The notes beneath the pieces are model-generated. The model did not search any database. It was not told where the DNA came from and saw nothing but the letters and a program-made list of their open reading frames with translations. A stretch of DNA of 64,000 bases, taken from Commensalibacter melissae (lineage in GTDB: Bacteria > Pseudomonadota > Alphaproteobacteria > Acetobacterales > Acetobacteraceae). The stretch is taken from the NCBI RefSeq assembly GCF_003691365.1, contig NZ_CP033087.1, positions 1,564,501 through 1,628,500 of the forward strand, given 5' to 3'. Of the stretch, positions 1-64,000 are shown one piece after another; within the stretch, counting starts at the first letter, position 1, and each line of letters opens with the position of its first letter. The translations under genes were made by a program, and so were the position numbers.

Positions 1-1022
1 AATGAAACATAACCGAGATGAATAGTCCGTAATAAAGGCGGCATTAAGGCGGGGGACATAATTAAAATATGATAAACTCTGCCGATTTCGTCGATAAGAC
101 CGGGAATCCGAGCGATTTCCGTATAAAGTCCATCAGTTGGAACATATAAAACAGCGAATTCAACCGTTTTTGGCGGTACAATATATTTTGAAGCGATCTT
201 TTTCGCCTCCTGCTTGACACAACTTTCCAGAGCTTTACGGGCAGCCTGTTCCGCGCCACTATTTCCTTCTTCAATAGCTTGTATTAATCGTTCATAAGCT
301 TCCGTTGGGAATTTAGAATCAATGGCCATTAAAGGTTTATGGGAACCTTGTGCAGGCATATGAACGGCGAATTCGACAATTTCCATGCTGTTATCCTTTA
401 AACGCACATTCCTTTCATAGGTTCCAGTTGGTAAAATATCATCTAATATTGATTGTAGCTGCGCCTCACCCCAGCCGCCACGCGTCTTAACATTTGTAAA
501 CAATCGCTTTAAATCGCTCATCTGCGCAGTTACAGAGTTAACCTCCCCCATCAATTTTTGAATCTCGGAAAACTGTTCAACCACACGCTGAAAAGATGAC
601 TGCATTTGAGTTTCAACAGCCTTGTTCAGTCTTTCCGTTACAGATTGGCGCAACTCTGTTAAATTCTGTGAACTTTGCTCTGTTAAAAGCTGCATCGCCC
701 TTGCCTGATCCAACCTTAACGTGGATTGTTCCTTCATCAAACTTTCGTTCATGACATGCAATCGCTCAGCCAGTTGGTTTTGACCATTCTGTAAACGGTC
801 GAACAATTCCTTCTCAATTTTATCAAGATGTTGCTGCTGACGGTCTTGATCCTGTATTCGTGCGGAAGATTCTTTCTCGATTAAAAATGTTATTCTTTTT
901 AAAATATCCTCCTGCCGATCATTTTTTTTTATTGATTGTTTCAATATAAAAACAGCAGCCAAACCAAAGCCAATCAATACAATAATATAAATAAAAAAAT
1001 ATTCCGTATAATTACTTATCAT
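1..1022 (-). CDS. rmuC: RmuC family DNA recombination protein (partial, 3' end outside window)
   Basis: About 340 codons read from an ATG at 1022 to the window edge; the C-terminal end is missing because the window stops, not because the gene is broken. An N-terminal membrane segment (about residues 8-27) is followed by a long Gln/Glu/Arg-rich coiled coil (about 35-165), then the conserved RmuC region with the motif TRGGWGEAQL and, further on, AIDSKFPTEAYERL and VEFAVLYVPTDGLY. RmuC proteins have a nuclease-like fold and limit inversions between short inverted repeats in E. coli; the biochemical activity is not settled. The gene lies 37 bp downstream of the AsmA-like gene on the same strand, so the two are probably co-transcribed. 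Family assignment is firm. Confidence 0.9.
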   Translation of the reverse strand, partial: MISNYTEYFFIYIIVLIGFGLAAVFILKQSIKKNDRQEDILKRITFLIEKESSARIQDQDRQQQHLDKIEKELFDRLQNGQNQLAERLHVMNESLMKEQSTLRLDQARAMQLLTEQSSQNLTELRQSVTERLNKAVETQMQSSFQRVVEQFSEIQKLMGEVNSVTAQMSDLKRLFTNVKTRGGWGEAQLQSILDDILPTGTYERNVRLKDNSMEIVEFAVHMPAQGSHKPLMAIDSKFPTEAYERLIQAIEEGNSGAEQAARKALESCVKQEAKKIASKYIVPPKTVEFAVLYVPTDGLYTEIARIPGLIDEIGRVYHILIMSPALMPPLLRTIHLGYVS

Positions 1023-1059
1023 TGGTCTATCGTCTCAACTTCAATTGTCTATACAATTA

Positions 1060-4000
1060 TTAAAATAGATTTCGTAAAAAGCCCGGAGTTAGCAACATTG
1101 AAGGATATGCCTCCATATGAGGGTCTTTGAATTTTCCGTTAATGACAAAGGGAACGGCAATAAACCCCCCCCCTTTTTCTGGAACAAATAATTTTCCCAC
1201 CCCCGGGACATGACTGAATAGTTTATTCACCGCATAAATCGGCACTATTGTTCCCTGCAAATCCAAAACCGCTTTATCAAGATTGATATCGCCCTTCAAA
1301 GTCGCTCCAAGTTCATCATTGAAAACACGACCATTTTTTATTTTCAGAATCCCCTTATTCAAAAAGATATTTCCTTTGAGAGCATCAATATTCAACGCAT
1401 CCGCCTTTTGCCTTTTGAACCAACCATAAACAGAAAGATTACTGATCCGTTTTAAGGCGGTGGGAACATGATCAACAACAAAAGGCTCGATTTGTATCTT
1501 GCCGGTAAACGGGGCCTCAGGATCATTGTCATCAAAATTACCACTCAAAACACAATGCCCTCCTGAAATTCTATTTGATATTCCAACAATATCCAATAAA
1601 TTGCCAAGATTCTGAGCATCCAGATAAAATTGTCGATTTGAATCCTTGGGAAATAATGACGCAGTTACCAAAGTTGGTTGGCGCATTCCATAAGAAAGAC
1701 GCATCAACCGTAATCCATTATATTCAATATAGGCTGTCACTTCGCCCAGCTTCTTATTCTTATCATAAAAGATTTTCTTGGCCTGAAGGTTAAAGATCCA
1801 ACGTCTTCCCTTAAGTCCTTTGTACTTTCCTGTAGCTGCAACAGGAATATTATAATTCTGTGATTTCTTGGAAACGGCATGTTTTTTCCTGGATGATCCC
1901 AGATAATCCTGAATAAATGGGGAAAGATCCAATGTATCTGCCTTGACAGAAATACGTACATCACCTTTTAAAGGGTTATGAAACGCTTCATCCGTCATTG
2001 GAAAATTAATGGTCGCTTTTCCTTCTGACCGTCCAGTTTTAAAATATTGAATATTTAATTGGGTTGGAATTCTATTTTCGATATTCATATTGGCATGCAC
2101 CAACAAGTCACTTCCCTGAGCATGCAAGTCTTGAATACCGACCAGTTTGTTGTCATTCAATATTATCGTTCCCGAAGCCTTCGCGGGTTTTGCAATTAGC
2201 TTGTGCCAAATCGGGAGTTTCAATTCAGTTCTTGATAGATCCAAATTTAAATTGATTATCGCTTTTTTATCGTAAAATTTTGAATAGTTTAAATCTAGAT
2301 AGGCTTGGCCCCCTATATCCTTAGCCATATCAAAACCTGTTTGTTTAAAGGTCTCTGACGTAATGGTCAAGCCAACTTTTGCTTTTTCAACAAGCGACCC
2401 AAGATGTTGATGCGTAAAATTTTGTCTATACTCAATACGTGCAGGAAAATAAGATAAAAGACCATACCCATGTAAATCAAGTTGACGGGCATTCACGTCC
2501 ACCACTAAATTCCCCTGTCTCAAATCCTGTCCTAACGCTATATCTTTTAGATAGACATTTTTAATCTCATTATGTCCCTGAATATCAATCTGTTCGATTT
2601 TCACCTTTTTCTTGAGGGGGATTTCCAAATGTAAATGCGTAGACAAATCCCCGGAAGGATTTTTAAAAGGGACAGGATGACGAGATAGCAAATGCAATCG
2701 TTGTTCAGATAATAAAGTTAATAAATCTTGCAACTTACCTTTTATCAAAAGCGTTATAATACCCAAATCCCGATGATTGCTTAATCCTGTAATCCACATA
2801 TTGCCAGAAGGTATATTCAACTTGCGTAATTTCGAGGTGGTTCCATTTCCTGACCTGACAATTTGATAACCTCCTCGATATTTAATCAATATCCGATCAG
2901 GATTTACAAATATCATTTGTGCATTCATTTTCTGTAAAGGTGGGATAGGCCTTAACCAGTGAACCTCCAAACCCGTTGCCTGACCAATTCCACCCTCCAA
3001 GTTAACCAGTCTCAAATGATGCCAGCCCTCATGCCCCGTAAGTCTTGCATGAATTGAAAAATCTCGCGCTTTCCCTCTTGTAATATTGTCTGTAACCCAT
3101 TCATTGGCCCCTTTGGCTATATGACGAGGCCAATATTCTTTTAATGTTGAAAAGTCTAGCAACGGACTATCTGCGGAAAAATCTGCATCAACCACTTTTG
3201 GATTTAACAGTGAGGATAATTTCAACCAACCCTTGAAATGAAAAAATGGCCCGCTTTTTGCATTTTCCAAATCCGACGGCGATCTCAATTGCAGACAAAT
3301 GTCGGAAAAATCAATCTTTGCAGGATATTTGGCATCTTCACCAAAAAAAGCGCTTATACGAGCATTGAAAAAAGATGGGAAATATTCCATATTTCCAACC
3401 CTTACATTCCCCTGAGCAGAATTTATTTTAATATCTGCCATATAAGGTTGCATGAAAGCTTTATTCTGGATAGAAAAACCTATATTCGCCTCAGCTGAAA
3501 TAGGCATATTAACAGATTGCAAATAACGCAATTCCGGTATCATTTCTGCAATATTGGCGGGATTGACCTGATCGATCTCCATATGCCATTGGAGCTTTCC
3601 CGTTTTTTGCAAATTAACAATATCTGATGAAGTTATGGACTGAACAGAGCTTTGACCTTTAATTTGAACCTTATGACCATTAATATCAAAATTGGAATAG
3701 ACTTTTCCAATAATGGTCAATGTTTTGTCAGCATAAAAAGGATGCACATCAACATCAATCTGTCTTGATTGAATCAAATTATGATCAATGTCATCTTTAA
3801 AAGATAAAACGGTTTTCTCAATTTTGACATGATACAAACGATGAAAGTCGATATCCAGCCTGGATTGTCTCGACAAACCCAATCCTGACAAATCCAGATT
3901 AACATGATTGTCTTTATATCTTCTTAAATGTAATTGTGCACCTGACAACTTGATATACAAAGGAACAATTTTTTTATGTCGTAATGATGATGTATCCAGC

Positions 4001-4380
4001 GTTAATTTTGCAAAGTCCAAATGATCCCTTACCTGGTTATAGACATCCAGTAACTTTAATCCTTCCAGTTCGAAAGTGACTGGTGTATTAAAGCCTTTCT
4101 TTAGAACAGGCCATTTCATGACCAACTTGTCAAACGTCAGTCTTCCAGCAGGTTTATCCTTCTCCATACCTTCTATAACCGTTAAAGGAAGCCAATATCG
4201 GGCGATAAAGGTAAGGTTGGCAGGTGCGCTTAATATGAATAATATAAAAGCTGACACCATCACGACCAGCAATACAATTACCGAACAGCCTGCCAGTAAA
4301 AATTTACGCAACCAGTTTCGTCTGTGTTTTATTTTTGAATCTTTATGAAATTCTTGCTCTTTCTTTATGGGCATTTTCAT
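1060..4380 (-). CDS. AsmA-like/YhdP-type (DUF3971) envelope protein
   Basis: 1106 residues. A basic cytoplasmic N-terminus (to about residue 26) precedes one transmembrane helix (about 27-50); the rest is a very long beta-rich periplasmic region ending in an AsmA-like C-terminal domain (GNIFLNKGILKIKNGRV, then PFVINGKFKDPHMEAYP). This architecture matches the DUF3971/YhdP group of bridge-like proteins, which in enterobacteria influence phospholipid transport to the outer membrane. The gene is divergent from glnE with only 48 bp between starts, a pairing I recall from other alphaproteobacteria. An in-frame ATG two codons downstream is an alternative start. A run of nine G residues on the coding strand lies about 35 codons before the stop. 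Substrate and exact role are unknown. Confidence 0.8.
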   Translation of the reverse strand: MKMPIKKEQEFHKDSKIKHRRNWLRKFLLAGCSVIVLLVVMVSAFILFILSAPANLTFIARYWLPLTVIEGMEKDKPAGRLTFDKLVMKWPVLKKGFNTPVTFELEGLKLLDVYNQVRDHLDFAKLTLDTSSLRHKKIVPLYIKLSGAQLHLRRYKDNHVNLDLSGLGLSRQSRLDIDFHRLYHVKIEKTVLSFKDDIDHNLIQSRQIDVDVHPFYADKTLTIIGKVYSNFDINGHKVQIKGQSSVQSITSSDIVNLQKTGKLQWHMEIDQVNPANIAEMIPELRYLQSVNMPISAEANIGFSIQNKAFMQPYMADIKINSAQGNVRVGNMEYFPSFFNARISAFFGEDAKYPAKIDFSDICLQLRSPSDLENAKSGPFFHFKGWLKLSSLLNPKVVDADFSADSPLLDFSTLKEYWPRHIAKGANEWVTDNITRGKARDFSIHARLTGHEGWHHLRLVNLEGGIGQATGLEVHWLRPIPPLQKMNAQMIFVNPDRILIKYRGGYQIVRSGNGTTSKLRKLNIPSGNMWITGLSNHRDLGIITLLIKGKLQDLLTLLSEQRLHLLSRHPVPFKNPSGDLSTHLHLEIPLKKKVKIEQIDIQGHNEIKNVYLKDIALGQDLRQGNLVVDVNARQLDLHGYGLLSYFPARIEYRQNFTHQHLGSLVEKAKVGLTITSETFKQTGFDMAKDIGGQAYLDLNYSKFYDKKAIINLNLDLSRTELKLPIWHKLIAKPAKASGTIILNDNKLVGIQDLHAQGSDLLVHANMNIENRIPTQLNIQYFKTGRSEGKATINFPMTDEAFHNPLKGDVRISVKADTLDLSPFIQDYLGSSRKKHAVSKKSQNYNIPVAATGKYKGLKGRRWIFNLQAKKIFYDKNKKLGEVTAYIEYNGLRLMRLSYGMRQPTLVTASLFPKDSNRQFYLDAQNLGNLLDIVGISNRISGGHCVLSGNFDDNDPEAPFTGKIQIEPFVVDHVPTALKRISNLSVYGWFKRQKADALNIDALKGNIFLNKGILKIKNGRVFNDELGATLKGDINLDKAVLDLQGTIVPIYAVNKLFSHVPGVGKLFVPEKGGGFIAVPFVINGKFKDPHMEAYPSMLLTPGFLRNLF

Positions 4381-4428
4381 CTTAATATTTGTAAACTGAA
4401 AAAAACCAAATAACAGAAATCATGTATC

Positions 4429-7400
4429 ATGTCTCACAAAAACCTGTCTTCTATCCCTTGGTTTGATCAGAATTGGCCAAAAGCGGCGGATCAACGTTCA
4501 GCAGACCTTTTTTCAAATGCAGTTAAAGAAGCATGGGTTAAAAATAACAAGGATCCAGTATTAATTCAGCAACCCGGTATTGTCCGCCTTATCCATGCCA
4601 TTGGTGGGAACAGCCCCTTTCTTGCTGATTTGATTATAAAAAACATTCATTTCTTTGAATACCTTATATTAAATGGACCTGATAAGGCCTGCAATAAAGC
4701 CTTTACTTGCCTACAAAATTCATCAATACAAGAATCCAGATCCAGTATCGCCAAAATATTACGGATTACCAAACAAAAAATTGCCATTGCCTGTGCAATT
4801 GCAGATATTGGAAATGTATGGACTTTAAAAAAAATAACCCACACGCTCAGTTATCTTGCAGAAATCACCCTTCATTTTGCAATCAATTATCTTTTATTAC
4901 AAGCACATCAAAATAAAAAAATTACACTTTCCCACCCAGAAAATCCTCAGGAAAACTCAGGATTTATTATTTTGGGAATGGGCAAACTTGGTGGTAGGGA
5001 ACTTAATTACTCTTCTGATATTGATCTTATTATTCTTTATGATCCAGACAAATATCCGAATCATCCCGATCTTGCCACACTTTTTATCCGGATCACACGA
5101 CAACTCGTATCCCTCATGGAGGATCGAGATGAAAATGGATATGTTTTTCGTGTTGATCTGAGATTACGGCCTGATCCCTCTTCTTCCCCACTCGCCGTTT
5201 CGTTACCCGCCGCCATTTCATATTATGAAAGCTTGGGACAAACCTGGGAACGAAGTGCCATGAGTAAGGCACGACCTGTCGCGGGAGATCTTGCAGGAGG
5301 ATATTCTTTCCTGGAGGCTGTTCAACCCTTTATATGGCGCAGGCATCTGGATTTTGCTGTTGTCGAGGACATTTATGCCATGAAAAACAGGATTGATTGT
5401 CATAAAAATTCAGGCAAACCCAACCCGCCAATACTCTCTGAAAAAAAATTTGGACAAGATGCCCTGCACTGGTTAATCGGTCAAAATGTGAAGTTAGGTT
5501 ATGGTGGTATTCGTGAAATCGAATTTTTACCCCAAACCTTGCAATTGATCTGGGGAGGACGTTTTCCAAAACTGCGTACACCACAAACAATCAAAGCCAT
5601 ACAGCAATTGACCAGAAAAGAATTAATTTCCGATGAATCCGCAACGATCCTAATTAAAACCTACTATTTCCTTCGTAAAATAGAACACCGCCTGCAAATG
5701 CAATCCGATTATCAGACCCATTCCCTTCCCAATACACAACAGGCATTTGATGCATTTTGCATTTTCATGGGATATGAATCAACAGACAAATTTGTTGAAG
5801 ATTTATTCCCGCTTATGCAAAAGGTCCGACATATATTCGAGGGATTTTTTACGTCTCCGGATAATGAAGAAAATTTTATTCTTGATTTACCTAAAAATGA
5901 ATTAATCAATTATCTGAATGAAAAAGGTTTCCCCGATAAAGCCGCATCTATTTTACAATCATGGAGCAATAGCGGCCCCCGTACTTTAAGAACCGCACGG
6001 GCCAGAATGATTCTAAAAAATATTTTACCTAATATTTTACAGGCTTTTGCAGAACAGAAAAACCCTCTTTTGATCCTACAGCGTTTTGACAGTTTGCTGG
6101 CACGACATCATGCGGGGATACAGCTTTTGTCCCTTTTCGAACGCAATCCCATTTTAATCGAAAAATTGGCGTCAATATTGGGTTCCTCCCAATTCATGGC
6201 TGATTATATTACCAATAATCCTGCAGCACTTGATGCATTAATTCATGTCGATATATTAAAAACAAAAACAAATTTGCTGCAAAAAACGATCCATGAGCAT
6301 CTAAACAGCACCCAGTCTCTGGAAGAAATTCTGCCCATTCTTCATAACATTATTCAAAGCGAGGAATTCCGGCTTTCCGTTTCCTATATGGAAAACCGCC
6401 TTTCTCTAAATAAAAGTCAAATCCAGCGTACAAGAATGGCAGATATCATTTTAAACGAACTTCTGGCAAGAGTAATCAAAGATCATGAACAAAAATATGG
6501 GATTATTCCGGATGGAGGCATATGCATCATTATCTTGGGGAAAGCCGGATCATGGGAAATGACGGTGGGTTCCGATCTTGATATGATGCTGGTCTATGAC
6601 CATCCACCTGAAATTACTGCCAGTGTCGCAGAAACAGGATTGGCCAATAAAGCATTCCGTTCGTTAGCCATCAATCCTTATTATATACGATTAACACAAA
6701 GTTTTATCACTGCCTTGACCAATACAAGCTATACAGGTCCATTATATGAAATTGACATGCGTTTACGTCCATCTGGCAGCAAAGGGCCCGTTGCCGTATC
6801 CCTGAACTCATTCCAGCGATATCATGAAAAAGAAGCCTGGACATGGGAACGGATGGCTTTAACGCGGGCTAGGGTTATAGGTGGACCTAAAATCTTGCAG
6901 GACCGGATCAATAATGCCATTAACAAGGCCTTGGATTTTTCCCCCTCTGGCGTGACCAATAAAATCATTTTACAAGACGCCGTTCACATGCGCAAAAGGC
7001 TGGAAAATGATATGCCCCCCACCACACAATGGGATGTCAAATATCTTAAAGGTGGACTTATAGAAGTGGAATTTATTGCTCAAACTCTGCAATTAATCTC
7101 GCATAATAATAAAGCAAGACATCCTTGCACAAGAATAGCGTTCAGAAAATTGGCTCAAAATGGCTATCTTTCTATTGAAGAGGCAAGATATTTGATTCAA
7201 GCTGATTATTTCTGGCGAAATTTGCAAAGTCTTTTAAGATTATTCTTCGGTAAATATCCTCCCGAACATTTGGAAATGGATGCAACTCCAATCATTATTG
7301 AAATCATGACCGAAAAACTTCTGGGAAAGATTTTTCACACAAAAGATTCCTTTTCTCTGATTATGGAGAAAATACATCAAACCAGTGAACAGGTTCGTGA

Positions 7401-7434
7401 TCTCTTTATAAAACTTCTTGGCCCTGTCACCTAA
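4429..7434 (+). CDS. glnE: bifunctional glutamine synthetase adenylyltransferase/adenylyl-removing enzyme
   Basis: 1001 residues, close to the usual length of GlnE. The protein adds AMP to, or removes it from, glutamine synthetase in response to PII state, tuning nitrogen assimilation in the cytoplasm. Two nucleotidyltransferase modules are visible: the N-terminal adenylyl-removing domain with GMGKLGGRELNYSSDIDL near residues 182-200, and the C-terminal adenylyltransferase domain with ILGKAGSWEMTVGSDLDM near 703-720, the paired G-x-GK-x-G...SD-x-D signatures. The C-terminal copy has AGSWEMT where GGREMT is usual. It is followed 66 bp later by bcp on the same strand. Confidence 0.96.
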   Translation: MSHKNLSSIPWFDQNWPKAADQRSADLFSNAVKEAWVKNNKDPVLIQQPGIVRLIHAIGGNSPFLADLIIKNIHFFEYLILNGPDKACNKAFTCLQNSSIQESRSSIAKILRITKQKIAIACAIADIGNVWTLKKITHTLSYLAEITLHFAINYLLLQAHQNKKITLSHPENPQENSGFIILGMGKLGGRELNYSSDIDLIILYDPDKYPNHPDLATLFIRITRQLVSLMEDRDENGYVFRVDLRLRPDPSSSPLAVSLPAAISYYESLGQTWERSAMSKARPVAGDLAGGYSFLEAVQPFIWRRHLDFAVVEDIYAMKNRIDCHKNSGKPNPPILSEKKFGQDALHWLIGQNVKLGYGGIREIEFLPQTLQLIWGGRFPKLRTPQTIKAIQQLTRKELISDESATILIKTYYFLRKIEHRLQMQSDYQTHSLPNTQQAFDAFCIFMGYESTDKFVEDLFPLMQKVRHIFEGFFTSPDNEENFILDLPKNELINYLNEKGFPDKAASILQSWSNSGPRTLRTARARMILKNILPNILQAFAEQKNPLLILQRFDSLLARHHAGIQLLSLFERNPILIEKLASILGSSQFMADYITNNPAALDALIHVDILKTKTNLLQKTIHEHLNSTQSLEEILPILHNIIQSEEFRLSVSYMENRLSLNKSQIQRTRMADIILNELLARVIKDHEQKYGIIPDGGICIIILGKAGSWEMTVGSDLDMMLVYDHPPEITASVAETGLANKAFRSLAINPYYIRLTQSFITALTNTSYTGPLYEIDMRLRPSGSKGPVAVSLNSFQRYHEKEAWTWERMALTRARVIGGPKILQDRINNAINKALDFSPSGVTNKIILQDAVHMRKRLENDMPPTTQWDVKYLKGGLIEVEFIAQTLQLISHNNKARHPCTRIAFRKLAQNGYLSIEEARYLIQADYFWRNLQSLLRLFFGKYPPEHLEMDATPIIIEIMTEKLLGKIFHTKDSFSLIMEKIHQTSEQVRDLFIKLLGPVT

Positions 7435-7500
7435 TAACTATATTATTAACTTGAAAAAAATATTCAATTTTCATTATATCCATCTAGAAAAGTAAGTTAC

Positions 7501-7974
7501 ATGACCCAACTAAACGAAGGTTCCCTGGCACCCAATTTTGATCTTCCCACCCAACTTGAAAGTTCAATTTCCCTGACTGCATTAAAAGGAAAAAAATTTG
7601 TTCTTTATTTTTATCCAAAAGCCAATACATATGGATGCACGAAAGAGGCCTGTGCTTTTGAAGAAAACCTGACCGCATTCAAAAAGCTCGATATCCCTGT
7701 TATTGGTGTATCCCGTGATCCAGTTAAAAAACTGAAGGATTTTGCCCAAAAACACAAACTCACCTTTCCATTGGCATCCGACGAAAAAGGTGAAATGACA
7801 GAAGCCTATGGTGTTTGGGTAGAAAAATCAATGTATGGCCGAAAATACATGGGTATTGAACGATCGACCTTTTTAATAGATGAAAAGGGTAGAATCCTTA
7901 AAATCTGGCATAAAGTCAAAGTTACCAACCATGTAAACGAAATTTTGAAAACTCTCAATGCATCTGATCGATAA
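7501..7974 (+). CDS. bcp: thioredoxin-dependent peroxiredoxin (Bcp/PrxQ type)
   Basis: 157 residues, the standard size for Bcp. It reduces hydrogen peroxide and organic hydroperoxides in the cytoplasm, using thioredoxin for recycling. The catalytic block is PKANTYGCTKEAC: P39, T43 and C46 form the PxxxTxxC motif with C46 as peroxidatic cysteine, and C51 is the likely resolving cysteine of the atypical 2-Cys PrxQ class. The residue before the catalytic Gly-Cys is Tyr where Pro (TPGC) is common. A thioredoxin reductase gene is elsewhere in the window (33.2 kb). The ORF ends 13 bp before the end of the convergent periplasmic protein gene. Confidence 0.93.
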   Translation: MTQLNEGSLAPNFDLPTQLESSISLTALKGKKFVLYFYPKANTYGCTKEACAFEENLTAFKKLDIPVIGVSRDPVKKLKDFAQKHKLTFPLASDEKGEMTEAYGVWVEKSMYGRKYMGIERSTFLIDEKGRILKIWHKVKVTNHVNEILKTLNASDR

Positions 7975-7987
7975 TCTTCTGTGAACC

Positions 7988-9211
7988 TTACGGATGTGCC
8001 GGTGCCAACATCTTCAGATCAGAAGGTATTTTATACAAACCAGCATCTTGATGTGCGTAAACAACTTTTAAAGCCACAACTAATGGAATGTTATTACGTA
8101 CAACGCGTAACATAACTCCATCATTTGTATAACATACATCATTAATATTGCCCTCTGTATCTGCCACCTCCCATTCATTACAAAATTGTCCAGCAACCGT
8201 GGCCTCACCAACCTTGACATAATCTCCCTCTGCCCTTTTTCCCACGCCCTGAATAGATGCACCCGGCGCGACAAGTTCGGTTTTTTTCTTTAACTGGGGG
8301 TTTAAAACGGTTAATCGCTGCGTGCGATAATCAGTTATCATGTATGTATCAATCCCCTGGGAATCAATTCTTTGTTTCCATTGTTCCACGGACCAGCGCA
8401 TTCTCTGATGAAATGGAGGTAAACCAGGCATGGGACCAGCGATTGCATAAACCACATCAACATCCCTTTGAGGAGTAATAAAAGGATTTTGGCTGGCATC
8501 CACCTTATTCCCATTTTCCGATTTTTTAGCCTGGATAGGTGAAAGAGGCTGAGCGTTGGCATTGGGTGAAACCAAAGTGGGACTTTCCCCCTTTTGCTGG
8601 GGAAGTCTAACCTGCTGATATCCTACCGGAACTTGAAATGTGGAGGGAGACAAAGCATCAAATTGCACTGAAAGGGCTTCTGTTTTACCATCAATACCAT
8701 CAATATCCATTCCTTCCTGCCGTAATAATATGCCTTCATCAGTTACACAAACATCCGAATGTCCTTTTGTTCCTTGAACTGACCAATGATGACACAAAAT
8801 ACCCAATATACGATCTGTTCCCTTTTTTCTGAAATGTAGACTTTCATCCAAAAAAAGACCACCCTTGCCCGATTTACTTGGAATCACCGTATAAACTCGC
8901 GACTTATTGGAAACAACCGTTGCCGTTTGCTTAGCTGAATCAATAAGGGTGAACCCAATATTGTTAGGACCATCAATTCGAAATAGAGTTCCATTTCCAG
9001 AAAAATATATCTTGCGTTTTTGGGCCAATGATGAATTCTCCGGCTGCACGGCATAAACAACCGTTACATCTCGTTTCGGCATAAATAAAGGATGCTTTTC
9101 TTGGGCATAAGCCGGTAGGGCGGCAAAAAAAGTGATCCCAATAAGAATTGATCCCGTATAACCCTTTTTTTTATAAAAAGAAGAGCATAGCGCCCTAAAA
9201 TTATACAACAT
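7988..9211 (-). CDS. periplasmic protein with two tandem homologous domains, unknown function
   Basis: 407 residues from the ATG at 9211, preferred because AAGGA lies about 7 nt upstream; an ATG at 9235 adds eight residues but has no clear ribosome binding site. Residues about 18-37 form a signal peptide ending LPAYA before QEKHP. Two related halves follow. Each opens with the same phrase (PKRDVTVVYAV and PQRDVDVVYAI) and closes with a cysteine pair region (GILCHHWSVQ...DVCVTDEGILLR and GQFCNEWEVA...DVCYTNDGVMLR). The fold is probably a beta-rich LolA/DUF4412-like lipid-binding shape, but that is inference. The paired cysteines in each half could form a disulfide. I do not recognise a named function. 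Confidence 0.75.
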   Translation of the reverse strand: MLYNFRALCSSFYKKKGYTGSILIGITFFAALPAYAQEKHPLFMPKRDVTVVYAVQPENSSLAQKRKIYFSGNGTLFRIDGPNNIGFTLIDSAKQTATVVSNKSRVYTVIPSKSGKGGLFLDESLHFRKKGTDRILGILCHHWSVQGTKGHSDVCVTDEGILLRQEGMDIDGIDGKTEALSVQFDALSPSTFQVPVGYQQVRLPQQKGESPTLVSPNANAQPLSPIQAKKSENGNKVDASQNPFITPQRDVDVVYAIAGPMPGLPPFHQRMRWSVEQWKQRIDSQGIDTYMITDYRTQRLTVLNPQLKKKTELVAPGASIQGVGKRAEGDYVKVGEATVAGQFCNEWEVADTEGNINDVCYTNDGVMLRVVRNNIPLVVALKVVYAHQDAGLYKIPSDLKMLAPAHP

Positions 9212-9417
9212 CACTTTATCCTTATATATTGACATATATTGACTTTACAAATACCGAATTATAGACGGAATCAATTCCGTTTCAATCCCCCTTAAACTAA
9301 ACTTAATTGATATCTCGTTAACTAAAAATCTATAATGCCTTAATCTTGAATAAAATTTGCACGTCCAATTCTATTATGATTAAACCATGATATCATGAAC
9401 ATGATCTGATCATGTCA

Positions 9418-10254
9418 TTAAAAAAAATTATCTGAATTTATATGATTTTTACAAATATGCTCAATTGTTTCCCGAGCTAACATTCCATGTTCACGTTCCA
9501 ATCGACGTATAACAAAATGTAGTCTTGCCAAAGAACGATAATGATTTAAAAAGGCCATATTTAATGAGGCACCACATAATGCGCTAACAACAGGCATCAT
9601 CTGCATACTCAGTTTTTGGGAAAGACTCAATCCATATTGGTAAGAAACGTCAGCCATGAGCAAAATCATCGGACGGCCACGCAACATTAATCTGGCTGAA
9701 AAAAAACCCAGCTGATTATCTTTATCTATACCCAAATTAGCAAAAGACCGTAATGCAAATACCTCTAGACAGGCGCGTTTAGTATCTTCATTTTGAAGGT
9801 TTTCCCCTTCCTCTTGCGCAACATGAGCAATTTCACGCATAAGGGCAAGGGTAGTCAGACTGATATCAGGCAACATACCACCCAATCCAGTGAACCCTCC
9901 AACTGCACCTGACGTAACAACCATGGCTTTCATCATTCGATCACGCCAGACAGCTTTTGATAAATCTGAATCCGTTTTCTCTATTTTTCTATTCAATCCT
10001 AAAATGGCAATTTTAAAAGCGCGCTGAATGGAAACATTGGTGAATTTCTCTATTTTTTTCTGTATCCTTGGTGAAAGACTCAGTCCTCTTTCACCTAATT
10101 TTATGGCTTGTCCTACAGCTCCTCCCATAATATCGGCCAATCGCAATAACACGCCGCGTCCTGCTTCCAGCTGTTCCAGCGCAACTGTAAGATCCTGAAC
10201 CTCTTGGTCATTTAAAGAATAAGGAACAATCGTCTGATTATTTTCTGTATTCAT
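9418..10254 (-). CDS. EcsC family protein
   Basis: 278 residues. The central part contains the EcsC-like pattern of Gly/Ala-rich hydrophobic helices (TSGAVGGFTGLGGMLPDI around residues 114-131, then LTTLALMREIAHVAQEEGE), followed by the ALRSFANLGIDKDN block and a C-terminal helical stretch (VVSALCGASLNMAFLNHYRS). EcsC was named for the third gene of a Bacillus ABC transporter locus; many proteobacteria carry stand-alone copies whose role is not known. No transporter subunits lie beside it here. It appears monocistronic, with no other minus-strand gene within 600 bp upstream. Confidence 0.8.
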   Translation of the reverse strand: MNTENNQTIVPYSLNDQEVQDLTVALEQLEAGRGVLLRLADIMGGAVGQAIKLGERGLSLSPRIQKKIEKFTNVSIQRAFKIAILGLNRKIEKTDSDLSKAVWRDRMMKAMVVTSGAVGGFTGLGGMLPDISLTTLALMREIAHVAQEEGENLQNEDTKRACLEVFALRSFANLGIDKDNQLGFFSARLMLRGRPMILLMADVSYQYGLSLSQKLSMQMMPVVSALCGASLNMAFLNHYRSLARLHFVIRRLEREHGMLARETIEHICKNHINSDNFF

Positions 10255-10333
10255 TTGTCAATACCTATTCCAATGATGATAAATTGGTTATAATTTGATA
10301 TCATTAACCATAATCCCTTTTAAGGGAAATAAT

Positions 10334-10390
10334 ATGACAAAAAAGTCATCTTTTTTAGAAAAGAAAAAGTTGCCAATTGATTACTTTTAA
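10334..10390 (+). other. possible 18-codon leader ORF upstream of the secreted protein gene
   Basis: An ATG at 10334 preceded by AAGGGAAATAAT opens an 18-codon lysine-rich frame (MTKKSSFLEKKKLPIDYF) that stops 41 bp before the ATG of the secreted protein gene. The ribosome binding site is better than that of the downstream gene. It may be a translated leader or chance; there is no hairpin pair that would clearly make it an attenuator. Confidence 0.25.
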
Positions 10391-10431
10391 AAATAGATTA
10401 TTTTTATATATTAAGTAAGAATTTAAAAATA

Positions 10432-10890
10432 ATGGCATATAACAAAATGAAATCTGTTTCTCATTTTCGAACCGGTCTGATTTTAACCATTTGTTTATTG
10501 ACAGGCATCATTCCTATGGTTGTTCAGGCTCAAATTTCTGGTGCAGTTTCAAATAATACGAAAAACCAGGCTCCAAATCCATTACCTCCGCCCCCTTCAA
10601 GACCTGGCATGTCAGAATATAAACCTGTCAGCTATGATAATTCAATGACAACCACACAGTCGGATTCCATAACTTCTCAAAAAGGTGAGGGATTGCCAGG
10701 GTCCACACCAAGCCAATCGCCTGTCAGACCCTATAACGGTCCTTCAGTCAATATTCCCGGGACAGGAATTCGGGCGTATTTTAACGCACCTGTACAACCT
10801 CCCTATAATGCAAGCGCATCCTATGATACATTTGCCGGGCAACCAGGAGGCAATCGCAGTGCAATTTTACAACAAAACAAAGTGCGCTAG
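10432..10890 (+). CDS. small secreted Pro/Ser/Asn-rich protein, unknown function
   Basis: 152 residues. The N-terminus is a signal peptide: basic start, hydrophobic core GLILTICLLTGIIPMVV and a cleavage site after VQA (about residue 34). The mature part is low complexity and rich in Pro, Ser, Asn, Gln and Gly (for example NPLPPPPSRPGMSEYKP) with several Tyr residues and no cysteine, so it is probably largely disordered. An ATG five codons in (10447) is an alternative start and gives a more typical signal peptide. No family is recognised. It ends four bases before the end of the convergent rnhA. Confidence 0.65.
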   Translation: MAYNKMKSVSHFRTGLILTICLLTGIIPMVVQAQISGAVSNNTKNQAPNPLPPPPSRPGMSEYKPVSYDNSMTTTQSDSITSQKGEGLPGSTPSQSPVRPYNGPSVNIPGTGIRAYFNAPVQPPYNASASYDTFAGQPGGNRSAILQQNKVR

Positions 10891-10894
10891 CTAG

Positions 10895-11365
10895 TTAACC
10901 TGTTTCTGTTATTTTTTTTCTGGCTGACGTGGCCAACTGATCAACCCGTTCATTTTCAGGACATCCATTATGTCCTTTTACCCAATGCCATTGAATTTGA
11001 TGCCTGGCAGCAGCACTTTCCAATCGCTGCCATAAATCAGTATTCGCAACCGGTTTTTTCCCCGCTGTTTTCCAGCCATTTTTTTTCCAGCCTTCAAACC
11101 ATTCAGTAATTCCACGGCGGACATATTGACTATCCGTATACAAATCCACATGGCAAGAACGGGTCAATGTCTCCAAAGCCACAGCAGCGGCAGTCAGTTC
11201 CATACGATTATTTGTCGTTTCCATTTCCCCACCACTTAACTCACGTTCAATTCCCTTGAAGCGTAATAACACTCCCCATCCGCCAGGACCTGGATTGGGA
11301 CTGCACCCTCCATCTGTCCAGATTTCAACAAAACCTTTTTGAAAATTGCTTCGATCAAAATTCAT
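10895..11365 (-). CDS. rnhA: ribonuclease HI
   Basis: 156 residues from the ATG at 11365. The enzyme cleaves RNA in RNA-DNA hybrids during replication. The four acidic catalytic residues are visible in order: Asp in [16 protein letters not shown], Glu in [13 protein letters not shown], Asp in [15 protein letters not shown] and Asp in [12 protein letters not shown] three codons upstream extends the frame but the ATG is the natural start; it sits inside the last codons of thrB, giving an 11-base overlap and implying translational coupling in the ispH-thrB-rnhA unit. Confidence 0.95.
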
Positions 11366-12311
11366 ATGTTTCAACTTTGTTAAGTTGATGATATCTTAGC
11401 CTGTATAAATAAGGTTGCGGATCTTTAGGAGTAACCAAAGCTGTTGAAGGCGTATAAACCAGATCATGTAGGCGCGTCAGTAAAAAGCGCAATGCCGCCC
11501 CCATTTTAAAAATGGGTAACAACAATCTTTCTTTCTCAGTCAGAATACGAACAGACTGATAACCTGCAACCAAAGCCCTTGCCCGTTTGACAAGATACTC
11601 ACCCGTTTCTTTAAAACACCATGCATTTAAAGCAATTGCCAGATCATAAGCCAGGAAATCAGTACAGGCAAAATAAAAATCTATAAATCCACTTAGACGA
11701 TTATCTTGAAAAAAAACATTATCAGGAAATAAATCTGCATGTATCTGACCCACTGGCAAACCCTCTTGTCGGGTAGGCCAGGATTGAATGATTTTTCTTA
11801 GAACAGGATCAATTTCCCTTATTAAATCATCATGCCCGTGATTAACCGATTTTTCAAGTAACACATTCCAGCTGTCCGACCCCACATGATTTTTTTTATT
11901 CCGCTTGAATTCCAGACCAACCTGATGCATCCGAGCCATCGAGACGCCCAAGGCAAAACAGTGTTCCGGCAAAATTTCCGAAACTTCTTTTCCATCCAAA
12001 AAAGTAAAAATTGCTGCCGGACGTTCATTCAGCTCAATCAGGCATTCACCCTCTTTTGTTCTGACAGGTAAGGGGCAACGGATATGATGTTGCGCAAAAA
12101 ACTGCATCAAATCCATATACCATGGAAGTTCTTCTCTTTTTATACGTTTTTCATAAAGGGTAAGAATATATTTCCCCTGGGTGGTATCAAGAAGAAAATT
12201 GCTATTCTCGACCCCCTGGGCAATACCCTTTAACCGAACAAGTTGACCGATAGGATAATTTTGAAGACAAGATGATACTTGTTGTTCAGAAACATTTGTA
12301 TAAACAGCCAT
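11355..12311 (-). CDS. thrB: homoserine kinase (aminoglycoside-phosphotransferase-like type)
   Basis: 318 residues. It phosphorylates L-homoserine to O-phosphohomoserine for threonine synthesis. This is the APH-fold ThrB found in alphaproteobacteria and pseudomonads, not the GHMP-kinase form of E. coli. The catalytic loop [14 protein letters not shown] (His-x-Asp...Asn, about residues 185-198) and metal-binding [11 protein letters not shown] are present, as is the N-terminal phrase [17 protein letters not shown]. It starts 24 bp after ispH and overlaps rnhA by 11 bases; the gene order is a common alphaproteobacterial arrangement. Confidence 0.93.
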
Positions 12312-12335
12312 GTATTAACTCTATGTTTCTCTATT

Positions 12336-13319
12336 TTATCCTAGGGGAGCTGGCAGACTGAATGTAACATGTTCCTCTTTGACAATCCGTTCTTCGATAT
12401 CGAGCGTAAAATGTTTGGACAAGGCTTCAAGTATTTCTTGCACAAGGGATTCAGGTGCAGAGGCTCCTGCCGTGATCCCCAATACATTCACGCCTTCCAG
12501 ATCTTTCCAATCCATGTTTTCCAGTTTCGGTATCAAAATTGCCCGTGGCGCTCCCGAACGTTCAGCAACCTCACGCAACCGTTGTGAATTGGAAGAGTTT
12601 GGAGAACCGATCACGAACATCAAATCACACTCTGCCGCAATTCTTTTTACGGCTTCCTGTCTATTTGTAGTTGCATAACATATATCCTCACGCTTTGGCC
12701 CCTCGATCTTGGGAAATCGTTGCCTTAAAATGGCAACAATTTCTGCGGTATCATCCACAGAAAGCGTAGTTTGTGTTATAAATGCCAAACGATCTGGATT
12801 TTCAGGTTGTACAGTACGGGCTTCCTCTGCATCCTTAATAAGGGTTACCGCACCTGGTGGCAGTTGCCCCATCGTTCCAACAACTTCGGGATGACCTGCA
12901 TGACCAATCATCAAGATATGACGGCTTTCTTCACCGCCATTGGCAAAATGCCGTTCCGCCTCTCTGTGAACCTTGGAAACCAAGGGACATGTAGCATCAA
13001 GATATAACAGGTTACGTCTTTGGGCTTCTAGGGGCACAGTTTTAGGAACACCATGCGCTGAAAAAACCACATGTGCATCTGCTGGAACCTCATCCAGTTC
13101 CTCCACAAAAATAGCCCCCTTTTTTTCTAAATTTTCAACAACTGTCCGATTATGAACGATTTCGTGACGAACGTATACCGGTGCCCCGTACCGTCGCAAA
13201 GCTTCTTCTACAACACGAATAGCTCGATCAACCCCGGCACAAAACCCACGAGGGCCAGCCAATAATACTTTTAACGCACGAGTTTGATTTTCTGAATTCT
13301 TTAAATGTTGGTCAGACAT
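12336..13319 (-). CDS. ispH: 4-hydroxy-3-methylbut-2-enyl diphosphate reductase
   Basis: 327 residues. It catalyses the last step of the MEP isoprenoid pathway, reducing HMBPP to IPP and DMAPP with a [4Fe-4S] cluster. The three cluster cysteines occur in [25 protein letters not shown] and [15 protein letters not shown]. The Ser-x-Asn substrate motif appears as [12 protein letters not shown]. It leads the minus-strand unit with thrB and rnhA. The products feed the polyprenyl diphosphate synthase encoded at 20.6-21.6 kb and, through undecaprenyl phosphate, the cell wall cluster. Confidence 0.96.
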
Positions 13320-13505
13320 AATTTTTCCAAGTTATTAAAAATCTATAAACTTTATATTTGGATTTTATCAGGTAAACAAGCTGTTATTAAACATCAGAAC
13401 TTAAAATTAATTATAAAGAATATATTTCACATTAAAACAATTTGTTTTATGGTATATATTTTATTATTTATTAACAACCTCTTCTCTATAAATGGCAGGA
13501 AAGCG

Positions 13506-14123
13506 ATGATCCTTTCAAGTGTTTTGACAAAAAAGACGATAAAAACACCTCTCGCCTTTTTACCCTTCACATTTTTTCTGTGGGGATGTGCAGAAAAAGT
13601 AACATATGATTTTCCTCCTGCCTGTCCCAAAGTTAGTATTCTTCCTGCAGCATCAGATTATTTTGTTTTTGAAAATAATCAGGATAGTCTCCCTCATCTT
13701 ATAACTAAAGCCAGCATCATAGAAATATCAGGCAATTGTAATGATGATCCAAAGAACGAAAAAAATAAAGAACGAAGAAAGAGAAATTTAAGCTATCAAG
13801 ACTACATTGATACACAACTGAGTGTGACCCTTCAGATTCAGCGAGGACCAGCAGCCCAGACTCATTCCTTCAAAATCCCATATTTCATTGCAACCATTCA
13901 TAATAGAAAAGTCGTTGATAAACAGGAAATGATTGCGGAAGTTAGTTTCCCCAATAATATTGATCAAGTGAAGCTTGAATCCAAAAAATTGATGTTCAAA
14001 GTTCCCGCCACAACTGCCCGTACCCCTGATGGATATGAACTTACTGTTGGCTTTCAACTATCTCCAAACCAGCTTGAATATAATCGTCACCATTTTGGAT
14101 CTGTTCAATATAATTCCTATTAA
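13506..14123 (+). CDS. putative lipoprotein, unknown function
   Basis: 205 residues from the ATG at 13506, chosen because AGGAAAGC precedes it at good spacing and because it places a signal sequence at the N-terminus. A longer open frame reaches back to 13305 but would overlap ispH and has no ribosome binding site. The signal segment PLAFLPFTFFLWGC ends in a lipobox-like LWGC, so the protein is probably a lipoprotein anchored by that cysteine. The mature part has a charged linker (KNEKNKERRKRNLSYQDY) and a beta-rich C-terminal half. No family is recognised. It is convergent with aarC. Confidence 0.7.
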   Translation: MILSSVLTKKTIKTPLAFLPFTFFLWGCAEKVTYDFPPACPKVSILPAASDYFVFENNQDSLPHLITKASIIEISGNCNDDPKNEKNKERRKRNLSYQDYIDTQLSVTLQIQRGPAAQTHSFKIPYFIATIHNRKVVDKQEMIAEVSFPNNIDQVKLESKKLMFKVPATTARTPDGYELTVGFQLSPNQLEYNRHHFGSVQYNSY

Positions 14124-14135
14124 ACTATCCATTAT

Positions 14136-14167
14136 AATTTGCTTAAAAAATCTAATTTAAGCAAATT
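14136..14167. terminator. hairpin between convergent lipoprotein gene and aarC
   Basis: A perfect 12-bp inverted repeat (AATTTGCTTAAA and its complement, 8-nt loop) lies in the gap between two convergent genes. There is no clear T-run after either arm, so it may be a weak bidirectional terminator. Confidence 0.45.
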
Positions 14168-14184
14168 AACAATTGCATGAAAAA

Positions 14185-15696
14185 TCAGGGGATCATTGTA
14201 CCTGTATCGATGTACCGTTCATGCCATGACAGGGCTTCCTTAAGCAAAATAGGAGTATGAGCCATATTATTTTTTAGAGCCATTTGATAATATTCCCTCA
14301 ATAGAGGTCTAAAAGTGGGATGCGTACAATTTTCAATAACAAGTTTTGCCCTTTGACGCGGTGACAGTCCCCGTAAATCTGCCAATCCCTGCTCGGTTAC
14401 AATAACCTGAACATCCTGATAAATATGATCCACATGAGACACCATCGGAACAATTGAGGAAATCTTTCCTCCTTTGGCCAAGGATGGAGTCATGAAAATC
14501 GATACATAGGCGTTTCTTGCATAATCCCCAGATCCACCAATTCCATTCATCATTCTTGAACCCATAATATGGGTGGAATTGACATTGCCGAAAATATCCG
14601 CTTCGATGGCGCCGTTCATGGAAATGCATCCTAACCGGCGAATAACACCAACATGATTACTGATTTCAGAAGGCCTTAAAATGATTTTGTCACGGAAAAA
14701 ATCAGTGTTATCGTTAAAATACTCTGCTTTTTCAGGACTCAGAGAAAAGGATGTCGCCGAAGCAACCTTCATTTTCCCAGTTTCAAGCATATTCAACATA
14801 CCGTCCTGAATCACCTCCGTAAATGCGGTCAGATTGTCAAAATCCCCTTCGCCCAAAGCCTCCATAACCGCATTGGCAACATTGCCAACCCCGGATTGTA
14901 ACGGAAAAAGTTGAGGCGGCACTTTACCTCTTTTCACTTCATACCTGAAAAATTCCATTAAATGTCCAGCAATCAATTTTGCGTTTTCATCACTGGGACT
15001 AAAAGGGGCATTTCGATCTGGAGCGTTCGTTTCCACAACAGCCATCACTTTATTCAGATCAACAGTCATATATGGTTGACCTATACGATCACAAGGGGAG
15101 GACAATGGAATAATTTGATGTGGAAAAGAGGTTGAAACCTCCCATGCATCATGCATACCCTCCAGACCTGCACTTTGCCATTGATTGACTTCAAGGATAA
15201 TTTTTTTTGCACTATTCAACCAAAGCTGATTGTTGGCCAGAGCCGAAGAGGCAACCAACCGACCATCTTCGCAAATACGTACGACCTCGATAATGGCGAC
15301 ATCCATTTCACCCAAAACACCTGTACGATATAAGGGGGCAACCTGTCCCAAATGCATATCAAGATAATCAGTATCCCCACTATTGATCCGTTTACGCATA
15401 ATTGGATCAGTATTAAACGCGGAACGATAAGAAACTCCGTTAACCTCCGCCAATGCACCATCAAGTTCTGGCCCTGTTGACGCTCCAGTTATCAGTTTGA
15501 CTTTAAATTCCTTACCTAACGCATGAGCTTCCTTAATTCTATTAGCCAAAGCCTGAGGAACTGCCTTCGGATATCCTGACCCCGTAAATCCACTTGTACC
15601 TATCAAATCACCCGCATGAATAAATTGCGCGGCCTCTTCAGCCGAGCAGACTTTTCGTTTTAATCCCTGATGTTGAATACGATTATTTTGAGACAT
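14185..15696 (-). CDS. aarC: succinyl-CoA:acetate CoA-transferase (AarC type)
   Basis: 503 residues, against about 505 for Acetobacter aceti AarC. It moves CoA from succinyl-CoA to acetate, replacing succinyl-CoA synthetase in the acetic acid bacterial TCA cycle and detoxifying acetate. The catalytic glutamate is visible as E294 in AFTEVIQDGMLNML, the same number as the residue known in AarC. The glycine-rich CoA site occurs in MNGIGGSGDYARNAY, and GTSGFTGSGYPK lies near the N-terminus. The start has AAGGATTAGTC immediately upstream. The gene lies about 1.4 kb from the citrate synthase gene, and both genes are tied to acetate resistance in Acetobacter. An acetyl-CoA hydrolase reading of the family is less likely. 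Confidence 0.9.
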   Translation of the reverse strand: MSQNNRIQHQGLKRKVCSAEEAAQFIHAGDLIGTSGFTGSGYPKAVPQALANRIKEAHALGKEFKVKLITGASTGPELDGALAEVNGVSYRSAFNTDPIMRKRINSGDTDYLDMHLGQVAPLYRTGVLGEMDVAIIEVVRICEDGRLVASSALANNQLWLNSAKKIILEVNQWQSAGLEGMHDAWEVSTSFPHQIIPLSSPCDRIGQPYMTVDLNKVMAVVETNAPDRNAPFSPSDENAKLIAGHLMEFFRYEVKRGKVPPQLFPLQSGVGNVANAVMEALGEGDFDNLTAFTEVIQDGMLNMLETGKMKVASATSFSLSPEKAEYFNDNTDFFRDKIILRPSEISNHVGVIRRLGCISMNGAIEADIFGNVNSTHIMGSRMMNGIGGSGDYARNAYVSIFMTPSLAKGGKISSIVPMVSHVDHIYQDVQVIVTEQGLADLRGLSPRQRAKLVIENCTHPTFRPLLREYYQMALKNNMAHTPILLKEALSWHERYIDTGTMIP

Positions 15697-15849
15697 GACT
15701 AATCCTTTAAAAATCTTAACTTAAATAAAACTATATATTTTTTTTTCTTTTAATTAAGATCATAAAGTTCAATTCTCCCAACAAAAAAAAGTGAGATATT
15801 CAATAAAAAAAACATTTTTGCAATATATAGATGCAAAATAAAAAACTTT

Positions 15850-16563
15850 ATGGTTTATACTATAGCAATGTTTGCCACATTATCCACTCGTTTCAAAAAT
15901 TTCAGAATTATCGGGGATGTCCATGGTGATATTAACGGTTTTCGACATGCTGTTGAAACAGATCACTTCATCATTCAACTGGGGGACTTGGTCGATTACG
16001 GACCGGATAGTGGTGCTGTAATGGCGTTAATGTTACAGGTTCAGGATGAAAAAAGAGGAATTTTCTTGATTGGCAATCATGACCGAAAACTGGGATTGTT
16101 TCTCAAGGGATTCAGGGTAAGAAAAGATAATATCCTGACCAGAACCCTTGATCAAATCAACCAACATCCTGATAAAAAACTAACCGATAAAATCTTGCAA
16201 GCTTTGGAAAAAGCTCCTGCCTGGTTAATTTTTAAGAATTTTATTTTTGTTCATGGCGGATTTCATACCAGAATGCTGGTTGAACCCCCGCCAGCCAATC
16301 CATTGACACCGATAAATGCCTTGTTATCCCGCACATTGTATGGGGAAACAACCAATAAAACCCTTGCAAATGGTTATCCGGTCCGCAGACTAAACTGGGT
16401 TAATCATATTCCATCAGGTTATACCCTATATTGCGGACATGATTGCAGATCCACGGACGGACGTCCCTGGATCCGCAAAGGATATGCCGGAGGGACAGCC
16501 GTTTTTATGGATACTGGAGCGGGTAAAGGCGGTCATTTATCGTGGATCGATATTCCAATTTAA
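15850..16563 (+). CDS. metallophosphoesterase (calcineurin-like, PrpE/ApaH-like)
   Basis: 237 residues. The dinuclear metal signature is complete: GDVHGD (about residues 22-27), GDLVDYGPDS and GNHDRK, followed by a histidine-containing FVHGGFH and the late YCGHD. This is the PPP-type phosphatase arrangement seen in diadenosine tetraphosphatase and protein phosphatases; the true substrate cannot be read from sequence. ATGs at 15850 and 15868 are both possible starts and neither has a strong ribosome binding site. It is followed 48 bp later by the chorismate mutase gene on the same strand. Confidence 0.82.
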   Translation: MVYTIAMFATLSTRFKNFRIIGDVHGDINGFRHAVETDHFIIQLGDLVDYGPDSGAVMALMLQVQDEKRGIFLIGNHDRKLGLFLKGFRVRKDNILTRTLDQINQHPDKKLTDKILQALEKAPAWLIFKNFIFVHGGFHTRMLVEPPPANPLTPINALLSRTLYGETTNKTLANGYPVRRLNWVNHIPSGYTLYCGHDCRSTDGRPWIRKGYAGGTAVFMDTGAGKGGHLSWIDIPI

Positions 16564-16611
16564 TTCAAATTAAAAATTATTATCCAAAATTTATGTAAAA
16601 AGGTAGATGGT

Positions 16612-16941
16612 ATGATTAAACAACAACCACTTTCCCCAGAAAAAGCTAAACAAGAATTATTAAAGTTACGCCAAAGCATTGATAATATTGATAATGCGTT
16701 AATCCATATTCTGGCTGAACGATTTTGTTTGACCCAAAAAGTGGGTGAATTGAAAGCAACCTATCAGTTACCCCCCTCTGATCCTCAAAGAGAATCTGAA
16801 CAAATTGCACGATTGAGAGAAATGGCCAAATCCGCCCATCTGGATCCCAATTTCGCCGAAAAATTTCTTCATTTCATCATTACGGAAGTTATTCAACATC
16901 ATAAAGCAATTGCCAAACAAAAAATTGATAAGAAAAATTAA
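16612..16941 (+). CDS. chorismate mutase (AroQ type)
   Basis: 109 residues, the length of a free-standing AroQ-class mutase. It converts chorismate to prephenate for phenylalanine and tyrosine synthesis. The helical pattern is typical: LRQSIDNIDNALIHILAERF (residues about 20-39), then QKVGELKATYQLPPSDPQRE and a C-terminal helix FLHFIITEVIQHHKAIA. Arg, Lys and Glu residues expected in the active site are present. AGG about 9 nt upstream supports the start. No other aromatic pathway genes are near. Confidence 0.88.
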   Translation: MIKQQPLSPEKAKQELLKLRQSIDNIDNALIHILAERFCLTQKVGELKATYQLPPSDPQRESEQIARLREMAKSAHLDPNFAEKFLHFIITEVIQHHKAIAKQKIDKKN

Positions 16942-17039
16942 ATCATCTCTTATTTTTTATTTTTGGTTGTGCATGCAATTCTTTATATTAAGACTCAGCA
17001 AAACAATTTTAAATATAATTTATTTAAATGCCAAGCTCT

Positions 17040-17063
17040 CAGAGACGTGAAAAAACTTCTCTG
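17040..17063 (+). other. hairpin in the leader of gltA
   Basis: CAGAGA and TCTCTG flank a 12-nt A-rich loop about 85 bp before the chosen gltA start. It could be part of a leader structure; I cannot match it to a known riboswitch. Confidence 0.25.
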
Positions 17064-17146
17064 TGTATTCTGGTATGGTGAAGATTGAGCATTTTTATGC
17101 ATTAAATTTAAAGACATTGTTAAATCACAATAAGGTTGAATATAGT

Positions 17147-18466
17147 ATGAAACAGTCAGACACGGAAGCTATGTCTTTCTCACCTCCTCAAGATGACGGA
17201 ACCGTTTCCATTACTTTTCAGGGGAAAACAGCTACATTACCAGTTCTATCAGGGGCAAGCGGAAATAGTGTCGTTGATATTCGCAGTTTAACCAAAGAAT
17301 TGGGCTTATTTACCTTTGATCCTGGATTGGGCAGCACTGCCGCTTGTGAAAGCAAGATCACATTCATTGATGGTGAAAAAGGTATCCTTTTATATCGCGG
17401 GTATCCAATCGAACAGCTTGCTGCAAAATCAAGTTTCGCAGAGGTGGCATATCTTCTTTTGTACGGAGAACTTCCATCCAAAGAAGAGCACGAGGATTTT
17501 AAAGAACGGTTACTTAATCATTCTCTTCTTCATGAGCAAATTCGAAATTTCTTTAACGGCTATCGTCGCGATGCACATCCAATGGCCATGTTATGTGGAA
17601 CAGTTGGTGGGTTATCAGCCTTCTATCCCGAAGGCATTGACATATCTAACGAAGAAAGTCGTGATCTTTCCGCTGTTCGTCTGATTGCAAAAATGCCCAC
17701 TCTTGCGGCATGGGCATACAAATATTCCCGAGGGGAACCTTTTGTCTATCCAAGAGCGGATTATTCATATTCAGAAAATTTTATTAACATGCTGTTTGCC
17801 CGTGCGGATAGACCCTATAAGGTCAATCCAATCCTCAGCAATGCATTGGACCGTATTTTGATTTTACATGCTGATCATGAACAAAATGCCTCAACATCCA
17901 CAGTACGATTGACAGGATCAACAGGATCACATCCGTTTGCCTGTGTTGCCGCAGGTATTGCCGCTCTTTGGGGACCCGCGCATGGTGGTGCAAATGAAGC
18001 GGTTTTACAAATGCTTGGAAAAATAGGCTCAAAAGAAAACATCCCTGATTTTATTGCAAAGGTGAAGGATAAAAACAGTAATGTCAGGTTAATGGGATTT
18101 GGGCATCGCGTTTACAAAAATTTCGATCCACGGGCAAAAATCATGCAACAGACCTGTTATGAAGTCCTTGAGGAATTGGGTATTAAACACGATCCATTAC
18201 TGGAACTCGCTATTGAACTAGAAAAATATGCACTGAATGATGATTATTTCGTTCAACGTAAACTTTATCCGAATGTAGATTTCTACTCTGGAATCATTTT
18301 CAAGGCAATGGGAATACCCAAATCAATGTTTACCGCATTTTTTGCTGTTGCACGCACCGTAGGATGGGTAAGTCAATGGAAAGAGGCCTTTAATGACCCA
18401 TTACGGAGAATTTATCGTCCTCGTCAGCTATATACAGGTTATCAGCGTAGAGACTTAAAAAAATAA
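17147..18466 (+). CDS. gltA: citrate synthase (type II)
   Basis: 439 residues from the ATG at 17147, which has AAGG 12 nt upstream; the frame stays open to a GTG at 17063 but that would add 28 residues unlike the family. It condenses acetyl-CoA and oxaloacetate. Catalytic residues are visible: His in [12 protein letters not shown], His in [13 protein letters not shown] and Asp in YPNVDFYSG. The N-terminal strand-rich domain of type II hexameric enzymes is present ([19 protein letters not shown]). In Acetobacter the equivalent gene is aarA, needed for acetate resistance; here aarC is close by. A strong terminator follows at 18491. Confidence 0.96.
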
Positions 18467-18490
18467 ACTAACTTAGATAAGAAAACTTTT

Positions 18491-18532
18491 CAGGTAAGGA
18501 AATTCAAATAACAATTTCCTTACCTGGTTTTT
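18491..18532 (+). terminator. Rho-independent terminator of gltA
   Basis: A perfect 14-bp stem (CAGGTAAGGAAATT paired with its complement) with an 8-nt loop is followed by GTTTTT. It lies 24 bp after the gltA stop and is the clearest terminator in the window. Confidence 0.92.
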
Positions 18533-18535
18533 CCT

Positions 18536-18778
18536 CTAGTTGCAATCGCATCCATTGGTTTTGCCATTCTGTTTTTTATCATAAATATGATAGTCAATCC
18601 ATTCAGACACAAGAAGACGAGCCTCATTTACTGAAGATTCCGGATGATAAATTTGATATAAAAGAACGCAGCTCTGAAAAATTTGCATTTCCCCTACACC
18701 AACAGCTTTTAACTCTTGATAGGCAGTAATAACCGATTTTTCACACCGACGATGAATGTGGTCTAATTGAATAGCCAT
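18536..18778 (-). CDS. small protein of unknown function
   Basis: 80 residues from the ATG at 18778; a TTG at 18799 would extend it by seven residues. The sequence is helical and soluble in appearance (HIHRRCEKSVITAYQELKAV, then ARLLVSEWIDYHIYDKKQ) with four cysteines, two of them in the terminal CDCN. No signal peptide or membrane segment. I do not recognise it. It stands alone between gltA and pyrE and shares the gltA terminator region at its 3' end. Confidence 0.55.
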   Translation of the reverse strand: MAIQLDHIHRRCEKSVITAYQELKAVGVGEMQIFQSCVLLYQIYHPESSVNEARLLVSEWIDYHIYDKKQNGKTNGCDCN

Positions 18779-18983
18779 ACTTTTTCTACTTAATACCAAC
18801 GATTTACTTTGACTTTGGTAGTATATCCCAAAATCAGTATCTGTTGATAGAAATATATTATTAATTTGGTTTTTATCAATTTTTTTTATAAAAAAATTTA
18901 ATTACTGCACTTTTTTTCTAAAAAGTATATAAGAAAACCTTATTTACCTGCTTTCTCTACTTTACGAATAAGGCAATCACTCT

Positions 18984-19748
18984 ATGTCACAAACTCATAC
19001 TTCACTTTTTAATAAAAAACAGCCACGTTCACCTCGTGTAACTGAATGGGATCGTGACGCCGCTCTTATTACCGCTCGGCTTCTTTTGGAAATCCAGGCT
19101 GTAAATTTTCGTCCTGATGATCCGTATCTACTTACCGCCGGTTGGAAATCCCCTGTTTATATTGATTGTCGTAAAATTATTTTTTATCCTCGTGCCCGGG
19201 CAAAGATTATTGAATTAGGGGTTGAAAAAATTTATCGTCACGTTGGATATGAATCTTTTGATGCCGTCGTGGGTGGTGAAACAGCTGGAATTCCATTTGC
19301 TGCATGGTTCGCAGACCGAATGATGACTCCAATGGCCTATGTCCGCAAAAAACCTAAAGGATTTGGTAAAAATGCACAGATCGAAGGGGATGTACCTGAA
19401 AATATGCGTACTCTTTTGGTGGAAGACTTAACTACAGATGGTATTTCCAAGGTTGGGTTTGCCAAAGCTTTACGCAAGGCTGGTGCAATTGTTGATCATG
19501 CTTTTGTTGTTTTCTTTTATGGAGTTTTTTCAAGCGCTTATCAGACACTAAACGATATTGGCATCAGTCTGCATTCCCTTTGCACTTGGTGGGATATTTT
19601 AGAAGTCAGTTCAGAATACCCAGCCTTTTCAAACGGAGACACCTCAGAAATCAGACGTTTCCTTGAAGATCCTTGCGCATGGTCTGCCAAGCATGGCGGA
19701 GTCAGCAATGAACAGGAGGCTCTAGCTTATAAACAATCCCGTTTATAA
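18984..19748 (+). CDS. pyrE: orotate phosphoribosyltransferase
   Basis: 254 residues, longer than the 213 of E. coli because of an N-terminal extension. It joins orotate and PRPP to give OMP in pyrimidine synthesis. The PRPP-binding motif is TLLVEDLTTDGISK (about residues 139-152), and the substrate regions YIDCRKIIFYPRARA and VVGGETAGIPFAAW fit the family. AAGG lies 12 nt before the start. murI follows after 13 bp, so the two are likely co-transcribed. Confidence 0.93.
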   Translation: MSQTHTSLFNKKQPRSPRVTEWDRDAALITARLLLEIQAVNFRPDDPYLLTAGWKSPVYIDCRKIIFYPRARAKIIELGVEKIYRHVGYESFDAVVGGETAGIPFAAWFADRMMTPMAYVRKKPKGFGKNAQIEGDVPENMRTLLVEDLTTDGISKVGFAKALRKAGAIVDHAFVVFFYGVFSSAYQTLNDIGISLHSLCTWWDILEVSSEYPAFSNGDTSEIRRFLEDPCAWSAKHGGVSNEQEALAYKQSRL

Positions 19749-19761
19749 TCTTTTATACCCT

Positions 19762-20583
19762 ATGCCTTATCGTGTTTTAGCATTCGATTCTGGTATTGGA
19801 GGTTTAGGCATCGTTCAAAACCTCCAAACACAATTGAAAACAACCGATTTACAGGTTTCAATTGACTATCTTGCCGACAACCTTGTTTTCCCTTATGGTG
19901 AGCAAGAAGATAATTTTCTGGTTGAACGAATTATCAATCTTATCGGACAGGCGATTCAGTCAATTAAACCAAACCTTGTTATCATTGCCTGTAATACCGC
20001 CAGTACTATTGCACTCGACAGGCTGAGGAAAATATATCCTTTCATTCCATTTGTTGGCTGTGTTCCACCTGTTCGATGGGCCGCCCGTGTGAGTCAAAGC
20101 AAAATAATTGGATTATTGGCAACACGTGCGACCATTGCACGACCCTATTTATGTCATTTAAAAGAACAATTTGCCTCGGATTGCAAACTTATCGCTTATG
20201 GTTCTCCTGTACTTGCAAAACTGGCAGAGAATTATTTCCGGACAAAGTCTTGCGATATACATCTAATCCAGCAAGAACTTGATAATATGTTTAATCATCC
20301 ATATTCTGATCAAATGGATGCAATATGTATAGGATGTACCCATTACAGCTTTATTCTTGATCTTTTACGTCAGAACACATCCCCATCCATTCAATGGCTG
20401 GATCCAGCAGCTGCTGTAGCCAAGCACACTATTGACATTTTACGGCAAGAGAAATTTTCACATACTGATAATAACGTAAATAACTGTTTTTATTCTACTG
20501 CACCATTAACTAAGGACAAACCTCTTTTAAGTCGGCTTGCCCTGATGAAATTTACACAAATCAAAACATTTATATTGCAATAA
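19762..20583 (+). CDS. murI: glutamate racemase
   Basis: 273 residues. It interconverts L- and D-glutamate, supplying D-Glu for MurD (encoded at 54.3 kb). The signature parts are present: AFDSGIGGLGIV at the N-terminus, the first catalytic cysteine in IIACNTASTIAL and the second in ICIGCTHYSF. A conserved YLADNLVFPYGEQ block precedes them. It ends eight bases before the end of the convergent prenyltransferase gene. Confidence 0.95.
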   Translation: MPYRVLAFDSGIGGLGIVQNLQTQLKTTDLQVSIDYLADNLVFPYGEQEDNFLVERIINLIGQAIQSIKPNLVIIACNTASTIALDRLRKIYPFIPFVGCVPPVRWAARVSQSKIIGLLATRATIARPYLCHLKEQFASDCKLIAYGSPVLAKLAENYFRTKSCDIHLIQQELDNMFNHPYSDQMDAICIGCTHYSFILDLLRQNTSPSIQWLDPAAAVAKHTIDILRQEKFSHTDNNVNNCFYSTAPLTKDKPLLSRLALMKFTQIKTFILQ

Positions 20584-20590
20584 ACCAATT

Positions 20591-21637
20591 TTAAAAATGT
20601 CTATGCACGGTGTAATTAGCAATATTTTTCAAGATAGTATGTAATTCACTCTCTGGAAAAACATTGAGCGCTGAACTGGCTTTATTTGCAAAAACCATAG
20701 CTTCTTTAAGGGTTTCTTCAATTACATTGTACTTTCGAATAAGGATTAGGGCCTGTTTTAAATCGCCTTTTTCCTGCTTGCCATCCTGTATTACCCGTTG
20801 CCAAAATTCCTTTTCCACTGGAGTGGACTTTTCATAGGCAATCAAAATTGGATAGGTTATTTTACCCTCACGAAAATCATCGCCAATCGTTTTACCCAAT
20901 TCTTCCTGTTTCGCTGAATAATCCAATGCATCATCAACCAGCTGAAAAGCCATTCCCAAATTTGTACCAAAAGATTCCAGCGCCAATTCATGCTGTCTTG
21001 ATTGATTGGCTACAATAGCCCCAACTCGACAAGAAGCCGCAAATAATGCCGCAGTCTTTCCATGAATAACTTCAAAATAGCGTGATATTGAAGTTGACAA
21101 ATCATTCTGTACGGTCATTTGCAAAATTTCACCTTCAGCAATGGTTGCCGAAGCCTTTGAAATGATTCGCATAACTTCTAAGGAACCATCTTCTGTCATG
21201 ATCTGAAATGCACGGGAAAAAAGAAAATCTCCCACCAATACAGACGCTGAATTACCAAAAACAGCATTTGCACTTTCCGTCCCCCGTCGCAACATACTTT
21301 CATCAACCACATCATCATGCAACAGGGTCGCGGTATGAAGGAATTCAATACAGGCAGCCAACCGGACATGACGTGTAATGTGATCTGCAGAATCTTTTTC
21401 GTATCCACATAATCGTGCCGAGGCCAAGGTTAGTAAAGGTCTTAAACGCTTTCCTCCTGCCACAATCAGATGTGCCGCCAATTGTGAAACTAACGGTACG
21501 GAGCTTTGCATCCGATCCATAATGACATGATTACAAGCTTGCATGTCAACAGCTAAATAATCCACTAATGCTTGTAAAGGTTCTTCTTTCCCCATCAGAA
21601 CAGGCATTTTACTTTCTACCTTCTGTCTCATTGGCAT
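20591..21637 (-). CDS. ispB: long-chain polyprenyl (octa-/nona-/decaprenyl) diphosphate synthase
   Basis: 348 residues from the ATG at 21637; a TTG at 21649 would add four. It extends FPP with IPP to make the ubiquinone side chain. Both Asp-rich motifs are present: first LLHDDVVDESMLRRG and second FQLVDDALDY, with GGKRLRPLL upstream and GKTAALFAASCRVGA between. Chain length cannot be decided from sequence; acetic acid bacteria usually carry Q-9 or Q-10, so the ispB label is by homology only. Confidence 0.88.
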   Translation of the reverse strand: MPMRQKVESKMPVLMGKEEPLQALVDYLAVDMQACNHVIMDRMQSSVPLVSQLAAHLIVAGGKRLRPLLTLASARLCGYEKDSADHITRHVRLAACIEFLHTATLLHDDVVDESMLRRGTESANAVFGNSASVLVGDFLFSRAFQIMTEDGSLEVMRIISKASATIAEGEILQMTVQNDLSTSISRYFEVIHGKTAALFAASCRVGAIVANQSRQHELALESFGTNLGMAFQLVDDALDYSAKQEELGKTIGDDFREGKITYPILIAYEKSTPVEKEFWQRVIQDGKQEKGDLKQALILIRKYNVIEETLKEAMVFANKASSALNVFPESELHTILKNIANYTVHRHF

Positions 21638-21788
21638 ATGTTGATCCAACCGACCCTATATAAAACTTATAAAAATTTATTCAAGTTGTAAAAATAAAAA
21701 CAGAATTGATCATTATCATTAACATTTCATTATCGGTTACGCTAGAATACATTTTATTTGTCTAACATATTTATTTGGTTAATGATTT

Positions 21789-22589
21789 ATGCAGTCGCTT
21801 TCTTTTACGTCACCTTATATACACCATAAATCAAAAAATACATCCAATGGAACGTTATTAGAAGGAAAGATATTTTATAAACAATTCCAAAAAGGATACA
21901 GGACAGCCCTCGAGCCCATATTGATGGCAGCCAGTATTCCAGCCAAAAAAAAACAGATAATTATTGAGGGTGGATGTGGAGCCGGTGCAGGATTGATGTG
22001 TCTTGCCTATCGTATTCCCTTGATTACTGGAATAGGTTTTGAACAACATCCAGAGATGGTTGAACTGGCAAATGAAAATTTTCAACTTAATGCGATGTCC
22101 AATCTAAAGGCAATGCAGGTTACATTACCGAAACTTCCAAAACGTCCTTTTACATTTTTACCTAATGGTCAGGAACATGTTGATCATGTCTTCGCCAACC
22201 CTCCCTGGCATCAACATAATAGCTGTCCTTCACCAGACCCAGAAAAAAATCTGGCAAAAAAACTTCCCCGAGGCTTGCTTGCTGAATGGATTTATGCTTT
22301 AAGCCGTCCATTACGACAAGGAGGAACATTAACCCTGGCCCTTTCAGCCAGCCTGTATAGTGAAGCAAGTGCCCTTATGTATCAATATAAACTGGGATCG
22401 GTTATTCTATTTCCTTTATGGCCAAAACTAAACCGACCACCCCGAATTATACTTTTACAAGGACGAATGGGATCGACCGGAGGGAGTCAGATTGCACCAG
22501 GCCTGATACTACATAATGACAATGGAGAATTTACCAATGAAACAAATCGAATCTTGCGTCAGGGAAAAAAACTAACCTTGTTATCTTGA
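21789..22589 (+). CDS. SAM-dependent methyltransferase (TrmN6/COG4123-like)
   Basis: 266 residues. The SAM-binding region IIEGGCGAGAGLMCLAYRI and the adenine-N6 type motif IV FANPPWHQHN (NPPW) mark it as a small-domain methyltransferase, closest in pattern to tRNA1(Val) adenine-37 N6-methyltransferase. The phrase FQKGYRTALEPILMAASI at the N-terminus fits the same group. The acceptor is inferred, not shown. It is divergent from the prenyl synthase gene. Confidence 0.78.
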   Translation: MQSLSFTSPYIHHKSKNTSNGTLLEGKIFYKQFQKGYRTALEPILMAASIPAKKKQIIIEGGCGAGAGLMCLAYRIPLITGIGFEQHPEMVELANENFQLNAMSNLKAMQVTLPKLPKRPFTFLPNGQEHVDHVFANPPWHQHNSCPSPDPEKNLAKKLPRGLLAEWIYALSRPLRQGGTLTLALSASLYSEASALMYQYKLGSVILFPLWPKLNRPPRIILLQGRMGSTGGSQIAPGLILHNDNGEFTNETNRILRQGKKLTLLS

Positions 22590-22640
22590 TATAAGCGTTT
22601 ATATGGGATGAATCTAAGTCAAGAAGTTTATTTTTATAAA

Positions 22641-22686
22641 ACACTATATATCGATATTAAATTTATTTATATGACTATATATTGAT
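22641..22686 (+). promoter_or_regulatory. tandem NrdR-like boxes upstream of nrdB
   Basis: ACACTATATATCGAT (22641-22655) and TGACTATATATTGAT (22672-22686) share ACTATATAT-GAT and lie exactly 31 bp apart, three helical turns. Known NrdR operators are such paired ~15-bp boxes upstream of ribonucleotide reductase genes. The second box ends 44 bp before the nrdB start. Confidence 0.78.
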
Positions 22687-22730
22687 AAAAGAGCATAATT
22701 AAATCATAAATCACCCAAGGAGTTAAAACT

Positions 22731-23735
22731 GTGGAAAAGCAAGATTCAAAACCAGCACAAACACATAATCTGATGACGTATAACCCAGTTTACAAACCCT
22801 TTCATTATCCTTGGGCCTATGATGTATGGCTGACCCAACAGAGACTACATTGGTTACCTGAAGAGGTTCCATTGGCGGAAGATGTCAAGGACTGGCATAA
22901 AAAATTGACCGAACCCGAACGGAATTTGATCACCCAAATCTTTCGATTCTTTACGCAATCAGATGTCGAGGTAAATAATGCCTATATGAAATATTACAGC
23001 CAGGTATTCAAACCTATTGAGGTTCTTATGATGCTGTCAGCATTCTCCAATATCGAGACGATTCATATCGCGGCATATAGTTATCTTCTTGATACTATTG
23101 GTATGCCGGAAGTCGAATATTCTGCTTTCCTCAAATATAAGGAAATGAAAGACAAATATGACTACATGCAGAATTTTTCAATTGATAATCCACTCGAAAT
23201 TGCCAAAACAATGGCGGTTTTCGGAGCATTCACTGAAGGATTACAATTATTCTCATCCTTTGCCATCCTTATGAACTTTCCACGTTTTAATAAACTAAAA
23301 GGAATGGGGCAGATTATTTCGTGGTCAGTAAGAGATGAAACATTACATTGCCTATCCATTATCAAGCTTTTCCGTACGTTCATTCAAGAAAATCCCCATT
23401 TGTGGACGGAAAACTTTCAACAAGAGCTGATCCATATATGTAAAACTATCGTTGAACATGAATTTGCCTTTATTGACCTAGCTTTCGAAATGGGTTCTGT
23501 CGAAGGACTAACCGCACAGGATGTCAAAAATTATATTTGTTTCATTGCCAATCGCCGCTTAACACAGTTAGGTCTGGATACAATTTACGATATTGATAAA
23601 AATCCGTTACCCTGGATGGATGAAATGCTCAATGCTGTTGAACATACCAATTTCTTTGAAAATCGTGCCACTGAATATAGCCGAGCCGCCACAGAAGGAA
23701 CCTGGGAAGAAGCTTTTGAAAGCATGACAGTTTAG
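22731..23735 (+). CDS. nrdB: class I ribonucleotide reductase, small (beta) subunit
   Basis: 334 residues starting at a GTG with a strong AAGGAG 8 nt upstream. The subunit holds the metal-radical cofactor that drives deoxyribonucleotide formation. Ligands and radical tyrosine are visible: D78 in TQSDVEV, E109 and H112 in NIETIHIAAY, and Y116 at the expected +7 position, then ETLHCLSI and IVEHEFAFIDLAFEMG for the later Glu/His ligands. Paired NrdR-like boxes lie upstream. The large subunit is encoded on the opposite strand 1.1 kb downstream, not in an operon. Confidence 0.95.
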   Translation: MEKQDSKPAQTHNLMTYNPVYKPFHYPWAYDVWLTQQRLHWLPEEVPLAEDVKDWHKKLTEPERNLITQIFRFFTQSDVEVNNAYMKYYSQVFKPIEVLMMLSAFSNIETIHIAAYSYLLDTIGMPEVEYSAFLKYKEMKDKYDYMQNFSIDNPLEIAKTMAVFGAFTEGLQLFSSFAILMNFPRFNKLKGMGQIISWSVRDETLHCLSIIKLFRTFIQENPHLWTENFQQELIHICKTIVEHEFAFIDLAFEMGSVEGLTAQDVKNYICFIANRRLTQLGLDTIYDIDKNPLPWMDEMLNAVEHTNFFENRATEYSRAATEGTWEEAFESMTV

Positions 23736-23750
23736 GAATTCCCTGTTATT

Positions 23751-23781
23751 CCTCAGGGTCAAATAGATATTAATCCTGAGG
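23751..23781. terminator. hairpin between convergent nrdB and aldo/keto reductase gene
   Basis: CCTCAGG and CCTGAGG form a 7-bp stem around a 17-nt loop in the short gap between convergent genes. There is no T-run, so terminator function is only possible. Confidence 0.35.
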
Positions 23782-23796
23782 GAATAATATTAAGAA

Positions 23797-24636
23797 TTAA
23801 AATTCTTCATATTTTGAGGGATCCTGTCCTTTTAAACGACCATCTGGTTTTGATAATGCATCAATTTTTTGCATATCTTCTGTCGTAATATCAAAATCAA
23901 ATATGTCAAGATTTTCCTTTTGCCTTTGATCTGATGTTGCTTTTGGAATGGGAACAACACCAAGCTGGACGTGCCAGCGCAAAATTAGTTGTCCTACCGA
24001 CTTATGATAATTTTTGGCAATTTCTTTCAGGATCGGGTGTGTCAACAGATCATTGGCACGGCCCAGCGGACTCCAGGCCTCTGTAACAATTCCCAATTTT
24101 TTATCATAGGCACGCTGTTTTGCCTGGGAGAAATATGGATGCAATTCCACTTGGTTAATACTTGGTGTCACCCCTGTTTCCTTAATAATACGATCAAGAT
24201 GCTCAGGCAGGAAATTTGAAACACCTATGGATTTAATCATCCCTCTTTTTTTCGCCTCGACCAGAGCTTCCCAGGCTTCAAGATATTTTCCTGTTATCGG
24301 GTTGGGCCAATGAATCAAATATATATCATAATAATCAAGCTGTGCACGATATAAAGATTCCTCAATCGTTAACAATGCCTGATCATATTGATGACGACGT
24401 CCTGGTAATTTGGAAGTGATTCGCAATTGTTCACGGGAAATTCCACATTGTCGGACCGCTTCACCAACAGCACCTTCATTTTCATAATTAAAAGCTGAAT
24501 CCAACAAACGGTAACCATTATGAATGGCACTGATGATAGATTTTACCCCTTCCCTACCGTTAAGTTTGTAAGTGCCAAATCCAACAGCAGGAATATTCGT
24601 CCCATCATTTAATTTAATTTGAGGAATAGATGACAT
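23797..24636 (-). CDS. aldo/keto reductase (2,5-diketo-D-gluconate reductase-like)
   Basis: 279 residues, standard for this TIM-barrel NADPH oxidoreductase family. The catalytic set is readable: Asp and Tyr in RLLDSAFNYENEGAVG, Lys in ITSKLPG, His in YLIHWPNP. The family motif SIGVSNFLPEHLDRI and the C-terminal cofactor region IPKATSDQRQKENLDIF are intact. Prokaryotic relatives reduce 2,5-diketogluconate or methylglyoxal; the substrate is unknown here. It sits between nrdB and nrdA without an obvious functional link. Confidence 0.88.
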   Translation of the reverse strand: MSSIPQIKLNDGTNIPAVGFGTYKLNGREGVKSIISAIHNGYRLLDSAFNYENEGAVGEAVRQCGISREQLRITSKLPGRRHQYDQALLTIEESLYRAQLDYYDIYLIHWPNPITGKYLEAWEALVEAKKRGMIKSIGVSNFLPEHLDRIIKETGVTPSINQVELHPYFSQAKQRAYDKKLGIVTEAWSPLGRANDLLTHPILKEIAKNYHKSVGQLILRWHVQLGVVPIPKATSDQRQKENLDIFDFDITTEDMQKIDALSKPDGRLKGQDPSKYEEF

Positions 24637-24841
24637 TCAATATGTGTCCTTTTTACAAAAAATATTAAAGACAAAATCAATATTTCGATTGATATCATAA
24701 ATAGATGTCTGTTTAAAAAGCAATATCATCTTGTTTATGAATGAATATCACCTATATCGGCCAAAAATCTTCCTAAATCTTAAAATATTAGGGATATAGA
24801 AAGAATAAAATCCGTTTAGATCAGACTTTTACCCAGTTAAC

Positions 24842-24871
24842 AAAAAAGACCTTTTCTTCTAAAAAGGCCTT
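24842..24871 (-). terminator. Rho-independent terminator of nrdA
   Basis: On the minus strand, AAGGCCTTTT and AAAAGGTCTT form a stem of about 10 bp (one G-T pair) followed by a T-run. It begins about 11 bp after the nrdA stop. Confidence 0.85.
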
Positions 24872-24881
24872 CAAACCAATA

Positions 24882-26801
24882 TTATTGACAAGATAGACAT
24901 TCTTCATAACTTGTCGAGGTATCAGCCTGTATCTGATCACCTTTATTTAGAATATCCTCTTTAACTGCCAAATTGCTAACAGTATCTGCACGCTGGATAG
25001 AAAGAGAACGGCAATAATACAGGGATTTCATTCCTTTTTTCCATGCCTGATAATGCATCATATGTAAATCACGCTTGTGAACATTGGCTGGAACAAATAA
25101 ATTAACTGATTGAGACTGACAGATAAAAGGTGAACGGTCAGCAGCATGTTCAATGATCCAACGTTGATCCAATTCAAATGCTGTTTTGTAAATATCCTTT
25201 TCATCCTGAGTCAGAAAATCAAGATGTTGAACACTCCCTTTGTTTAAAGTGATAGAAGACCAGACTGCATCAGTATCCTGGCCTTTTTCCTGCAATACCT
25301 TACGTAAATGCCTATTTCTTACGGTAAAGGAGCCTGATAAGGTTTTCTGCAAAAATACATTGGCCGTAATTGGTTCAATACCGGGACTTGCATTTCCCGC
25401 AATAATCGAAATGGAAGCCGTTGGCGCAATCGCAATCTTGTTTGAAAAGCGCTCATTAATGCCATAATCGGCGGCATCCGGACAAGGTCCACGCAAATTC
25501 GCCAGGGTAACGGATGCCTTGTCTGCTTCCTGACGTATATGCTGAAACATTTTCTTGTTCCATACTTTTGCCATAACGCTTTCAAACGGAATTTTATGAG
25601 CTTGAAGAAAAGAATGAAAACCCATTACACCCATACCAACGGAACGTTCACGTGCAGCAGCATATCTTGCACGTTCCATTTCGTCAGGAGCATGATCAAT
25701 GAAATCCTGCAAAACATTATCAAGAAACAACATGACATCCTGGATAAATTGTGGGTTTCTTGACCATTGATCCCAATATTCAAGATTTAAAGAGGAAAGG
25801 CAACAAACAGCCGTCCGTTCCTTTCCTTTATGATCTATTCCTGTAGGTAACGTAATTTCAGCACAAAGATTAGAGGTTTTTACTTCCAGTCCAGCCAGTT
25901 TATGATGTTCAGGACGGGCATTATTCACCGTATCGGAAAAGACAATATAAGGCTCACCCTGTTCAATTCGTGTCGTCAGCAGTCTGATCCACAAAGAACG
26001 GGCAGAAATTTTCCTAATGACCGACTGATCTTTTGGGGAGACAAGCGCCCATTCCTCATTATTTTCAACTGCACGCATAAAAGCGTCAGAAATTAGAACA
26101 CCATGATGTAGATTCAAGGCTTTACGATTGGGATCTCCACCCGTTGGTCTGCGTAATTCAATAAATTCCTCAATTTCAGGATGCCAGATAGGCAAATAAA
26201 CAGCTGCTGAACCCCGTCTCAAAGATCCCTGACTAATTGCCAGGGTCAGGCTGTCCATCACCCTTATGAATGGAATGACACCTGAAGTTTTGCCATTCCG
26301 ACTAACATTTTCACCAATAGAACGCAAATTTCCCCAATAGGATCCAATTCCCCCGCCACGAGAGGCAAGCCAGACATTTTCATTCCACAGTTCAACAATT
26401 CCCTTCAGGCTGTCTTCCGCTTCATTCAAAAAACAGGAAATAGGCAACCCTCTGGCCGTCCCACCATTTGACAGTACTGGAGTGGCCGGCATAAACCAAT
26501 GCTGAGACATATAGTCATATAAACGCTGGGCATGTTCCGCATCATCCCCGTAGTAGGAAGCCACCCTTGCAAACAGCTCCTGGTAGCTTTCACCCTCAAT
26601 AAGATAACGGTCATCAAGCGTCGCTTTACCAAAATCTGTCAATAAAGCATCACGAGAATGATCTAATTTAACCTGATAACGCCCATACAACTGTATTTTT
26701 CCTGCCAAGGCATCTGTAAAAAGAGAACCATTATCTGTTTTACCTTTTCCAGCATTGGCAACAGGCTTTTTTTCAAGCAGATCAACTGGGGTCACAACCA
26801 T
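24882..26801 (-). CDS. nrdA: class I ribonucleotide reductase, large (alpha) subunit
   Basis: 639 residues from the ATG at 26801; TTG codons at 26819 and 26816 are possible but weaker starts. The enzyme reduces ribonucleoside diphosphates. The active-site region SNLCAEITLP holds the thiyl cysteine with its Asn and Glu; redox cysteines occur in GLPISCFLNEAE and TAVCCLSSLNL; the C-terminal ECLSCQ is the shuttle pair. The catalytic domain begins within about 50 residues of the N-terminus (LLTDFGKATLDDRYL), leaving no room for an ATP-cone. A terminator follows and an NrdR-like box lies upstream. Confidence 0.95.
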   Translation of the reverse strand: MVVTPVDLLEKKPVANAGKGKTDNGSLFTDALAGKIQLYGRYQVKLDHSRDALLTDFGKATLDDRYLIEGESYQELFARVASYYGDDAEHAQRLYDYMSQHWFMPATPVLSNGGTARGLPISCFLNEAEDSLKGIVELWNENVWLASRGGGIGSYWGNLRSIGENVSRNGKTSGVIPFIRVMDSLTLAISQGSLRRGSAAVYLPIWHPEIEEFIELRRPTGGDPNRKALNLHHGVLISDAFMRAVENNEEWALVSPKDQSVIRKISARSLWIRLLTTRIEQGEPYIVFSDTVNNARPEHHKLAGLEVKTSNLCAEITLPTGIDHKGKERTAVCCLSSLNLEYWDQWSRNPQFIQDVMLFLDNVLQDFIDHAPDEMERARYAAARERSVGMGVMGFHSFLQAHKIPFESVMAKVWNKKMFQHIRQEADKASVTLANLRGPCPDAADYGINERFSNKIAIAPTASISIIAGNASPGIEPITANVFLQKTLSGSFTVRNRHLRKVLQEKGQDTDAVWSSITLNKGSVQHLDFLTQDEKDIYKTAFELDQRWIIEHAADRSPFICQSQSVNLFVPANVHKRDLHMMHYQAWKKGMKSLYYCRSLSIQRADTVSNLAVKEDILNKGDQIQADTSTSYEECLSCQ

Positions 26802-26819
26802 ATCCTCGCAAAACAACAA

Positions 26820-27164
26820 ACCTTTAAGGATTTTACATCCTTACTATACCATTATAAAATTTTAAATGTAATGATAAATTTCTATATATAGTATATTAAA
26901 AAACATACATACCTATATGATGATATAAAATCAACATAACATTAGGCTTGACATGCAAGATTTTGATAAAAACAAAAACTTTAATTTTACAATCGAAAAA
27001 GATCAGAAATGATAACAAGATAGTATAATATAGGTCAGACTTTATTGGTTTAACAATATATTTAATTTTAAATTTTTTTAAAAAAATATATTAGCCAGAA
27101 ACCTCTGTATATTTATCGGGTTTAAAAAATAGAATGGCTATACAATTATATTATCATAAATTCC
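26820..27164. other. long AT-rich gap upstream of nrdA
   Basis: This gap between guaA and nrdA holds no ORF with a plausible start signal. The nrdA-proximal part contains the NrdR-like boxes listed separately. The remaining bases (about 26930-27160) are simple AT-rich sequence in which I see nothing further. Confidence 0.5.
26880..26925 (-). promoter_or_regulatory. NrdR-like box pair upstream of nrdA
   Basis: Read on the minus strand, 26894-26880 gives ATACTATATATAGAA, matching the nrdB box at 12 of 15 positions. A second, degenerate match (TATCATCATATAGGT) lies exactly 31 bp further upstream at 26925-26911. Spacing matches the nrdB pair; the distal box is weak. Confidence 0.6.
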
Positions 27165-27192
27165 TTAAATAAAAAACAAGTCTTTAACTTGT
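27165..27192 (-). terminator. terminator downstream of guaA
   Basis: On the minus strand ACAAGT-TAAAG-ACTTGT forms a 6-bp hairpin followed directly by TTTTTTATTT. It is the second of two hairpins after guaA. Confidence 0.6.
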
Positions 27193-27217
27193 CAATGCGT
27201 AATCTAAACAATAGATA

Positions 27218-27252
27218 TCACCCCAATTAAACCTATGAAATAATTGGGGTGA
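27218..27252 (-). repeat. perfect 12-bp inverted repeat after guaA
   Basis: TCACCCCAATTA and its exact complement flank an 11-nt spacer, 33 bp after the guaA stop. There is no T-run; it may act as a first terminator hairpin or protect the 3' end of the message. Confidence 0.6.
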
Positions 27253-27284
27253 CACTTTCTCAAGATATTGGTTATCTTGCAATC

Positions 27285-28871
27285 TTATTCCCATTCAATG
27301 GTTCCGGGAGGTTTTGATGTAATATCATAAGTTACACGATTAATGCCTTTGACTTCATTAACAATCCGCCCCGCCACTCTGGTAAGGAATTCCATATCAA
27401 AGGAATAAACATCGGCAGTCATACCATCCACACTTGTAACTGCCCGCAATGCACAAGCCTGATCATATGTTCGGCCATCCCCCATAACGCCAACCGTACG
27501 AATAGGCAACAAAACAGCAAACGCTTGCCAAATTTTGTCATATAACCCAGCCTTGCGAATTTCATCCAAATACACGGCATCAACACGACGCAACAAATCA
27601 AGCCGTTCACGCGTAATGTCCCCTAAAATTCGTATGGCAAGGCCTGGTCCTGGGAATGGATGACGACCAACAATATTTTCTGGAATACCCAATTCCCGAC
27701 CCAAATCCCTGACTTCATCCTTGAAAAGTTCACGTAAAGGTTCGACAAGCTTCATATTCATCCGTTCAGGCAATCCACCCACATTATGATGAGACTTAAT
27801 AGTTGCTGATTTTCCCGTGACACTGACGCTTTCAATAACATCCGGATAAAGGGTACCCTGTGCCAGAAAATCAGCCCCACCCAGTTTTTGCGCCTCCTGT
27901 TCAAATACCTCGATAAACAAACGGCCAATGGTTTTACGTTTAACCTCTGGATCGGTTACTCCAGCCAATTCTTTCAGAAACAAGTCAGACGCGTTTTTAG
28001 CAATCAAATGAATATTAAATTTCTCTTTGAATGTTTTAACAACCTCATCCGCTTCATTTTGACGCAGCATGCCGTGATCGACAAAAATACAGGTTAACTG
28101 ATCTCCAATAGCTTCATGAATCAATACAGCTGCCACTGCAGAATCAACCCCACCTGATAAACCGCAGATGACTTTTTTGTCACCAACCTTTTGACGAATA
28201 CGTTCAATTTCCAAATTACGAAAACCGGCCATGGTCCAATTACCCTGACACCCGGCAATATTATGCGTAAAATTCTTTAATAATGCGGCACCACGAGGTG
28301 TATGAACAACTTCAGGATGAAACTGAACACCATAATAGTGACGATCCTCATCAGCAATCATGGCATAGGGTGCACCCTCACTAACCCCTACCACCTTGAA
28401 TCCGGGTGGGATTTTTATAACTCGATCACCATGACTCATCCATACTTGTTCACGGTTCCCCTTTGACCATACACCCTGACATAAGGCACTATCCTCAAGA
28501 ATTTTAACATACGCACGGCCAAATTCACGGTGGTCACCGGATTCCACCTGTCCACCCAATTGATGACACATTGCCTGTTCACCATAACAAATTCCCAATA
28601 CGGGAACCATTAATGTAAAAACTTCATTCGGAATCCTTGGGGCATCCATTTGAATGACACTGGAAGGGCCACCAGATAAAATAATCCCTTTTGGTGCAAA
28701 TGAACGAATCTTTTCATCATCACTCGTATAAGGCCATATTTCGCAATAAACGCCACTTTCTCTTATTCTGCGTGCAATCAACTGGGTTACCTGACTGCCA
28801 AAATCAAGAATAAGAATCTTTTCTTGATGTAAAGATTGTTCCAATTCGCTTACCTGGGTCATTTTTATCAA
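27285..28871 (-). CDS. guaA: GMP synthase (glutamine-hydrolysing)
   Basis: 528 residues. It converts XMP to GMP using glutamine. The N-terminal amidotransferase shows the nucleophile in [16 protein letters not shown] (the usual Met after Gly is Glu here) and His/Glu in [13 protein letters not shown]. The ATP pyrophosphatase P-loop is [15 protein letters not shown], and the C-terminal dimerisation domain includes [10 protein letters not shown] and ends [10 protein letters not shown]. The start drawn is a TTG with GAGG six bases upstream; an ATG three codons later (28862) has the same motif at about 15 nt, so either may be used. Confidence 0.95.
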
Positions 28872-29014
28872 TCACTTCCTCTTTCAGTAAAATACGTTTT
28901 CATATCACAAATAGATAAAAAAAATGTAAATTAAACAATTTATCTGAAAAAAAACTATTTCTCCTTTATATAGAAATAAATTCCTTTTCATATTTTTTCA
29001 CTCTGGAGCATTCC

Positions 29015-29452
29015 GTGAACAAGTATCGCCTGAAATTAGTCCATCGCAAAATACGGATTATCCCTATTTTTATATTAGTGTTGACTGCTGCCTGCAGTCA
29101 TTTAGCCGAAGACCACCCCACAGGAATATGGTTAGGCAAAATGGAAACACAACAGGGAATTTGTCCACATGATCGTATGGCCGCCCTGAGAATCGATAAA
29201 AAGAAAATATTGTTTTCACCTGATAATGGGGCATTGGTCTTGACAGGTATCTATCATAAAAAGGAACATCCAAGGCATTTTGTCGCTGTCCTCCACCGTA
29301 CGGATATGGATCATAAACCCTACGATCTCATTTTTGAAGGGAAAGCCAAGGATAAAAATATAATTGGAACCTATGGAACTCCTGACTGTCGGGCAACAAT
29401 TACCTTTTATCGTCCACATCATTACGGATTATCAAACGCTATTGCGCATTAA
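29015..29452 (+). CDS. putative lipoprotein, unknown function
   Basis: 145 residues from a GTG with GGAG six bases upstream. The N-terminus is basic then hydrophobic (IIPIFILVLTAAC), ending in a good lipobox (LTAAC, Cys about residue 27). The mature part has a small beta-rich look: GIWLGKMETQQGICPHDRMAAL, then FEGKAKDKNIIGTYGTPDC, with two cysteines that could pair. Similar small lipoproteins are common in acetic acid bacteria but I know of no function. It is divergent from guaA. Confidence 0.7.
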   Translation: MNKYRLKLVHRKIRIIPIFILVLTAACSHLAEDHPTGIWLGKMETQQGICPHDRMAALRIDKKKILFSPDNGALVLTGIYHKKEHPRHFVAVLHRTDMDHKPYDLIFEGKAKDKNIIGTYGTPDCRATITFYRPHHYGLSNAIAH

Positions 29453-29518
29453 AATCACAAAAAGTTAAAAAAACACTTGCAGAGGGGAAAAAGATCGGTT
29501 AAAAGCCTAGGGCAAGAC

Positions 29519-29595
29519 GCACCCGTAGCTCAACTGGATAGAGCACCAGACTACGAATCTGGGGGTTATGGGTTCGATTCCTGTCGGGTGCGCCA
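29519..29595 (+). tRNA. tRNA-Arg (anticodon ACG)
   Basis: A full cloverleaf is visible: acceptor GCACCCG/CGGGTGC, D-stem GCTC/GAGC, anticodon stem CCAGA/TCTGG with loop CTACGAA, T-loop GGTTCGATTCC and an encoded CCA. The anticodon ACG at 29553-29555 reads CGN arginine codons after deamination to inosine. Confidence 0.97.
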
Positions 29596-29764
29596 TTTAA
29601 ATTAGAGGTCAATTTCATACCTAGATTGAAAACCTGATTAAAAAGTTAAAATAAGCTTTATTAATATTATTTAACTACTCCTTTATACATATTAAATTAT
29701 ACTTTATTTATACGTTTTTTTTTGGTATAAAGATAAAAAAGTAATTTTTTTGATAGATTTCTAA

Positions 29765-30151
29765 ATGCTTTCTAATACGTCTCTTCTTATTATAGAAGAT
29801 CAGCCTGAGATATGCGATCTTATTAAGTTAAGCTTTGCCAATCGAATTCCAACAATTCAACTGGCACATTCTCTTGCTGAAGCTGCTGAACTAATCAAAG
29901 AAACTTCATTTACCCTCATGATTGTCGATGTTTATTTACCTGACGGAGATCCATATCCGCTGATTCTTAAAATGTTGCAAAAAAAATGCAGGGTACTTTT
30001 GATGAGTGGAAATTTTCAAATCAACCAGCGTATTAATGATTTACCATTTCCACGTATTGAAAAACCATTCAGGATAAAGAATTTAATTAAAAAAGTGGAA
30101 GAAACCGTTTCCAATCCTTTATCAGATGAATTGATAGAACTCGCTTCCTAA
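29765..30151 (+). CDS. single-domain response regulator (receiver only)
   Basis: 128 residues forming just a CheY-like receiver. The acidic pair is E11/D12 (LLIIEDQPE), the phospho-acceptor is D55 in LMIVDVYLPDGD, the Ser/Thr position is S81 in LLMSGN and the conserved Lys is K100 in RIEKPF. There is no output domain and no sensor kinase nearby, so it probably acts by protein contact or in a phosphorelay. The last 20 residues form an acidic tail beyond the fold. Confidence 0.85.
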   Translation: MLSNTSLLIIEDQPEICDLIKLSFANRIPTIQLAHSLAEAAELIKETSFTLMIVDVYLPDGDPYPLILKMLQKKCRVLLMSGNFQINQRINDLPFPRIEKPFRIKNLIKKVEETVSNPLSDELIELAS

Positions 30152-30163
30152 TTGAAATTTTCA

Positions 30164-31654
30164 TTAAGGCAGATAAACGATTTCATGCTCGTTAGCATTT
30201 GAATAATTTAACTCTACTTTATAGATATTATAGGTTTCCGCAATTCTCTGTTTGATTTTTCTTACGACAATCCCCTGTTTTTCTGAATTTAAAAAATAAA
30301 CAGAAGGTGGCATATCTTTGCGACGCTGTGTACGAATTAAATAGCCATTTTTCCCATGGTAATCAGCTAAAGCAAAATATTTCCAGCGTCTATCAACCAG
30401 AATAATTGGATGATGCACCTCATAAAATGCCAATTCTGCAGCTATGCCATATTCATCGACAATGATTGGAACTGAATCAGGAATTTGACATGAAACCACT
30501 TTAGCTAATTCAGCCCACCCCCCCAATCGTTTTAATATTAGATCATATTTGGCCGGAATTGGAAAATATGCAAAAACCGATTGAATGTAAATCAAACCAA
30601 CCATTATATTCCCGAGGATACAGGCTGACTTAATAAAACGATGAAAATAAATTGCCGTTATGACAGACAGAACTGGATATAATATTCCCACCCAGTTGGC
30701 CTGTACACGATCCCCAAAGGCATGCTGAACAAATACACAAACTGGAATAATAACCCATAACCACAATAAAAAATCATTCTCCGCTTTACTCTGCCAAACA
30801 ATTTTTGTCAGTTTAATCATGGCCCAACAAAAACAAATAAAAAGGATGGGAGTGGCCAATCCGATCTGGCCGATCATTAATTCAGACAAAAACTGAACCG
30901 CACGACTGGGATGCCAATCCGCTGTTCTTCCACCCTGTTTTAAAAAACTGATCCATTGATGTTTTGAATTCCAAATAATCACGGGTAAGAAAATAAGTAT
31001 CGTTAAAAACAGCCCTCCCCATAATTTCCAGGATTTTAAAGAAAATCGACCCAAAACTGTCAGAATGCACCAAACTCCTAATCCCGCAATCATTAACAAC
31101 GCAGTATACTTGCTGAGCAATGCACATCCTGCAGCTATACCAATAACCAGCCACCATCCCAATTTTTGAGTGGCAATTAAACGTCCACATCCCCATATAA
31201 AAATACAAATAAAGAAAAGTAATGGAGTATCGGGGGTTATTGTTACACTACCGACGCTAATAGCGAGGGTTGTATTTAATATCACAACCGCAGTAATCGC
31301 ATTTTTTTCTTTATCATGACTGGTATGACAAAAATCCAAAACACTAAAATATATAAAAACACTTCCTATCAAACCGGCAAAAGGGGCAAGAAAACGGACA
31401 CCCAGAGCGGTTTTATTACCGATCCAGCATCCCAATTTTATCCACAACGCCACCATTGGTGGATGATCATAAAAACTGTAATCTAAATAATTTGACCATA
31501 ACCAATAATATGCTTCATCTGGCGAAAGCGGGCTGGCGGCAGCAACCCATAAACGAATGAGTGTCACGATAGATAAACCAAACCAAAACCATAATAAACA
31601 AGGTTTTACCGTTAACTTTTTTACCCATTCAAAATCAGCTTTTACAGAACACAT
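30164..31654 (-). CDS. GT39-family glycosyltransferase (ArnT/PMT-like), membrane
   Basis: 496 residues from the ATG at 31654 (a TTG at 31666 is upstream). About ten hydrophobic helices follow an N-terminal first loop with the acidic motif ASPLSPDEAYYWLWSNYLDYSFYDHPP, the hallmark of GT-C enzymes that take a sugar from a polyprenyl phosphate donor. The periplasmic C-terminal part is short and ends VELNYSNANEHEIVYLP. The acceptor (lipid A, protein or polysaccharide) is unknown. The gene lies downstream of a polyprenyl-phosphate sugar synthase gene on the same strand, which would supply its donor. Confidence 0.85.
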   Translation of the reverse strand: MCSVKADFEWVKKLTVKPCLLWFWFGLSIVTLIRLWVAAASPLSPDEAYYWLWSNYLDYSFYDHPPMVALWIKLGCWIGNKTALGVRFLAPFAGLIGSVFIYFSVLDFCHTSHDKEKNAITAVVILNTTLAISVGSVTITPDTPLLFFICIFIWGCGRLIATQKLGWWLVIGIAAGCALLSKYTALLMIAGLGVWCILTVLGRFSLKSWKLWGGLFLTILIFLPVIIWNSKHQWISFLKQGGRTADWHPSRAVQFLSELMIGQIGLATPILFICFCWAMIKLTKIVWQSKAENDFLLWLWVIIPVCVFVQHAFGDRVQANWVGILYPVLSVITAIYFHRFIKSACILGNIMVGLIYIQSVFAYFPIPAKYDLILKRLGGWAELAKVVSCQIPDSVPIIVDEYGIAAELAFYEVHHPIILVDRRWKYFALADYHGKNGYLIRTQRRKDMPPSVYFLNSEKQGIVVRKIKQRIAETYNIYKVELNYSNANEHEIVYLP

Positions 31655-31826
31655 ACCACTAACCAAAATTCATGAAATCATCTGTTTTACATATTTTAAA
31701 TTATAATTCGTTATCAAGAATGATTGGATTGCCCAGTATATAAATATTTTAATTTTCGTCAGTTTTTTTGATAAATTCTTCAAAGCAGCAAAATGGGTTT
31801 ATCAGATTGTCATCATTAAATTTGAA

Positions 31827-32570
31827 TTATCTAGGATATCTTTTTAATTTTTTTTGAAGCAGCATTACAATAAATTGCATCATTATTTTTAAACCAAGTT
31901 TACTTTGTCCTGAAAAACGTTTTCGAAACTGAAAGGGAATTTCGATAACACGTATTGTAGAAGGACAGGATAATATCAAATCAAGTAATATTTTAAAGCC
32001 AGTTCCTGTTAATGTCGGCATAAGATTTAAAAACAGCTTTCTTTTCAATACAAAAAAACCGCTCATTGGATCCTTTAATGGAACAGGTAAAATTTTTTGT
32101 GATAATGCAATGCCACGATCCGATAAAAATCTCCTCCAGTAATTTGCCAATCCCTGATTACTGCCACCCGATACATGACGGCTGCCAACTGCAAAATCAA
32201 AATTTCTATGAATTACAGCCTCAAGCATATCTGGCAGTCGTGTCTCATCATGCTGCATATCTCCATCAATTACCGCTATATAATCAGCAGAAGAGGATAA
32301 GACACCATCAATCACTGCAGACGACAAGCCTCTTTTGTTAACTCTAAGTATTCCACGTGCCCTTATATCTTGTCTGGCAAGTTTTCTAATCTCTTCAATT
32401 GTACCATCCGGAGAATTATCATCGACATAAATAGCCTCCCATCGCCACCCTACCAAAGCCGTTTCTAAAGCTCTAAAAAGAGGAAGGACATTATTTTTTT
32501 CATTATAACACGGAACAATAATACTAACTTCCGCGCCCATCGCTTTTTCTGAAGCGGATAAATATTTCAT
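31827..32570 (-). CDS. polyprenyl-phosphate glycosyltransferase (GT2, dolichol-phosphate mannose synthase-like)
   Basis: 247 residues. The GT2 fold is plain: SIIVPCYNEKNNV, the nucleotide-sugar Asp block YVDDNSPDGTIEEI, the metal-binding AVIDGDMQHDETRLP, and the SGGSNQGLANYWRRFLS and DPMSGFFVLKR blocks typical of polyprenyl-phosphate mannose or glucose synthases. There are no C-terminal membrane helices, so it is the soluble, membrane-associated type. It probably loads a sugar onto undecaprenyl phosphate for the GT39 enzyme encoded next. GDP-mannose could come from manC at 34-35.7 kb. Confidence 0.87.
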   Translation of the reverse strand: MKYLSASEKAMGAEVSIIVPCYNEKNNVLPLFRALETALVGWRWEAIYVDDNSPDGTIEEIRKLARQDIRARGILRVNKRGLSSAVIDGVLSSSADYIAVIDGDMQHDETRLPDMLEAVIHRNFDFAVGSRHVSGGSNQGLANYWRRFLSDRGIALSQKILPVPLKDPMSGFFVLKRKLFLNLMPTLTGTGFKILLDLILSCPSTIRVIEIPFQFRKRFSGQSKLGLKIMMQFIVMLLQKKLKRYPR

Positions 32571-32605
32571 TTTTCAATAAAAGTTTACATTTGATCATCA
32601 AACAT

Positions 32606-33100
32606 TTATTTGGATATATCTGGATGATCGTATTCCAATGGAACGCCATGTCGATTAAAGCTGGTATGAATAACTTGTAATGTCTGAACCCTGGCAATGT
32701 GAGGATGCGTTATCAATTCATGCGTTATTCTATTTTCATCTTCGGTATTTCGCGCAATAAAACGAATTAAAAAATCAACGCCACCACGCACCATATGACA
32801 TTCCCTTACCTCGGGAATATCCGCCATTTCTTTTTCAAATTCTTTTAATATGGCCTCTTTTTGACTATCAAGACCAACCAGCACAAATACTGATAGGCAC
32901 CATCCTACAGATTTCATATCTATATCCGCATGATAACTTTGAATAACCCCCATCGTTTCCAGACGTCTTACCCGCCTTAAGCAGGGGGGAGCAGAAATAC
33001 CAACTCTTTGTGCCAATTCAATATTTGTTATTCGCCCATCTTTTTGAAGCTCATCTAAAATGAGCCAGTCAATTTTATCAAGATCCGCTGCCTGATTCAT
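32606..33100 (-). CDS. Lrp/AsnC family transcriptional regulator
   Basis: 164 residues. An N-terminal winged helix-turn-helix (KIDWLILDELQKDGRITNIE, then LAQRVGISAPPCLRRVRRLE) is followed by an RAM/AsnC ligand-binding domain (CLSVFVLVGLDSQKEAILKE, CHMVRGGVDFLIRFIA). Lrp-type regulators respond to amino acids. It is divergent from trxB with a 126-bp shared promoter region, an arrangement common in alphaproteobacteria, so it may control itself and perhaps trxB. Confidence 0.92.
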   Translation of the reverse strand: MNQAADLDKIDWLILDELQKDGRITNIELAQRVGISAPPCLRRVRRLETMGVIQSYHADIDMKSVGWCLSVFVLVGLDSQKEAILKEFEKEMADIPEVRECHMVRGGVDFLIRFIARNTEDENRITHELITHPHIARVQTLQVIHTSFNRHGVPLEYDHPDISK

Positions 33101-33226
33101 AAATCGATTATCCTACCAAAACTTTCACTTTATATAATTTAACAATTTATTCTTTAAACAATAGTTTCTTATTATACTATAGATGACTTATATATAAAAA
33201 ATCTTTGTAATAATAGGACGAATAAT

Positions 33227-34189
33227 ATGGGTGAGACATTTCTTACGGATTTATTAATTATTGGGGCAGGCCCGGCAGGATACACAGCAGCAATCTATGG
33301 AGCCAGAGCAAATCTAAGCCCAACTCTCCTAACTGGATTACAGCCCGGTGGTCAGTTGACCATTACTAATGAAATCGAGAATTTCCCTGGTTTTGCTGAT
33401 CCCATACAAGGCCCCTGGTTGATGGAACAGATGGCTCAACAAGCCATAAATGTTGGCGCCAAGATTATCAATGACAGCGTAACAAGGTGCTCCCTTCAAC
33501 AAAAACAAAAAGAAAATAACTATTTCATATTGCAAACCGATATGGGAAATACCTACAAAGCAAAAACCGTCATCATTGCTACAGGTGCCCAAGCCCGTTG
33601 GCTAGGTCTTGAGGCTGAAGAAAAACTGCAGGGATTTGGTGTTTCCGCCTGTGCAACCTGTGATGGATTTTTTTATCGTGGTAAACAGGTTGCGGTAATT
33701 GGTGGAGGAAATACCGCTGTTGAAGAAGCTCTTTATTTAACCCATCATGCAGCTCATGTTTTCCTCATTCATCGTCGCAACAGTTTACGGGCGGAAAAAA
33801 TCCAACAAACACGCCTCATGAAAAATCCAAAAGTTACGATTATCTGGAATAGCGTTGTAGAGGATATTTTAGCGGAAAGTAATCCTCCTTCTGTTACAGG
33901 ACTTACATTAAAAAATACACTTACAAAAGAAATAAGCCAATTGCCTATTGATGGTGTTTTTATAGCAATTGGTCACACACCAAATACAGAACTTTTCAAA
34001 AATCAAATTGATCTTGATGAGGAAGGCTATATACAAACAACACCGGGAACGACAAAAACATCTGTTCCTGGCATATTTGCCGCTGGAGATGTTCAAGACA
34101 AAATCTACCGTCAAGCGATCACCGCAGCAGGTTCAGGGTGCATGGCTGCACTTGAAGCTGAACGTTTCCTTTCCGCCTCAGAAGGATGA
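33227..34189 (+). CDS. trxB: thioredoxin-disulfide reductase
   Basis: 320 residues. It passes electrons from NADPH to thioredoxin. The FAD site GAGPAGYTAAIYGARA, active-site disulfide C142-A-T-C145 in SACATCDGFFY, NADPH site IGGGNTAVEEALYLT and the C-terminal GIFAAGDVQDKIYRQAITAAGSG (split here by sequence order) are all in place. GGACG precedes the ATG by about 7 nt. It would recycle thioredoxin for Bcp and for ribonucleotide reductase, both encoded in this window. Confidence 0.96.
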   Translation: MGETFLTDLLIIGAGPAGYTAAIYGARANLSPTLLTGLQPGGQLTITNEIENFPGFADPIQGPWLMEQMAQQAINVGAKIINDSVTRCSLQQKQKENNYFILQTDMGNTYKAKTVIIATGAQARWLGLEAEEKLQGFGVSACATCDGFFYRGKQVAVIGGGNTAVEEALYLTHHAAHVFLIHRRNSLRAEKIQQTRLMKNPKVTIIWNSVVEDILAESNPPSVTGLTLKNTLTKEISQLPIDGVFIAIGHTPNTELFKNQIDLDEEGYIQTTPGTTKTSVPGIFAAGDVQDKIYRQAITAAGSGCMAALEAERFLSASEG

Positions 34190-34242
34190 ATATCGAAAAA
34201 TAGAGGTCAAATATCTGGATTTTCTTAATAGTCGTAGTGTAT

Positions 34243-35679
34243 TCATACAATACGATGATACTGATCATCCAGTCTTACAATATCACTTTCATCAAGATAA
34301 GAACCAGATTGTACTTCAATGACAATTAGAGGTATGTCACCCGCATTTTTCAATCGGTGCACCATTCCCAGAGGAATGTAAACACTTTCGTTTTCATGCA
34401 GAAATATAACTTCATCTCCACGGGTTACCTCAGCAATACCGGAAACAATAACCCAATGTTCTGAACGATGATGATGTTTTTGCAGAGAAAGCTGCGCTCC
34501 AGTTTTTACAATAAGCTGTTTGACAAGAAACCGTTCTCCATGTGCCAACGTTTCATAATGCCCCCAGGGTCGATAACATTGGTTATGCCGAATAGCCTCC
34601 TGTTGTTTTACAGCATTCAATTTTTGAACAATTTTCTTAACATTTTGCGATTTGTTTCGATCAGAAACCAAAACGGCATCTTTTGTCACAATTACAACAA
34701 CATTATCTATATCATTAACAGCCGCTACCATTTCTTCAGAACGAATATAGCTATTATGCGTGTTTTCTAAGAATACATTCCCTATAACCACATTCCCTGA
34801 CCGATCCTTCTGGCTTACATTCCATAATCCATTCCAGCTTCCGATGTCTGACCAGACAAGATCGGCAGATACTACGACCATGGCTTTTGTTTTTTCGGCA
34901 ATGGCATAATCTATTGAAAGATCAGGGACCTTTATGAAATCATCATATAATATACGCTCGAAATATAAATCTGACTGTCTATTGTCAACAGCCTTTTTAA
35001 CCAAGGATAGTAATGTTGGGGTATAACGTTTCATTTCCTGCAACATCGTTTGTGCAGAAAACATGAACATGCCCGAATTCCATAAATATCCTCCCGTCTC
35101 AACCATTAGCTGAGCCTGTCGAATATCAGGTTTTTCAGTAAAAGCCTTTACGGCATAAATATTCTTGATCTTATCAATAACTGTACCTTTCTCAATATAT
35201 CCATATCCTGTTTCTAAACGTGTAGGTTGAATGCCGAAAGTTACAATTTTCCCGTTTTGTGCAAAAGCGGCTGTCTCTTCTACCAATTTCACCAGTTTTG
35301 GAACATCTTGAATATATGCGTCTGCCGCCATTACCCATAAAATTGTCTGAGCATCCAGTTCATTCGCCAACAAACTTGCAGTTGCTATGGCTGGTGCTGA
35401 ATTTCGTCCAACCGGTTCCAAAACAATACGGGCATTTTCAACGCCAATTTCTCTCAATTGCTCTGCAATCAAGAAACGATGATCCTGATTGCAAATAACG
35501 ATTGGCTCTAAAAAAATATCCCCTTTACCGCGTAAAACCGTGTCTTGAAACATGGATTTTTCAGTAATAAGGGGCCATAACTGTTTAGGGAAACTGGCAC
35601 GAGACAGGGGCCATAACCGACTACCCGTGCCTCCTGACAAAATAACAGGAACAATTTTCATTATGGATGTATCCTGCAT
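34243..35679 (-). CDS. manC: mannose-1-phosphate guanylyltransferase/mannose-6-phosphate isomerase
   Basis: 478 residues, the usual bifunctional length. The N-terminal nucleotidyltransferase has LSGGTGSRLWPLSR and the FTEKPD block; the C-terminal type II isomerase cupin has RPWGHYETL, LQKHHHRSEHWVIVSG and a metal-binding His/Glu set. It makes GDP-mannose for extracellular polysaccharide or glycolipid. The start at 35679 has AAGGG 8 nt upstream; an ATG six codons in is less well placed. It may serve the two glycosyltransferases encoded 2-4 kb away. Confidence 0.94.
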   Translation of the reverse strand: MQDTSIMKIVPVILSGGTGSRLWPLSRASFPKQLWPLITEKSMFQDTVLRGKGDIFLEPIVICNQDHRFLIAEQLREIGVENARIVLEPVGRNSAPAIATASLLANELDAQTILWVMAADAYIQDVPKLVKLVEETAAFAQNGKIVTFGIQPTRLETGYGYIEKGTVIDKIKNIYAVKAFTEKPDIRQAQLMVETGGYLWNSGMFMFSAQTMLQEMKRYTPTLLSLVKKAVDNRQSDLYFERILYDDFIKVPDLSIDYAIAEKTKAMVVVSADLVWSDIGSWNGLWNVSQKDRSGNVVIGNVFLENTHNSYIRSEEMVAAVNDIDNVVVIVTKDAVLVSDRNKSQNVKKIVQKLNAVKQQEAIRHNQCYRPWGHYETLAHGERFLVKQLIVKTGAQLSLQKHHHRSEHWVIVSGIAEVTRGDEVIFLHENESVYIPLGMVHRLKNAGDIPLIVIEVQSGSYLDESDIVRLDDQYHRIV

Positions 35680-35709
35680 TGCTGTTTCCCTTTATAATGT
35701 TTTAAAATT

Positions 35710-35991
35710 TTATTGCTGATTTATCCTTTCCCTTAATTCCTTCCCCGTTTTAAAAAAGGGAACATATTTTTCCTCCACAGTTACAGTTTCCCCTGTCCGA
35801 GGATTTCTTCCCGTACGGGCTTTACGATTTTTTACAAAAAAGGCACCAAAACCACGAAGCTCAACCCGATCACCCCTCGCCAGCGTTGTCTCTATTTCAT
35901 CAAAAACTGTTGAAACAATTTCCTCAATATATTTCAACATTAAATTAGGATGTTCGGATGCAATTTCTAATATTAGTTCAGATTTAGTCAT
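35710..35991 (-). CDS. ihfB: integration host factor beta subunit
   Basis: 93 residues from the ATG at 35991; an upstream TTG at 36003 is unlikely. IHF bends DNA as an alpha/beta heterodimer. The HU/IHF fold is clear: [11 protein letters not shown] at the start, [22 protein letters not shown] and the beta-arm tip RNPRTGETV with the intercalating Pro. Residues fit the beta rather than alpha subunit or HU. It follows sppA by 39 bp on the same strand. Confidence 0.92.
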
Positions 35992-36030
35992 TAACTCACT
36001 CAAATGTTATTATAGCTTATAATGATTCTT

Positions 36031-36945
36031 TTATGGGTGCCAAATAGCTAAAATACCACCAAAATTTTCATTTTCCTTATAAAAAATTTGATTGGCAATT
36101 GTTTTTAACGAAAAATTCATGATCGATTTGCCGCCAAGCCCAAACCAGTTTTCACTTTTATCTTTTTTTAATGTAACAACTTCAATGTCTGTTGGAAGAT
36201 GATATGTTTTGATCATCCATTGTTTCGCATCCTCTTCATTACCAATCTGGTCGACCAGTCCCAATCTAACGGCTTGCTGACCACTATAAGGTCGCCCATC
36301 CCCCAATTCCTTGACACGGGCAATATCCATATGTCGCCCTTCAGCAACCATATTCGTAAACTGATCATAAAAATTGCCAATCAATCCCTGCAGCATTTTT
36401 TGACCGGCTGGAGACAAGGGTTTGACCATTGACGGCTGACCCTTTAAAGGACCTGAAACAAGCTGATCAAATGAAATACCGACCTTGTCTAACAACCCAG
36501 AAAAATCAGGAGATTCCATAATGACGCCAATTGATCCGGTTAAGGTAGAATTAAATGCAAAAATACGTTTTGCAGGTACTGAAATCATATAGCCTGCTGA
36601 AGCTGCCACACCTCCCATTGAAACAACAACAGGTTTGGTTTTTGAGAATTTTAACAGCGCATCATGTAACTGTTCCCCGCCGGTAACCGCCCCACCAGGA
36701 CTGTTTACATAAAGGATCATTCCCTTGACAGATTTATCCTTTAAAGCAGTATTGATCAGGGTTACCTGTTTGGAAACATCATTTCCAATAACACCCTCAA
36801 TTTTCAATTTCACCAAATGCGCGTCATGATTACCAAGCCTCTTCGTTATTAATTTGGCAGAACCTGCCATTATCGATAAAACAAACAGACAGACAGCAAA
36901 TAAACGCCATAAAACCAATTTGCGTTTCATCTTTTGCCGTTCCAT
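36031..36945 (-). CDS. sppA: signal peptide peptidase SppA (short type)
   Basis: 304 residues from the ATG at 36945 (a GTG at 36963 and an ATG at 36930 are alternatives). A single N-terminal membrane helix (LVLWRLFAVCLFVLSIMAG) anchors a periplasmic ClpP-like serine protease that degrades released signal peptides. The nucleophile lies in GGVAASAGYMIS, the catalytic Lys in VSGPLKGQPS, and the conserved YVNSPGGAVTGGEQL is upstream. It is the short, single-domain form, as in Bacillus and many alphaproteobacteria. Confidence 0.92.
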   Translation of the reverse strand: MERQKMKRKLVLWRLFAVCLFVLSIMAGSAKLITKRLGNHDAHLVKLKIEGVIGNDVSKQVTLINTALKDKSVKGMILYVNSPGGAVTGGEQLHDALLKFSKTKPVVVSMGGVAASAGYMISVPAKRIFAFNSTLTGSIGVIMESPDFSGLLDKVGISFDQLVSGPLKGQPSMVKPLSPAGQKMLQGLIGNFYDQFTNMVAEGRHMDIARVKELGDGRPYSGQQAVRLGLVDQIGNEEDAKQWMIKTYHLPTDIEVVTLKKDKSENWFGLGGKSIMNFSLKTIANQIFYKENENFGGILAIWHP

Positions 36946-37084
36946 TAATAAATCACTATCCACGTAAATTCATTCTCCACTTTTTAATAAAAGCATCAAA
37001 TCTATCAATCTAAAATTTATAACGATCACGAAGCAAACAGTCAAAACATTATATAAAAATTACTTAATAGGGTTCTATTTTGTC

Positions 37085-37531
37085 TTAAGAGGCCTCTCTT
37101 CTCCCTCTCCTTACACTGCGAATATCACTGATGGTATTTTTACGACCAAGACCGATTTCTCGAGCCAGACTGGAACGACGTTCAGCATAGTTGGGGGCAA
37201 CCATTGGATAATCAGGAGGCAAATTCCAACGTTCACGGTATTGTTCAGGTGTTAAACCATAGGCACTCTGAATATGCCGTTTCAACATTTTCAATTTTTT
37301 ACCATCTTCGAGACAAATGATGTAATCCGGAAATACAGACCGTTTTACAGGAACAACAGGCTGTAATTTTTCTGCATCATGACCATTTTTTTCAATTGAG
37401 GAAAGCGTTTGATATACCTGACGAATAAGTTCAGGCAATTGTTCGGCCTCCACTGAATTATTGGATATATGTGATGACACAATCTTGGACGTCAATTGTA
37501 ATAATGATATTTTCTTGTCTTCTAATTCCAT
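37085..37531 (-). CDS. mucR: MucR/Ros family transcriptional regulator
   Basis: 148 residues. The C-terminal half is the Ros/MucR zinc-finger domain: IICLEDGKKLKMLKRHIQS, then YGLTPEQYRERWNLPPDYPM and VAPNYAERRSSLAREIGLG. An N-terminal helical dimer/oligomer segment precedes it. MucR proteins are alphaproteobacterial H-NS-like regulators of exopolysaccharide, virulence and cell cycle genes that bind AT-rich DNA. The target set here is unknown. It stands alone with a 120-bp gap to sppA. Confidence 0.92.
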   Translation of the reverse strand: MELEDKKISLLQLTSKIVSSHISNNSVEAEQLPELIRQVYQTLSSIEKNGHDAEKLQPVVPVKRSVFPDYIICLEDGKKLKMLKRHIQSAYGLTPEQYRERWNLPPDYPMVAPNYAERRSSLAREIGLGRKNTISDIRSVRRGRREAS

Positions 37532-37749
37532 TTTTATTCACCAAATAATTTTTTAAATTCTAAAATAAATAAAGTATATCAAATACTTCATGTTAAAATA
37601 ATTTAATATCGAATAATACTTAGCATTATTTTTTGAAAATTAAAGAAGATAATTAATAAAATATGCACAAATGTTAATAGTAACTTACTTATGATCAATA
37701 ATTATGATATTGCTGTACAATATATTGAATAACACTATTTGCAAAAACA

Positions 37750-37887
37750 ATGAGTAACTTCGGAATTAAAAGAATTTTAATTTTATCTTTGATAACAATA
37801 TTGTTATGCACAACAAATTGTAAAAATAATACACCTCACAATTCTACCGGTCCCTATATAGGGATCAATAATGGGGTTCAACCATAA
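37750..37887 (+). CDS. possible 45-residue secreted or lipoprotein-like small protein
   Basis: An ATG at 37750 opens a 45-codon frame too short for most gene callers. It begins MSNFGIKRILILSLITILL, a basic start and a hydrophobic segment typical of a signal peptide, followed by two cysteines (C20, C24) and a short polar tail ending NNGVQP. Neither cysteine sits in a strict lipobox. No good ribosome binding site is visible (AAAAACA upstream). The pattern resembles small lipoproteins but the sequence matches none I know. Confidence 0.4.
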   Translation: MSNFGIKRILILSLITILLCTTNCKNNTPHNSTGPYIGINNGVQP

Positions 37888-37976
37888 TAATAAAATCTAT
37901 AATATTACGAATTATAAATATTTAACCATGATAGCAGGAAAATATCATTTTTGATATTCATTTATTTATTCAAACA

Positions 37977-38067
37977 TGGCGGAGAAAGTGGGATTCGAAC
38001 CCACGGTACAACAGAATTGCACAACGGTTTTCGAGACCGCCCCATTCGACCGCTCTGGCATCTCTCC
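37977..38067 (-). tRNA. tRNA-Ser (anticodon CGA)
   Basis: On the minus strand a 91-nt type II tRNA begins GGAGAGATGCCAGAGCGGTC and ends in TTTCTCC, a G discriminator and an encoded CCA. The anticodon stem GCGGT/ACCGT encloses CTCGAAA, giving anticodon CGA for UCG codons. The long variable arm expected for serine is present. Confidence 0.96.
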
Positions 38068-38339
38068 ATAAACAGAAACAACCATGATTTTTTATAAAAC
38101 CAACGAATATATAATCTATTCCTTCAAAGAAAACCAGATAAAATATTCAAACTTAACGGAATTATGAAAAGAAATTTATTAAACAATTTGTATTTATTTA
38201 AATAGCTTATTGACTTTTTACTTTAAAAATCAATATAAACAAGACTTCACAATAAATATATTCCTGTTTTGTGGGATATTGATAAAAAGAAACTAAGTTA
38301 GATTTTCTAACAAGAGTTTGAAAAATTAAAGGGTTTATT

Positions 38340-38654
38340 ATGTTCGCAATCATCCGCACAGGTGGAAAACAATATCGCGTTACACCTAATATGGTTCTAA
38401 AAGTTGAAAAACTGGATATCGAGACAGGTAATACAGTCACATTCACCGAAGTTTTAAGTGTCGGTAATGAAGGAAACTGCACAATCGGAACACCTGTTGT
38501 TGAAGGTGCCAGCGTTAAGGCAACAGTTGTTGCGCAAGATCGTCTTAAAAAAGTCATTATTTTCAAAAAACGTCGCCGTCAAAACAGCCGTCGTAAAAAC
38601 GGACACCGTCAACCTGTAACAGTTTTACGAATCACTGAAATCAACGCTGCTTAG
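38340..38654 (+). CDS. rplU: 50S ribosomal protein L21
   Basis: 104 residues. L21 binds 23S rRNA near L20. The N-terminus [14 protein letters not shown] and the C-terminal basic block [19 protein letters not shown] are diagnostic. It is the first gene of the rplU-rpmA-obgE order found across bacteria; rpmA follows after 48 bp. Confidence 0.97.
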
Positions 38655-38702
38655 TTCTAGCCTAAACAGACCATATTGATATTTTTAGAATAGGAGAAAA
38701 AA

Positions 38703-38972
38703 ATGGCCCATAAAAAAGCCGGAGGTTCATCCAGAAACGGACGCGATACCATTGGACGTCGTCTTGGCGTTAAGAAATTTGGTGGACAGCATGTTGTTGC
38801 TGGAAACATTATCGTTAGACAACGCGGTACAAAAATCAAACCAGGTCAAAATGTCGGTTTAGGTCGTGATCATACCATTTTTGCCCTTATTGATGGAAAT
38901 GTACGATTTGAAAGCCGTTCAAAAGGTAACGTACATGTTTCTGTGGATGCAATCAGCAACGCTGCAGAATAG
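38703..38972 (+). CDS. rpmA: 50S ribosomal protein L27
   Basis: 89 residues. L27 reaches into the peptidyl transferase centre. The N-terminus [16 protein letters not shown] starts directly with the functional tail, without the cleaved extension found in Firmicutes. AGGAG lies 6-7 nt before the ATG. A strong hairpin terminator follows before obgE. Confidence 0.97.
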
Positions 38973-39015
38973 ATCAAAATATACTTAAACAATTTTAAGT
39001 ATTGACTATTATACG

Positions 39016-39050
39016 AAGGGTCGATTCAATAAGAATCGGCCCTTTTATTT
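39016..39050 (+). terminator. Rho-independent terminator between rpmA and obgE
   Basis: AAGGGTCGATTC pairs with GAATCGGCCCTT (about 12 bp, one G-T pair) around a 5-nt loop and is followed by TTATTTT. It ends 15 bp before obgE, so obgE expression depends on readthrough or on a promoter within this hairpin region. Confidence 0.87.
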
Positions 39051-39062
39051 TAAAGGTTTTAG

Positions 39063-40099
<1,037 letters not shown>

Positions 40100-40100
<1 letters not shown>

Positions 40101-41248
40101 TGAAAAATCTACATCTTAACCAAGCCCGCAGAATTGTCATAAAAATTGGCAGCGCCTTATTAATTGACGGGAAAAATGCTTGCGTTCGTCAATCATGGCT
40201 AGAAAGCCTGATAGAGGATATAATCCATTTACGTCAGCAAAATTGCCAGATTTTAATTGTATCTTCGGGTGCGATCGCTTTGGCACGTTACAAGTTAAAA
40301 TTAAATCGATATAAGCTTCGCCTCGATGAAAAACAGGCTGCCGCCGCAATAGGTCAAATCAAACTGGCTCAGACCTGGCATGAGGCTTTCGCTGCCCATA
40401 AAATCACAACTGCACAAATTTTATTGACTCTGGATGATACGGAAACGCGGTTACAATATAGCAATGCCCGTTCAGCCATTGAAACACTTTTGAAATTAAA
40501 CTGCATTCCCATCATTAACGAAAATGATACCGTTGCCACTTCCGAAATTCGTTTTGGAGATAATGATCGGTTGGCAGCAAGAGTTGCAGAAATGGTCAAA
40601 GCTGACCGGCTTATCCTTTTCTCGGATATTGACGGGTTATATACCGCAGATCCCAAAACCAATCCATCAGCCAAGCATCTTGCCTCAATTCCTGAACTTA
40701 CTCCACAAATTTACGCCATGGGAGGCAAGGCGCCAACTGGATATTCATCAGGTGGCATGGCAACAAAACTGGCAGCCGCAAAAATAGCCACAACTGCAGG
40801 ATGTGCCATGGCAATCGCTTATGGAAAACTGCTTCATCCTCTCAAGGCTCTTCAAGAAGGAGCAAGATGTTCATGGTTTCTTCCCAATCGCAAACCCTAT
40901 CCTGCCCGTAAACGCTGGATTGCTGGAAGCATCTCGACCAAAGGCACTATTTTTATTGATAATGGCGCGGAAAAAGCATTGAAAAACGGAAAGTCTTTAT
41001 TGCCTGCCGGTATTATCAAAGTTGAAGGCCATTTCCAACGGGGAGATATCATTAAAATTGCCAACAAGAATGGAAAAATTGTCGGAAATGGTATTTCTGC
41101 TTATGATTCTTCAGAAATCACTCAAATTATAGGTCTTCAAACTGATAAAATTAATTCCCAACTGGGCTGGGACGGCCCCAATGAGGTTATCCATCATGAT
41201 GATATGGTGATTATTCCCCCACTTACAGCGGCGGCCAGCGTAAAATAG
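40100..41248 (+). CDS. proB: glutamate 5-kinase
   Basis: 382 residues, with an amino acid kinase domain (VIKIGSALLIDG at the N-terminus, VSSGAIALARYKL, IINENDTVATSEIRFGDND, FSDIDGLYTADPK) and a C-terminal PUA domain (from about residue 285, GTIFIDNGAEKALKNGKSL). It makes glutamyl-5-phosphate, the first step of proline synthesis. The ATG overlaps the obgE stop by one base, so translation is coupled. proA is not in the window. Its 3' end overlaps the convergent gene by 26 bp. Confidence 0.94.
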
Positions 41249-41813
41249 GTTCTTTACGTTTTTTTAAATTAATAATCTCCTTTTTTTCATCATGAGAAGA
41301 GGGAGGGTCATATAATCCCCCCTCCCCATTTTCTACATAAATTTTCTGAGCCTGCTTATCAAAGTTATTTTCCGGTTTCTTAACCTCTACCTTACCAATA
41401 TTCTCACCGGATTTATTCAGGGATAACCGCGATACATCACATGAATTCTGATTTGAAATATCAGAAGCTGCAAAACGCTTTTTCAAGGCAGGTAAGGGAT
41501 AAACATAATTTTCAGGCTCATACAATTTTTTTTCTGAATTTTCTATTTTACCTGCTTTTTCTGTATCATCTCGATGATTGGCAACCACTTGTATTTTAGT
41601 TTCCGAACGAGGCCGCAAATCAGCCGTGCGCTTTAACAAGATACGTAATTGGGCCTGAATATCCTCCATTTGTTGACTTAAATAATTTAAACGTCCTTTT
41701 AGCCCAAAAACAGCAAAAGGCATAAACAAAAAACAAATTCCAAAAGTAACAGTCAATATTAGGATAACAAACTGCGCCCAAGAAGGGATCCACTCTGGAA
41801 AAGTTAAATTCAT
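41223..41813 (-). CDS. membrane-anchored protein of unknown function
   Basis: 196 residues. One N-terminal membrane helix (about residues 14-38, FVILILTVTFGICFLFMPFAVFGL) is followed by a short coiled coil (RLNYLSQQMEDIQAQLRILL) and a long charged, probably disordered tail rich in Lys, Glu, Asn and Ser. I do not recognise it. The coding end overlaps proB on the opposite strand by 26 bp. It follows gapR by 37 bp on the same strand and may be co-transcribed with it. Confidence 0.7.
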   Translation of the reverse strand: MNLTFPEWIPSWAQFVILILTVTFGICFLFMPFAVFGLKGRLNYLSQQMEDIQAQLRILLKRTADLRPRSETKIQVVANHRDDTEKAGKIENSEKKLYEPENYVYPLPALKKRFAASDISNQNSCDVSRLSLNKSGENIGKVEVKKPENNFDKQAQKIYVENGEGGLYDPPSSHDEKKEIINLKKRKEPILRWPPL

Positions 41814-41850
41814 GATATTATTTCAACAATTTTATTAAATCTATATTCTA

Positions 41851-42111
41851 CTACATACCCAATGCACGACGATAAACATCAAAAAGGGTTTCCTGTTCTT
41901 CCACTTCAGCAGGCTCCTGTTTACGTGCCCGAATTATCCTTCTGATTACGGGAACGTCAAATCCCGCCGATTTTGCCTCAGCATAAATATCTTTGATATC
42001 ATTTGCCAACCCTTTTCGCTCCTCTTCCAAACGCTCGATACGTTCAACAATTGTCCGAAGACGATCAACGGCGATCCCTCCGACTTCGGGTTTATTATCA
42101 AATTCATTCAT
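41851..42111 (-). CDS. gapR: GapR/UPF0335 (DUF2312) nucleoid-associated protein
   Basis: 86 residues. The signature helix LRTIVERIERLEEERKGLAND is followed by IYAEAKSAGFDVPVIRRIIRARK, the diagnostic pattern of DUF2312. In Caulobacter GapR forms a clamp around overtwisted DNA and stimulates topoisomerases ahead of replication forks. It is almost confined to alphaproteobacteria, which supports the taxonomic call. The last residues ETLFDVYRRALGM are also conserved. Confidence 0.93.
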   Translation of the reverse strand: MNEFDNKPEVGGIAVDRLRTIVERIERLEEERKGLANDIKDIYAEAKSAGFDVPVIRRIIRARKQEPAEVEEQETLFDVYRRALGM

Positions 42112-42369
42112 CCACTTTTCCTATTTTGATTTTTTTAAAATATATTTAAAGCTGTTTCTATTCATTACGTAACCCTGCATGCCAGGTCAATCGCCAATAG
42201 CCTCAGAATATGAAAATTTTAATCCTTTGAAAATTTAAAGAATATTTTTTCCTGTTTTGAAAACCATGTTACTATCAAAAAAAATATTACAGAGTAGATT
42301 CACAAAATATATACGATTCAAAATAATATTCAAAAATTAAACTTTATAGAATGTAGAGAGACCAAATTT

Positions 42370-43845
42370 ATGGAACAGACACAAGCCTATGCACCTTTTG
42401 ATATTATCATTTTTGGGGCAACAGGCGACCTAACTGCAAGGAAATTATTACCCGCATTGTATTATCGTTATCTGGACAAACAAATTCCACCCCAAACTCG
42501 TATTATCGGTACAGCAAGATCACCTTTGACAGACGACGATTTTAAAAAACGCATTCATGACGGATTGGTTGAATTTGTTCAAGAATCCTATCAAGATCCA
42601 GAAAATATTAGAAATTTTTTAAATCTTATTTCCTACGTCAGCTTAAATGGTGCAGAAGCTGATAGCAACTGGCCAGAACTGCAAGCGAAATTCGAACATA
42701 ACAAGGCTAATGATATTCGCATTTTTTATTTCGCGACTGCACCAAGATTGTATGGTGATATTTGTGACAATCTTGCATTGAAAAAACTGATCACTCCGAC
42801 AACCCGTATAATCCTTGAAAAACCTATTGGAACCTCGTTAAAAACTGCCGAAGAGATCAACCAGCGTGTTGGCAAGCATTTCCCTGAAAATAATATCTAC
42901 CGTATTGATCATTATCTTGGCAAGGAAACTGTTCAGAATGTTATTGCCCTTCGTTTCGCCAATCCAGTTTTTGAACGGCTTTGGAATTCGGATGCCATTG
43001 ACTACGTCCAGATTACAGCTGCTGAAACCGTAGGAGTGGGTAAACGGGGTGGATATTATGATGGAGCTGGCGCATTAAGGGATATGGTTCAGAACCATCT
43101 TTTACAGGTTTTATGTATGGTGGCCATGGATCCTCCCATTTCATTAAATGCCGATGACCTGAGAAATGAAAAGTTAAAAGTCCTTCGTTCTTTAAAACCC
43201 ATGACGGAACAGGATATCAAGAATAATACTGTTCGCGGCCAATATACATCATGCATTTACAAAAATGAAAAAATACCCGGATATCTTGAGGATCTTGGTA
43301 AGGATCAAAGCAATACAGAAACTTTCATTACTTTAAAAGCCGAAATCAATACCGCCCGTTGGGGAGGTGTACCATTTTACCTGAGAACAGGAAAGAGGCT
43401 TGCAAAAAAGGTCAGTGAAATCATTATTCAGTTCAAACCCTCCGCCTGGAATCTTTTTGCCACGCCACCAAAAGCGAACCGTCTTGTGATTCGTATTCAA
43501 CCAGACGAGGGTGTTTCATTATCCCTGCAAATCAAGGATCCACAAAAAACCTATACGAATTTACGCAGCACCTCAATCAATATCGAATTTCCTACAGCCT
43601 TTCATATCCGCTACCCCGATTCATATGAAGGGCTTTTGATGGATGTCGTCAAAGGGGATCCCATTCTTTTCATCCGTCGTGATGAAGTCGAAGCTTCATG
43701 GCGCTGGATAGAACCCATTCTTGATGGTTGGGCAAAAAATCTAACCCCACTGACATATTATAAGGCTGGTAGCTGGGGACCACAAGAAGCTCTTGACCTA
43801 TTAGATCGGGCAAATCATGTTTGGCACGAAAATATGACAGAATAG
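42370..43845 (+). CDS. zwf: glucose-6-phosphate 1-dehydrogenase
   Basis: 491 residues. It oxidises glucose-6-phosphate to 6-phosphogluconolactone with NAD(P)+, opening the oxidative pentose phosphate route that dominates sugar use in acetic acid bacteria. The nucleotide site IFGATGDLTARKLLPALYY and the active-site block RIDHYLGKETVQN are both complete, as is the C-terminal PFYLRTGKRL. It is monocistronic, with 258 bp upstream and nearly 300 bp downstream without genes. Confidence 0.96.
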   Translation: MEQTQAYAPFDIIIFGATGDLTARKLLPALYYRYLDKQIPPQTRIIGTARSPLTDDDFKKRIHDGLVEFVQESYQDPENIRNFLNLISYVSLNGAEADSNWPELQAKFEHNKANDIRIFYFATAPRLYGDICDNLALKKLITPTTRIILEKPIGTSLKTAEEINQRVGKHFPENNIYRIDHYLGKETVQNVIALRFANPVFERLWNSDAIDYVQITAAETVGVGKRGGYYDGAGALRDMVQNHLLQVLCMVAMDPPISLNADDLRNEKLKVLRSLKPMTEQDIKNNTVRGQYTSCIYKNEKIPGYLEDLGKDQSNTETFITLKAEINTARWGGVPFYLRTGKRLAKKVSEIIIQFKPSAWNLFATPPKANRLVIRIQPDEGVSLSLQIKDPQKTYTNLRSTSINIEFPTAFHIRYPDSYEGLLMDVVKGDPILFIRRDEVEASWRWIEPILDGWAKNLTPLTYYKAGSWGPQEALDLLDRANHVWHENMTE

Positions 43846-43856
43846 TGATTGTTGAT

Positions 43857-43887
43857 CACCATGATTTTATCAATTCAAGTCATGGTG
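43857..43887. other. hairpin downstream of zwf
   Basis: CACCATGA and TCATGGTG form an 8-bp stem (extendable by a G-T and an A-T pair) 11 bp after zwf, with no clear T-run. The rest of the gap to 44143 is AT-rich and shows nothing else. Confidence 0.4.
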
Positions 43888-44143
43888 GTTAAAAAACTGC
43901 ATTTAAAGATAAAAAATTTAATCCATAAGATGGATAGATGTTAATGAATTTTTACTTATTAATAACTACCTAAAAATTATTTATAGAATGAATTCATAGC
44001 TTTTGTTTTTATCTTTTCCATTCTAATTTGATGATCTTTGCAACGACTTCATTTTGAATTAAATAAAGTCTTAATATTGATTATCCAATTCCATTTTTTA
44101 ACTTAATTATATAATTCCATTATTTAATCAATCTGAAAAACTG

Positions 44144-44581
44144 ATGACAAAATCCGATAGACCTGCATTTTCTCCATCAAGAAACTCTTTAAAGAAAAGG
44201 ATAATACAACGCGTGATTGTTGCGCTACTCTTATCTGGCGGTATTATTTTTTGCCAAGAAATGGGTTGGTTAAATCAATTGACCGATCAGTTTGTAAGAC
44301 AGAAAATCGACTGGTCTAATAATCAATCTGTAATAAAATATCTAAAACAGACCATCACAGATAAAAATCTAACAGAAATCCCTCTTAGATGCTTAATTCC
44401 CGTGATCAACAATGATGATGGATCAACAATTTTAAATGTTGAAATTCATGAAAAACACAATCAGGAATGTCTGAATACAAGAAAGAATTTTTCGATAATT
44501 TTCACCTTTCGTGTTAATAGGCAAAATGGTAATATACAAATTGATAAAAATACACCCAATCATTTTTATCCGCTTCATTAA
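44144..44581 (+). CDS. membrane-anchored protein of unknown function
   Basis: 145 residues. A basic N-terminal tail (SPSRNSLKKRIIQR) leads into one membrane helix (VIVALLLSGGIIFC), leaving a periplasmic domain of about 105 residues with two cysteines (LRCLIPVINN and NQECLNTRKN) that could pair. The periplasmic part looks mixed alpha/beta. No family is recognised. It ends 24 bp before the Rieske gene on the same strand, so the two may be co-transcribed. Confidence 0.6.
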   Translation: MTKSDRPAFSPSRNSLKKRIIQRVIVALLLSGGIIFCQEMGWLNQLTDQFVRQKIDWSNNQSVIKYLKQTITDKNLTEIPLRCLIPVINNDDGSTILNVEIHEKHNQECLNTRKNFSIIFTFRVNRQNGNIQIDKNTPNHFYPLH

Positions 44582-44605
44582 ATAATCATTATATCAACTT
44601 TCATA

Positions 44606-45217
44606 ATGAATCAATCTTCCTCTCCCCCTACTGTACCACGTCGTAGTTTCCTAACCCTGCTTACCGCAAGTTCAGTAACGGTAGGAGGTGTGGTTTGCAC
44701 ATGGCCTTTTATAAACAGTTTAAACACTCAAAATACCACCATCACTCATAATTACACGGATGTTGATATTTCCTCGCTTAAAGAGGGTCAGCAAATTACC
44801 GTTATGTGGCAGGGACATGCTGTATTTATTCTTCATCGTCCAGCCAAAACACTTGCACTTTTACAAGACAAGGAACTTTTGATCCGTTTACGTGATCCAA
44901 GCAGTAAAGAGTTGCAACAACCTCCCTATACAAGAAACTGGCACCGATCAATTCAGCCAGAAATTGCGGTTTTGATTGGTGTATGCACGCATCTCGGATG
45001 TATTCCGAGCCTTAATTTGGGAAATTCACTTGGCGGATATTACAATTGTGCGTGTCATGGATCTAAATTTGATTTGGCGGGAAGAGTATATAACAATGTG
45101 CCAGCACCTTATAACCTTCCCGTTCCCCCCTATAAAATTTTAAAACCCGGAATTCTTCGTATTGGTGAAAACCCAGAAGGGGAAAATTTTAGTTTCACAT
45201 CCATAATGCAGCTTTAA
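44606..45217 (+). CDS. petA: Rieske iron-sulfur protein (ubiquinol-cytochrome c reductase type)
   Basis: 203 residues. A twin-arginine signal (PRRSFLTLLTASSVTVGG) and membrane anchor are followed by the Rieske fold. Cluster ligands are C127 and H129 in CTHLGC and C148 and H151 in CACHGSKFD; C132 and C150 form the usual disulfide. This matches bc1 complex subunits, where it carries electrons from ubiquinol to cytochrome c1. In contrast to the usual petABC operon, no cytochrome b or c1 gene follows: the next element is the RNase P RNA gene. An orphan or alternative Rieske protein is therefore possible. Confidence 0.85.
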   Translation: MNQSSSPPTVPRRSFLTLLTASSVTVGGVVCTWPFINSLNTQNTTITHNYTDVDISSLKEGQQITVMWQGHAVFILHRPAKTLALLQDKELLIRLRDPSSKELQQPPYTRNWHRSIQPEIAVLIGVCTHLGCIPSLNLGNSLGGYYNCACHGSKFDLAGRVYNNVPAPYNLPVPPYKILKPGILRIGENPEGENFSFTSIMQL

Positions 45218-45287
45218 AATCATTCACCTGTTGGATATTTTATAAAATCATCTTGCTTTTTGCACAAAATAGCGACATCTTAACACC

Positions 45288-45678
45288 ATCAGATAGCCAG
45301 ATGATCGCTATTTACATGATCTGCATCGTAAATAGAGGAAAGTCCGGGCTCCACGGAAAAACGGTGCCAGTTAACGACTGGCGAGGGTGACCTTAGGGAA
45401 AGTGCCGCAGAAAACAAACCGCTTGCCAATTTATTTATAAATGCAAGTAAGGGTGAAAAGGCGTGGTAAAAGCACACCGCATGACTGGCAACAGGAATGG
45501 CATGGTAAACCCCACCGGGAGCAAAACCTAATAGAGGTAACAGATTTACAGTTAAATCAGGGTTTTTCCGCCCTGTTACCTGGGTTGGTTGCATGAAATA
45601 CGGTGCGAATCGTATTCAAGATGAATGATCGTCATTTATGTTTCATAAAAACAGAACCCGGCTTACACGCTATCTGAT
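45288..45678 (+). ncRNA. rnpB: RNase P RNA (type A)
   Basis: The catalytic RNA of tRNA 5' processing. The conserved CR-I block GAGGAAAGTCCGGGCTCCAC and the CR-V block ACAGAACCCGGCTTAC are both present about 310 nt apart, and the ends ATCAGATAGC and GCTATCTGAT form the P1 helix exactly. Ends are set from that helix. Internal P7-P12 regions look normal. Confidence 0.96.
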
Positions 45679-45807
45679 TTTAATTTTATCCATAAATTTC
45701 CATTAAGATGCAAAACTATAATTTTTACGGCATTTTAACGATACTTCATATACATCTCAATCATGATTTTATGAAATAAAAGTGATTTCCAACGTAATTA
45801 TTTGACC

Positions 45808-45832
45808 TCCCATATTTACCCATGATATCCCA
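45808..45832 (-). promoter_or_regulatory. three MraZ-type TGGGN boxes
   Basis: Read on the minus strand the site is TGGGA-TATCA-TGGGT-AAATA-TGGGA, three TGGGN pentamers with exact 5-bp spacers (10-bp period). MraZ in E. coli binds TGGGN repeats with this spacing upstream of its own gene. The site ends 67 bp before mraZ. Confidence 0.82.
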
Positions 45833-45843
45833 AAGGCTATAAT
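45815..45843 (+). promoter_or_regulatory. probable sigma70-type promoter of mraZ/dcw cluster
   Basis: TTTACC at 45815 and a consensus TATAAT at 45838 are separated by 17 bp. The -35 element and spacer are covered by MraZ boxes two and three, so bound MraZ would block polymerase. Start of transcription would be near 45850. Confidence 0.65.
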
Positions 45844-45899
45844 GTAAAACAAAAGCAAAGATCAATAATCAATTCAAATTAAATCTGGGATAGCCTGTA

Positions 45900-46382
45900 A
45901 TGAATTTGTTCCTTGGATCACATCAAAATCGACTGGATGCCAAAGGAAGAGTATCTATTCCAGCAAATTTCCGTTTAAATTTACGCAAAGAAAAAACCAC
46001 CAAGGAAGAACTTTCCTTTATTCTTCGCCCCTCTCATACTTTACCCTGTATCGAAGGATGGCCATTTGCCATTTTCAACAAACTGACCGCCGTATTGGAT
46101 GATGTCAACATTCTTTCAACGGAACATAATGACCTCGCAACCCTTATTTACGCTCAGGCCTGGCCTATTGAAGTTGATCGTGAGGGAAGGATTATCCTTC
46201 CTGATATTCTAAAACAACATGCCAACTTGACCAATAAGGTTACTTTTATGGGACTTGGGACAATTTTCCAAATTTGGGAACCTGTAGCCGCACAAAAACA
46301 TTATGAATCCGTGCTTAAACGAACAAAAATGGTCATTCTGCCACACGCCGCCAAGGCTAAAACTGAGCAAGCGGACCAATAA
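45900..46382 (+). CDS. mraZ: transcriptional regulator MraZ
   Basis: 160 residues with two SpoVT/AbrB-like halves, each with the DNA-binding signature: NRLDAKGRVSIPANFR at the start and EVDREGRIILPDILK near residues 95-110. MraZ forms a ring that represses the dcw operon by binding TGGGN repeats; three such repeats lie upstream here. No strong ribosome binding site is visible (GGGATAGCCTGTA). rsmH follows after two bases. Confidence 0.95.
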   Translation: MNLFLGSHQNRLDAKGRVSIPANFRLNLRKEKTTKEELSFILRPSHTLPCIEGWPFAIFNKLTAVLDDVNILSTEHNDLATLIYAQAWPIEVDREGRIILPDILKQHANLTNKVTFMGLGTIFQIWEPVAAQKHYESVLKRTKMVILPHAAKAKTEQADQ

Positions 46383-46384
46383 TC

Positions 46385-47362
46385 ATGGCCGACAATTATT
46401 CAGCAATTGATATCAATGGTCATTTCCCCGTCATGCTTAACGAAGTAATTGACCTTTTACAACCAAAATCCGAAGCGGTTTATATTGATGCAACCTTTGG
46501 TGGAGGTGGGTACAGCAAGGCCATTCTTTCCGCTGCCAATTGCAATGTATGGGGGATTGATCGTGATCCCGATGCCATCAGGCGAGGACAAAAAATTGTT
46601 GACGACTATCCCACGCTTCGTCTTTTACAGGGAAATTTTGCTCAACTTGAAACGCTTGCTCATGAAAATAACATCCAATCTTTGGATGGTATTGTTCTTG
46701 ATCTGGGAGTTTCCTCTTTTCAGTTGGACGAGGCAGAAAGAGGTTTTTCATTCCGGTTTGATGGACCGCTGGATATGAGAATGAGTAAATCTGGAAAAAC
46801 TGCGGCTGATCTCGTTAACCAGTTGTCCGAAACCGAATTGGCAGATATTTTATGGTATTATGGTGAGGAACGTTTCTCACGTCGTATCGCTCGAGCCATT
46901 ATTCAGGATAGACTTGAAAAACCTTTTGAAACAACACAACAACTGGCAAACCTGATTAAAAGGGTTGTTCCGTCCAAAAAAAATGAAATTAATCCCGCAA
47001 CTCGATCTTTTCAGGCGCTAAGAATTGCCGTCAATGATGAATTGACACAAATCAGGCAAGTCTTAACAAGTGCACTTTCCCTTCTTAAACCAGATGGAAA
47101 ACTGATTGTTGTCTCATTTCATTCCCTGGAAGACCGTATTGTCAAAGAAATCATGAATCAGGCAACTGGCAATATTGCAGGTCCTTCAAGACATCATCCT
47201 CAATCCCTACATCAAAAATCCGAACTGATTAAGTTTGAAGCCCTAACCCATAAGCCTCTTCGCCCTTCAAAACATGAAGCCCTTTTAAATCCCCGTTCAC
47301 GAAGTGCGAAATTACGTGCCATTAAACGTCTTGCAGGGCAGAAAACAAGGAGTATATCCTGA
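46385..47362 (+). CDS. rsmH: 16S rRNA (cytosine-1402 N4) methyltransferase
   Basis: 325 residues. It methylates C1402 of 16S rRNA at N4 in the decoding site. Signature blocks are HFPVMLNEVIDLL, DATFGGGGYSKAIL (SAM site), LDLGVSSFQLDEAERGFSFR and PDGKLIVVSFHSLEDRIVK. It is the usual second gene of dcw clusters (mraW). Its TGA overlaps the ftsL ATG by one base. Confidence 0.96.
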   Translation: MADNYSAIDINGHFPVMLNEVIDLLQPKSEAVYIDATFGGGGYSKAILSAANCNVWGIDRDPDAIRRGQKIVDDYPTLRLLQGNFAQLETLAHENNIQSLDGIVLDLGVSSFQLDEAERGFSFRFDGPLDMRMSKSGKTAADLVNQLSETELADILWYYGEERFSRRIARAIIQDRLEKPFETTQQLANLIKRVVPSKKNEINPATRSFQALRIAVNDELTQIRQVLTSALSLLKPDGKLIVVSFHSLEDRIVKEIMNQATGNIAGPSRHHPQSLHQKSELIKFEALTHKPLRPSKHEALLNPRSRSAKLRAIKRLAGQKTRSIS

Positions 47363-48330
47363 TGATAATCCGTCCATTAACGTTATTTTGCTCAGTACTT
47401 GCCGGCCTATCTGGAATGATCCTGTACACTCAAAAACATAAAACCACCGTACTGGATCATCAAATCGCCAAGATTGTGCATGATACGGAACGGCTAAAAG
47501 CCCGGACGGCAATGTTACGGACAGAATGGACTTTACTTAATCAGCCTGACCGTTTAAAAACTCTGGCCAACAACTTTCTGCCAAAATTGCACCCTTTGGC
47601 TCCCACTCAATTTGTACAAATGTCATCCTTGCTCAATGTGCTTCCTCCCATTCAAAAGGAACAGATCGAGGATAAAACACGCAAACAGCTGCTCCTTGCG
47701 GTCGCTGATAATCATGGACAAACCTTGAATAACCCTGATGACAAGCCCGAACCTGCTATTGTTTCAAGTAATACGACCAGACAACATCATGACTCCCCAA
47801 CAAAACCGAGCACTTCGGATGAAGAAAACCAATCTGCATCCTTCAATTCCCCTTCCAGAAAACCCGAAATCTACACTGCTAAAAAAACGAACAATACAAT
47901 TGATTCCTCTGATGATATTTTAAATAAAAACATAAAAAAACCTCCTATCAGAACCAAACCTGTTCAAAATGTTAGGGATGATGAAGAAAATCTAGCAACC
48001 AAAGATTTCCCTGATATCCCACGAATTGATAAAAAAAATATCAAAACAACAGCCTTAATCAAAAAATCTGCTCATAAACCTGCAGTTCGACCTGCATTTT
48101 CAATTGCTGACAGTTCTGAGCCGATGTCAATTGTAAAAGAAAAGAATAACAATGGCACCATTGGTAAAAAGGAAATACACACCGTCGTAATAACCAGTAC
48201 AAAACCAAAACATGCGACGCCGGTAAAAATCGCCCAAAACAGCAAACAAAAACAGCATTATCATTCTGAATCAGCCTTTGGAGACGACGCTGATGATTCC
48301 CTACCCGCACCTGTTCCTTTTTCTCAATGA
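47362..48330 (+). CDS. ftsL: FtsL-like cell division protein with long C-terminal extension
   Basis: 322 residues, far above the 90-150 usual for FtsL. Only the first ~90 residues look like FtsL: a very short cytoplasmic start, a membrane helix (LTLFCSVLAGLSGMILYT), a coiled coil (LDHQIAKIVHDTERLKARTA, MLRTEWTLLNQPDRLKTLAN). From about residue 110 the sequence is a polar, disordered tail rich in Lys, Asn, Ser, Thr and Pro. Position between rsmH and ftsI supports the name. FtsL joins FtsQ and FtsB to activate FtsW/FtsI. The tail would lie in the periplasm. Confidence 0.8.
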   Translation: MIIRPLTLFCSVLAGLSGMILYTQKHKTTVLDHQIAKIVHDTERLKARTAMLRTEWTLLNQPDRLKTLANNFLPKLHPLAPTQFVQMSSLLNVLPPIQKEQIEDKTRKQLLLAVADNHGQTLNNPDDKPEPAIVSSNTTRQHHDSPTKPSTSDEENQSASFNSPSRKPEIYTAKKTNNTIDSSDDILNKNIKKPPIRTKPVQNVRDDEENLATKDFPDIPRIDKKNIKTTALIKKSAHKPAVRPAFSIADSSEPMSIVKEKNNNGTIGKKEIHTVVITSTKPKHATPVKIAQNSKQKQHYHSESAFGDDADDSLPAPVPFSQ

Positions 48331-48350
48331 ATTCTATAAAGTTAAAATAA

Positions 48351-50306
48351 ATGATAAATTATGGAAAAGGTTCACAAAAAGGTCAACCTTATAGACAATC
48401 TTTTGAAAAAAGAAAAAAAAATCAAAAAAAAAAAATTAATACCTATCAAATAGATAAAACCAGACTTCGCTTATTTATCACAGCATGCGGCTTCTGCGTC
48501 ATTTATGGCGCGGTTATGCTAAAATTAATTTTCGCAACCATCATAGCACCTTTGCCCCCTCAAAAACAGCAAATCGCTCCCCAGGTTCCCCCAATTCCAA
48601 TTAGCGATCCAAAAGGAACCATTGCTGGAGATTTTTCGTTACCTCAAATCCACAGAGCCTCTATTATTGACAGAAATGGACAGATTTTGGCCATTTCTCT
48701 CCCCGTGGCACAGTTATATGCAAATCCTGTCGAAATTATTGACCCTGACAATGTTGCTCAAAAACTGAAATCCATTCTTCCCAATCTTAATCTTGAAAAA
48801 ACCACTCAAAGACTCTCGTCTAAAAAACAGTTTGTTTATATAGCTCGCGATATTTCTCCAAAACAGGAGATTGATATCAATAACCTTGGCATTCCAGGAA
48901 TTTATTTTGAAAGTGGCGAACGCAGACATTATCCACTAGGACGATTGGCGGCCCATATTCTCGGCAGCGTGGATATTGATGATCACGGTATTGCAGGTAT
49001 TGAAAAATATCTTGACCAGCGCTTGATGAATGATCATTCCTCTTTACGATTATCCATTGATACGCATGTTCAAACCGCGGTACAAGAAGAAGTGGAGGCA
49101 GCGATGCAAACTTTTCAGGCAGAAGCTGCATGCGGTATTATCATGGATGTTCATACCGGGGAAATTCTGGCAATGGTGAGTTTACCCGATTATGATGCAA
49201 ATTTTTTCAATAAAGCCCCCCCAAATCAAAGATTCAATCGCGCCACAAACGGGATGTACGAACCTGGATCAACCTTTAAACTTCAAAACGCAGCTATGGC
49301 TTTGGAGGTTGGCGGGATACATATTTGGGACCGTTTTGCAACAGCACCAGTCAGGGTGGGTCGCTTTACCATTCACGACTTGAAAACAGATCATTTTGCT
49401 CCCTATCTTTCCTTACCTGAAGTATTGGCCTATTCCTCAAACCCTGCATCTGCACACATCGCCCTTGATGTTGGGGGAGAAAAACAGCGTGCCTGGTTAC
49501 AAAGAATGGGTTTTTTAGCACGCGTTCCAATTGAACTACCCGAAGCAGGTCGTCCTTTGGTGCCTTCTGCCAGAAATTGGGGAATATCCACCATCATGAC
49601 TGTCGCCTTTGGTCACGGTATCGCACAATCCCCTTTAGCCATTGTTCGAGGAACCGCGGCAACAGTGAATGACGGTTACCTGATCAGGCCCACTCTATTA
49701 TCAAGACAGGATGAAACAATGCCTCCGGTAATTATTGATCCAACCTCATCTAGAACTGACATACCTGATGGAGAAAAAGTTATTTCCGATAAAAATTCCC
49801 TTATTCTAAGGAAAATACTTCGTTTAGATGTTACACAGGGAACGGGCAAAAACGCAGAGGTTCCAGGTTATTTTGTAGGAGGGAAAACTGGTACCAGTGA
49901 AAAAGTGGGAAAAGGTGGGGGTTATTTAAAACATGTCAATGTATCAGCCTTCACTGCTGTTTTTCCGATGAACAATCCCCGATATGCTGTCTATGTCATG
50001 CTGGATAGTCCAAAGCCAACCAAATTTACCCATGGCTGGACAACAGCCGGATGGAATGCGGCACCAACCGTATCCAAAATCATTGCACGTATTGGACCCA
50101 TGCTTGGATTATTTCCAGATATAAAGAACGCCGGAAGGATAGATAATGAGTTATCCATTCCTTTACGTCCTGCAGTTCCTAGAGGAGTAAAAGCTCTCGG
50201 TCCAGGAAATGATCCGGGCGATCCTCGCCTTAATCGACAAACAAAATCCGCATTAAAAACAAAATCTAGACACAAAAATATATCATCCTCTTCCCCTTCA
50301 GAATAA
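48351..50306 (+). CDS. ftsI: septal peptidoglycan transpeptidase (PBP3)
   Basis: 651 residues. A lysine-rich cytoplasmic start (to about residue 38) and one membrane helix (LRLFITACGFCVIYGAVMLK) precede the pedestal domain and the class B transpeptidase. Active-site motifs are S307-T-F-K (PGSTFKLQN), SSN in AYSSNPAS, and K512-T-G in VGGKTGTSEKVG. It crosslinks septal peptidoglycan with FtsW. The start lacks a clear ribosome binding site. Homopolymer A runs (A9 and A12) in codons 20-29 are a possible slippage site. Confidence 0.95.
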   Translation: MINYGKGSQKGQPYRQSFEKRKKNQKKKINTYQIDKTRLRLFITACGFCVIYGAVMLKLIFATIIAPLPPQKQQIAPQVPPIPISDPKGTIAGDFSLPQIHRASIIDRNGQILAISLPVAQLYANPVEIIDPDNVAQKLKSILPNLNLEKTTQRLSSKKQFVYIARDISPKQEIDINNLGIPGIYFESGERRHYPLGRLAAHILGSVDIDDHGIAGIEKYLDQRLMNDHSSLRLSIDTHVQTAVQEEVEAAMQTFQAEAACGIIMDVHTGEILAMVSLPDYDANFFNKAPPNQRFNRATNGMYEPGSTFKLQNAAMALEVGGIHIWDRFATAPVRVGRFTIHDLKTDHFAPYLSLPEVLAYSSNPASAHIALDVGGEKQRAWLQRMGFLARVPIELPEAGRPLVPSARNWGISTIMTVAFGHGIAQSPLAIVRGTAATVNDGYLIRPTLLSRQDETMPPVIIDPTSSRTDIPDGEKVISDKNSLILRKILRLDVTQGTGKNAEVPGYFVGGKTGTSEKVGKGGGYLKHVNVSAFTAVFPMNNPRYAVYVMLDSPKPTKFTHGWTTAGWNAAPTVSKIIARIGPMLGLFPDIKNAGRIDNELSIPLRPAVPRGVKALGPGNDPGDPRLNRQTKSALKTKSRHKNISSSSPSE

Positions 50307-50322
50307 TCAGTTTCATTTTACC

Positions 50323-51789
50323 ATGATTTCACTTGATACATTACGATCCTATATCAATATTCCCGATTATTTCCCCAATCATGAAATAAGGGGAATTGCA
50401 CTGGACAGCCGGAAAGTGCAAAAAGATTTTCTTTTTGCCGCTTTGCCTGGAAATCAGCTTGATGGACAAGCATTCATTCAACAGGCCATTGAAAATGGAG
50501 CCAATACGATTCTCTTGACCAATGGGTCAAACATGGATTTGCCGAGCCAGTGCGTTCCCATTTACTGTGATAATCCCCGTCAAGTGATAGCAAAAATAAC
50601 TTCCTTATTTTACCCGAAGTTACCCCATCATAAAATAGCGGTTACAGGTACAAATGGCAAAACAAGCACCGTCAATTTTGCCAGACAGTTATGGGAACTG
50701 GAAAATCTGAAATCCGCTTCAATTGGCACTTTGGGCGTTCTCAATAATGCTGGCTATCATTATACAGGACCGATATTAACCACACCTGACACTATTATTT
50801 TACATGAAATTATGCAAAATCTTGCCAAAAAACATGTAACACATGTTGCCATGGAAGCATCTTCACATGGATTGGCTCAATACCGGCTTGACAATATTGA
50901 ATTAGAAGCGGCAGCTTTTACAAATCTAACCCGGGATCATCTGGATTACCATCACAGTTTTGAAGCATATTTTCAGGCAAAACAAAGATTATTTACAGAT
51001 ATATTACCATCAAATGCCATTGCCGCATTGAACAGTGATATGAATGCATCCGTTCTTGAAACATTATTAAATATAATAAAAAAAAGAAAACAACAATTGA
51101 GACTGGTTGGCATCAAAGGAAATTTTTTGCGTCTAAATCATGTTAAACCCTTACCCCATGGTCAGGAAATAACCTATAAAACAGCTTCAGGAAACCGTGT
51201 TACAACAACCCTTTCTTTACTTGGACGTTACCAGATAGATAATATTCTACTTTCTATGGCACTTATCGCAAAAGATTCTGAACATCTTGAATCCCTTGTT
51301 CCTCTACTTCCCAAACTAAAAGGCGTGAAAGGACGCATGGAACAGGCTGCCATCTTACCAAATGGGGCAACTGTTTATGTTGATTATGCCCATACACCTG
51401 ATGCCTTGACCCATCTTTTACAATCTTTGCGTCCACATGTTCATCATGAGTTATATATTATATTTGGGGCAGGTGGGAACCGTGACAAAGGCAAACGCCC
51501 TCTGATGGCTCTTGAGGCGGGAAAATATGCAGACCATGTCATTATTACGGATGATAATCCCCGACATGAAAATCCCGCACTGATCCGTAATGAAATTAAA
51601 AAAGGTTTTCCACGGGCCGTTGAAATCGCTGGCAGAGAAGAGGCCATTGCACAAACAGTTAAAAAACTTCAACCTGGCGATATTTTAGTTATTGCTGGTA
51701 AGGGGCATGAACAAGGTCAGATTATCGGGAATATTATCCATCCTTTTGATGATGTAAAAATAGTACAGAAATATATGAGATATTTATGA
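50323..51789 (+). CDS. murE: UDP-MurNAc-tripeptide synthetase (meso-DAP adding)
   Basis: 488 residues. It adds the third stem residue. ATP site VTGTNGKTSTVNFARQLW, carbamylated-Lys region, and the specificity motif DNPR in ITDDNPRHENPALI, which marks meso-diaminopimelate. UMAEC N-terminal domain with GIALDSRKVQKDFLF. Four-base overlap with murF (ATGA). Confidence 0.96.
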   Translation: MISLDTLRSYINIPDYFPNHEIRGIALDSRKVQKDFLFAALPGNQLDGQAFIQQAIENGANTILLTNGSNMDLPSQCVPIYCDNPRQVIAKITSLFYPKLPHHKIAVTGTNGKTSTVNFARQLWELENLKSASIGTLGVLNNAGYHYTGPILTTPDTIILHEIMQNLAKKHVTHVAMEASSHGLAQYRLDNIELEAAAFTNLTRDHLDYHHSFEAYFQAKQRLFTDILPSNAIAALNSDMNASVLETLLNIIKKRKQQLRLVGIKGNFLRLNHVKPLPHGQEITYKTASGNRVTTTLSLLGRYQIDNILLSMALIAKDSEHLESLVPLLPKLKGVKGRMEQAAILPNGATVYVDYAHTPDALTHLLQSLRPHVHHELYIIFGAGGNRDKGKRPLMALEAGKYADHVIITDDNPRHENPALIRNEIKKGFPRAVEIAGREEAIAQTVKKLQPGDILVIAGKGHEQGQIIGNIIHPFDDVKIVQKYMRYL

Positions 51790-53177
51790 CATTCCTTTGG
51801 AACGAAACTGATCTTATCCAGGCCACTGGAGGTACCTTATCCATTCATCAGGCCATACATGGAACGGGTGTCTCCATTGACACCAGAACCTTGCGACCCG
51901 GGGATATCTTTATTGCCATTAAAGGTGAAAATAGCGATGGTCACGACTATATTCAACAGGCTCTTGCCAATGGAGCATCTTGTGTCATTGTCACGCATAT
52001 TCCTTCCCAATTCAACAGTCAATTACCCTTTTTAATTGTCTCGGATACTTTTCATGCCCTTACAAAAATGGGGATTTATGCCAGACAGCGTTTTCATGGA
52101 AAAGCCATAGCGATCACTGGAAGTGTCGGTAAAACCACAACAAAGGAAATGCTTAAAAACGCTTTGCAGCCTTTTGGAAAAATTCATGCTGCCGAAGGTT
52201 CATATAACAACCATCTGGGCGTTCCTCTCACTTTGGCAAGACTTCCCTCTGATGCCGACTATTGTATCAGTGAAATTGGCATGAACCACAGTGGCGAAAT
52301 AGCCCCCCTTGCTGCCATGGTTAAACCTGACATAGCAATTATTACTACGGTATCATCCTCCCATCTTGGATTGATGAAAACCCTGGATGCAATTGCCGAG
52401 GAAAAAAGCCAGATTATCACCGCTCTATCAAAAAACGGCATCCTTATTCTGCCTGAAACAGTTTATGATTTCACTTTATTTGAAAAACGAGCAATGCAAT
52501 ATCATGTTCATCTTTACAGAACAGGTTTATCAGAAAAGGCTGATTTTCAAATCCAGTCCATAAATCTTGGTGCAGATTATTCAATCTTCAAATTTAAAAC
52601 AGTTAATGAAATCTTTTCCGTCTCTCTTGCGTCTCCCGGGCAACATCTCATTCATGATGCCTCCCTTGTACTCGGTGCAATATTCTCCTTGAAACTCGAT
52701 TTGCAACAGGCAATTACCGCCCTGCATCAATTTACAGCTGGGTCAGGACGAGGAGAAATCTTACCTTTGATAGATAAAACAGGAATTCTTCTAGATGAAA
52801 GCTATAATGCATCAACCCTTTCAATTCAGGCCGCATTAAAAACCCTGACATTATTGAGTCCCAAACGACGTATCGCAGTTTTAGGGGATATATTCGAACT
52901 GGATGAATATAGCGAAAAGGAGCATCTCTCCTTGATTCCCAGTATTATACAGAATTCTGATCTTGTTTTTACTTGCGGCTCCTCAATGAAAATTGTATTT
53001 GATCAACTTCCCCGACCTATACAAGGGAAATGGTGTAAAAATGCAGAACAGTTAATCCCTTTCATTCATCAGCAATTGCAAGATCGAGACACTGTTCTGG
53101 TGAAAGGAAGTCATGGAATGCATATGGAAAAAATTGTTAGGGCGTTAACTCAAAAAATGAATCAAAGGAAAAATTAA
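51786..53177 (+). CDS. murF: UDP-MurNAc-pentapeptide synthetase (D-Ala-D-Ala adding)
   Basis: 463 residues. It joins D-Ala-D-Ala (from Ddl, encoded at 60.3 kb) to the tripeptide. Features: GVSIDTRTLRPGDIFIAIKG in the N-terminal domain, ATP loop ITGSVGKTTTKEMLKNAL, EIGMNHSGEIAPLA and the C-terminal LLDESYNAS and VLGDIFELDEYS blocks. It overlaps murE by four bases and mraY by one, so the three are translationally linked. Confidence 0.95.
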   Translation: MTFLWNETDLIQATGGTLSIHQAIHGTGVSIDTRTLRPGDIFIAIKGENSDGHDYIQQALANGASCVIVTHIPSQFNSQLPFLIVSDTFHALTKMGIYARQRFHGKAIAITGSVGKTTTKEMLKNALQPFGKIHAAEGSYNNHLGVPLTLARLPSDADYCISEIGMNHSGEIAPLAAMVKPDIAIITTVSSSHLGLMKTLDAIAEEKSQIITALSKNGILILPETVYDFTLFEKRAMQYHVHLYRTGLSEKADFQIQSINLGADYSIFKFKTVNEIFSVSLASPGQHLIHDASLVLGAIFSLKLDLQQAITALHQFTAGSGRGEILPLIDKTGILLDESYNASTLSIQAALKTLTLLSPKRRIAVLGDIFELDEYSEKEHLSLIPSIIQNSDLVFTCGSSMKIVFDQLPRPIQGKWCKNAEQLIPFIHQQLQDRDTVLVKGSHGMHMEKIVRALTQKMNQRKN

Positions 53178-54268
53178 TGCTATATGATCTGATTATGCAT
53201 CATGGGCTGGCCTATGCCTTTTTACTTAATCTTTTTCGTTATATAACATTTCGTGCTGTTGCCGCCTGTTTCACGGCTTTTTTCCTTAGCATTTGGTTGG
53301 GTCCCTATATAATAGCCAAACTTCACCAGATTCAGCGTGAAGGTCAGCCCATTCGTGCCCTTGGCCCGGAACGGCATTTGAAAGAAAAAGCAGGAACTCC
53401 TACTATGGGAGGAATTTTAATTTTATCCACTTTATTAATTTCAACGCTTTTATGGGCTGACCTGACCAACGGATTTATCTGGATCGTACTATTTGTCACC
53501 TTTGGATTTGGCCTGATAGGTTTTTTTGATGATTATAAAAAACTGGCAAAACATAACAGTGATGGATTAAGTAAACGCACACGTTTGGGCGGGGAATTTT
53601 TAATCTCACTGGTTGCAACTTATTTTTTACAACAACTGACCCCTTCAGGAATGGCCAATGATCTAGCGCTACCTTTTCTTAAAAATGTCCTTATTCCATT
53701 AGGCTATTTTTTCCCTCTTTTTGGGATGATTGTCATAAGTGGTTTTGGTAATGCGGTTAATTTCACGGATGGACTTGACGGGCTTGCCATTGTTCCAGTT
53801 GTTATCTCCTTTTTTGTTTTTGCGCTGATTGCCTATATTGTCGGAAATAGTGTTTTTACCGATTATCTACAATTGCATTTTATTCCTAAAACTGGGGAAT
53901 TGGCCATATTCTGTGCTGCTGTCATAGGGGCAGGACTAGGATTTTTATGGTTTAACGCCCCTCCAGCTTCTGTTTTTATGGGGGACACAGGCTCTCTTTC
54001 ATTGGGTGGCGCCATTGGATCTGTTGCCGTTGCCGTAAAACATGAGCTGGTCTTGTGTATCGTCGGCGGTTTATTTGTAATTGAAACGCTATCCGTCATT
54101 ATTCAAGTCGCATGGTATAAAAAAACTAAAACAAGAATCTTTCTCATGGCACCTTTACATCACCATTTTGAAAAAAAAGGATGGGCCGAATCAAAAATTG
54201 TCATTCGTTTCTGGATTATTTCCATTATTTTAGGCATTATTGGTTTAGCAACATTGAAACTGCGTTAA
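53177..54268 (+). CDS. mraY: phospho-MurNAc-pentapeptide translocase
   Basis: 363 residues, about ten membrane helices. It transfers phospho-MurNAc-pentapeptide to undecaprenyl phosphate, forming lipid I at the inner membrane. Family motifs: KAGTPTMGGILIL, FFDDYKKLAKHNSDGLS with the Asp pair, NAVNFTDGLDGLAI, and the His cluster APLHHHFEKKGWAESK. Length matches the E. coli enzyme (360). Confidence 0.97.
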   Translation: MLYDLIMHHGLAYAFLLNLFRYITFRAVAACFTAFFLSIWLGPYIIAKLHQIQREGQPIRALGPERHLKEKAGTPTMGGILILSTLLISTLLWADLTNGFIWIVLFVTFGFGLIGFFDDYKKLAKHNSDGLSKRTRLGGEFLISLVATYFLQQLTPSGMANDLALPFLKNVLIPLGYFFPLFGMIVISGFGNAVNFTDGLDGLAIVPVVISFFVFALIAYIVGNSVFTDYLQLHFIPKTGELAIFCAAVIGAGLGFLWFNAPPASVFMGDTGSLSLGGAIGSVAVAVKHELVLCIVGGLFVIETLSVIIQVAWYKKTKTRIFLMAPLHHHFEKKGWAESKIVIRFWIISIILGIIGLATLKLR

Positions 54269-54269
54269 A

Positions 54270-55664
54270 ATGGATTTCCCAAAAGATTTATTCAAAAATA
54301 ATCATTACGCCATTTTAGGGTTAGGTAAAAATGGCATTGCCGCTTCCCAACGTCTCTTGCAAATGGGAGCAACAATACAGATCTGGGATGATCAACCCAA
54401 AGCTCGTCAGCAAATCCCTGAAAAGTTAAAGCCCCATCTTGCACCTTTTAAAAACCTGGAAAATTTCAATGCCTTAATTTTATCTCCTGGTATTCCGCAT
54501 TTTTTACCAAAACCCCACCCTGTTGCAGAACTTGCCCGGATGAATGCAATTCCAATTCTTTCAGATGCAGAGATTTTATATCAAGCTATCAAAAAATCAG
54601 GGTCCCGAGCACGTTTCGTGGCTATAACTGGCACAAATGGTAAATCAACGACCACAGTTTTACTAAACCATATTCTAACAGAAGCTAAAATACCATCTGT
54701 AGCAGGAGGTAATCTGGGACCGGCATCCCTATCCCTTCCATATTTGGAGAACGATGGTGTTTACATTCTTGAAATGTCCTCCTATATGCTTGAGCGCTTA
54801 TCCAGTTTCAAGGCAGATATCGCATGCTTGTTAAATATTACGCCAGATCATATTGAACGGCATGGAGACATGAAAGGATACGTTCAAGCCAAATATCATA
54901 TTTTTGATCATCAAAATCAACAGGATATGGCAATTATTGGAATAGAGGATGATTACTGTAAATCTATTGCGAAACGACTTGTCCAAAATGATATTCCGAT
55001 TAAAAAAATATCTGGGAAAAAAGATATCAATGCCGATTTTTGGGTTGATCAGCATCTTCTGCAAGACAAGAAAGGCATTATTGCTGATTTAAATCAAGCA
55101 AGTCTTCTTCCTGGGCAACACAATGCACAGAATGCTGCGGCTGCTACGGCAATGGCCCTCGCTTTGGGCGTTGCACGGCAACAGATAGCGGAAAGTCTTA
55201 ATTCTTTTAATGGACTTGCCCATCGACAGCGACCTGTCGCAACCATTGATTCAGTGACTTTTATCAATGATAGTAAAGCCACCAATGCAGATGCGACCTC
55301 GAAGGCACTTACCTGCTATAATAAAATCGTATGGATTGCTGGTGGATTGGCCAAGGCTAAAGGAATAGACGATCTTGCACCCTATTTTTCTAAAATAAAA
55401 TTCGCTTTATTGATTGGTAAAGATGCACCACTGCTAGCAAAAACCCTAGATAGATATCACGTCCATTACCAGATTATTCACACACTTGATCAAGCAGTCC
55501 CTCTCGCTTTTGCATTTGCCAAACAACATCATATTCATACTGTAATTCTCTCTCCTGCCTGTGCCAGCTTTGACCAGTTTGATAGCTTTGAGGAAAGAGG
55601 GAATGTATTTATTCAACTTGTCAAGCAACTAGAAACATCATTCCGTCAATCCCTAAACGATTAG
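54270..55664 (+). CDS. murD: UDP-MurNAc-L-alanine:D-glutamate ligase
   Basis: 464 residues. It adds D-Glu, made by MurI (19.8 kb), to UDP-MurNAc-L-Ala. N-terminal Rossmann-like YAILGLGKNGIAASQRLL, ATP loop AITGTNGKSTTTVLLNHIL, then LEMSSYMLERL (commonly LELSSFQLE) and HRQRPVATIDSVTFINDSKATN. The one-base gap after mraY keeps the operon tight. Confidence 0.95.
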   Translation: MDFPKDLFKNNHYAILGLGKNGIAASQRLLQMGATIQIWDDQPKARQQIPEKLKPHLAPFKNLENFNALILSPGIPHFLPKPHPVAELARMNAIPILSDAEILYQAIKKSGSRARFVAITGTNGKSTTTVLLNHILTEAKIPSVAGGNLGPASLSLPYLENDGVYILEMSSYMLERLSSFKADIACLLNITPDHIERHGDMKGYVQAKYHIFDHQNQQDMAIIGIEDDYCKSIAKRLVQNDIPIKKISGKKDINADFWVDQHLLQDKKGIIADLNQASLLPGQHNAQNAAAATAMALALGVARQQIAESLNSFNGLAHRQRPVATIDSVTFINDSKATNADATSKALTCYNKIVWIAGGLAKAKGIDDLAPYFSKIKFALLIGKDAPLLAKTLDRYHVHYQIIHTLDQAVPLAFAFAKQHHIHTVILSPACASFDQFDSFEERGNVFIQLVKQLETSFRQSLND

Positions 55665-55674
55665 GAAATTTATC

Positions 55675-56841
55675 ATGTCCAATATTTCCCGTCTCGATAA
55701 TTCATTACTGGCACGATGGTGGCGAAATATCGATCATTGGATGTTGGGAAGTATCGGTTTGTTAATCGGGTTTGGCTATATTTTAATGCTGGCCGCCAGC
55801 CCTGCCGTTGCACAGAGAATTGGAGCATCACGAGACATGTTTATCTTTAAACAGATCATGTTCCTGAGCATTGCAGCCCTGATTATCATGGTTACCTCAA
55901 TGCTGTCTGTGGAGGGGATAAAAAGACTTGGAATTATTGGAAGTTTTATCGCCATACTGGCAACCGCCTATACCCTTGTTCATGGTATGGAAATCAAGGG
56001 GGCCCGTAGATGGATTGCCTTACCAATGATGTCTGTCCAGCCTTCTGAATTTTTAAAACCCTGCTTTGCGGTTTTAACGGCTTGGTTTTTAACTCGTTGG
56101 AACAAGCGATTTTATATTCCTAATCTTCTCATAACTTTTATTTTTTATGGTGTTATCCTTTTCCTTTTAAAATCTCAACCCGATATCGGCATGCTTGTCG
56201 TAATTACCGCTGTTTTGCTAACCCAGCTTTTCGTAAATGGTCTCAACCTGTTTTGGGTATTTTCTGCTTTTGGGGCCATGATTGCCGCTTTTATCGGTGC
56301 CTATACCGTTTTTCCACATGTACGTTCTCGTGTTGAACGCTTTCTTCATCCCAATGTTGGTGATCATTATCAAATTGACACCGCTATGCGTGCGTTTGGA
56401 AATGGTGGAATGATGGGACGTGGACCGGGTGAAGGACGCGTGAAAGATCTCTTGCCCGATGCACATGCTGATTTTGTGTTTGCTGTTGCGGGTGAAGAAT
56501 ACGGAATGATTGTTTGCATGATTATTATTTTAATATTCTGTTTCATTGTTGTACGTTCTTTGTTAAAAATGATCAAGGAAGACAATCCTTTCATCATTTT
56601 GGCAACAACAGGCATCATTACCGGTTTTGGATTACAAGCTTTTATCAACATGGCCTCTACCCTTCACCTTATTCCAACAAAAGGCATGACCTTACCTTTC
56701 ATCTCATACGGTGGTTCATCCGCCATGTCTGTTGCATTGGCCATTGGTATGGTGCTTGCTTTGACAAGACACAGGATAGAGGCCCCCAAATTTTCAAAAA
56801 ATGGTTTCCAGCCATTCAGTAAGAGAAATTTAGTTCAATGA
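55675..56841 (+). CDS. ftsW: lipid II polymerase FtsW
   Basis: 388 residues and about ten membrane helices. SEDS-family glycosyltransferase of septal peptidoglycan, working with FtsI. Diagnostic stretches: VHGMEIKGARRWIALP, VQPSEFLKPCF, FGNGGMMGRGPGEGRVKDLLPDAHADFVFAV (split in the sequence as positions about 241-272) and LPFISYGGSSAMSVALAIGM near the C-terminus. It precedes murG with a four-base overlap. Confidence 0.95.
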   Translation: MSNISRLDNSLLARWWRNIDHWMLGSIGLLIGFGYILMLAASPAVAQRIGASRDMFIFKQIMFLSIAALIIMVTSMLSVEGIKRLGIIGSFIAILATAYTLVHGMEIKGARRWIALPMMSVQPSEFLKPCFAVLTAWFLTRWNKRFYIPNLLITFIFYGVILFLLKSQPDIGMLVVITAVLLTQLFVNGLNLFWVFSAFGAMIAAFIGAYTVFPHVRSRVERFLHPNVGDHYQIDTAMRAFGNGGMMGRGPGEGRVKDLLPDAHADFVFAVAGEEYGMIVCMIIILIFCFIVVRSLLKMIKEDNPFIILATTGIITGFGLQAFINMASTLHLIPTKGMTLPFISYGGSSAMSVALAIGMVLALTRHRIEAPKFSKNGFQPFSKRNLVQ

Positions 56842-57944
56842 ACAAACCTGCTATAGCCATTGCCGCAGGGGGAACAGGTGGTCATTTCTTCCCAGCCAAA
56901 TCCCTTGCCCTACAGCTCACCAGACGAGATTATCCTGTGGTTTTTATGACGGATAAAAGGATTGAAGATCGAGAATTGGCTTCATGGCATGACATTCGTC
57001 AATTCGTTATTGATAGTGCTGGCATCAACAAAAAAACAATAATGAAAAAAATAGGCAATACCTTTTCCTTGATGAAGGGGATTATCGAGGCAAGAAAGAT
57101 CCTGGTTCAGAATCACGTTTCTGCAATTGTCGGGTTTGGTGGATATCCTTCCATTCCGCCTCTTTTTGCCACACGATTATTGTCCAAAAAAAATAGACCT
57201 ATCATCATTCTTCATGAAGGTAACGCAATTATTGGCAAGGCCAATGCCTTTCTTGCACCTTTCGCCACCAAAATAGCGACATCTTTTCCTGTCACGAAAG
57301 GACTTTCCAATTCTGATAAAATAGTAGTGACCGGTCTTCCCGTGCGACCTGATATCACCTCCCTTTATCCATCCGTTTATGAACCTCCTAAAGAAACAAT
57401 TCATCTATTAATCTGGGGAGGATCTTTAGGAGCAAGAATTTTTGGTGAAATTGTTCCTTACGCTTTGGGAAATCTCTCTCTATCCTTACGTAAGAAACTG
57501 CGCATCACGCAACAGGTACGTCAAGAAGATATTGAAACAATAACCCGATATTATCAGAAAAACGAAATAAAAGCAAAGCTATCACCTTTTTTAACGAACA
57601 TTGGAGATCTTTTGCAAAAAGCCCACCTAGTAATTGGCCGATCAGGAGGATCATCCACGGCAGAACTTGCCCTGACTAACCGTCCGGCTATTTTAGTTCC
57701 CTATCCCCATGCCGCCAACAAAGAACAGTATTATAATGCCCAAATTCTTGAGAAAGAAGGAGCGGCATGGTTGATTAATCAACCTGATTTTACTGTTGCA
57801 AACCTAACGCAATTAATTAATGATTTGTTCAGCCATCCAGAAAAATTGCAAAAAGCTGCCTTATCCCATAAAACTGCCTATCCCAATGCGGCAAAAAATC
57901 TGGCTGATTTAATAGAGCGATCTGTTGCAAATCTATCATCCTAA
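56838..57944 (+). CDS. murG: UDP-GlcNAc:lipid I GlcNAc transferase
   Basis: 368 residues. It converts lipid I to lipid II on the cytoplasmic face. GT28 features: [17 protein letters not shown] at the N-terminus, [17 protein letters not shown], the C-terminal domain start [13 protein letters not shown] and the UDP-GlcNAc site [20 protein letters not shown], where the usual SRAGA is SGGSS. It starts within the ftsW stop (ATGA). Confidence 0.95.
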
Positions 57945-57967
57945 CTTCATTTAACAAGAGCATTTTC

Positions 57968-59380
57968 ATGAGATCCCTTCCTCTTTCAATTGGTATCATT
58001 CATTTTGTCGGTATTGGTGGTATTGGCATGTCCGGTATTGCTGAAACTCTACATTATCTAGGCTATCATATTCAGGGTTCTGATATTGCGGAAAACGCTA
58101 ATGTGGAAAGACTGCGTAAATTAGGCATTCCGATCAAAATTGGTCATAGGGCGGAAAACCTTGGAAAAGCTCAGGTTGTCGTTGTCTCTTCTGCCATTAA
58201 TAAAGATAATCCAGAGGTTATAGAAGCCAGGGCTCGTTTTATACCTGTTGTGCAAAGAGCGGAAATGCTTGCGGAACTTATGCGGTTACGCTGGTCAATT
58301 GCTGTGGGCGGAACTCATGGAAAAACAACAACTACAAGCCTTATCGCAACATTGCTCGAATATGCCAAACTTGATCCAACAGTTATCAATGGCGGAATAA
58401 TTGAAGCATACGGTACCAATACAAGAATGGGATCTGGAGACTGGATGGTTGTTGAGGCAGATGAAAGTGATGGCTCCTTTCTTCGCCTCCCCGTTGTTAT
58501 AGCAGTTGTTACCAACATGGATCCAGAACATATGGATCATTGGGGAACAGTCGAGGCCATGGAAGATGCCTATCAGCAATTTGTTTCCCATATCCCCTTT
58601 TACGGTTTTGCTGTCTTATGTATTGATCATCCCAGCGTCCAAAAAATGTTACCCCGACTTTCAGACCGTCGTCTCATTACTTATGGTTTTTCCCCACAAG
58701 CTGATGTGCGGGCGGAAAAGGTTATTATGGATAAGTTAGGAACAACATTTAACGTTGTCTTTACAGATCGGCAAAAACAGATCAATCGACATCTGGGTCC
58801 ATTCCGTATTCCAATGCTCGGGCAGCATAATGTACAAAATGCCCTTGCCGCTATTGCCGTAGCCTTGGAAATGGATATCAGTGAAGACAACATTCGTTCT
58901 GCCTTTGCCGGTTTCAAGGGAGTGCAACGTCGTTTCACTCGTGTCGGGGAAGTCAACAAAATTACTATTATTGACGATTACGGACATCATCCCGTCGAAA
59001 TTGCAGCGGTTTTGAAAGCTGCCAGACAGGCAACCACTCATAATGTCATTGCAGTCATTCAACCACACCGTTATTCAAGATTACAAAATTTATTTCCCGA
59101 ATTCTGCTCCTGCATGAATGATGCCAGCACTGTCATTGTTTCTGATGTCTATCCAGCAGGAGAAACTCCTATTCCAGGTATCAATAAAGAGGCGCTTGTT
59201 GAAGGGTTGCGAGCGCATGGACATCAATCTGTCGTTGCATTGCCCCAACACGATCAATTGGCAGAAATGATTAATGCAATTGCCGAACCTGGAGATTTCG
59301 TTATCTGTTTGGGAGCAGGTTCCATTACAAATTGGGCCCATGCTTTGCCCGAACAATTAAAAGCCTTACAAAAAAAATGA
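57968..59380 (+). CDS. murC: UDP-N-acetylmuramate:L-alanine ligase
   Basis: 470 residues. It adds the first stem residue, L-Ala. [20 protein letters not shown] at the N-terminus, ATP loop [49 protein letters not shown] and the C-terminal [15 protein letters not shown] are all conserved. Ribosome binding site AAGAG sits about 9 nt before the start. murB follows 17 bp later. Confidence 0.96.
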
Positions 59381-59397
59381 AATAAAGGATAAAATTA

Positions 59398-60357
59398 ATG
59401 TCTACGGGGCTTTTCACCAAAGAAGCAATTTCCGATTTATTACCCGAACTGAGGGGACGCGTAACCTACAATGCCCCGTTGAAAAACAGAAGCTGGTTTC
59501 GTGTAGGAGGTAATGCCGAAATCCTTATCAACCCCGCAGACACGGAAGATCTTGCCTATATTCTTAAAACAATGCCCTTGGAGTGGCCTTATTTTACCAT
59601 AGGGGCCACCTCTAATCTTCTTATTCGTGACGGTGGGCTTCAAGGAATAAGTTTTCAATTGCGCAAGGGATTTCATGAAATTATTCCCGACCGTGAAGGA
59701 CTTGTTGCAGGTGCAGCTTGTTTGGATATGACAATCGCGGAATATGCCGCCCAGCTTGGTTTAACAGGTATGGAATTCTTGAGTGGTATTCCCGGTAGTA
59801 TTGGAGGGGCAGTCAAAATGAATGCAGGAGCCCATGGCTCCGATATTGCAACAATTATGGACTGGGCAGAAATACTTACTCGAAACGGAGATTTATTCCG
59901 TCTTTCCTCATCTGACCTAAAATTAAGCTATCGTCATTCTGTTTTACCACCCGATGGTATTGTCACTCGTGTAAGATTGCGGGGTAAACCCTGCAACAAA
60001 GATACCATACACAAAACAATGGACGAAATAAAAGCTCAACGCGAAAATTCACAGCCAATTCATTCAAGAACAGGTGGTTCCACTTTTCGCAACCCCTCAC
60101 CGAATATTTCCTCTTACAAGGCCTGGGAACTTATCGATATGGTTAAAGGCAGAGGGCTTATCATGGGAGGGGCAAAAGTCAGTGAAAAACATTGTAATTT
60201 CTTAATCAATACAGGGGAAGCGACAGCTGGCGATCTTGAAAATTTAGGCGAGGAATTAAGAAAACGGGTTTTCAACGATTTTGGTATTGAACTTGAATGG
60301 GAAATAAAACGTATCGGAATACCTTATGCTCAAAGGGAAAATAAGTATGTTGGCTAA
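59398..60357 (+). CDS. murB: UDP-N-acetylenolpyruvoylglucosamine reductase
   Basis: 319 residues, type II MurB. It reduces UDP-GlcNAc-enolpyruvate to UDP-MurNAc with NADPH and FAD. NRSWFRVGGNAEILINP, the FAD site GATSNLLIRDGG, GIPGSIGGAVKMNAGAHGSD, and the Ser-proton-donor region RTGGSTFRNP are present. AAAGGA precedes the ATG. It overlaps ddl by 11 bases. Confidence 0.95.
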   Translation: MSTGLFTKEAISDLLPELRGRVTYNAPLKNRSWFRVGGNAEILINPADTEDLAYILKTMPLEWPYFTIGATSNLLIRDGGLQGISFQLRKGFHEIIPDREGLVAGAACLDMTIAEYAAQLGLTGMEFLSGIPGSIGGAVKMNAGAHGSDIATIMDWAEILTRNGDLFRLSSSDLKLSYRHSVLPPDGIVTRVRLRGKPCNKDTIHKTMDEIKAQRENSQPIHSRTGGSTFRNPSPNISSYKAWELIDMVKGRGLIMGGAKVSEKHCNFLINTGEATAGDLENLGEELRKRVFNDFGIELEWEIKRIGIPYAQRENKYVG

Positions 60358-61300
60358 ACGAGTAACCGTTCTGCGAGGAGGATTATCATCTGAACGAGAA
60401 GTCAGTCTGGCCAGTGGTGAGAATATAATCGAGGCATTGAATACGGCAGGCTATGAAGTAACGGATTTAATCGCCAACGATAATTTAAATGAAATTGTCA
60501 ATTCACTGACCAAAAACCGTCCCGATGTTGTTTTTAATGCTCTGCATGGAAACTTTGGCGAAGATGGAGCCATTCAGGGTGTTTTGGAATGGTTGAATAT
60601 ACCCTACACCCATGGAAATATATGTTCCTCAGCAATCGCGATGAATAAAAAGATTACCCGTATTTTACTTCATGAAGCCGGTCTTCCGATAGCTAAAGGT
60701 AAATCTGTTCCTATCACGCTGTTGGATTCAGGGGATCCCTTTCCTGTTCCATATGTGGTAAAACCCATTCAAGAAGGATCATCTGTAGGTGTTCATATCA
60801 TCCAATCAAACGATGCCAGTATCCGACAGAAACAACGTGAAAAAATCATAAAGGAATGGATCTTTGGTCAAGAGGCTCTGATTGAACAATTTATTCCAGG
60901 AAAAGAACTAACAGTCTGCGTGCTTGATGACAAAGCCCTTACCGTAACCGATATATCATCTGGAACAAATATTTTTTACGATTATAACGCAAAATATCAA
61001 GCTGGACAATCAACCCATACTGTCCCCGCGGTTATACATCCGCAAGCTTTTCAGACAGCGTTAGACTATGCGCAAAAAGCCCATAAGATTCTAGGATGTG
61101 ATTCTGTTTCCCGCACTGATTTTCGGTACGATAATCACAATGAAACACAAGACCAACCTGGTGATTTGTATATTCTGGAAGTAAATACACAACCCGGCAT
61201 GACCAAAACTTCTCTGCTGCCAGAACAAGCCGCCTTTTGTGGGATAACCTATCCCGAACTATGTTCACATCTTGTGGAAAAAGCAAAATGTCGTACTTAA
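60347..61300 (+). CDS. ddl: D-alanine--D-alanine ligase
   Basis: 317 residues from the ATG at 60347, which has AAAGGG 9 nt upstream; an in-frame ATG at 60326 lies deeper in murB and has no such site. ATP-grasp enzyme joining two D-Ala for MurF. GGLSSEREVSLASG, NALHGNFGEDGAIQGVLEWL, KPIQEGSSVGVHII and the metal-binding LEVNTQPGMTKTSLLPEQA are conserved. It overlaps ftsQ by 13 bases. Confidence 0.94.
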   Translation: MLAKRVTVLRGGLSSEREVSLASGENIIEALNTAGYEVTDLIANDNLNEIVNSLTKNRPDVVFNALHGNFGEDGAIQGVLEWLNIPYTHGNICSSAIAMNKKITRILLHEAGLPIAKGKSVPITLLDSGDPFPVPYVVKPIQEGSSVGVHIIQSNDASIRQKQREKIIKEWIFGQEALIEQFIPGKELTVCVLDDKALTVTDISSGTNIFYDYNAKYQAGQSTHTVPAVIHPQAFQTALDYAQKAHKILGCDSVSRTDFRYDNHNETQDQPGDLYILEVNTQPGMTKTSLLPEQAAFCGITYPELCSHLVEKAKCRT

Positions 61301-62175
61301 AAAGGCGACCTAATCATCAGGATGATCGTCCCTCAAAACAAAAAATAGCCTATCGCCGTTTGAAGCGAATGCTTCGTCCCTTTTTCTTTCTTCTTATCAT
61401 CCTTGGGCTTTTTATCGGGGGTGGATGGGCCATTTATAAGTTCGCATCGGAACAGGAATTTTCACTTTTCAGAACAAAAACAGCCAAACTTGTTCCAATG
61501 AAACTGGCTCATATCATTATTGATGGCTGTAAACTGACCACTGAATATGAAATAAAACAGGCCCTTGGTATCAATATTGGTGATCCGATCCTTAATTTTT
61601 CCATCAAAGATGCCCAGAAACGCCTAAATGGCCTAACTTTTGTCAATTATGCCGTTATCAAACGTCAATTACCAGATACTTTAATTGTCCACATTATTGA
61701 ACGCAGTCCCTTTGCCGTTTGGCAAAACCAAGGAAAATTCAAACTTATTGATAAAAAAGGAAACATTGTCAACGATCAGGGAATGAATGGAAAAGATGGA
61801 CAGGCTTTTTTAAAACTTCCCTTGGTTGTCGGTATTGGTGCAAATACAGCAGCTTCCGATTTGATCGACATTTTATCCGTTTATCCAGATATCAAAAATC
61901 GTATGGTGGCAGCCGTAAGAATCGGGAATAGACGCTGGAACCTAAATTTGAAGAATGGTACAATCATTTTACTTCCCGAAAATCAGGAAATTGCTGCCAT
62001 TCAACGACTGATTCAATATGAAAAACAGTTCCAGTTACTGGATCGTCCCCTGAAACATATTGATTTGCGTCTTCCCGACCGCTTAATCATACTAAAAGAT
62101 AAAGAACCGACACCACCCAATCCTGAAAATGATAATCCGGAACCCTCTAATGACAATGACGAAAAAACACCTTGA
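61288..62175 (+). CDS. ftsQ: cell division protein FtsQ
   Basis: 295 residues from the ATG at 61288, with GTGGA upstream; ATGs at 61237 and 61261 lie further inside ddl. A basic cytoplasmic start and one membrane helix (FFFLLIILGLFIGGGWAIYK) lead into a POTRA domain (IIDGCKLTTEYEIKQALGIN) and the FtsQ beta domain (LPDTLIVHIIERSPFAVWQN). FtsQ scaffolds FtsL/FtsB in the divisome. The C-terminus ends in a short acidic, Asn/Pro-rich tail (PNPENDNPEPSNDNDEKTP). Confidence 0.93.
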   Translation: MSYLKRRPNHQDDRPSKQKIAYRRLKRMLRPFFFLLIILGLFIGGGWAIYKFASEQEFSLFRTKTAKLVPMKLAHIIIDGCKLTTEYEIKQALGINIGDPILNFSIKDAQKRLNGLTFVNYAVIKRQLPDTLIVHIIERSPFAVWQNQGKFKLIDKKGNIVNDQGMNGKDGQAFLKLPLVVGIGANTAASDLIDILSVYPDIKNRMVAAVRIGNRRWNLNLKNGTIILLPENQEIAAIQRLIQYEKQFQLLDRPLKHIDLRLPDRLIILKDKEPTPPNPENDNPEPSNDNDEKTP

Positions 62176-62223
62176 TCAAATCTTTTCTGGTATAATGTAA
62201 TTCTTGAGGAAATGGTTAAGTGC

Positions 62224-63594
62224 ATGAAACAACTGAATTATAAAACAAGTCAAGGAAATTCCCCCAATCATGCAAAGCAGACCATCGCTATTGCCCGATC
62301 CAGGCAATTAGTAAAGAGTAATATATTTCCCCCTGACGACTTACCCGCGCAAAAACAATTTTTACCCGGTGTTTTCGGTGTATTGGATATTGGCAGTACA
62401 AAAATCACCTGTCTAATTGGACAGGGTAAATCCAACGGAAAACTAAAAGTTCTGGGATATGGATGGAGACGCTCTCATGGCGTAAAACAAGGTGGTATTA
62501 TTAATCTTAAAAGTGCTGAACGTGCAATCCGTTCAGCCGTTGGACAGGCAGAAGAAGCAGCCGAGCGTCGGTTAAACAAAATTTATGTAAATCTTTCTGG
62601 CGGTAAACCTGACAGCCAGCTTTACAATATCGAATGGCCAATTGGCGGAAGAGAAATCACCAATCATGACATATACCGATTGGTTAACGAAGGAATTTTG
62701 AGAGCCCAAGTTGAAGGTCGTGAAATTATTCATGCCTTGCCTCTAAGTTTTAATGTTGATGAGACCGCTGGGGTTGAAGATCCCAGAGGACATCAATGTG
62801 AAATACTGAGTACAACATTACATATCATCAGCACTTCCGCCACATCCCTTAAAAATCTGGCAACTGTCTTAATGCGTTCTGAATTGGAAATTGAAAGCAT
62901 CATATCCACCCCTCTAGCTGCTGGACTGGCAGTAATGGCACCAGACGAAAGAGATTTAGGCGCCACTATTGTGGACATGGGCGGCGGAACAACCTCTATT
63001 GGCATTTTCGGCGACAATCAACTTCTCTACACTTCACAAATTCCGATTGGTGGATCCCATATTACCAGGGATATAGCAGGTATTCTTTCAACCTCAATTG
63101 ATACAGCAGAATGGCTTAAAACTAAATACGGCAGTGCTGAATATTCCTATAACGACGAATATCAGCAATTGCCCATTCAAATGATCGGTGACGATGATTA
63201 CGAAATCATGACAAAAGTTCCGCTATCAAGAGTTATTTCTATTATCAGGCCACGGATAGAAGAAACACTTGAATTGATTCGAGACCGCCTGGATAATGCA
63301 AATATTGGCAAAGCAGCAAATGGCAGGGTTGTATTAACGGGAGGGGGTTCTTTACTTGAAGGACTCGGTCCCTTAGCAGCCCGTATCCTGAACCGTCAAA
63401 TCCGCTTGGGAAAACCCAACAATATTATAGGATTACCCAATGATAGTACAACCTCGGCTGCCTTTTCTACTGCCGCCGGTTTACTCTGCTGGGCGGCTGG
63501 CGAGGGAAGAACCCTTGCAGATCTCGATTTCTCGAATAAAAAAAACAATGGTTTCCTTAAAAAAATAATTGAGTTTATAAGGATACACATATAA
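62224..63594 (+). CDS. ftsA: cell division protein FtsA
   Basis: 456 residues from the ATG at 62224; an ATG at 62212 gives four more residues but lies only one base from the GAGGA motif. FtsA is the actin-like protein that tethers FtsZ to the membrane and links it to later divisome proteins. Actin-fold motifs: [16 protein letters not shown] (phosphate 1), the SHS2/1c domain region, [16 protein letters not shown] (phosphate 2) and [12 protein letters not shown] (adenosine). The C-terminal amphipathic helix [13 protein letters not shown] is the membrane target. N-terminus is about 45 residues longer than E. coli FtsA. Confidence 0.94.
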
Positions 63595-63670
63595 ATATTT
63601 TCTTTGTATAATAGTAACTTTCCATTGTAACCTTACACATAGTTTACGAAATATCGGTTCGAGGACATTC

Positions 63671-64000
63671 ATGACACTCAATTTAACGATTCCACAGCCC
63701 GCTTATGAAGATTTCACCCCTCGTATTACTGTTATTGGTGTTGGTGGAGGGGGAACCAACGCTGTGGATAACATGATTTTATTGCATTTGAAAGGCGTAG
63801 AATTTGTTGTTGCCAATACCGATGCGCAACAATTGATGAACAGTCATGCTGATAATCGTATTCAATTAGGCCCCCATCTAACCCAAGGGCTGGGAGCTGG
63901 TGCAAAACCAGATATTGGTCGCGCAGCTGCAGAGGAAGCCGCTGATGAAATAGCTCGGCATCTTGACAATATTCACATGGTTTTTATCACTGCCGGAATG
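63671..64000 (+). CDS. ftsZ: cell division GTPase FtsZ (partial, 3' end outside window)
   Basis: The first 110 codons of ftsZ run to the window end. GAGGA lies 5 nt before the ATG. The tubulin-like start is diagnostic: [35 protein letters not shown] (the usual AL is MN) and [20 protein letters not shown], ending at FITAGM within the GGGTGTG approach. FtsZ forms the Z-ring that recruits FtsA and the enzymes encoded upstream. The truncation is only the window edge. Confidence 0.96.

Follow-up and report, generated by a model that had tools for sequence, protein, structure and literature searches.

Few bacterial regulators are as widespread as MraZ, yet, to our knowledge, how it acts has been examined in a small number of species. 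The start of the dcw cluster in Commensalibacter melissae, an acetic acid bacterium, raises the question of whether a set of short repeats before mraZ is an operator for MraZ, which promoter such an operator would control, and how far the arrangement extends beyond this locus. We addressed this question in a stretch of 64,000 nucleotides (contig NZ_CP033087.1, positions 1,564,501 to 1,628,500; hereafter the window, in whose numbering all coordinates are given) and by comparison with the upstream regions of mraZ in other genomes.

Three TGGG boxes precede mraZ and the dcw cluster

The first gene of the cluster is mraZ (45900–46382, plus strand; 160 aa; Pfam PF02381), whose product is the presumed binder of the boxes and scored 173.8 bits against NCBIfam NF001477 (cut-off 162). 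The protein has two MraZ domains (two PF02381 stretches), and D13, R17, D93, and R97 of its D-x-x-x-R loops are invariant in alignments. Its predicted fold (mean pLDDT 88.2) matches solved MraZ; the 16 structure matches at E 0.001 or better were all mycoplasma MraZ entries, including 9r4j and 9sz7. The domains, the loops, and the modeled fold are those of an MraZ family member. The second gene is rsmH (mraW; 46385–47362, plus strand). Next in the same orientation come ftsL, an ftsI-type transpeptidase gene, murE, murF, mraY, murD, ftsW, and murG and then, beyond three further reading frames, ftsA. The FtsL frame (47362–48330) encodes 322 aa, of which the FtsL model covers residues 4–87, with a long tail beyond. 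Directly upstream of the dcw promoter is the gene for RNase P RNA (class A; 45289–45681).

Three TGGG boxes at an exact 10-bp period are present on the minus strand, in CCCATATTTACCCATGATATCCCA at 45809–45832, and read on the plus strand as CCCA at 45809–45812 (box 1), 45819–45822 (box 2), and 45829–45832 (box 3). When the N of the TGGGN pentamer is included, the block covers 45808–45832, the same extent as in the original prediction, and the array ends 67 bp before the mraZ start. The exact triple occurred once in the 64-kb window, whereas 100 shuffled versions gave 0.01 on average, so the sequence and the shuffle test confirm the three minus-strand pentamers that had been predicted. Across the whole genome (2,023,834 bases) this was the single match, and the reversed pattern gave 0. 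Allowing up to one mismatch, there were 10 places versus 2 for the reversed pattern; therefore, only the exact triple stands out. A wider MraZ regulon was considered and rejected on these numbers, the exact triple being single and the nine other one-mismatch places standing against two for the reversed pattern. A lone TGGG on the coding strand (45886–45889, 14 bases 5′ of the mraZ start) was taken as a ribosome-binding sequence and left out of the box counts; TGGGATA is also seen shortly before the start in a related Commensalibacter (L032).

A perfect triple is the norm in Acetobacteraceae

We compiled three sets of loci. An MraZ match was found in 183 of 200 family genomes, and the family set combined 62 of these 183 genomes (30 + 32 loci), 75 of 77 mostly named loci, 27 further loci, and two more genomes; a Gemmataceae locus (L106) and a Clostridium locus (L108) were left out, and several members of the set are MAGs titled just Proteobacteria or Rhodospirillales. 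These 166 loci gave 132 upstream regions once near-identical rows were removed. The class set comprised 110 loci from other families (95 of the 96 nonfamily matches, with G291, at a contig start, left out, plus 15) of what we take, from Acetobacteraceae locus titles and general taxonomy, to be the Alphaproteobacteria, a class that includes acetic acid bacteria, rhizobia, and Caulobacter. The third set, other Pseudomonadota, held 53 loci including E. coli K-12, with 24 coming from a single family.

Within 300 bp before mraZ, the exact CCCA triple was present in 108 of the 132 family loci (shuffles 0.05), which is a count of loci and not of evolutionary events, as near relatives are not independent. 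At up to one mismatch, the triple was found in 117 of 132 (shuffles 0.45) and was missing from the 300 bases in the remaining 15; this is the comparison of orthologous regions that had been suggested as a check, and it found the lattice before mraZ throughout most of the family. A TGGG triple on the coding strand was found in 0 of 132 loci. Among the 94 family loci that could be anchored on a TTGAC adjoining box 1, boxes 1, 2, and 3 were exact in 91, 93, and 93, respectively, and 49 even have an exact fourth box, which the window does not have. The perfect triple is therefore the family norm and ordinary at this locus, and the unusual clarity attributed to it in the original prediction was not upheld. 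With several TGGG boxes at a 10-bp period, directly before mraZ and the dcw cluster and kept among orthologues, the identification of the array as a putative MraZ operator is well supported.

The promoter is most likely interleaved with the boxes

We then had two candidates for the promoter that the boxes overlap. The one named in the original prediction is TTTACC-N17-TATAAT (45815–45843, plus strand); if it were the promoter, transcription would start near 45850, the boxes would cover its −35 and spacer, and MraZ would repress. The motif pair really is in the window and scores 10/12 against the E. coli consensus, and both hexamers occupy the same positions in L032. However, such sites are expected by chance in an AT-rich stretch: a scan with an E. 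coli-type consensus returned 2 promoter-like sites in 45550–46000 versus a shuffle mean of 2.2, and TATAAT occurs 76 times in the 64-kb window versus a chance mean of 71.3. Nor is the pair kept within the genus. Of 12 Commensalibacter rows (where a genome retrieved twice, a few bases apart, counts as two), 6 have TATAAT no more than 10 bases past the point where box 3 begins, corresponding to 3 of 8 distinct sequences and two offsets; the other 5 sequences have no TATAAT near box 3, and in one of the 3 it is shifted by one base. Being unconserved among close relatives and expected by chance, TTTACC-N17-TATAAT was rejected as the main start and is at most a lineage-specific extra promoter. Against it also stands a second promoter, conserved in the family and intact in the window, and we regard transcription from TTTACC-N17-TATAAT as unlikely. 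The promoter named in the original prediction was thus probably wrong, while the make-up of the boxes, their place, and their overlap with a candidate dcw promoter stood.

The family keeps TTGAC-N17/18-TAT with a preceding TG. In the window, the −35 is most likely TTGACC (45802–45807, plus strand), and the −10 is most likely TATCCC (45826–45831, plus strand), which follows TTGACC after 18 bases and overlaps box 3. Between boxes 2 and 3, TGATAT (45823–45828, plus strand) would combine the TG of an extended −10 with the first three −10 bases, and transcription would start near 45838. A TTGAC adjoining box 1 was present in 94 of the 132 loci of the family and 60 of the 110 of the class. Using it as the sole anchor, we found TGnTAT in the gap between boxes 2 and 3 in 82 of the 94 family and 56 of the 60 class loci, compared with 0 to 3 loci for gaps 1 and 3. 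Where both motifs were present, the distance from TTGAC to TAT peaked at 24 (57 loci) and 23 (25 loci) in the family and at 23 (44 loci) and 24 (17 loci) in the class, with the next commonest distance found in 3 loci; these distances mean a hexamer spacing of 18 or 17 bases. The combined pattern TTGAC-N15/16-TGnTAT was present in 83 of 132 family and 61 of 110 class loci and in 0 of the 53 loci from other Pseudomonadota.

TTGACC-N18-TATCCC has the features by which we recognized an alphaproteobacterial sigma-70 promoter, i.e., a TTG −35, a TAT −10, a spacing of 16–19 bp, and conservation in relatives. Judged as an E. coli promoter element, TATCCC is a poor −10, and the consensus scan did not pick it. 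According to the available text of PMC8407463, most alphaproteobacterial promoters analyzed have no T at −7, a lack for which CarD is proposed to make up; the C at −7 of TATCCC fits these promoters. Promoters of Gluconobacter oxydans are described, in the part of PMC5756330 available, with a lax −10 (nAtnnn) and −35 (ttGnnn). The window shares with the promoters of both papers a TTG-type −35 and a −10 that begins TAT or nAt and whose last base is not fixed; it differs in having an operator embedded in the core promoter, which the available parts of these papers describe for none of their promoters. The C. melissae genome has two CarD-domain frames, of 195 and 1162 aa, which we took as CarD and Mfd, respectively, from their length and domain, and CarD would help the polymerase at this −10. 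A possible reason why the odd TATCCC is kept is that it is under promoter and box constraints at once.

MraZ would repress by keeping polymerase off the promoter

We propose, with a probability of roughly 75%, that the sigma-70 promoter of the dcw cluster and an MraZ operator form one merged site, at which MraZ represses by keeping polymerase off. ATGGG-like boxes, read on the template strand, repeat with a 10-base period, and the promoter elements would fall in the gaps: TTGAC immediately upstream of box 1 and TGnTAT in the gap that separates boxes 2 and 3, with the last three bases of the −10 supplied by box 3. An MraZ ring on the boxes and RNA polymerase would occupy the same ∼30 bases, so MraZ, by excluding polymerase, would most likely repress mraZ together with the genes downstream. 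The original prediction of autorepression would therefore follow naturally from boxes overlapping the dcw promoter. As judged from the sequence, MraZ should bind these boxes and TATCCC should serve as the −10; the whole cluster is presumably one transcript; and the effect of MraZ would be repression by analogy with E. coli and M. genitalium, where the accessible text of PMC8475190 reports that it represses.

The same site could also serve activation of the cluster by MraZ, a role that the available part of PMC7761207 cites for mycoplasmas. However, an MraZ ring bound to boxes within the −35 to −10 stretch should exclude polymerase, and this, together with the repression reported for E. coli and M. 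genitalium, makes activation quite improbable. Repression by MraZ need not be the only control, as other regulators may act at the mraZ upstream region too: in other alphaproteobacteria, CtrA sites before mraZ (excerpts of PMC4414408) and CenR at mraZ upstream regions (excerpts of PMC9275681) have been reported.

The putative operator has opposite polarity in Alphaproteobacteria

Outside the family, the exact CCCA triple was found in 68 of the 110 class loci, and at up to one mismatch in 90 (shuffles 0.2), leaving 20 with no such triple within 300 bases; a one-mismatch TGGG triple on the coding strand was found in 2. Other Pseudomonadota have the coding-strand TGGG triple instead, in 9 of 53 loci exactly and in 33 of 53 at up to one mismatch. 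The flanking base differs as well. Among exact boxes, TGGG is preceded by A in 288 of 339 boxes in the family and 208 of 248 in the class, versus G in 69 of 75 in other Pseudomonadota. In the two loci from other phyla, L106 and L108, the repeats (TGGG or GTGG) are likewise on the coding strand. One-mismatch CCCA triples were also seen 196–300 bases before mraZ in 5 of the 53 other Pseudomonadota loci, where they are perhaps the site of another gene; one of the five (L193) also has a TGGG triple closer to mraZ. Among the class loci with an array, 19 of 77 lacked TGnTAT, TTGA, or both (a genome fetched twice with a few-base shift counting twice). Three class loci (L196, L210, and L236) have five boxes, at up to one mismatch per triple, and no TGnTAT.

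Eraso et al. reportedly described the E. coli MraZ boxes at Pmra in 2014. In our set, the E. coli K-12 boxes are coding-strand TGGG located 43 to 20 bases before mraZ. E. coli resembles the window in having three TGGG boxes with a 10-bp period before mraZ, which in E. coli are read as the site of dcw autorepression in the available text of PMC8475190 and PMC7761207. Transcription in E. coli starts 38 bases before mraZ, and its boxes lie downstream of the −10, across the start site (both from the accessible part of PMC7761207), whereas those of the window run from beside the −35 into the −10, with TGGG on the template strand. The window therefore does not have an operator of the E. coli type, i.e., coding-strand TGGG downstream of the −10. 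The claim that it extends the E. coli rule failed on three points: the boxes are reversed in strand, they cover the −35 to −10 stretch, and their flanking base differs. The arrangement in the class is, to judge from sequence organization, an inverted, promoter-fused variant and not the E. coli rule repeated.

Burkholderia cenocepacia PmraBc, in the available account of PMC7761207, is similar in having 10-base repeats before mraZ and a gel shift with purified MraZ; it differs in that its four repeats are downstream of the −10 and overlap a mapped start. In Mollicutes, too, mraZ is preceded by several boxes at regular intervals, to which an MraZ assembly binds, and the fold of their protein matches that of the window MraZ. 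The box letters are different, with AAAGTG[T/G] repeats (PMC8475190, in the part available), and the role is disputed between repressor and activator. By their titles, 9r4j holds M. genitalium MraZ with its promoter and 9sz7 holds it with a 4 box promoter. For the alphaproteobacterial arrangement, we found no earlier description in the open-access papers of PubMed Central, most subscription papers being outside the scope of the search.

The module goes with mraZ, and a genome without detected mraZ keeps the promoter pattern

We defined a strict module, CCCAN6CCCATGnTAnCCCA, and found it in 41 of 114 class genomes, at 42 places in total, with 0 for the reversed control. All 42 places are on the same strand as an mraZ match and 73–267 bases before it. 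In the class sample, the module was present in 41 of 98 genomes with mraZ versus 0 of 16 without (Fisher p 0.0005; duplicate retrievals of a genome, offset by a few bases, are each included in these counts). It was found in 0 of 29 genomes with no detected mraZ, where absence rests on searches, some of the genomes are drafts, and 3 of 20 tested also lack rsmH. The strict module thus goes with the presence of mraZ; the exception, in a looser form, is G311.

For the loci without mraZ, the 700 bases before rsmH were read in 15; a cut locus (L362) and the split gene of G256 (L363 and L364) were left out. The promoter pattern was kept in 2 of the 15 (G066 and G311; shuffles 0.012), and the other 13 had neither the triple nor the promoter pattern. 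In G311, a 0.8-Mb genome, the promoter and three boxes are kept and box 3 is lost. G066, a member of the family, has the RNase P RNA gene (rnpB), then TTGACG-N17-TATGGC with the TG and no box, and then rsmH. No trace of mraZ was found in G066 by tblastn. Since BLAST of this region against the family upstream regions gave no alignment, its orthology rests on its place between rnpB and rsmH and on the pattern. G066 separates the promoter letters from the box letters, although two cases are few.

We were concerned that TTGAC and TGnTAT might be parts of what MraZ recognizes, with the promoter elsewhere, because each sits at a constant position within the lattice of boxes and the start near 45838 is a prediction. 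Several observations argue against this: TGnTAT is confined to one gap, the spacing of 17 or 18 bases is that of sigma-70 promoters, some loci have boxes without TTGAC or TGnTAT, and G066 keeps elements of this type with neither mraZ nor boxes. We consider this the least probable of the alternatives, and very improbable in itself.

It is rather probable, if less so than the merged operator and promoter at the C. melissae locus, that the class as a whole has an operator inverted relative to the direction of transcription and fused into the core promoter, that MraZ and CarD-assisted polymerase compete for it, and that loss of MraZ can leave the promoter with its boxes erased. The interest lies in this class-wide variant and not in the single locus. 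An operator of this kind common to the class would give a direct, testable prediction for the transcription of division and wall genes, and would mean that operators of the same regulator can be oriented in opposite ways in sister classes.

G066 (L353) and G314 (L357), two Acetobacteraceae genomes that are 100% and 99% complete, have rsmH and no detected mraZ, and therefore mraZ can be lost in this family. In another genome without mraZ, G013 (L350), RNase P RNA also precedes rsmH.
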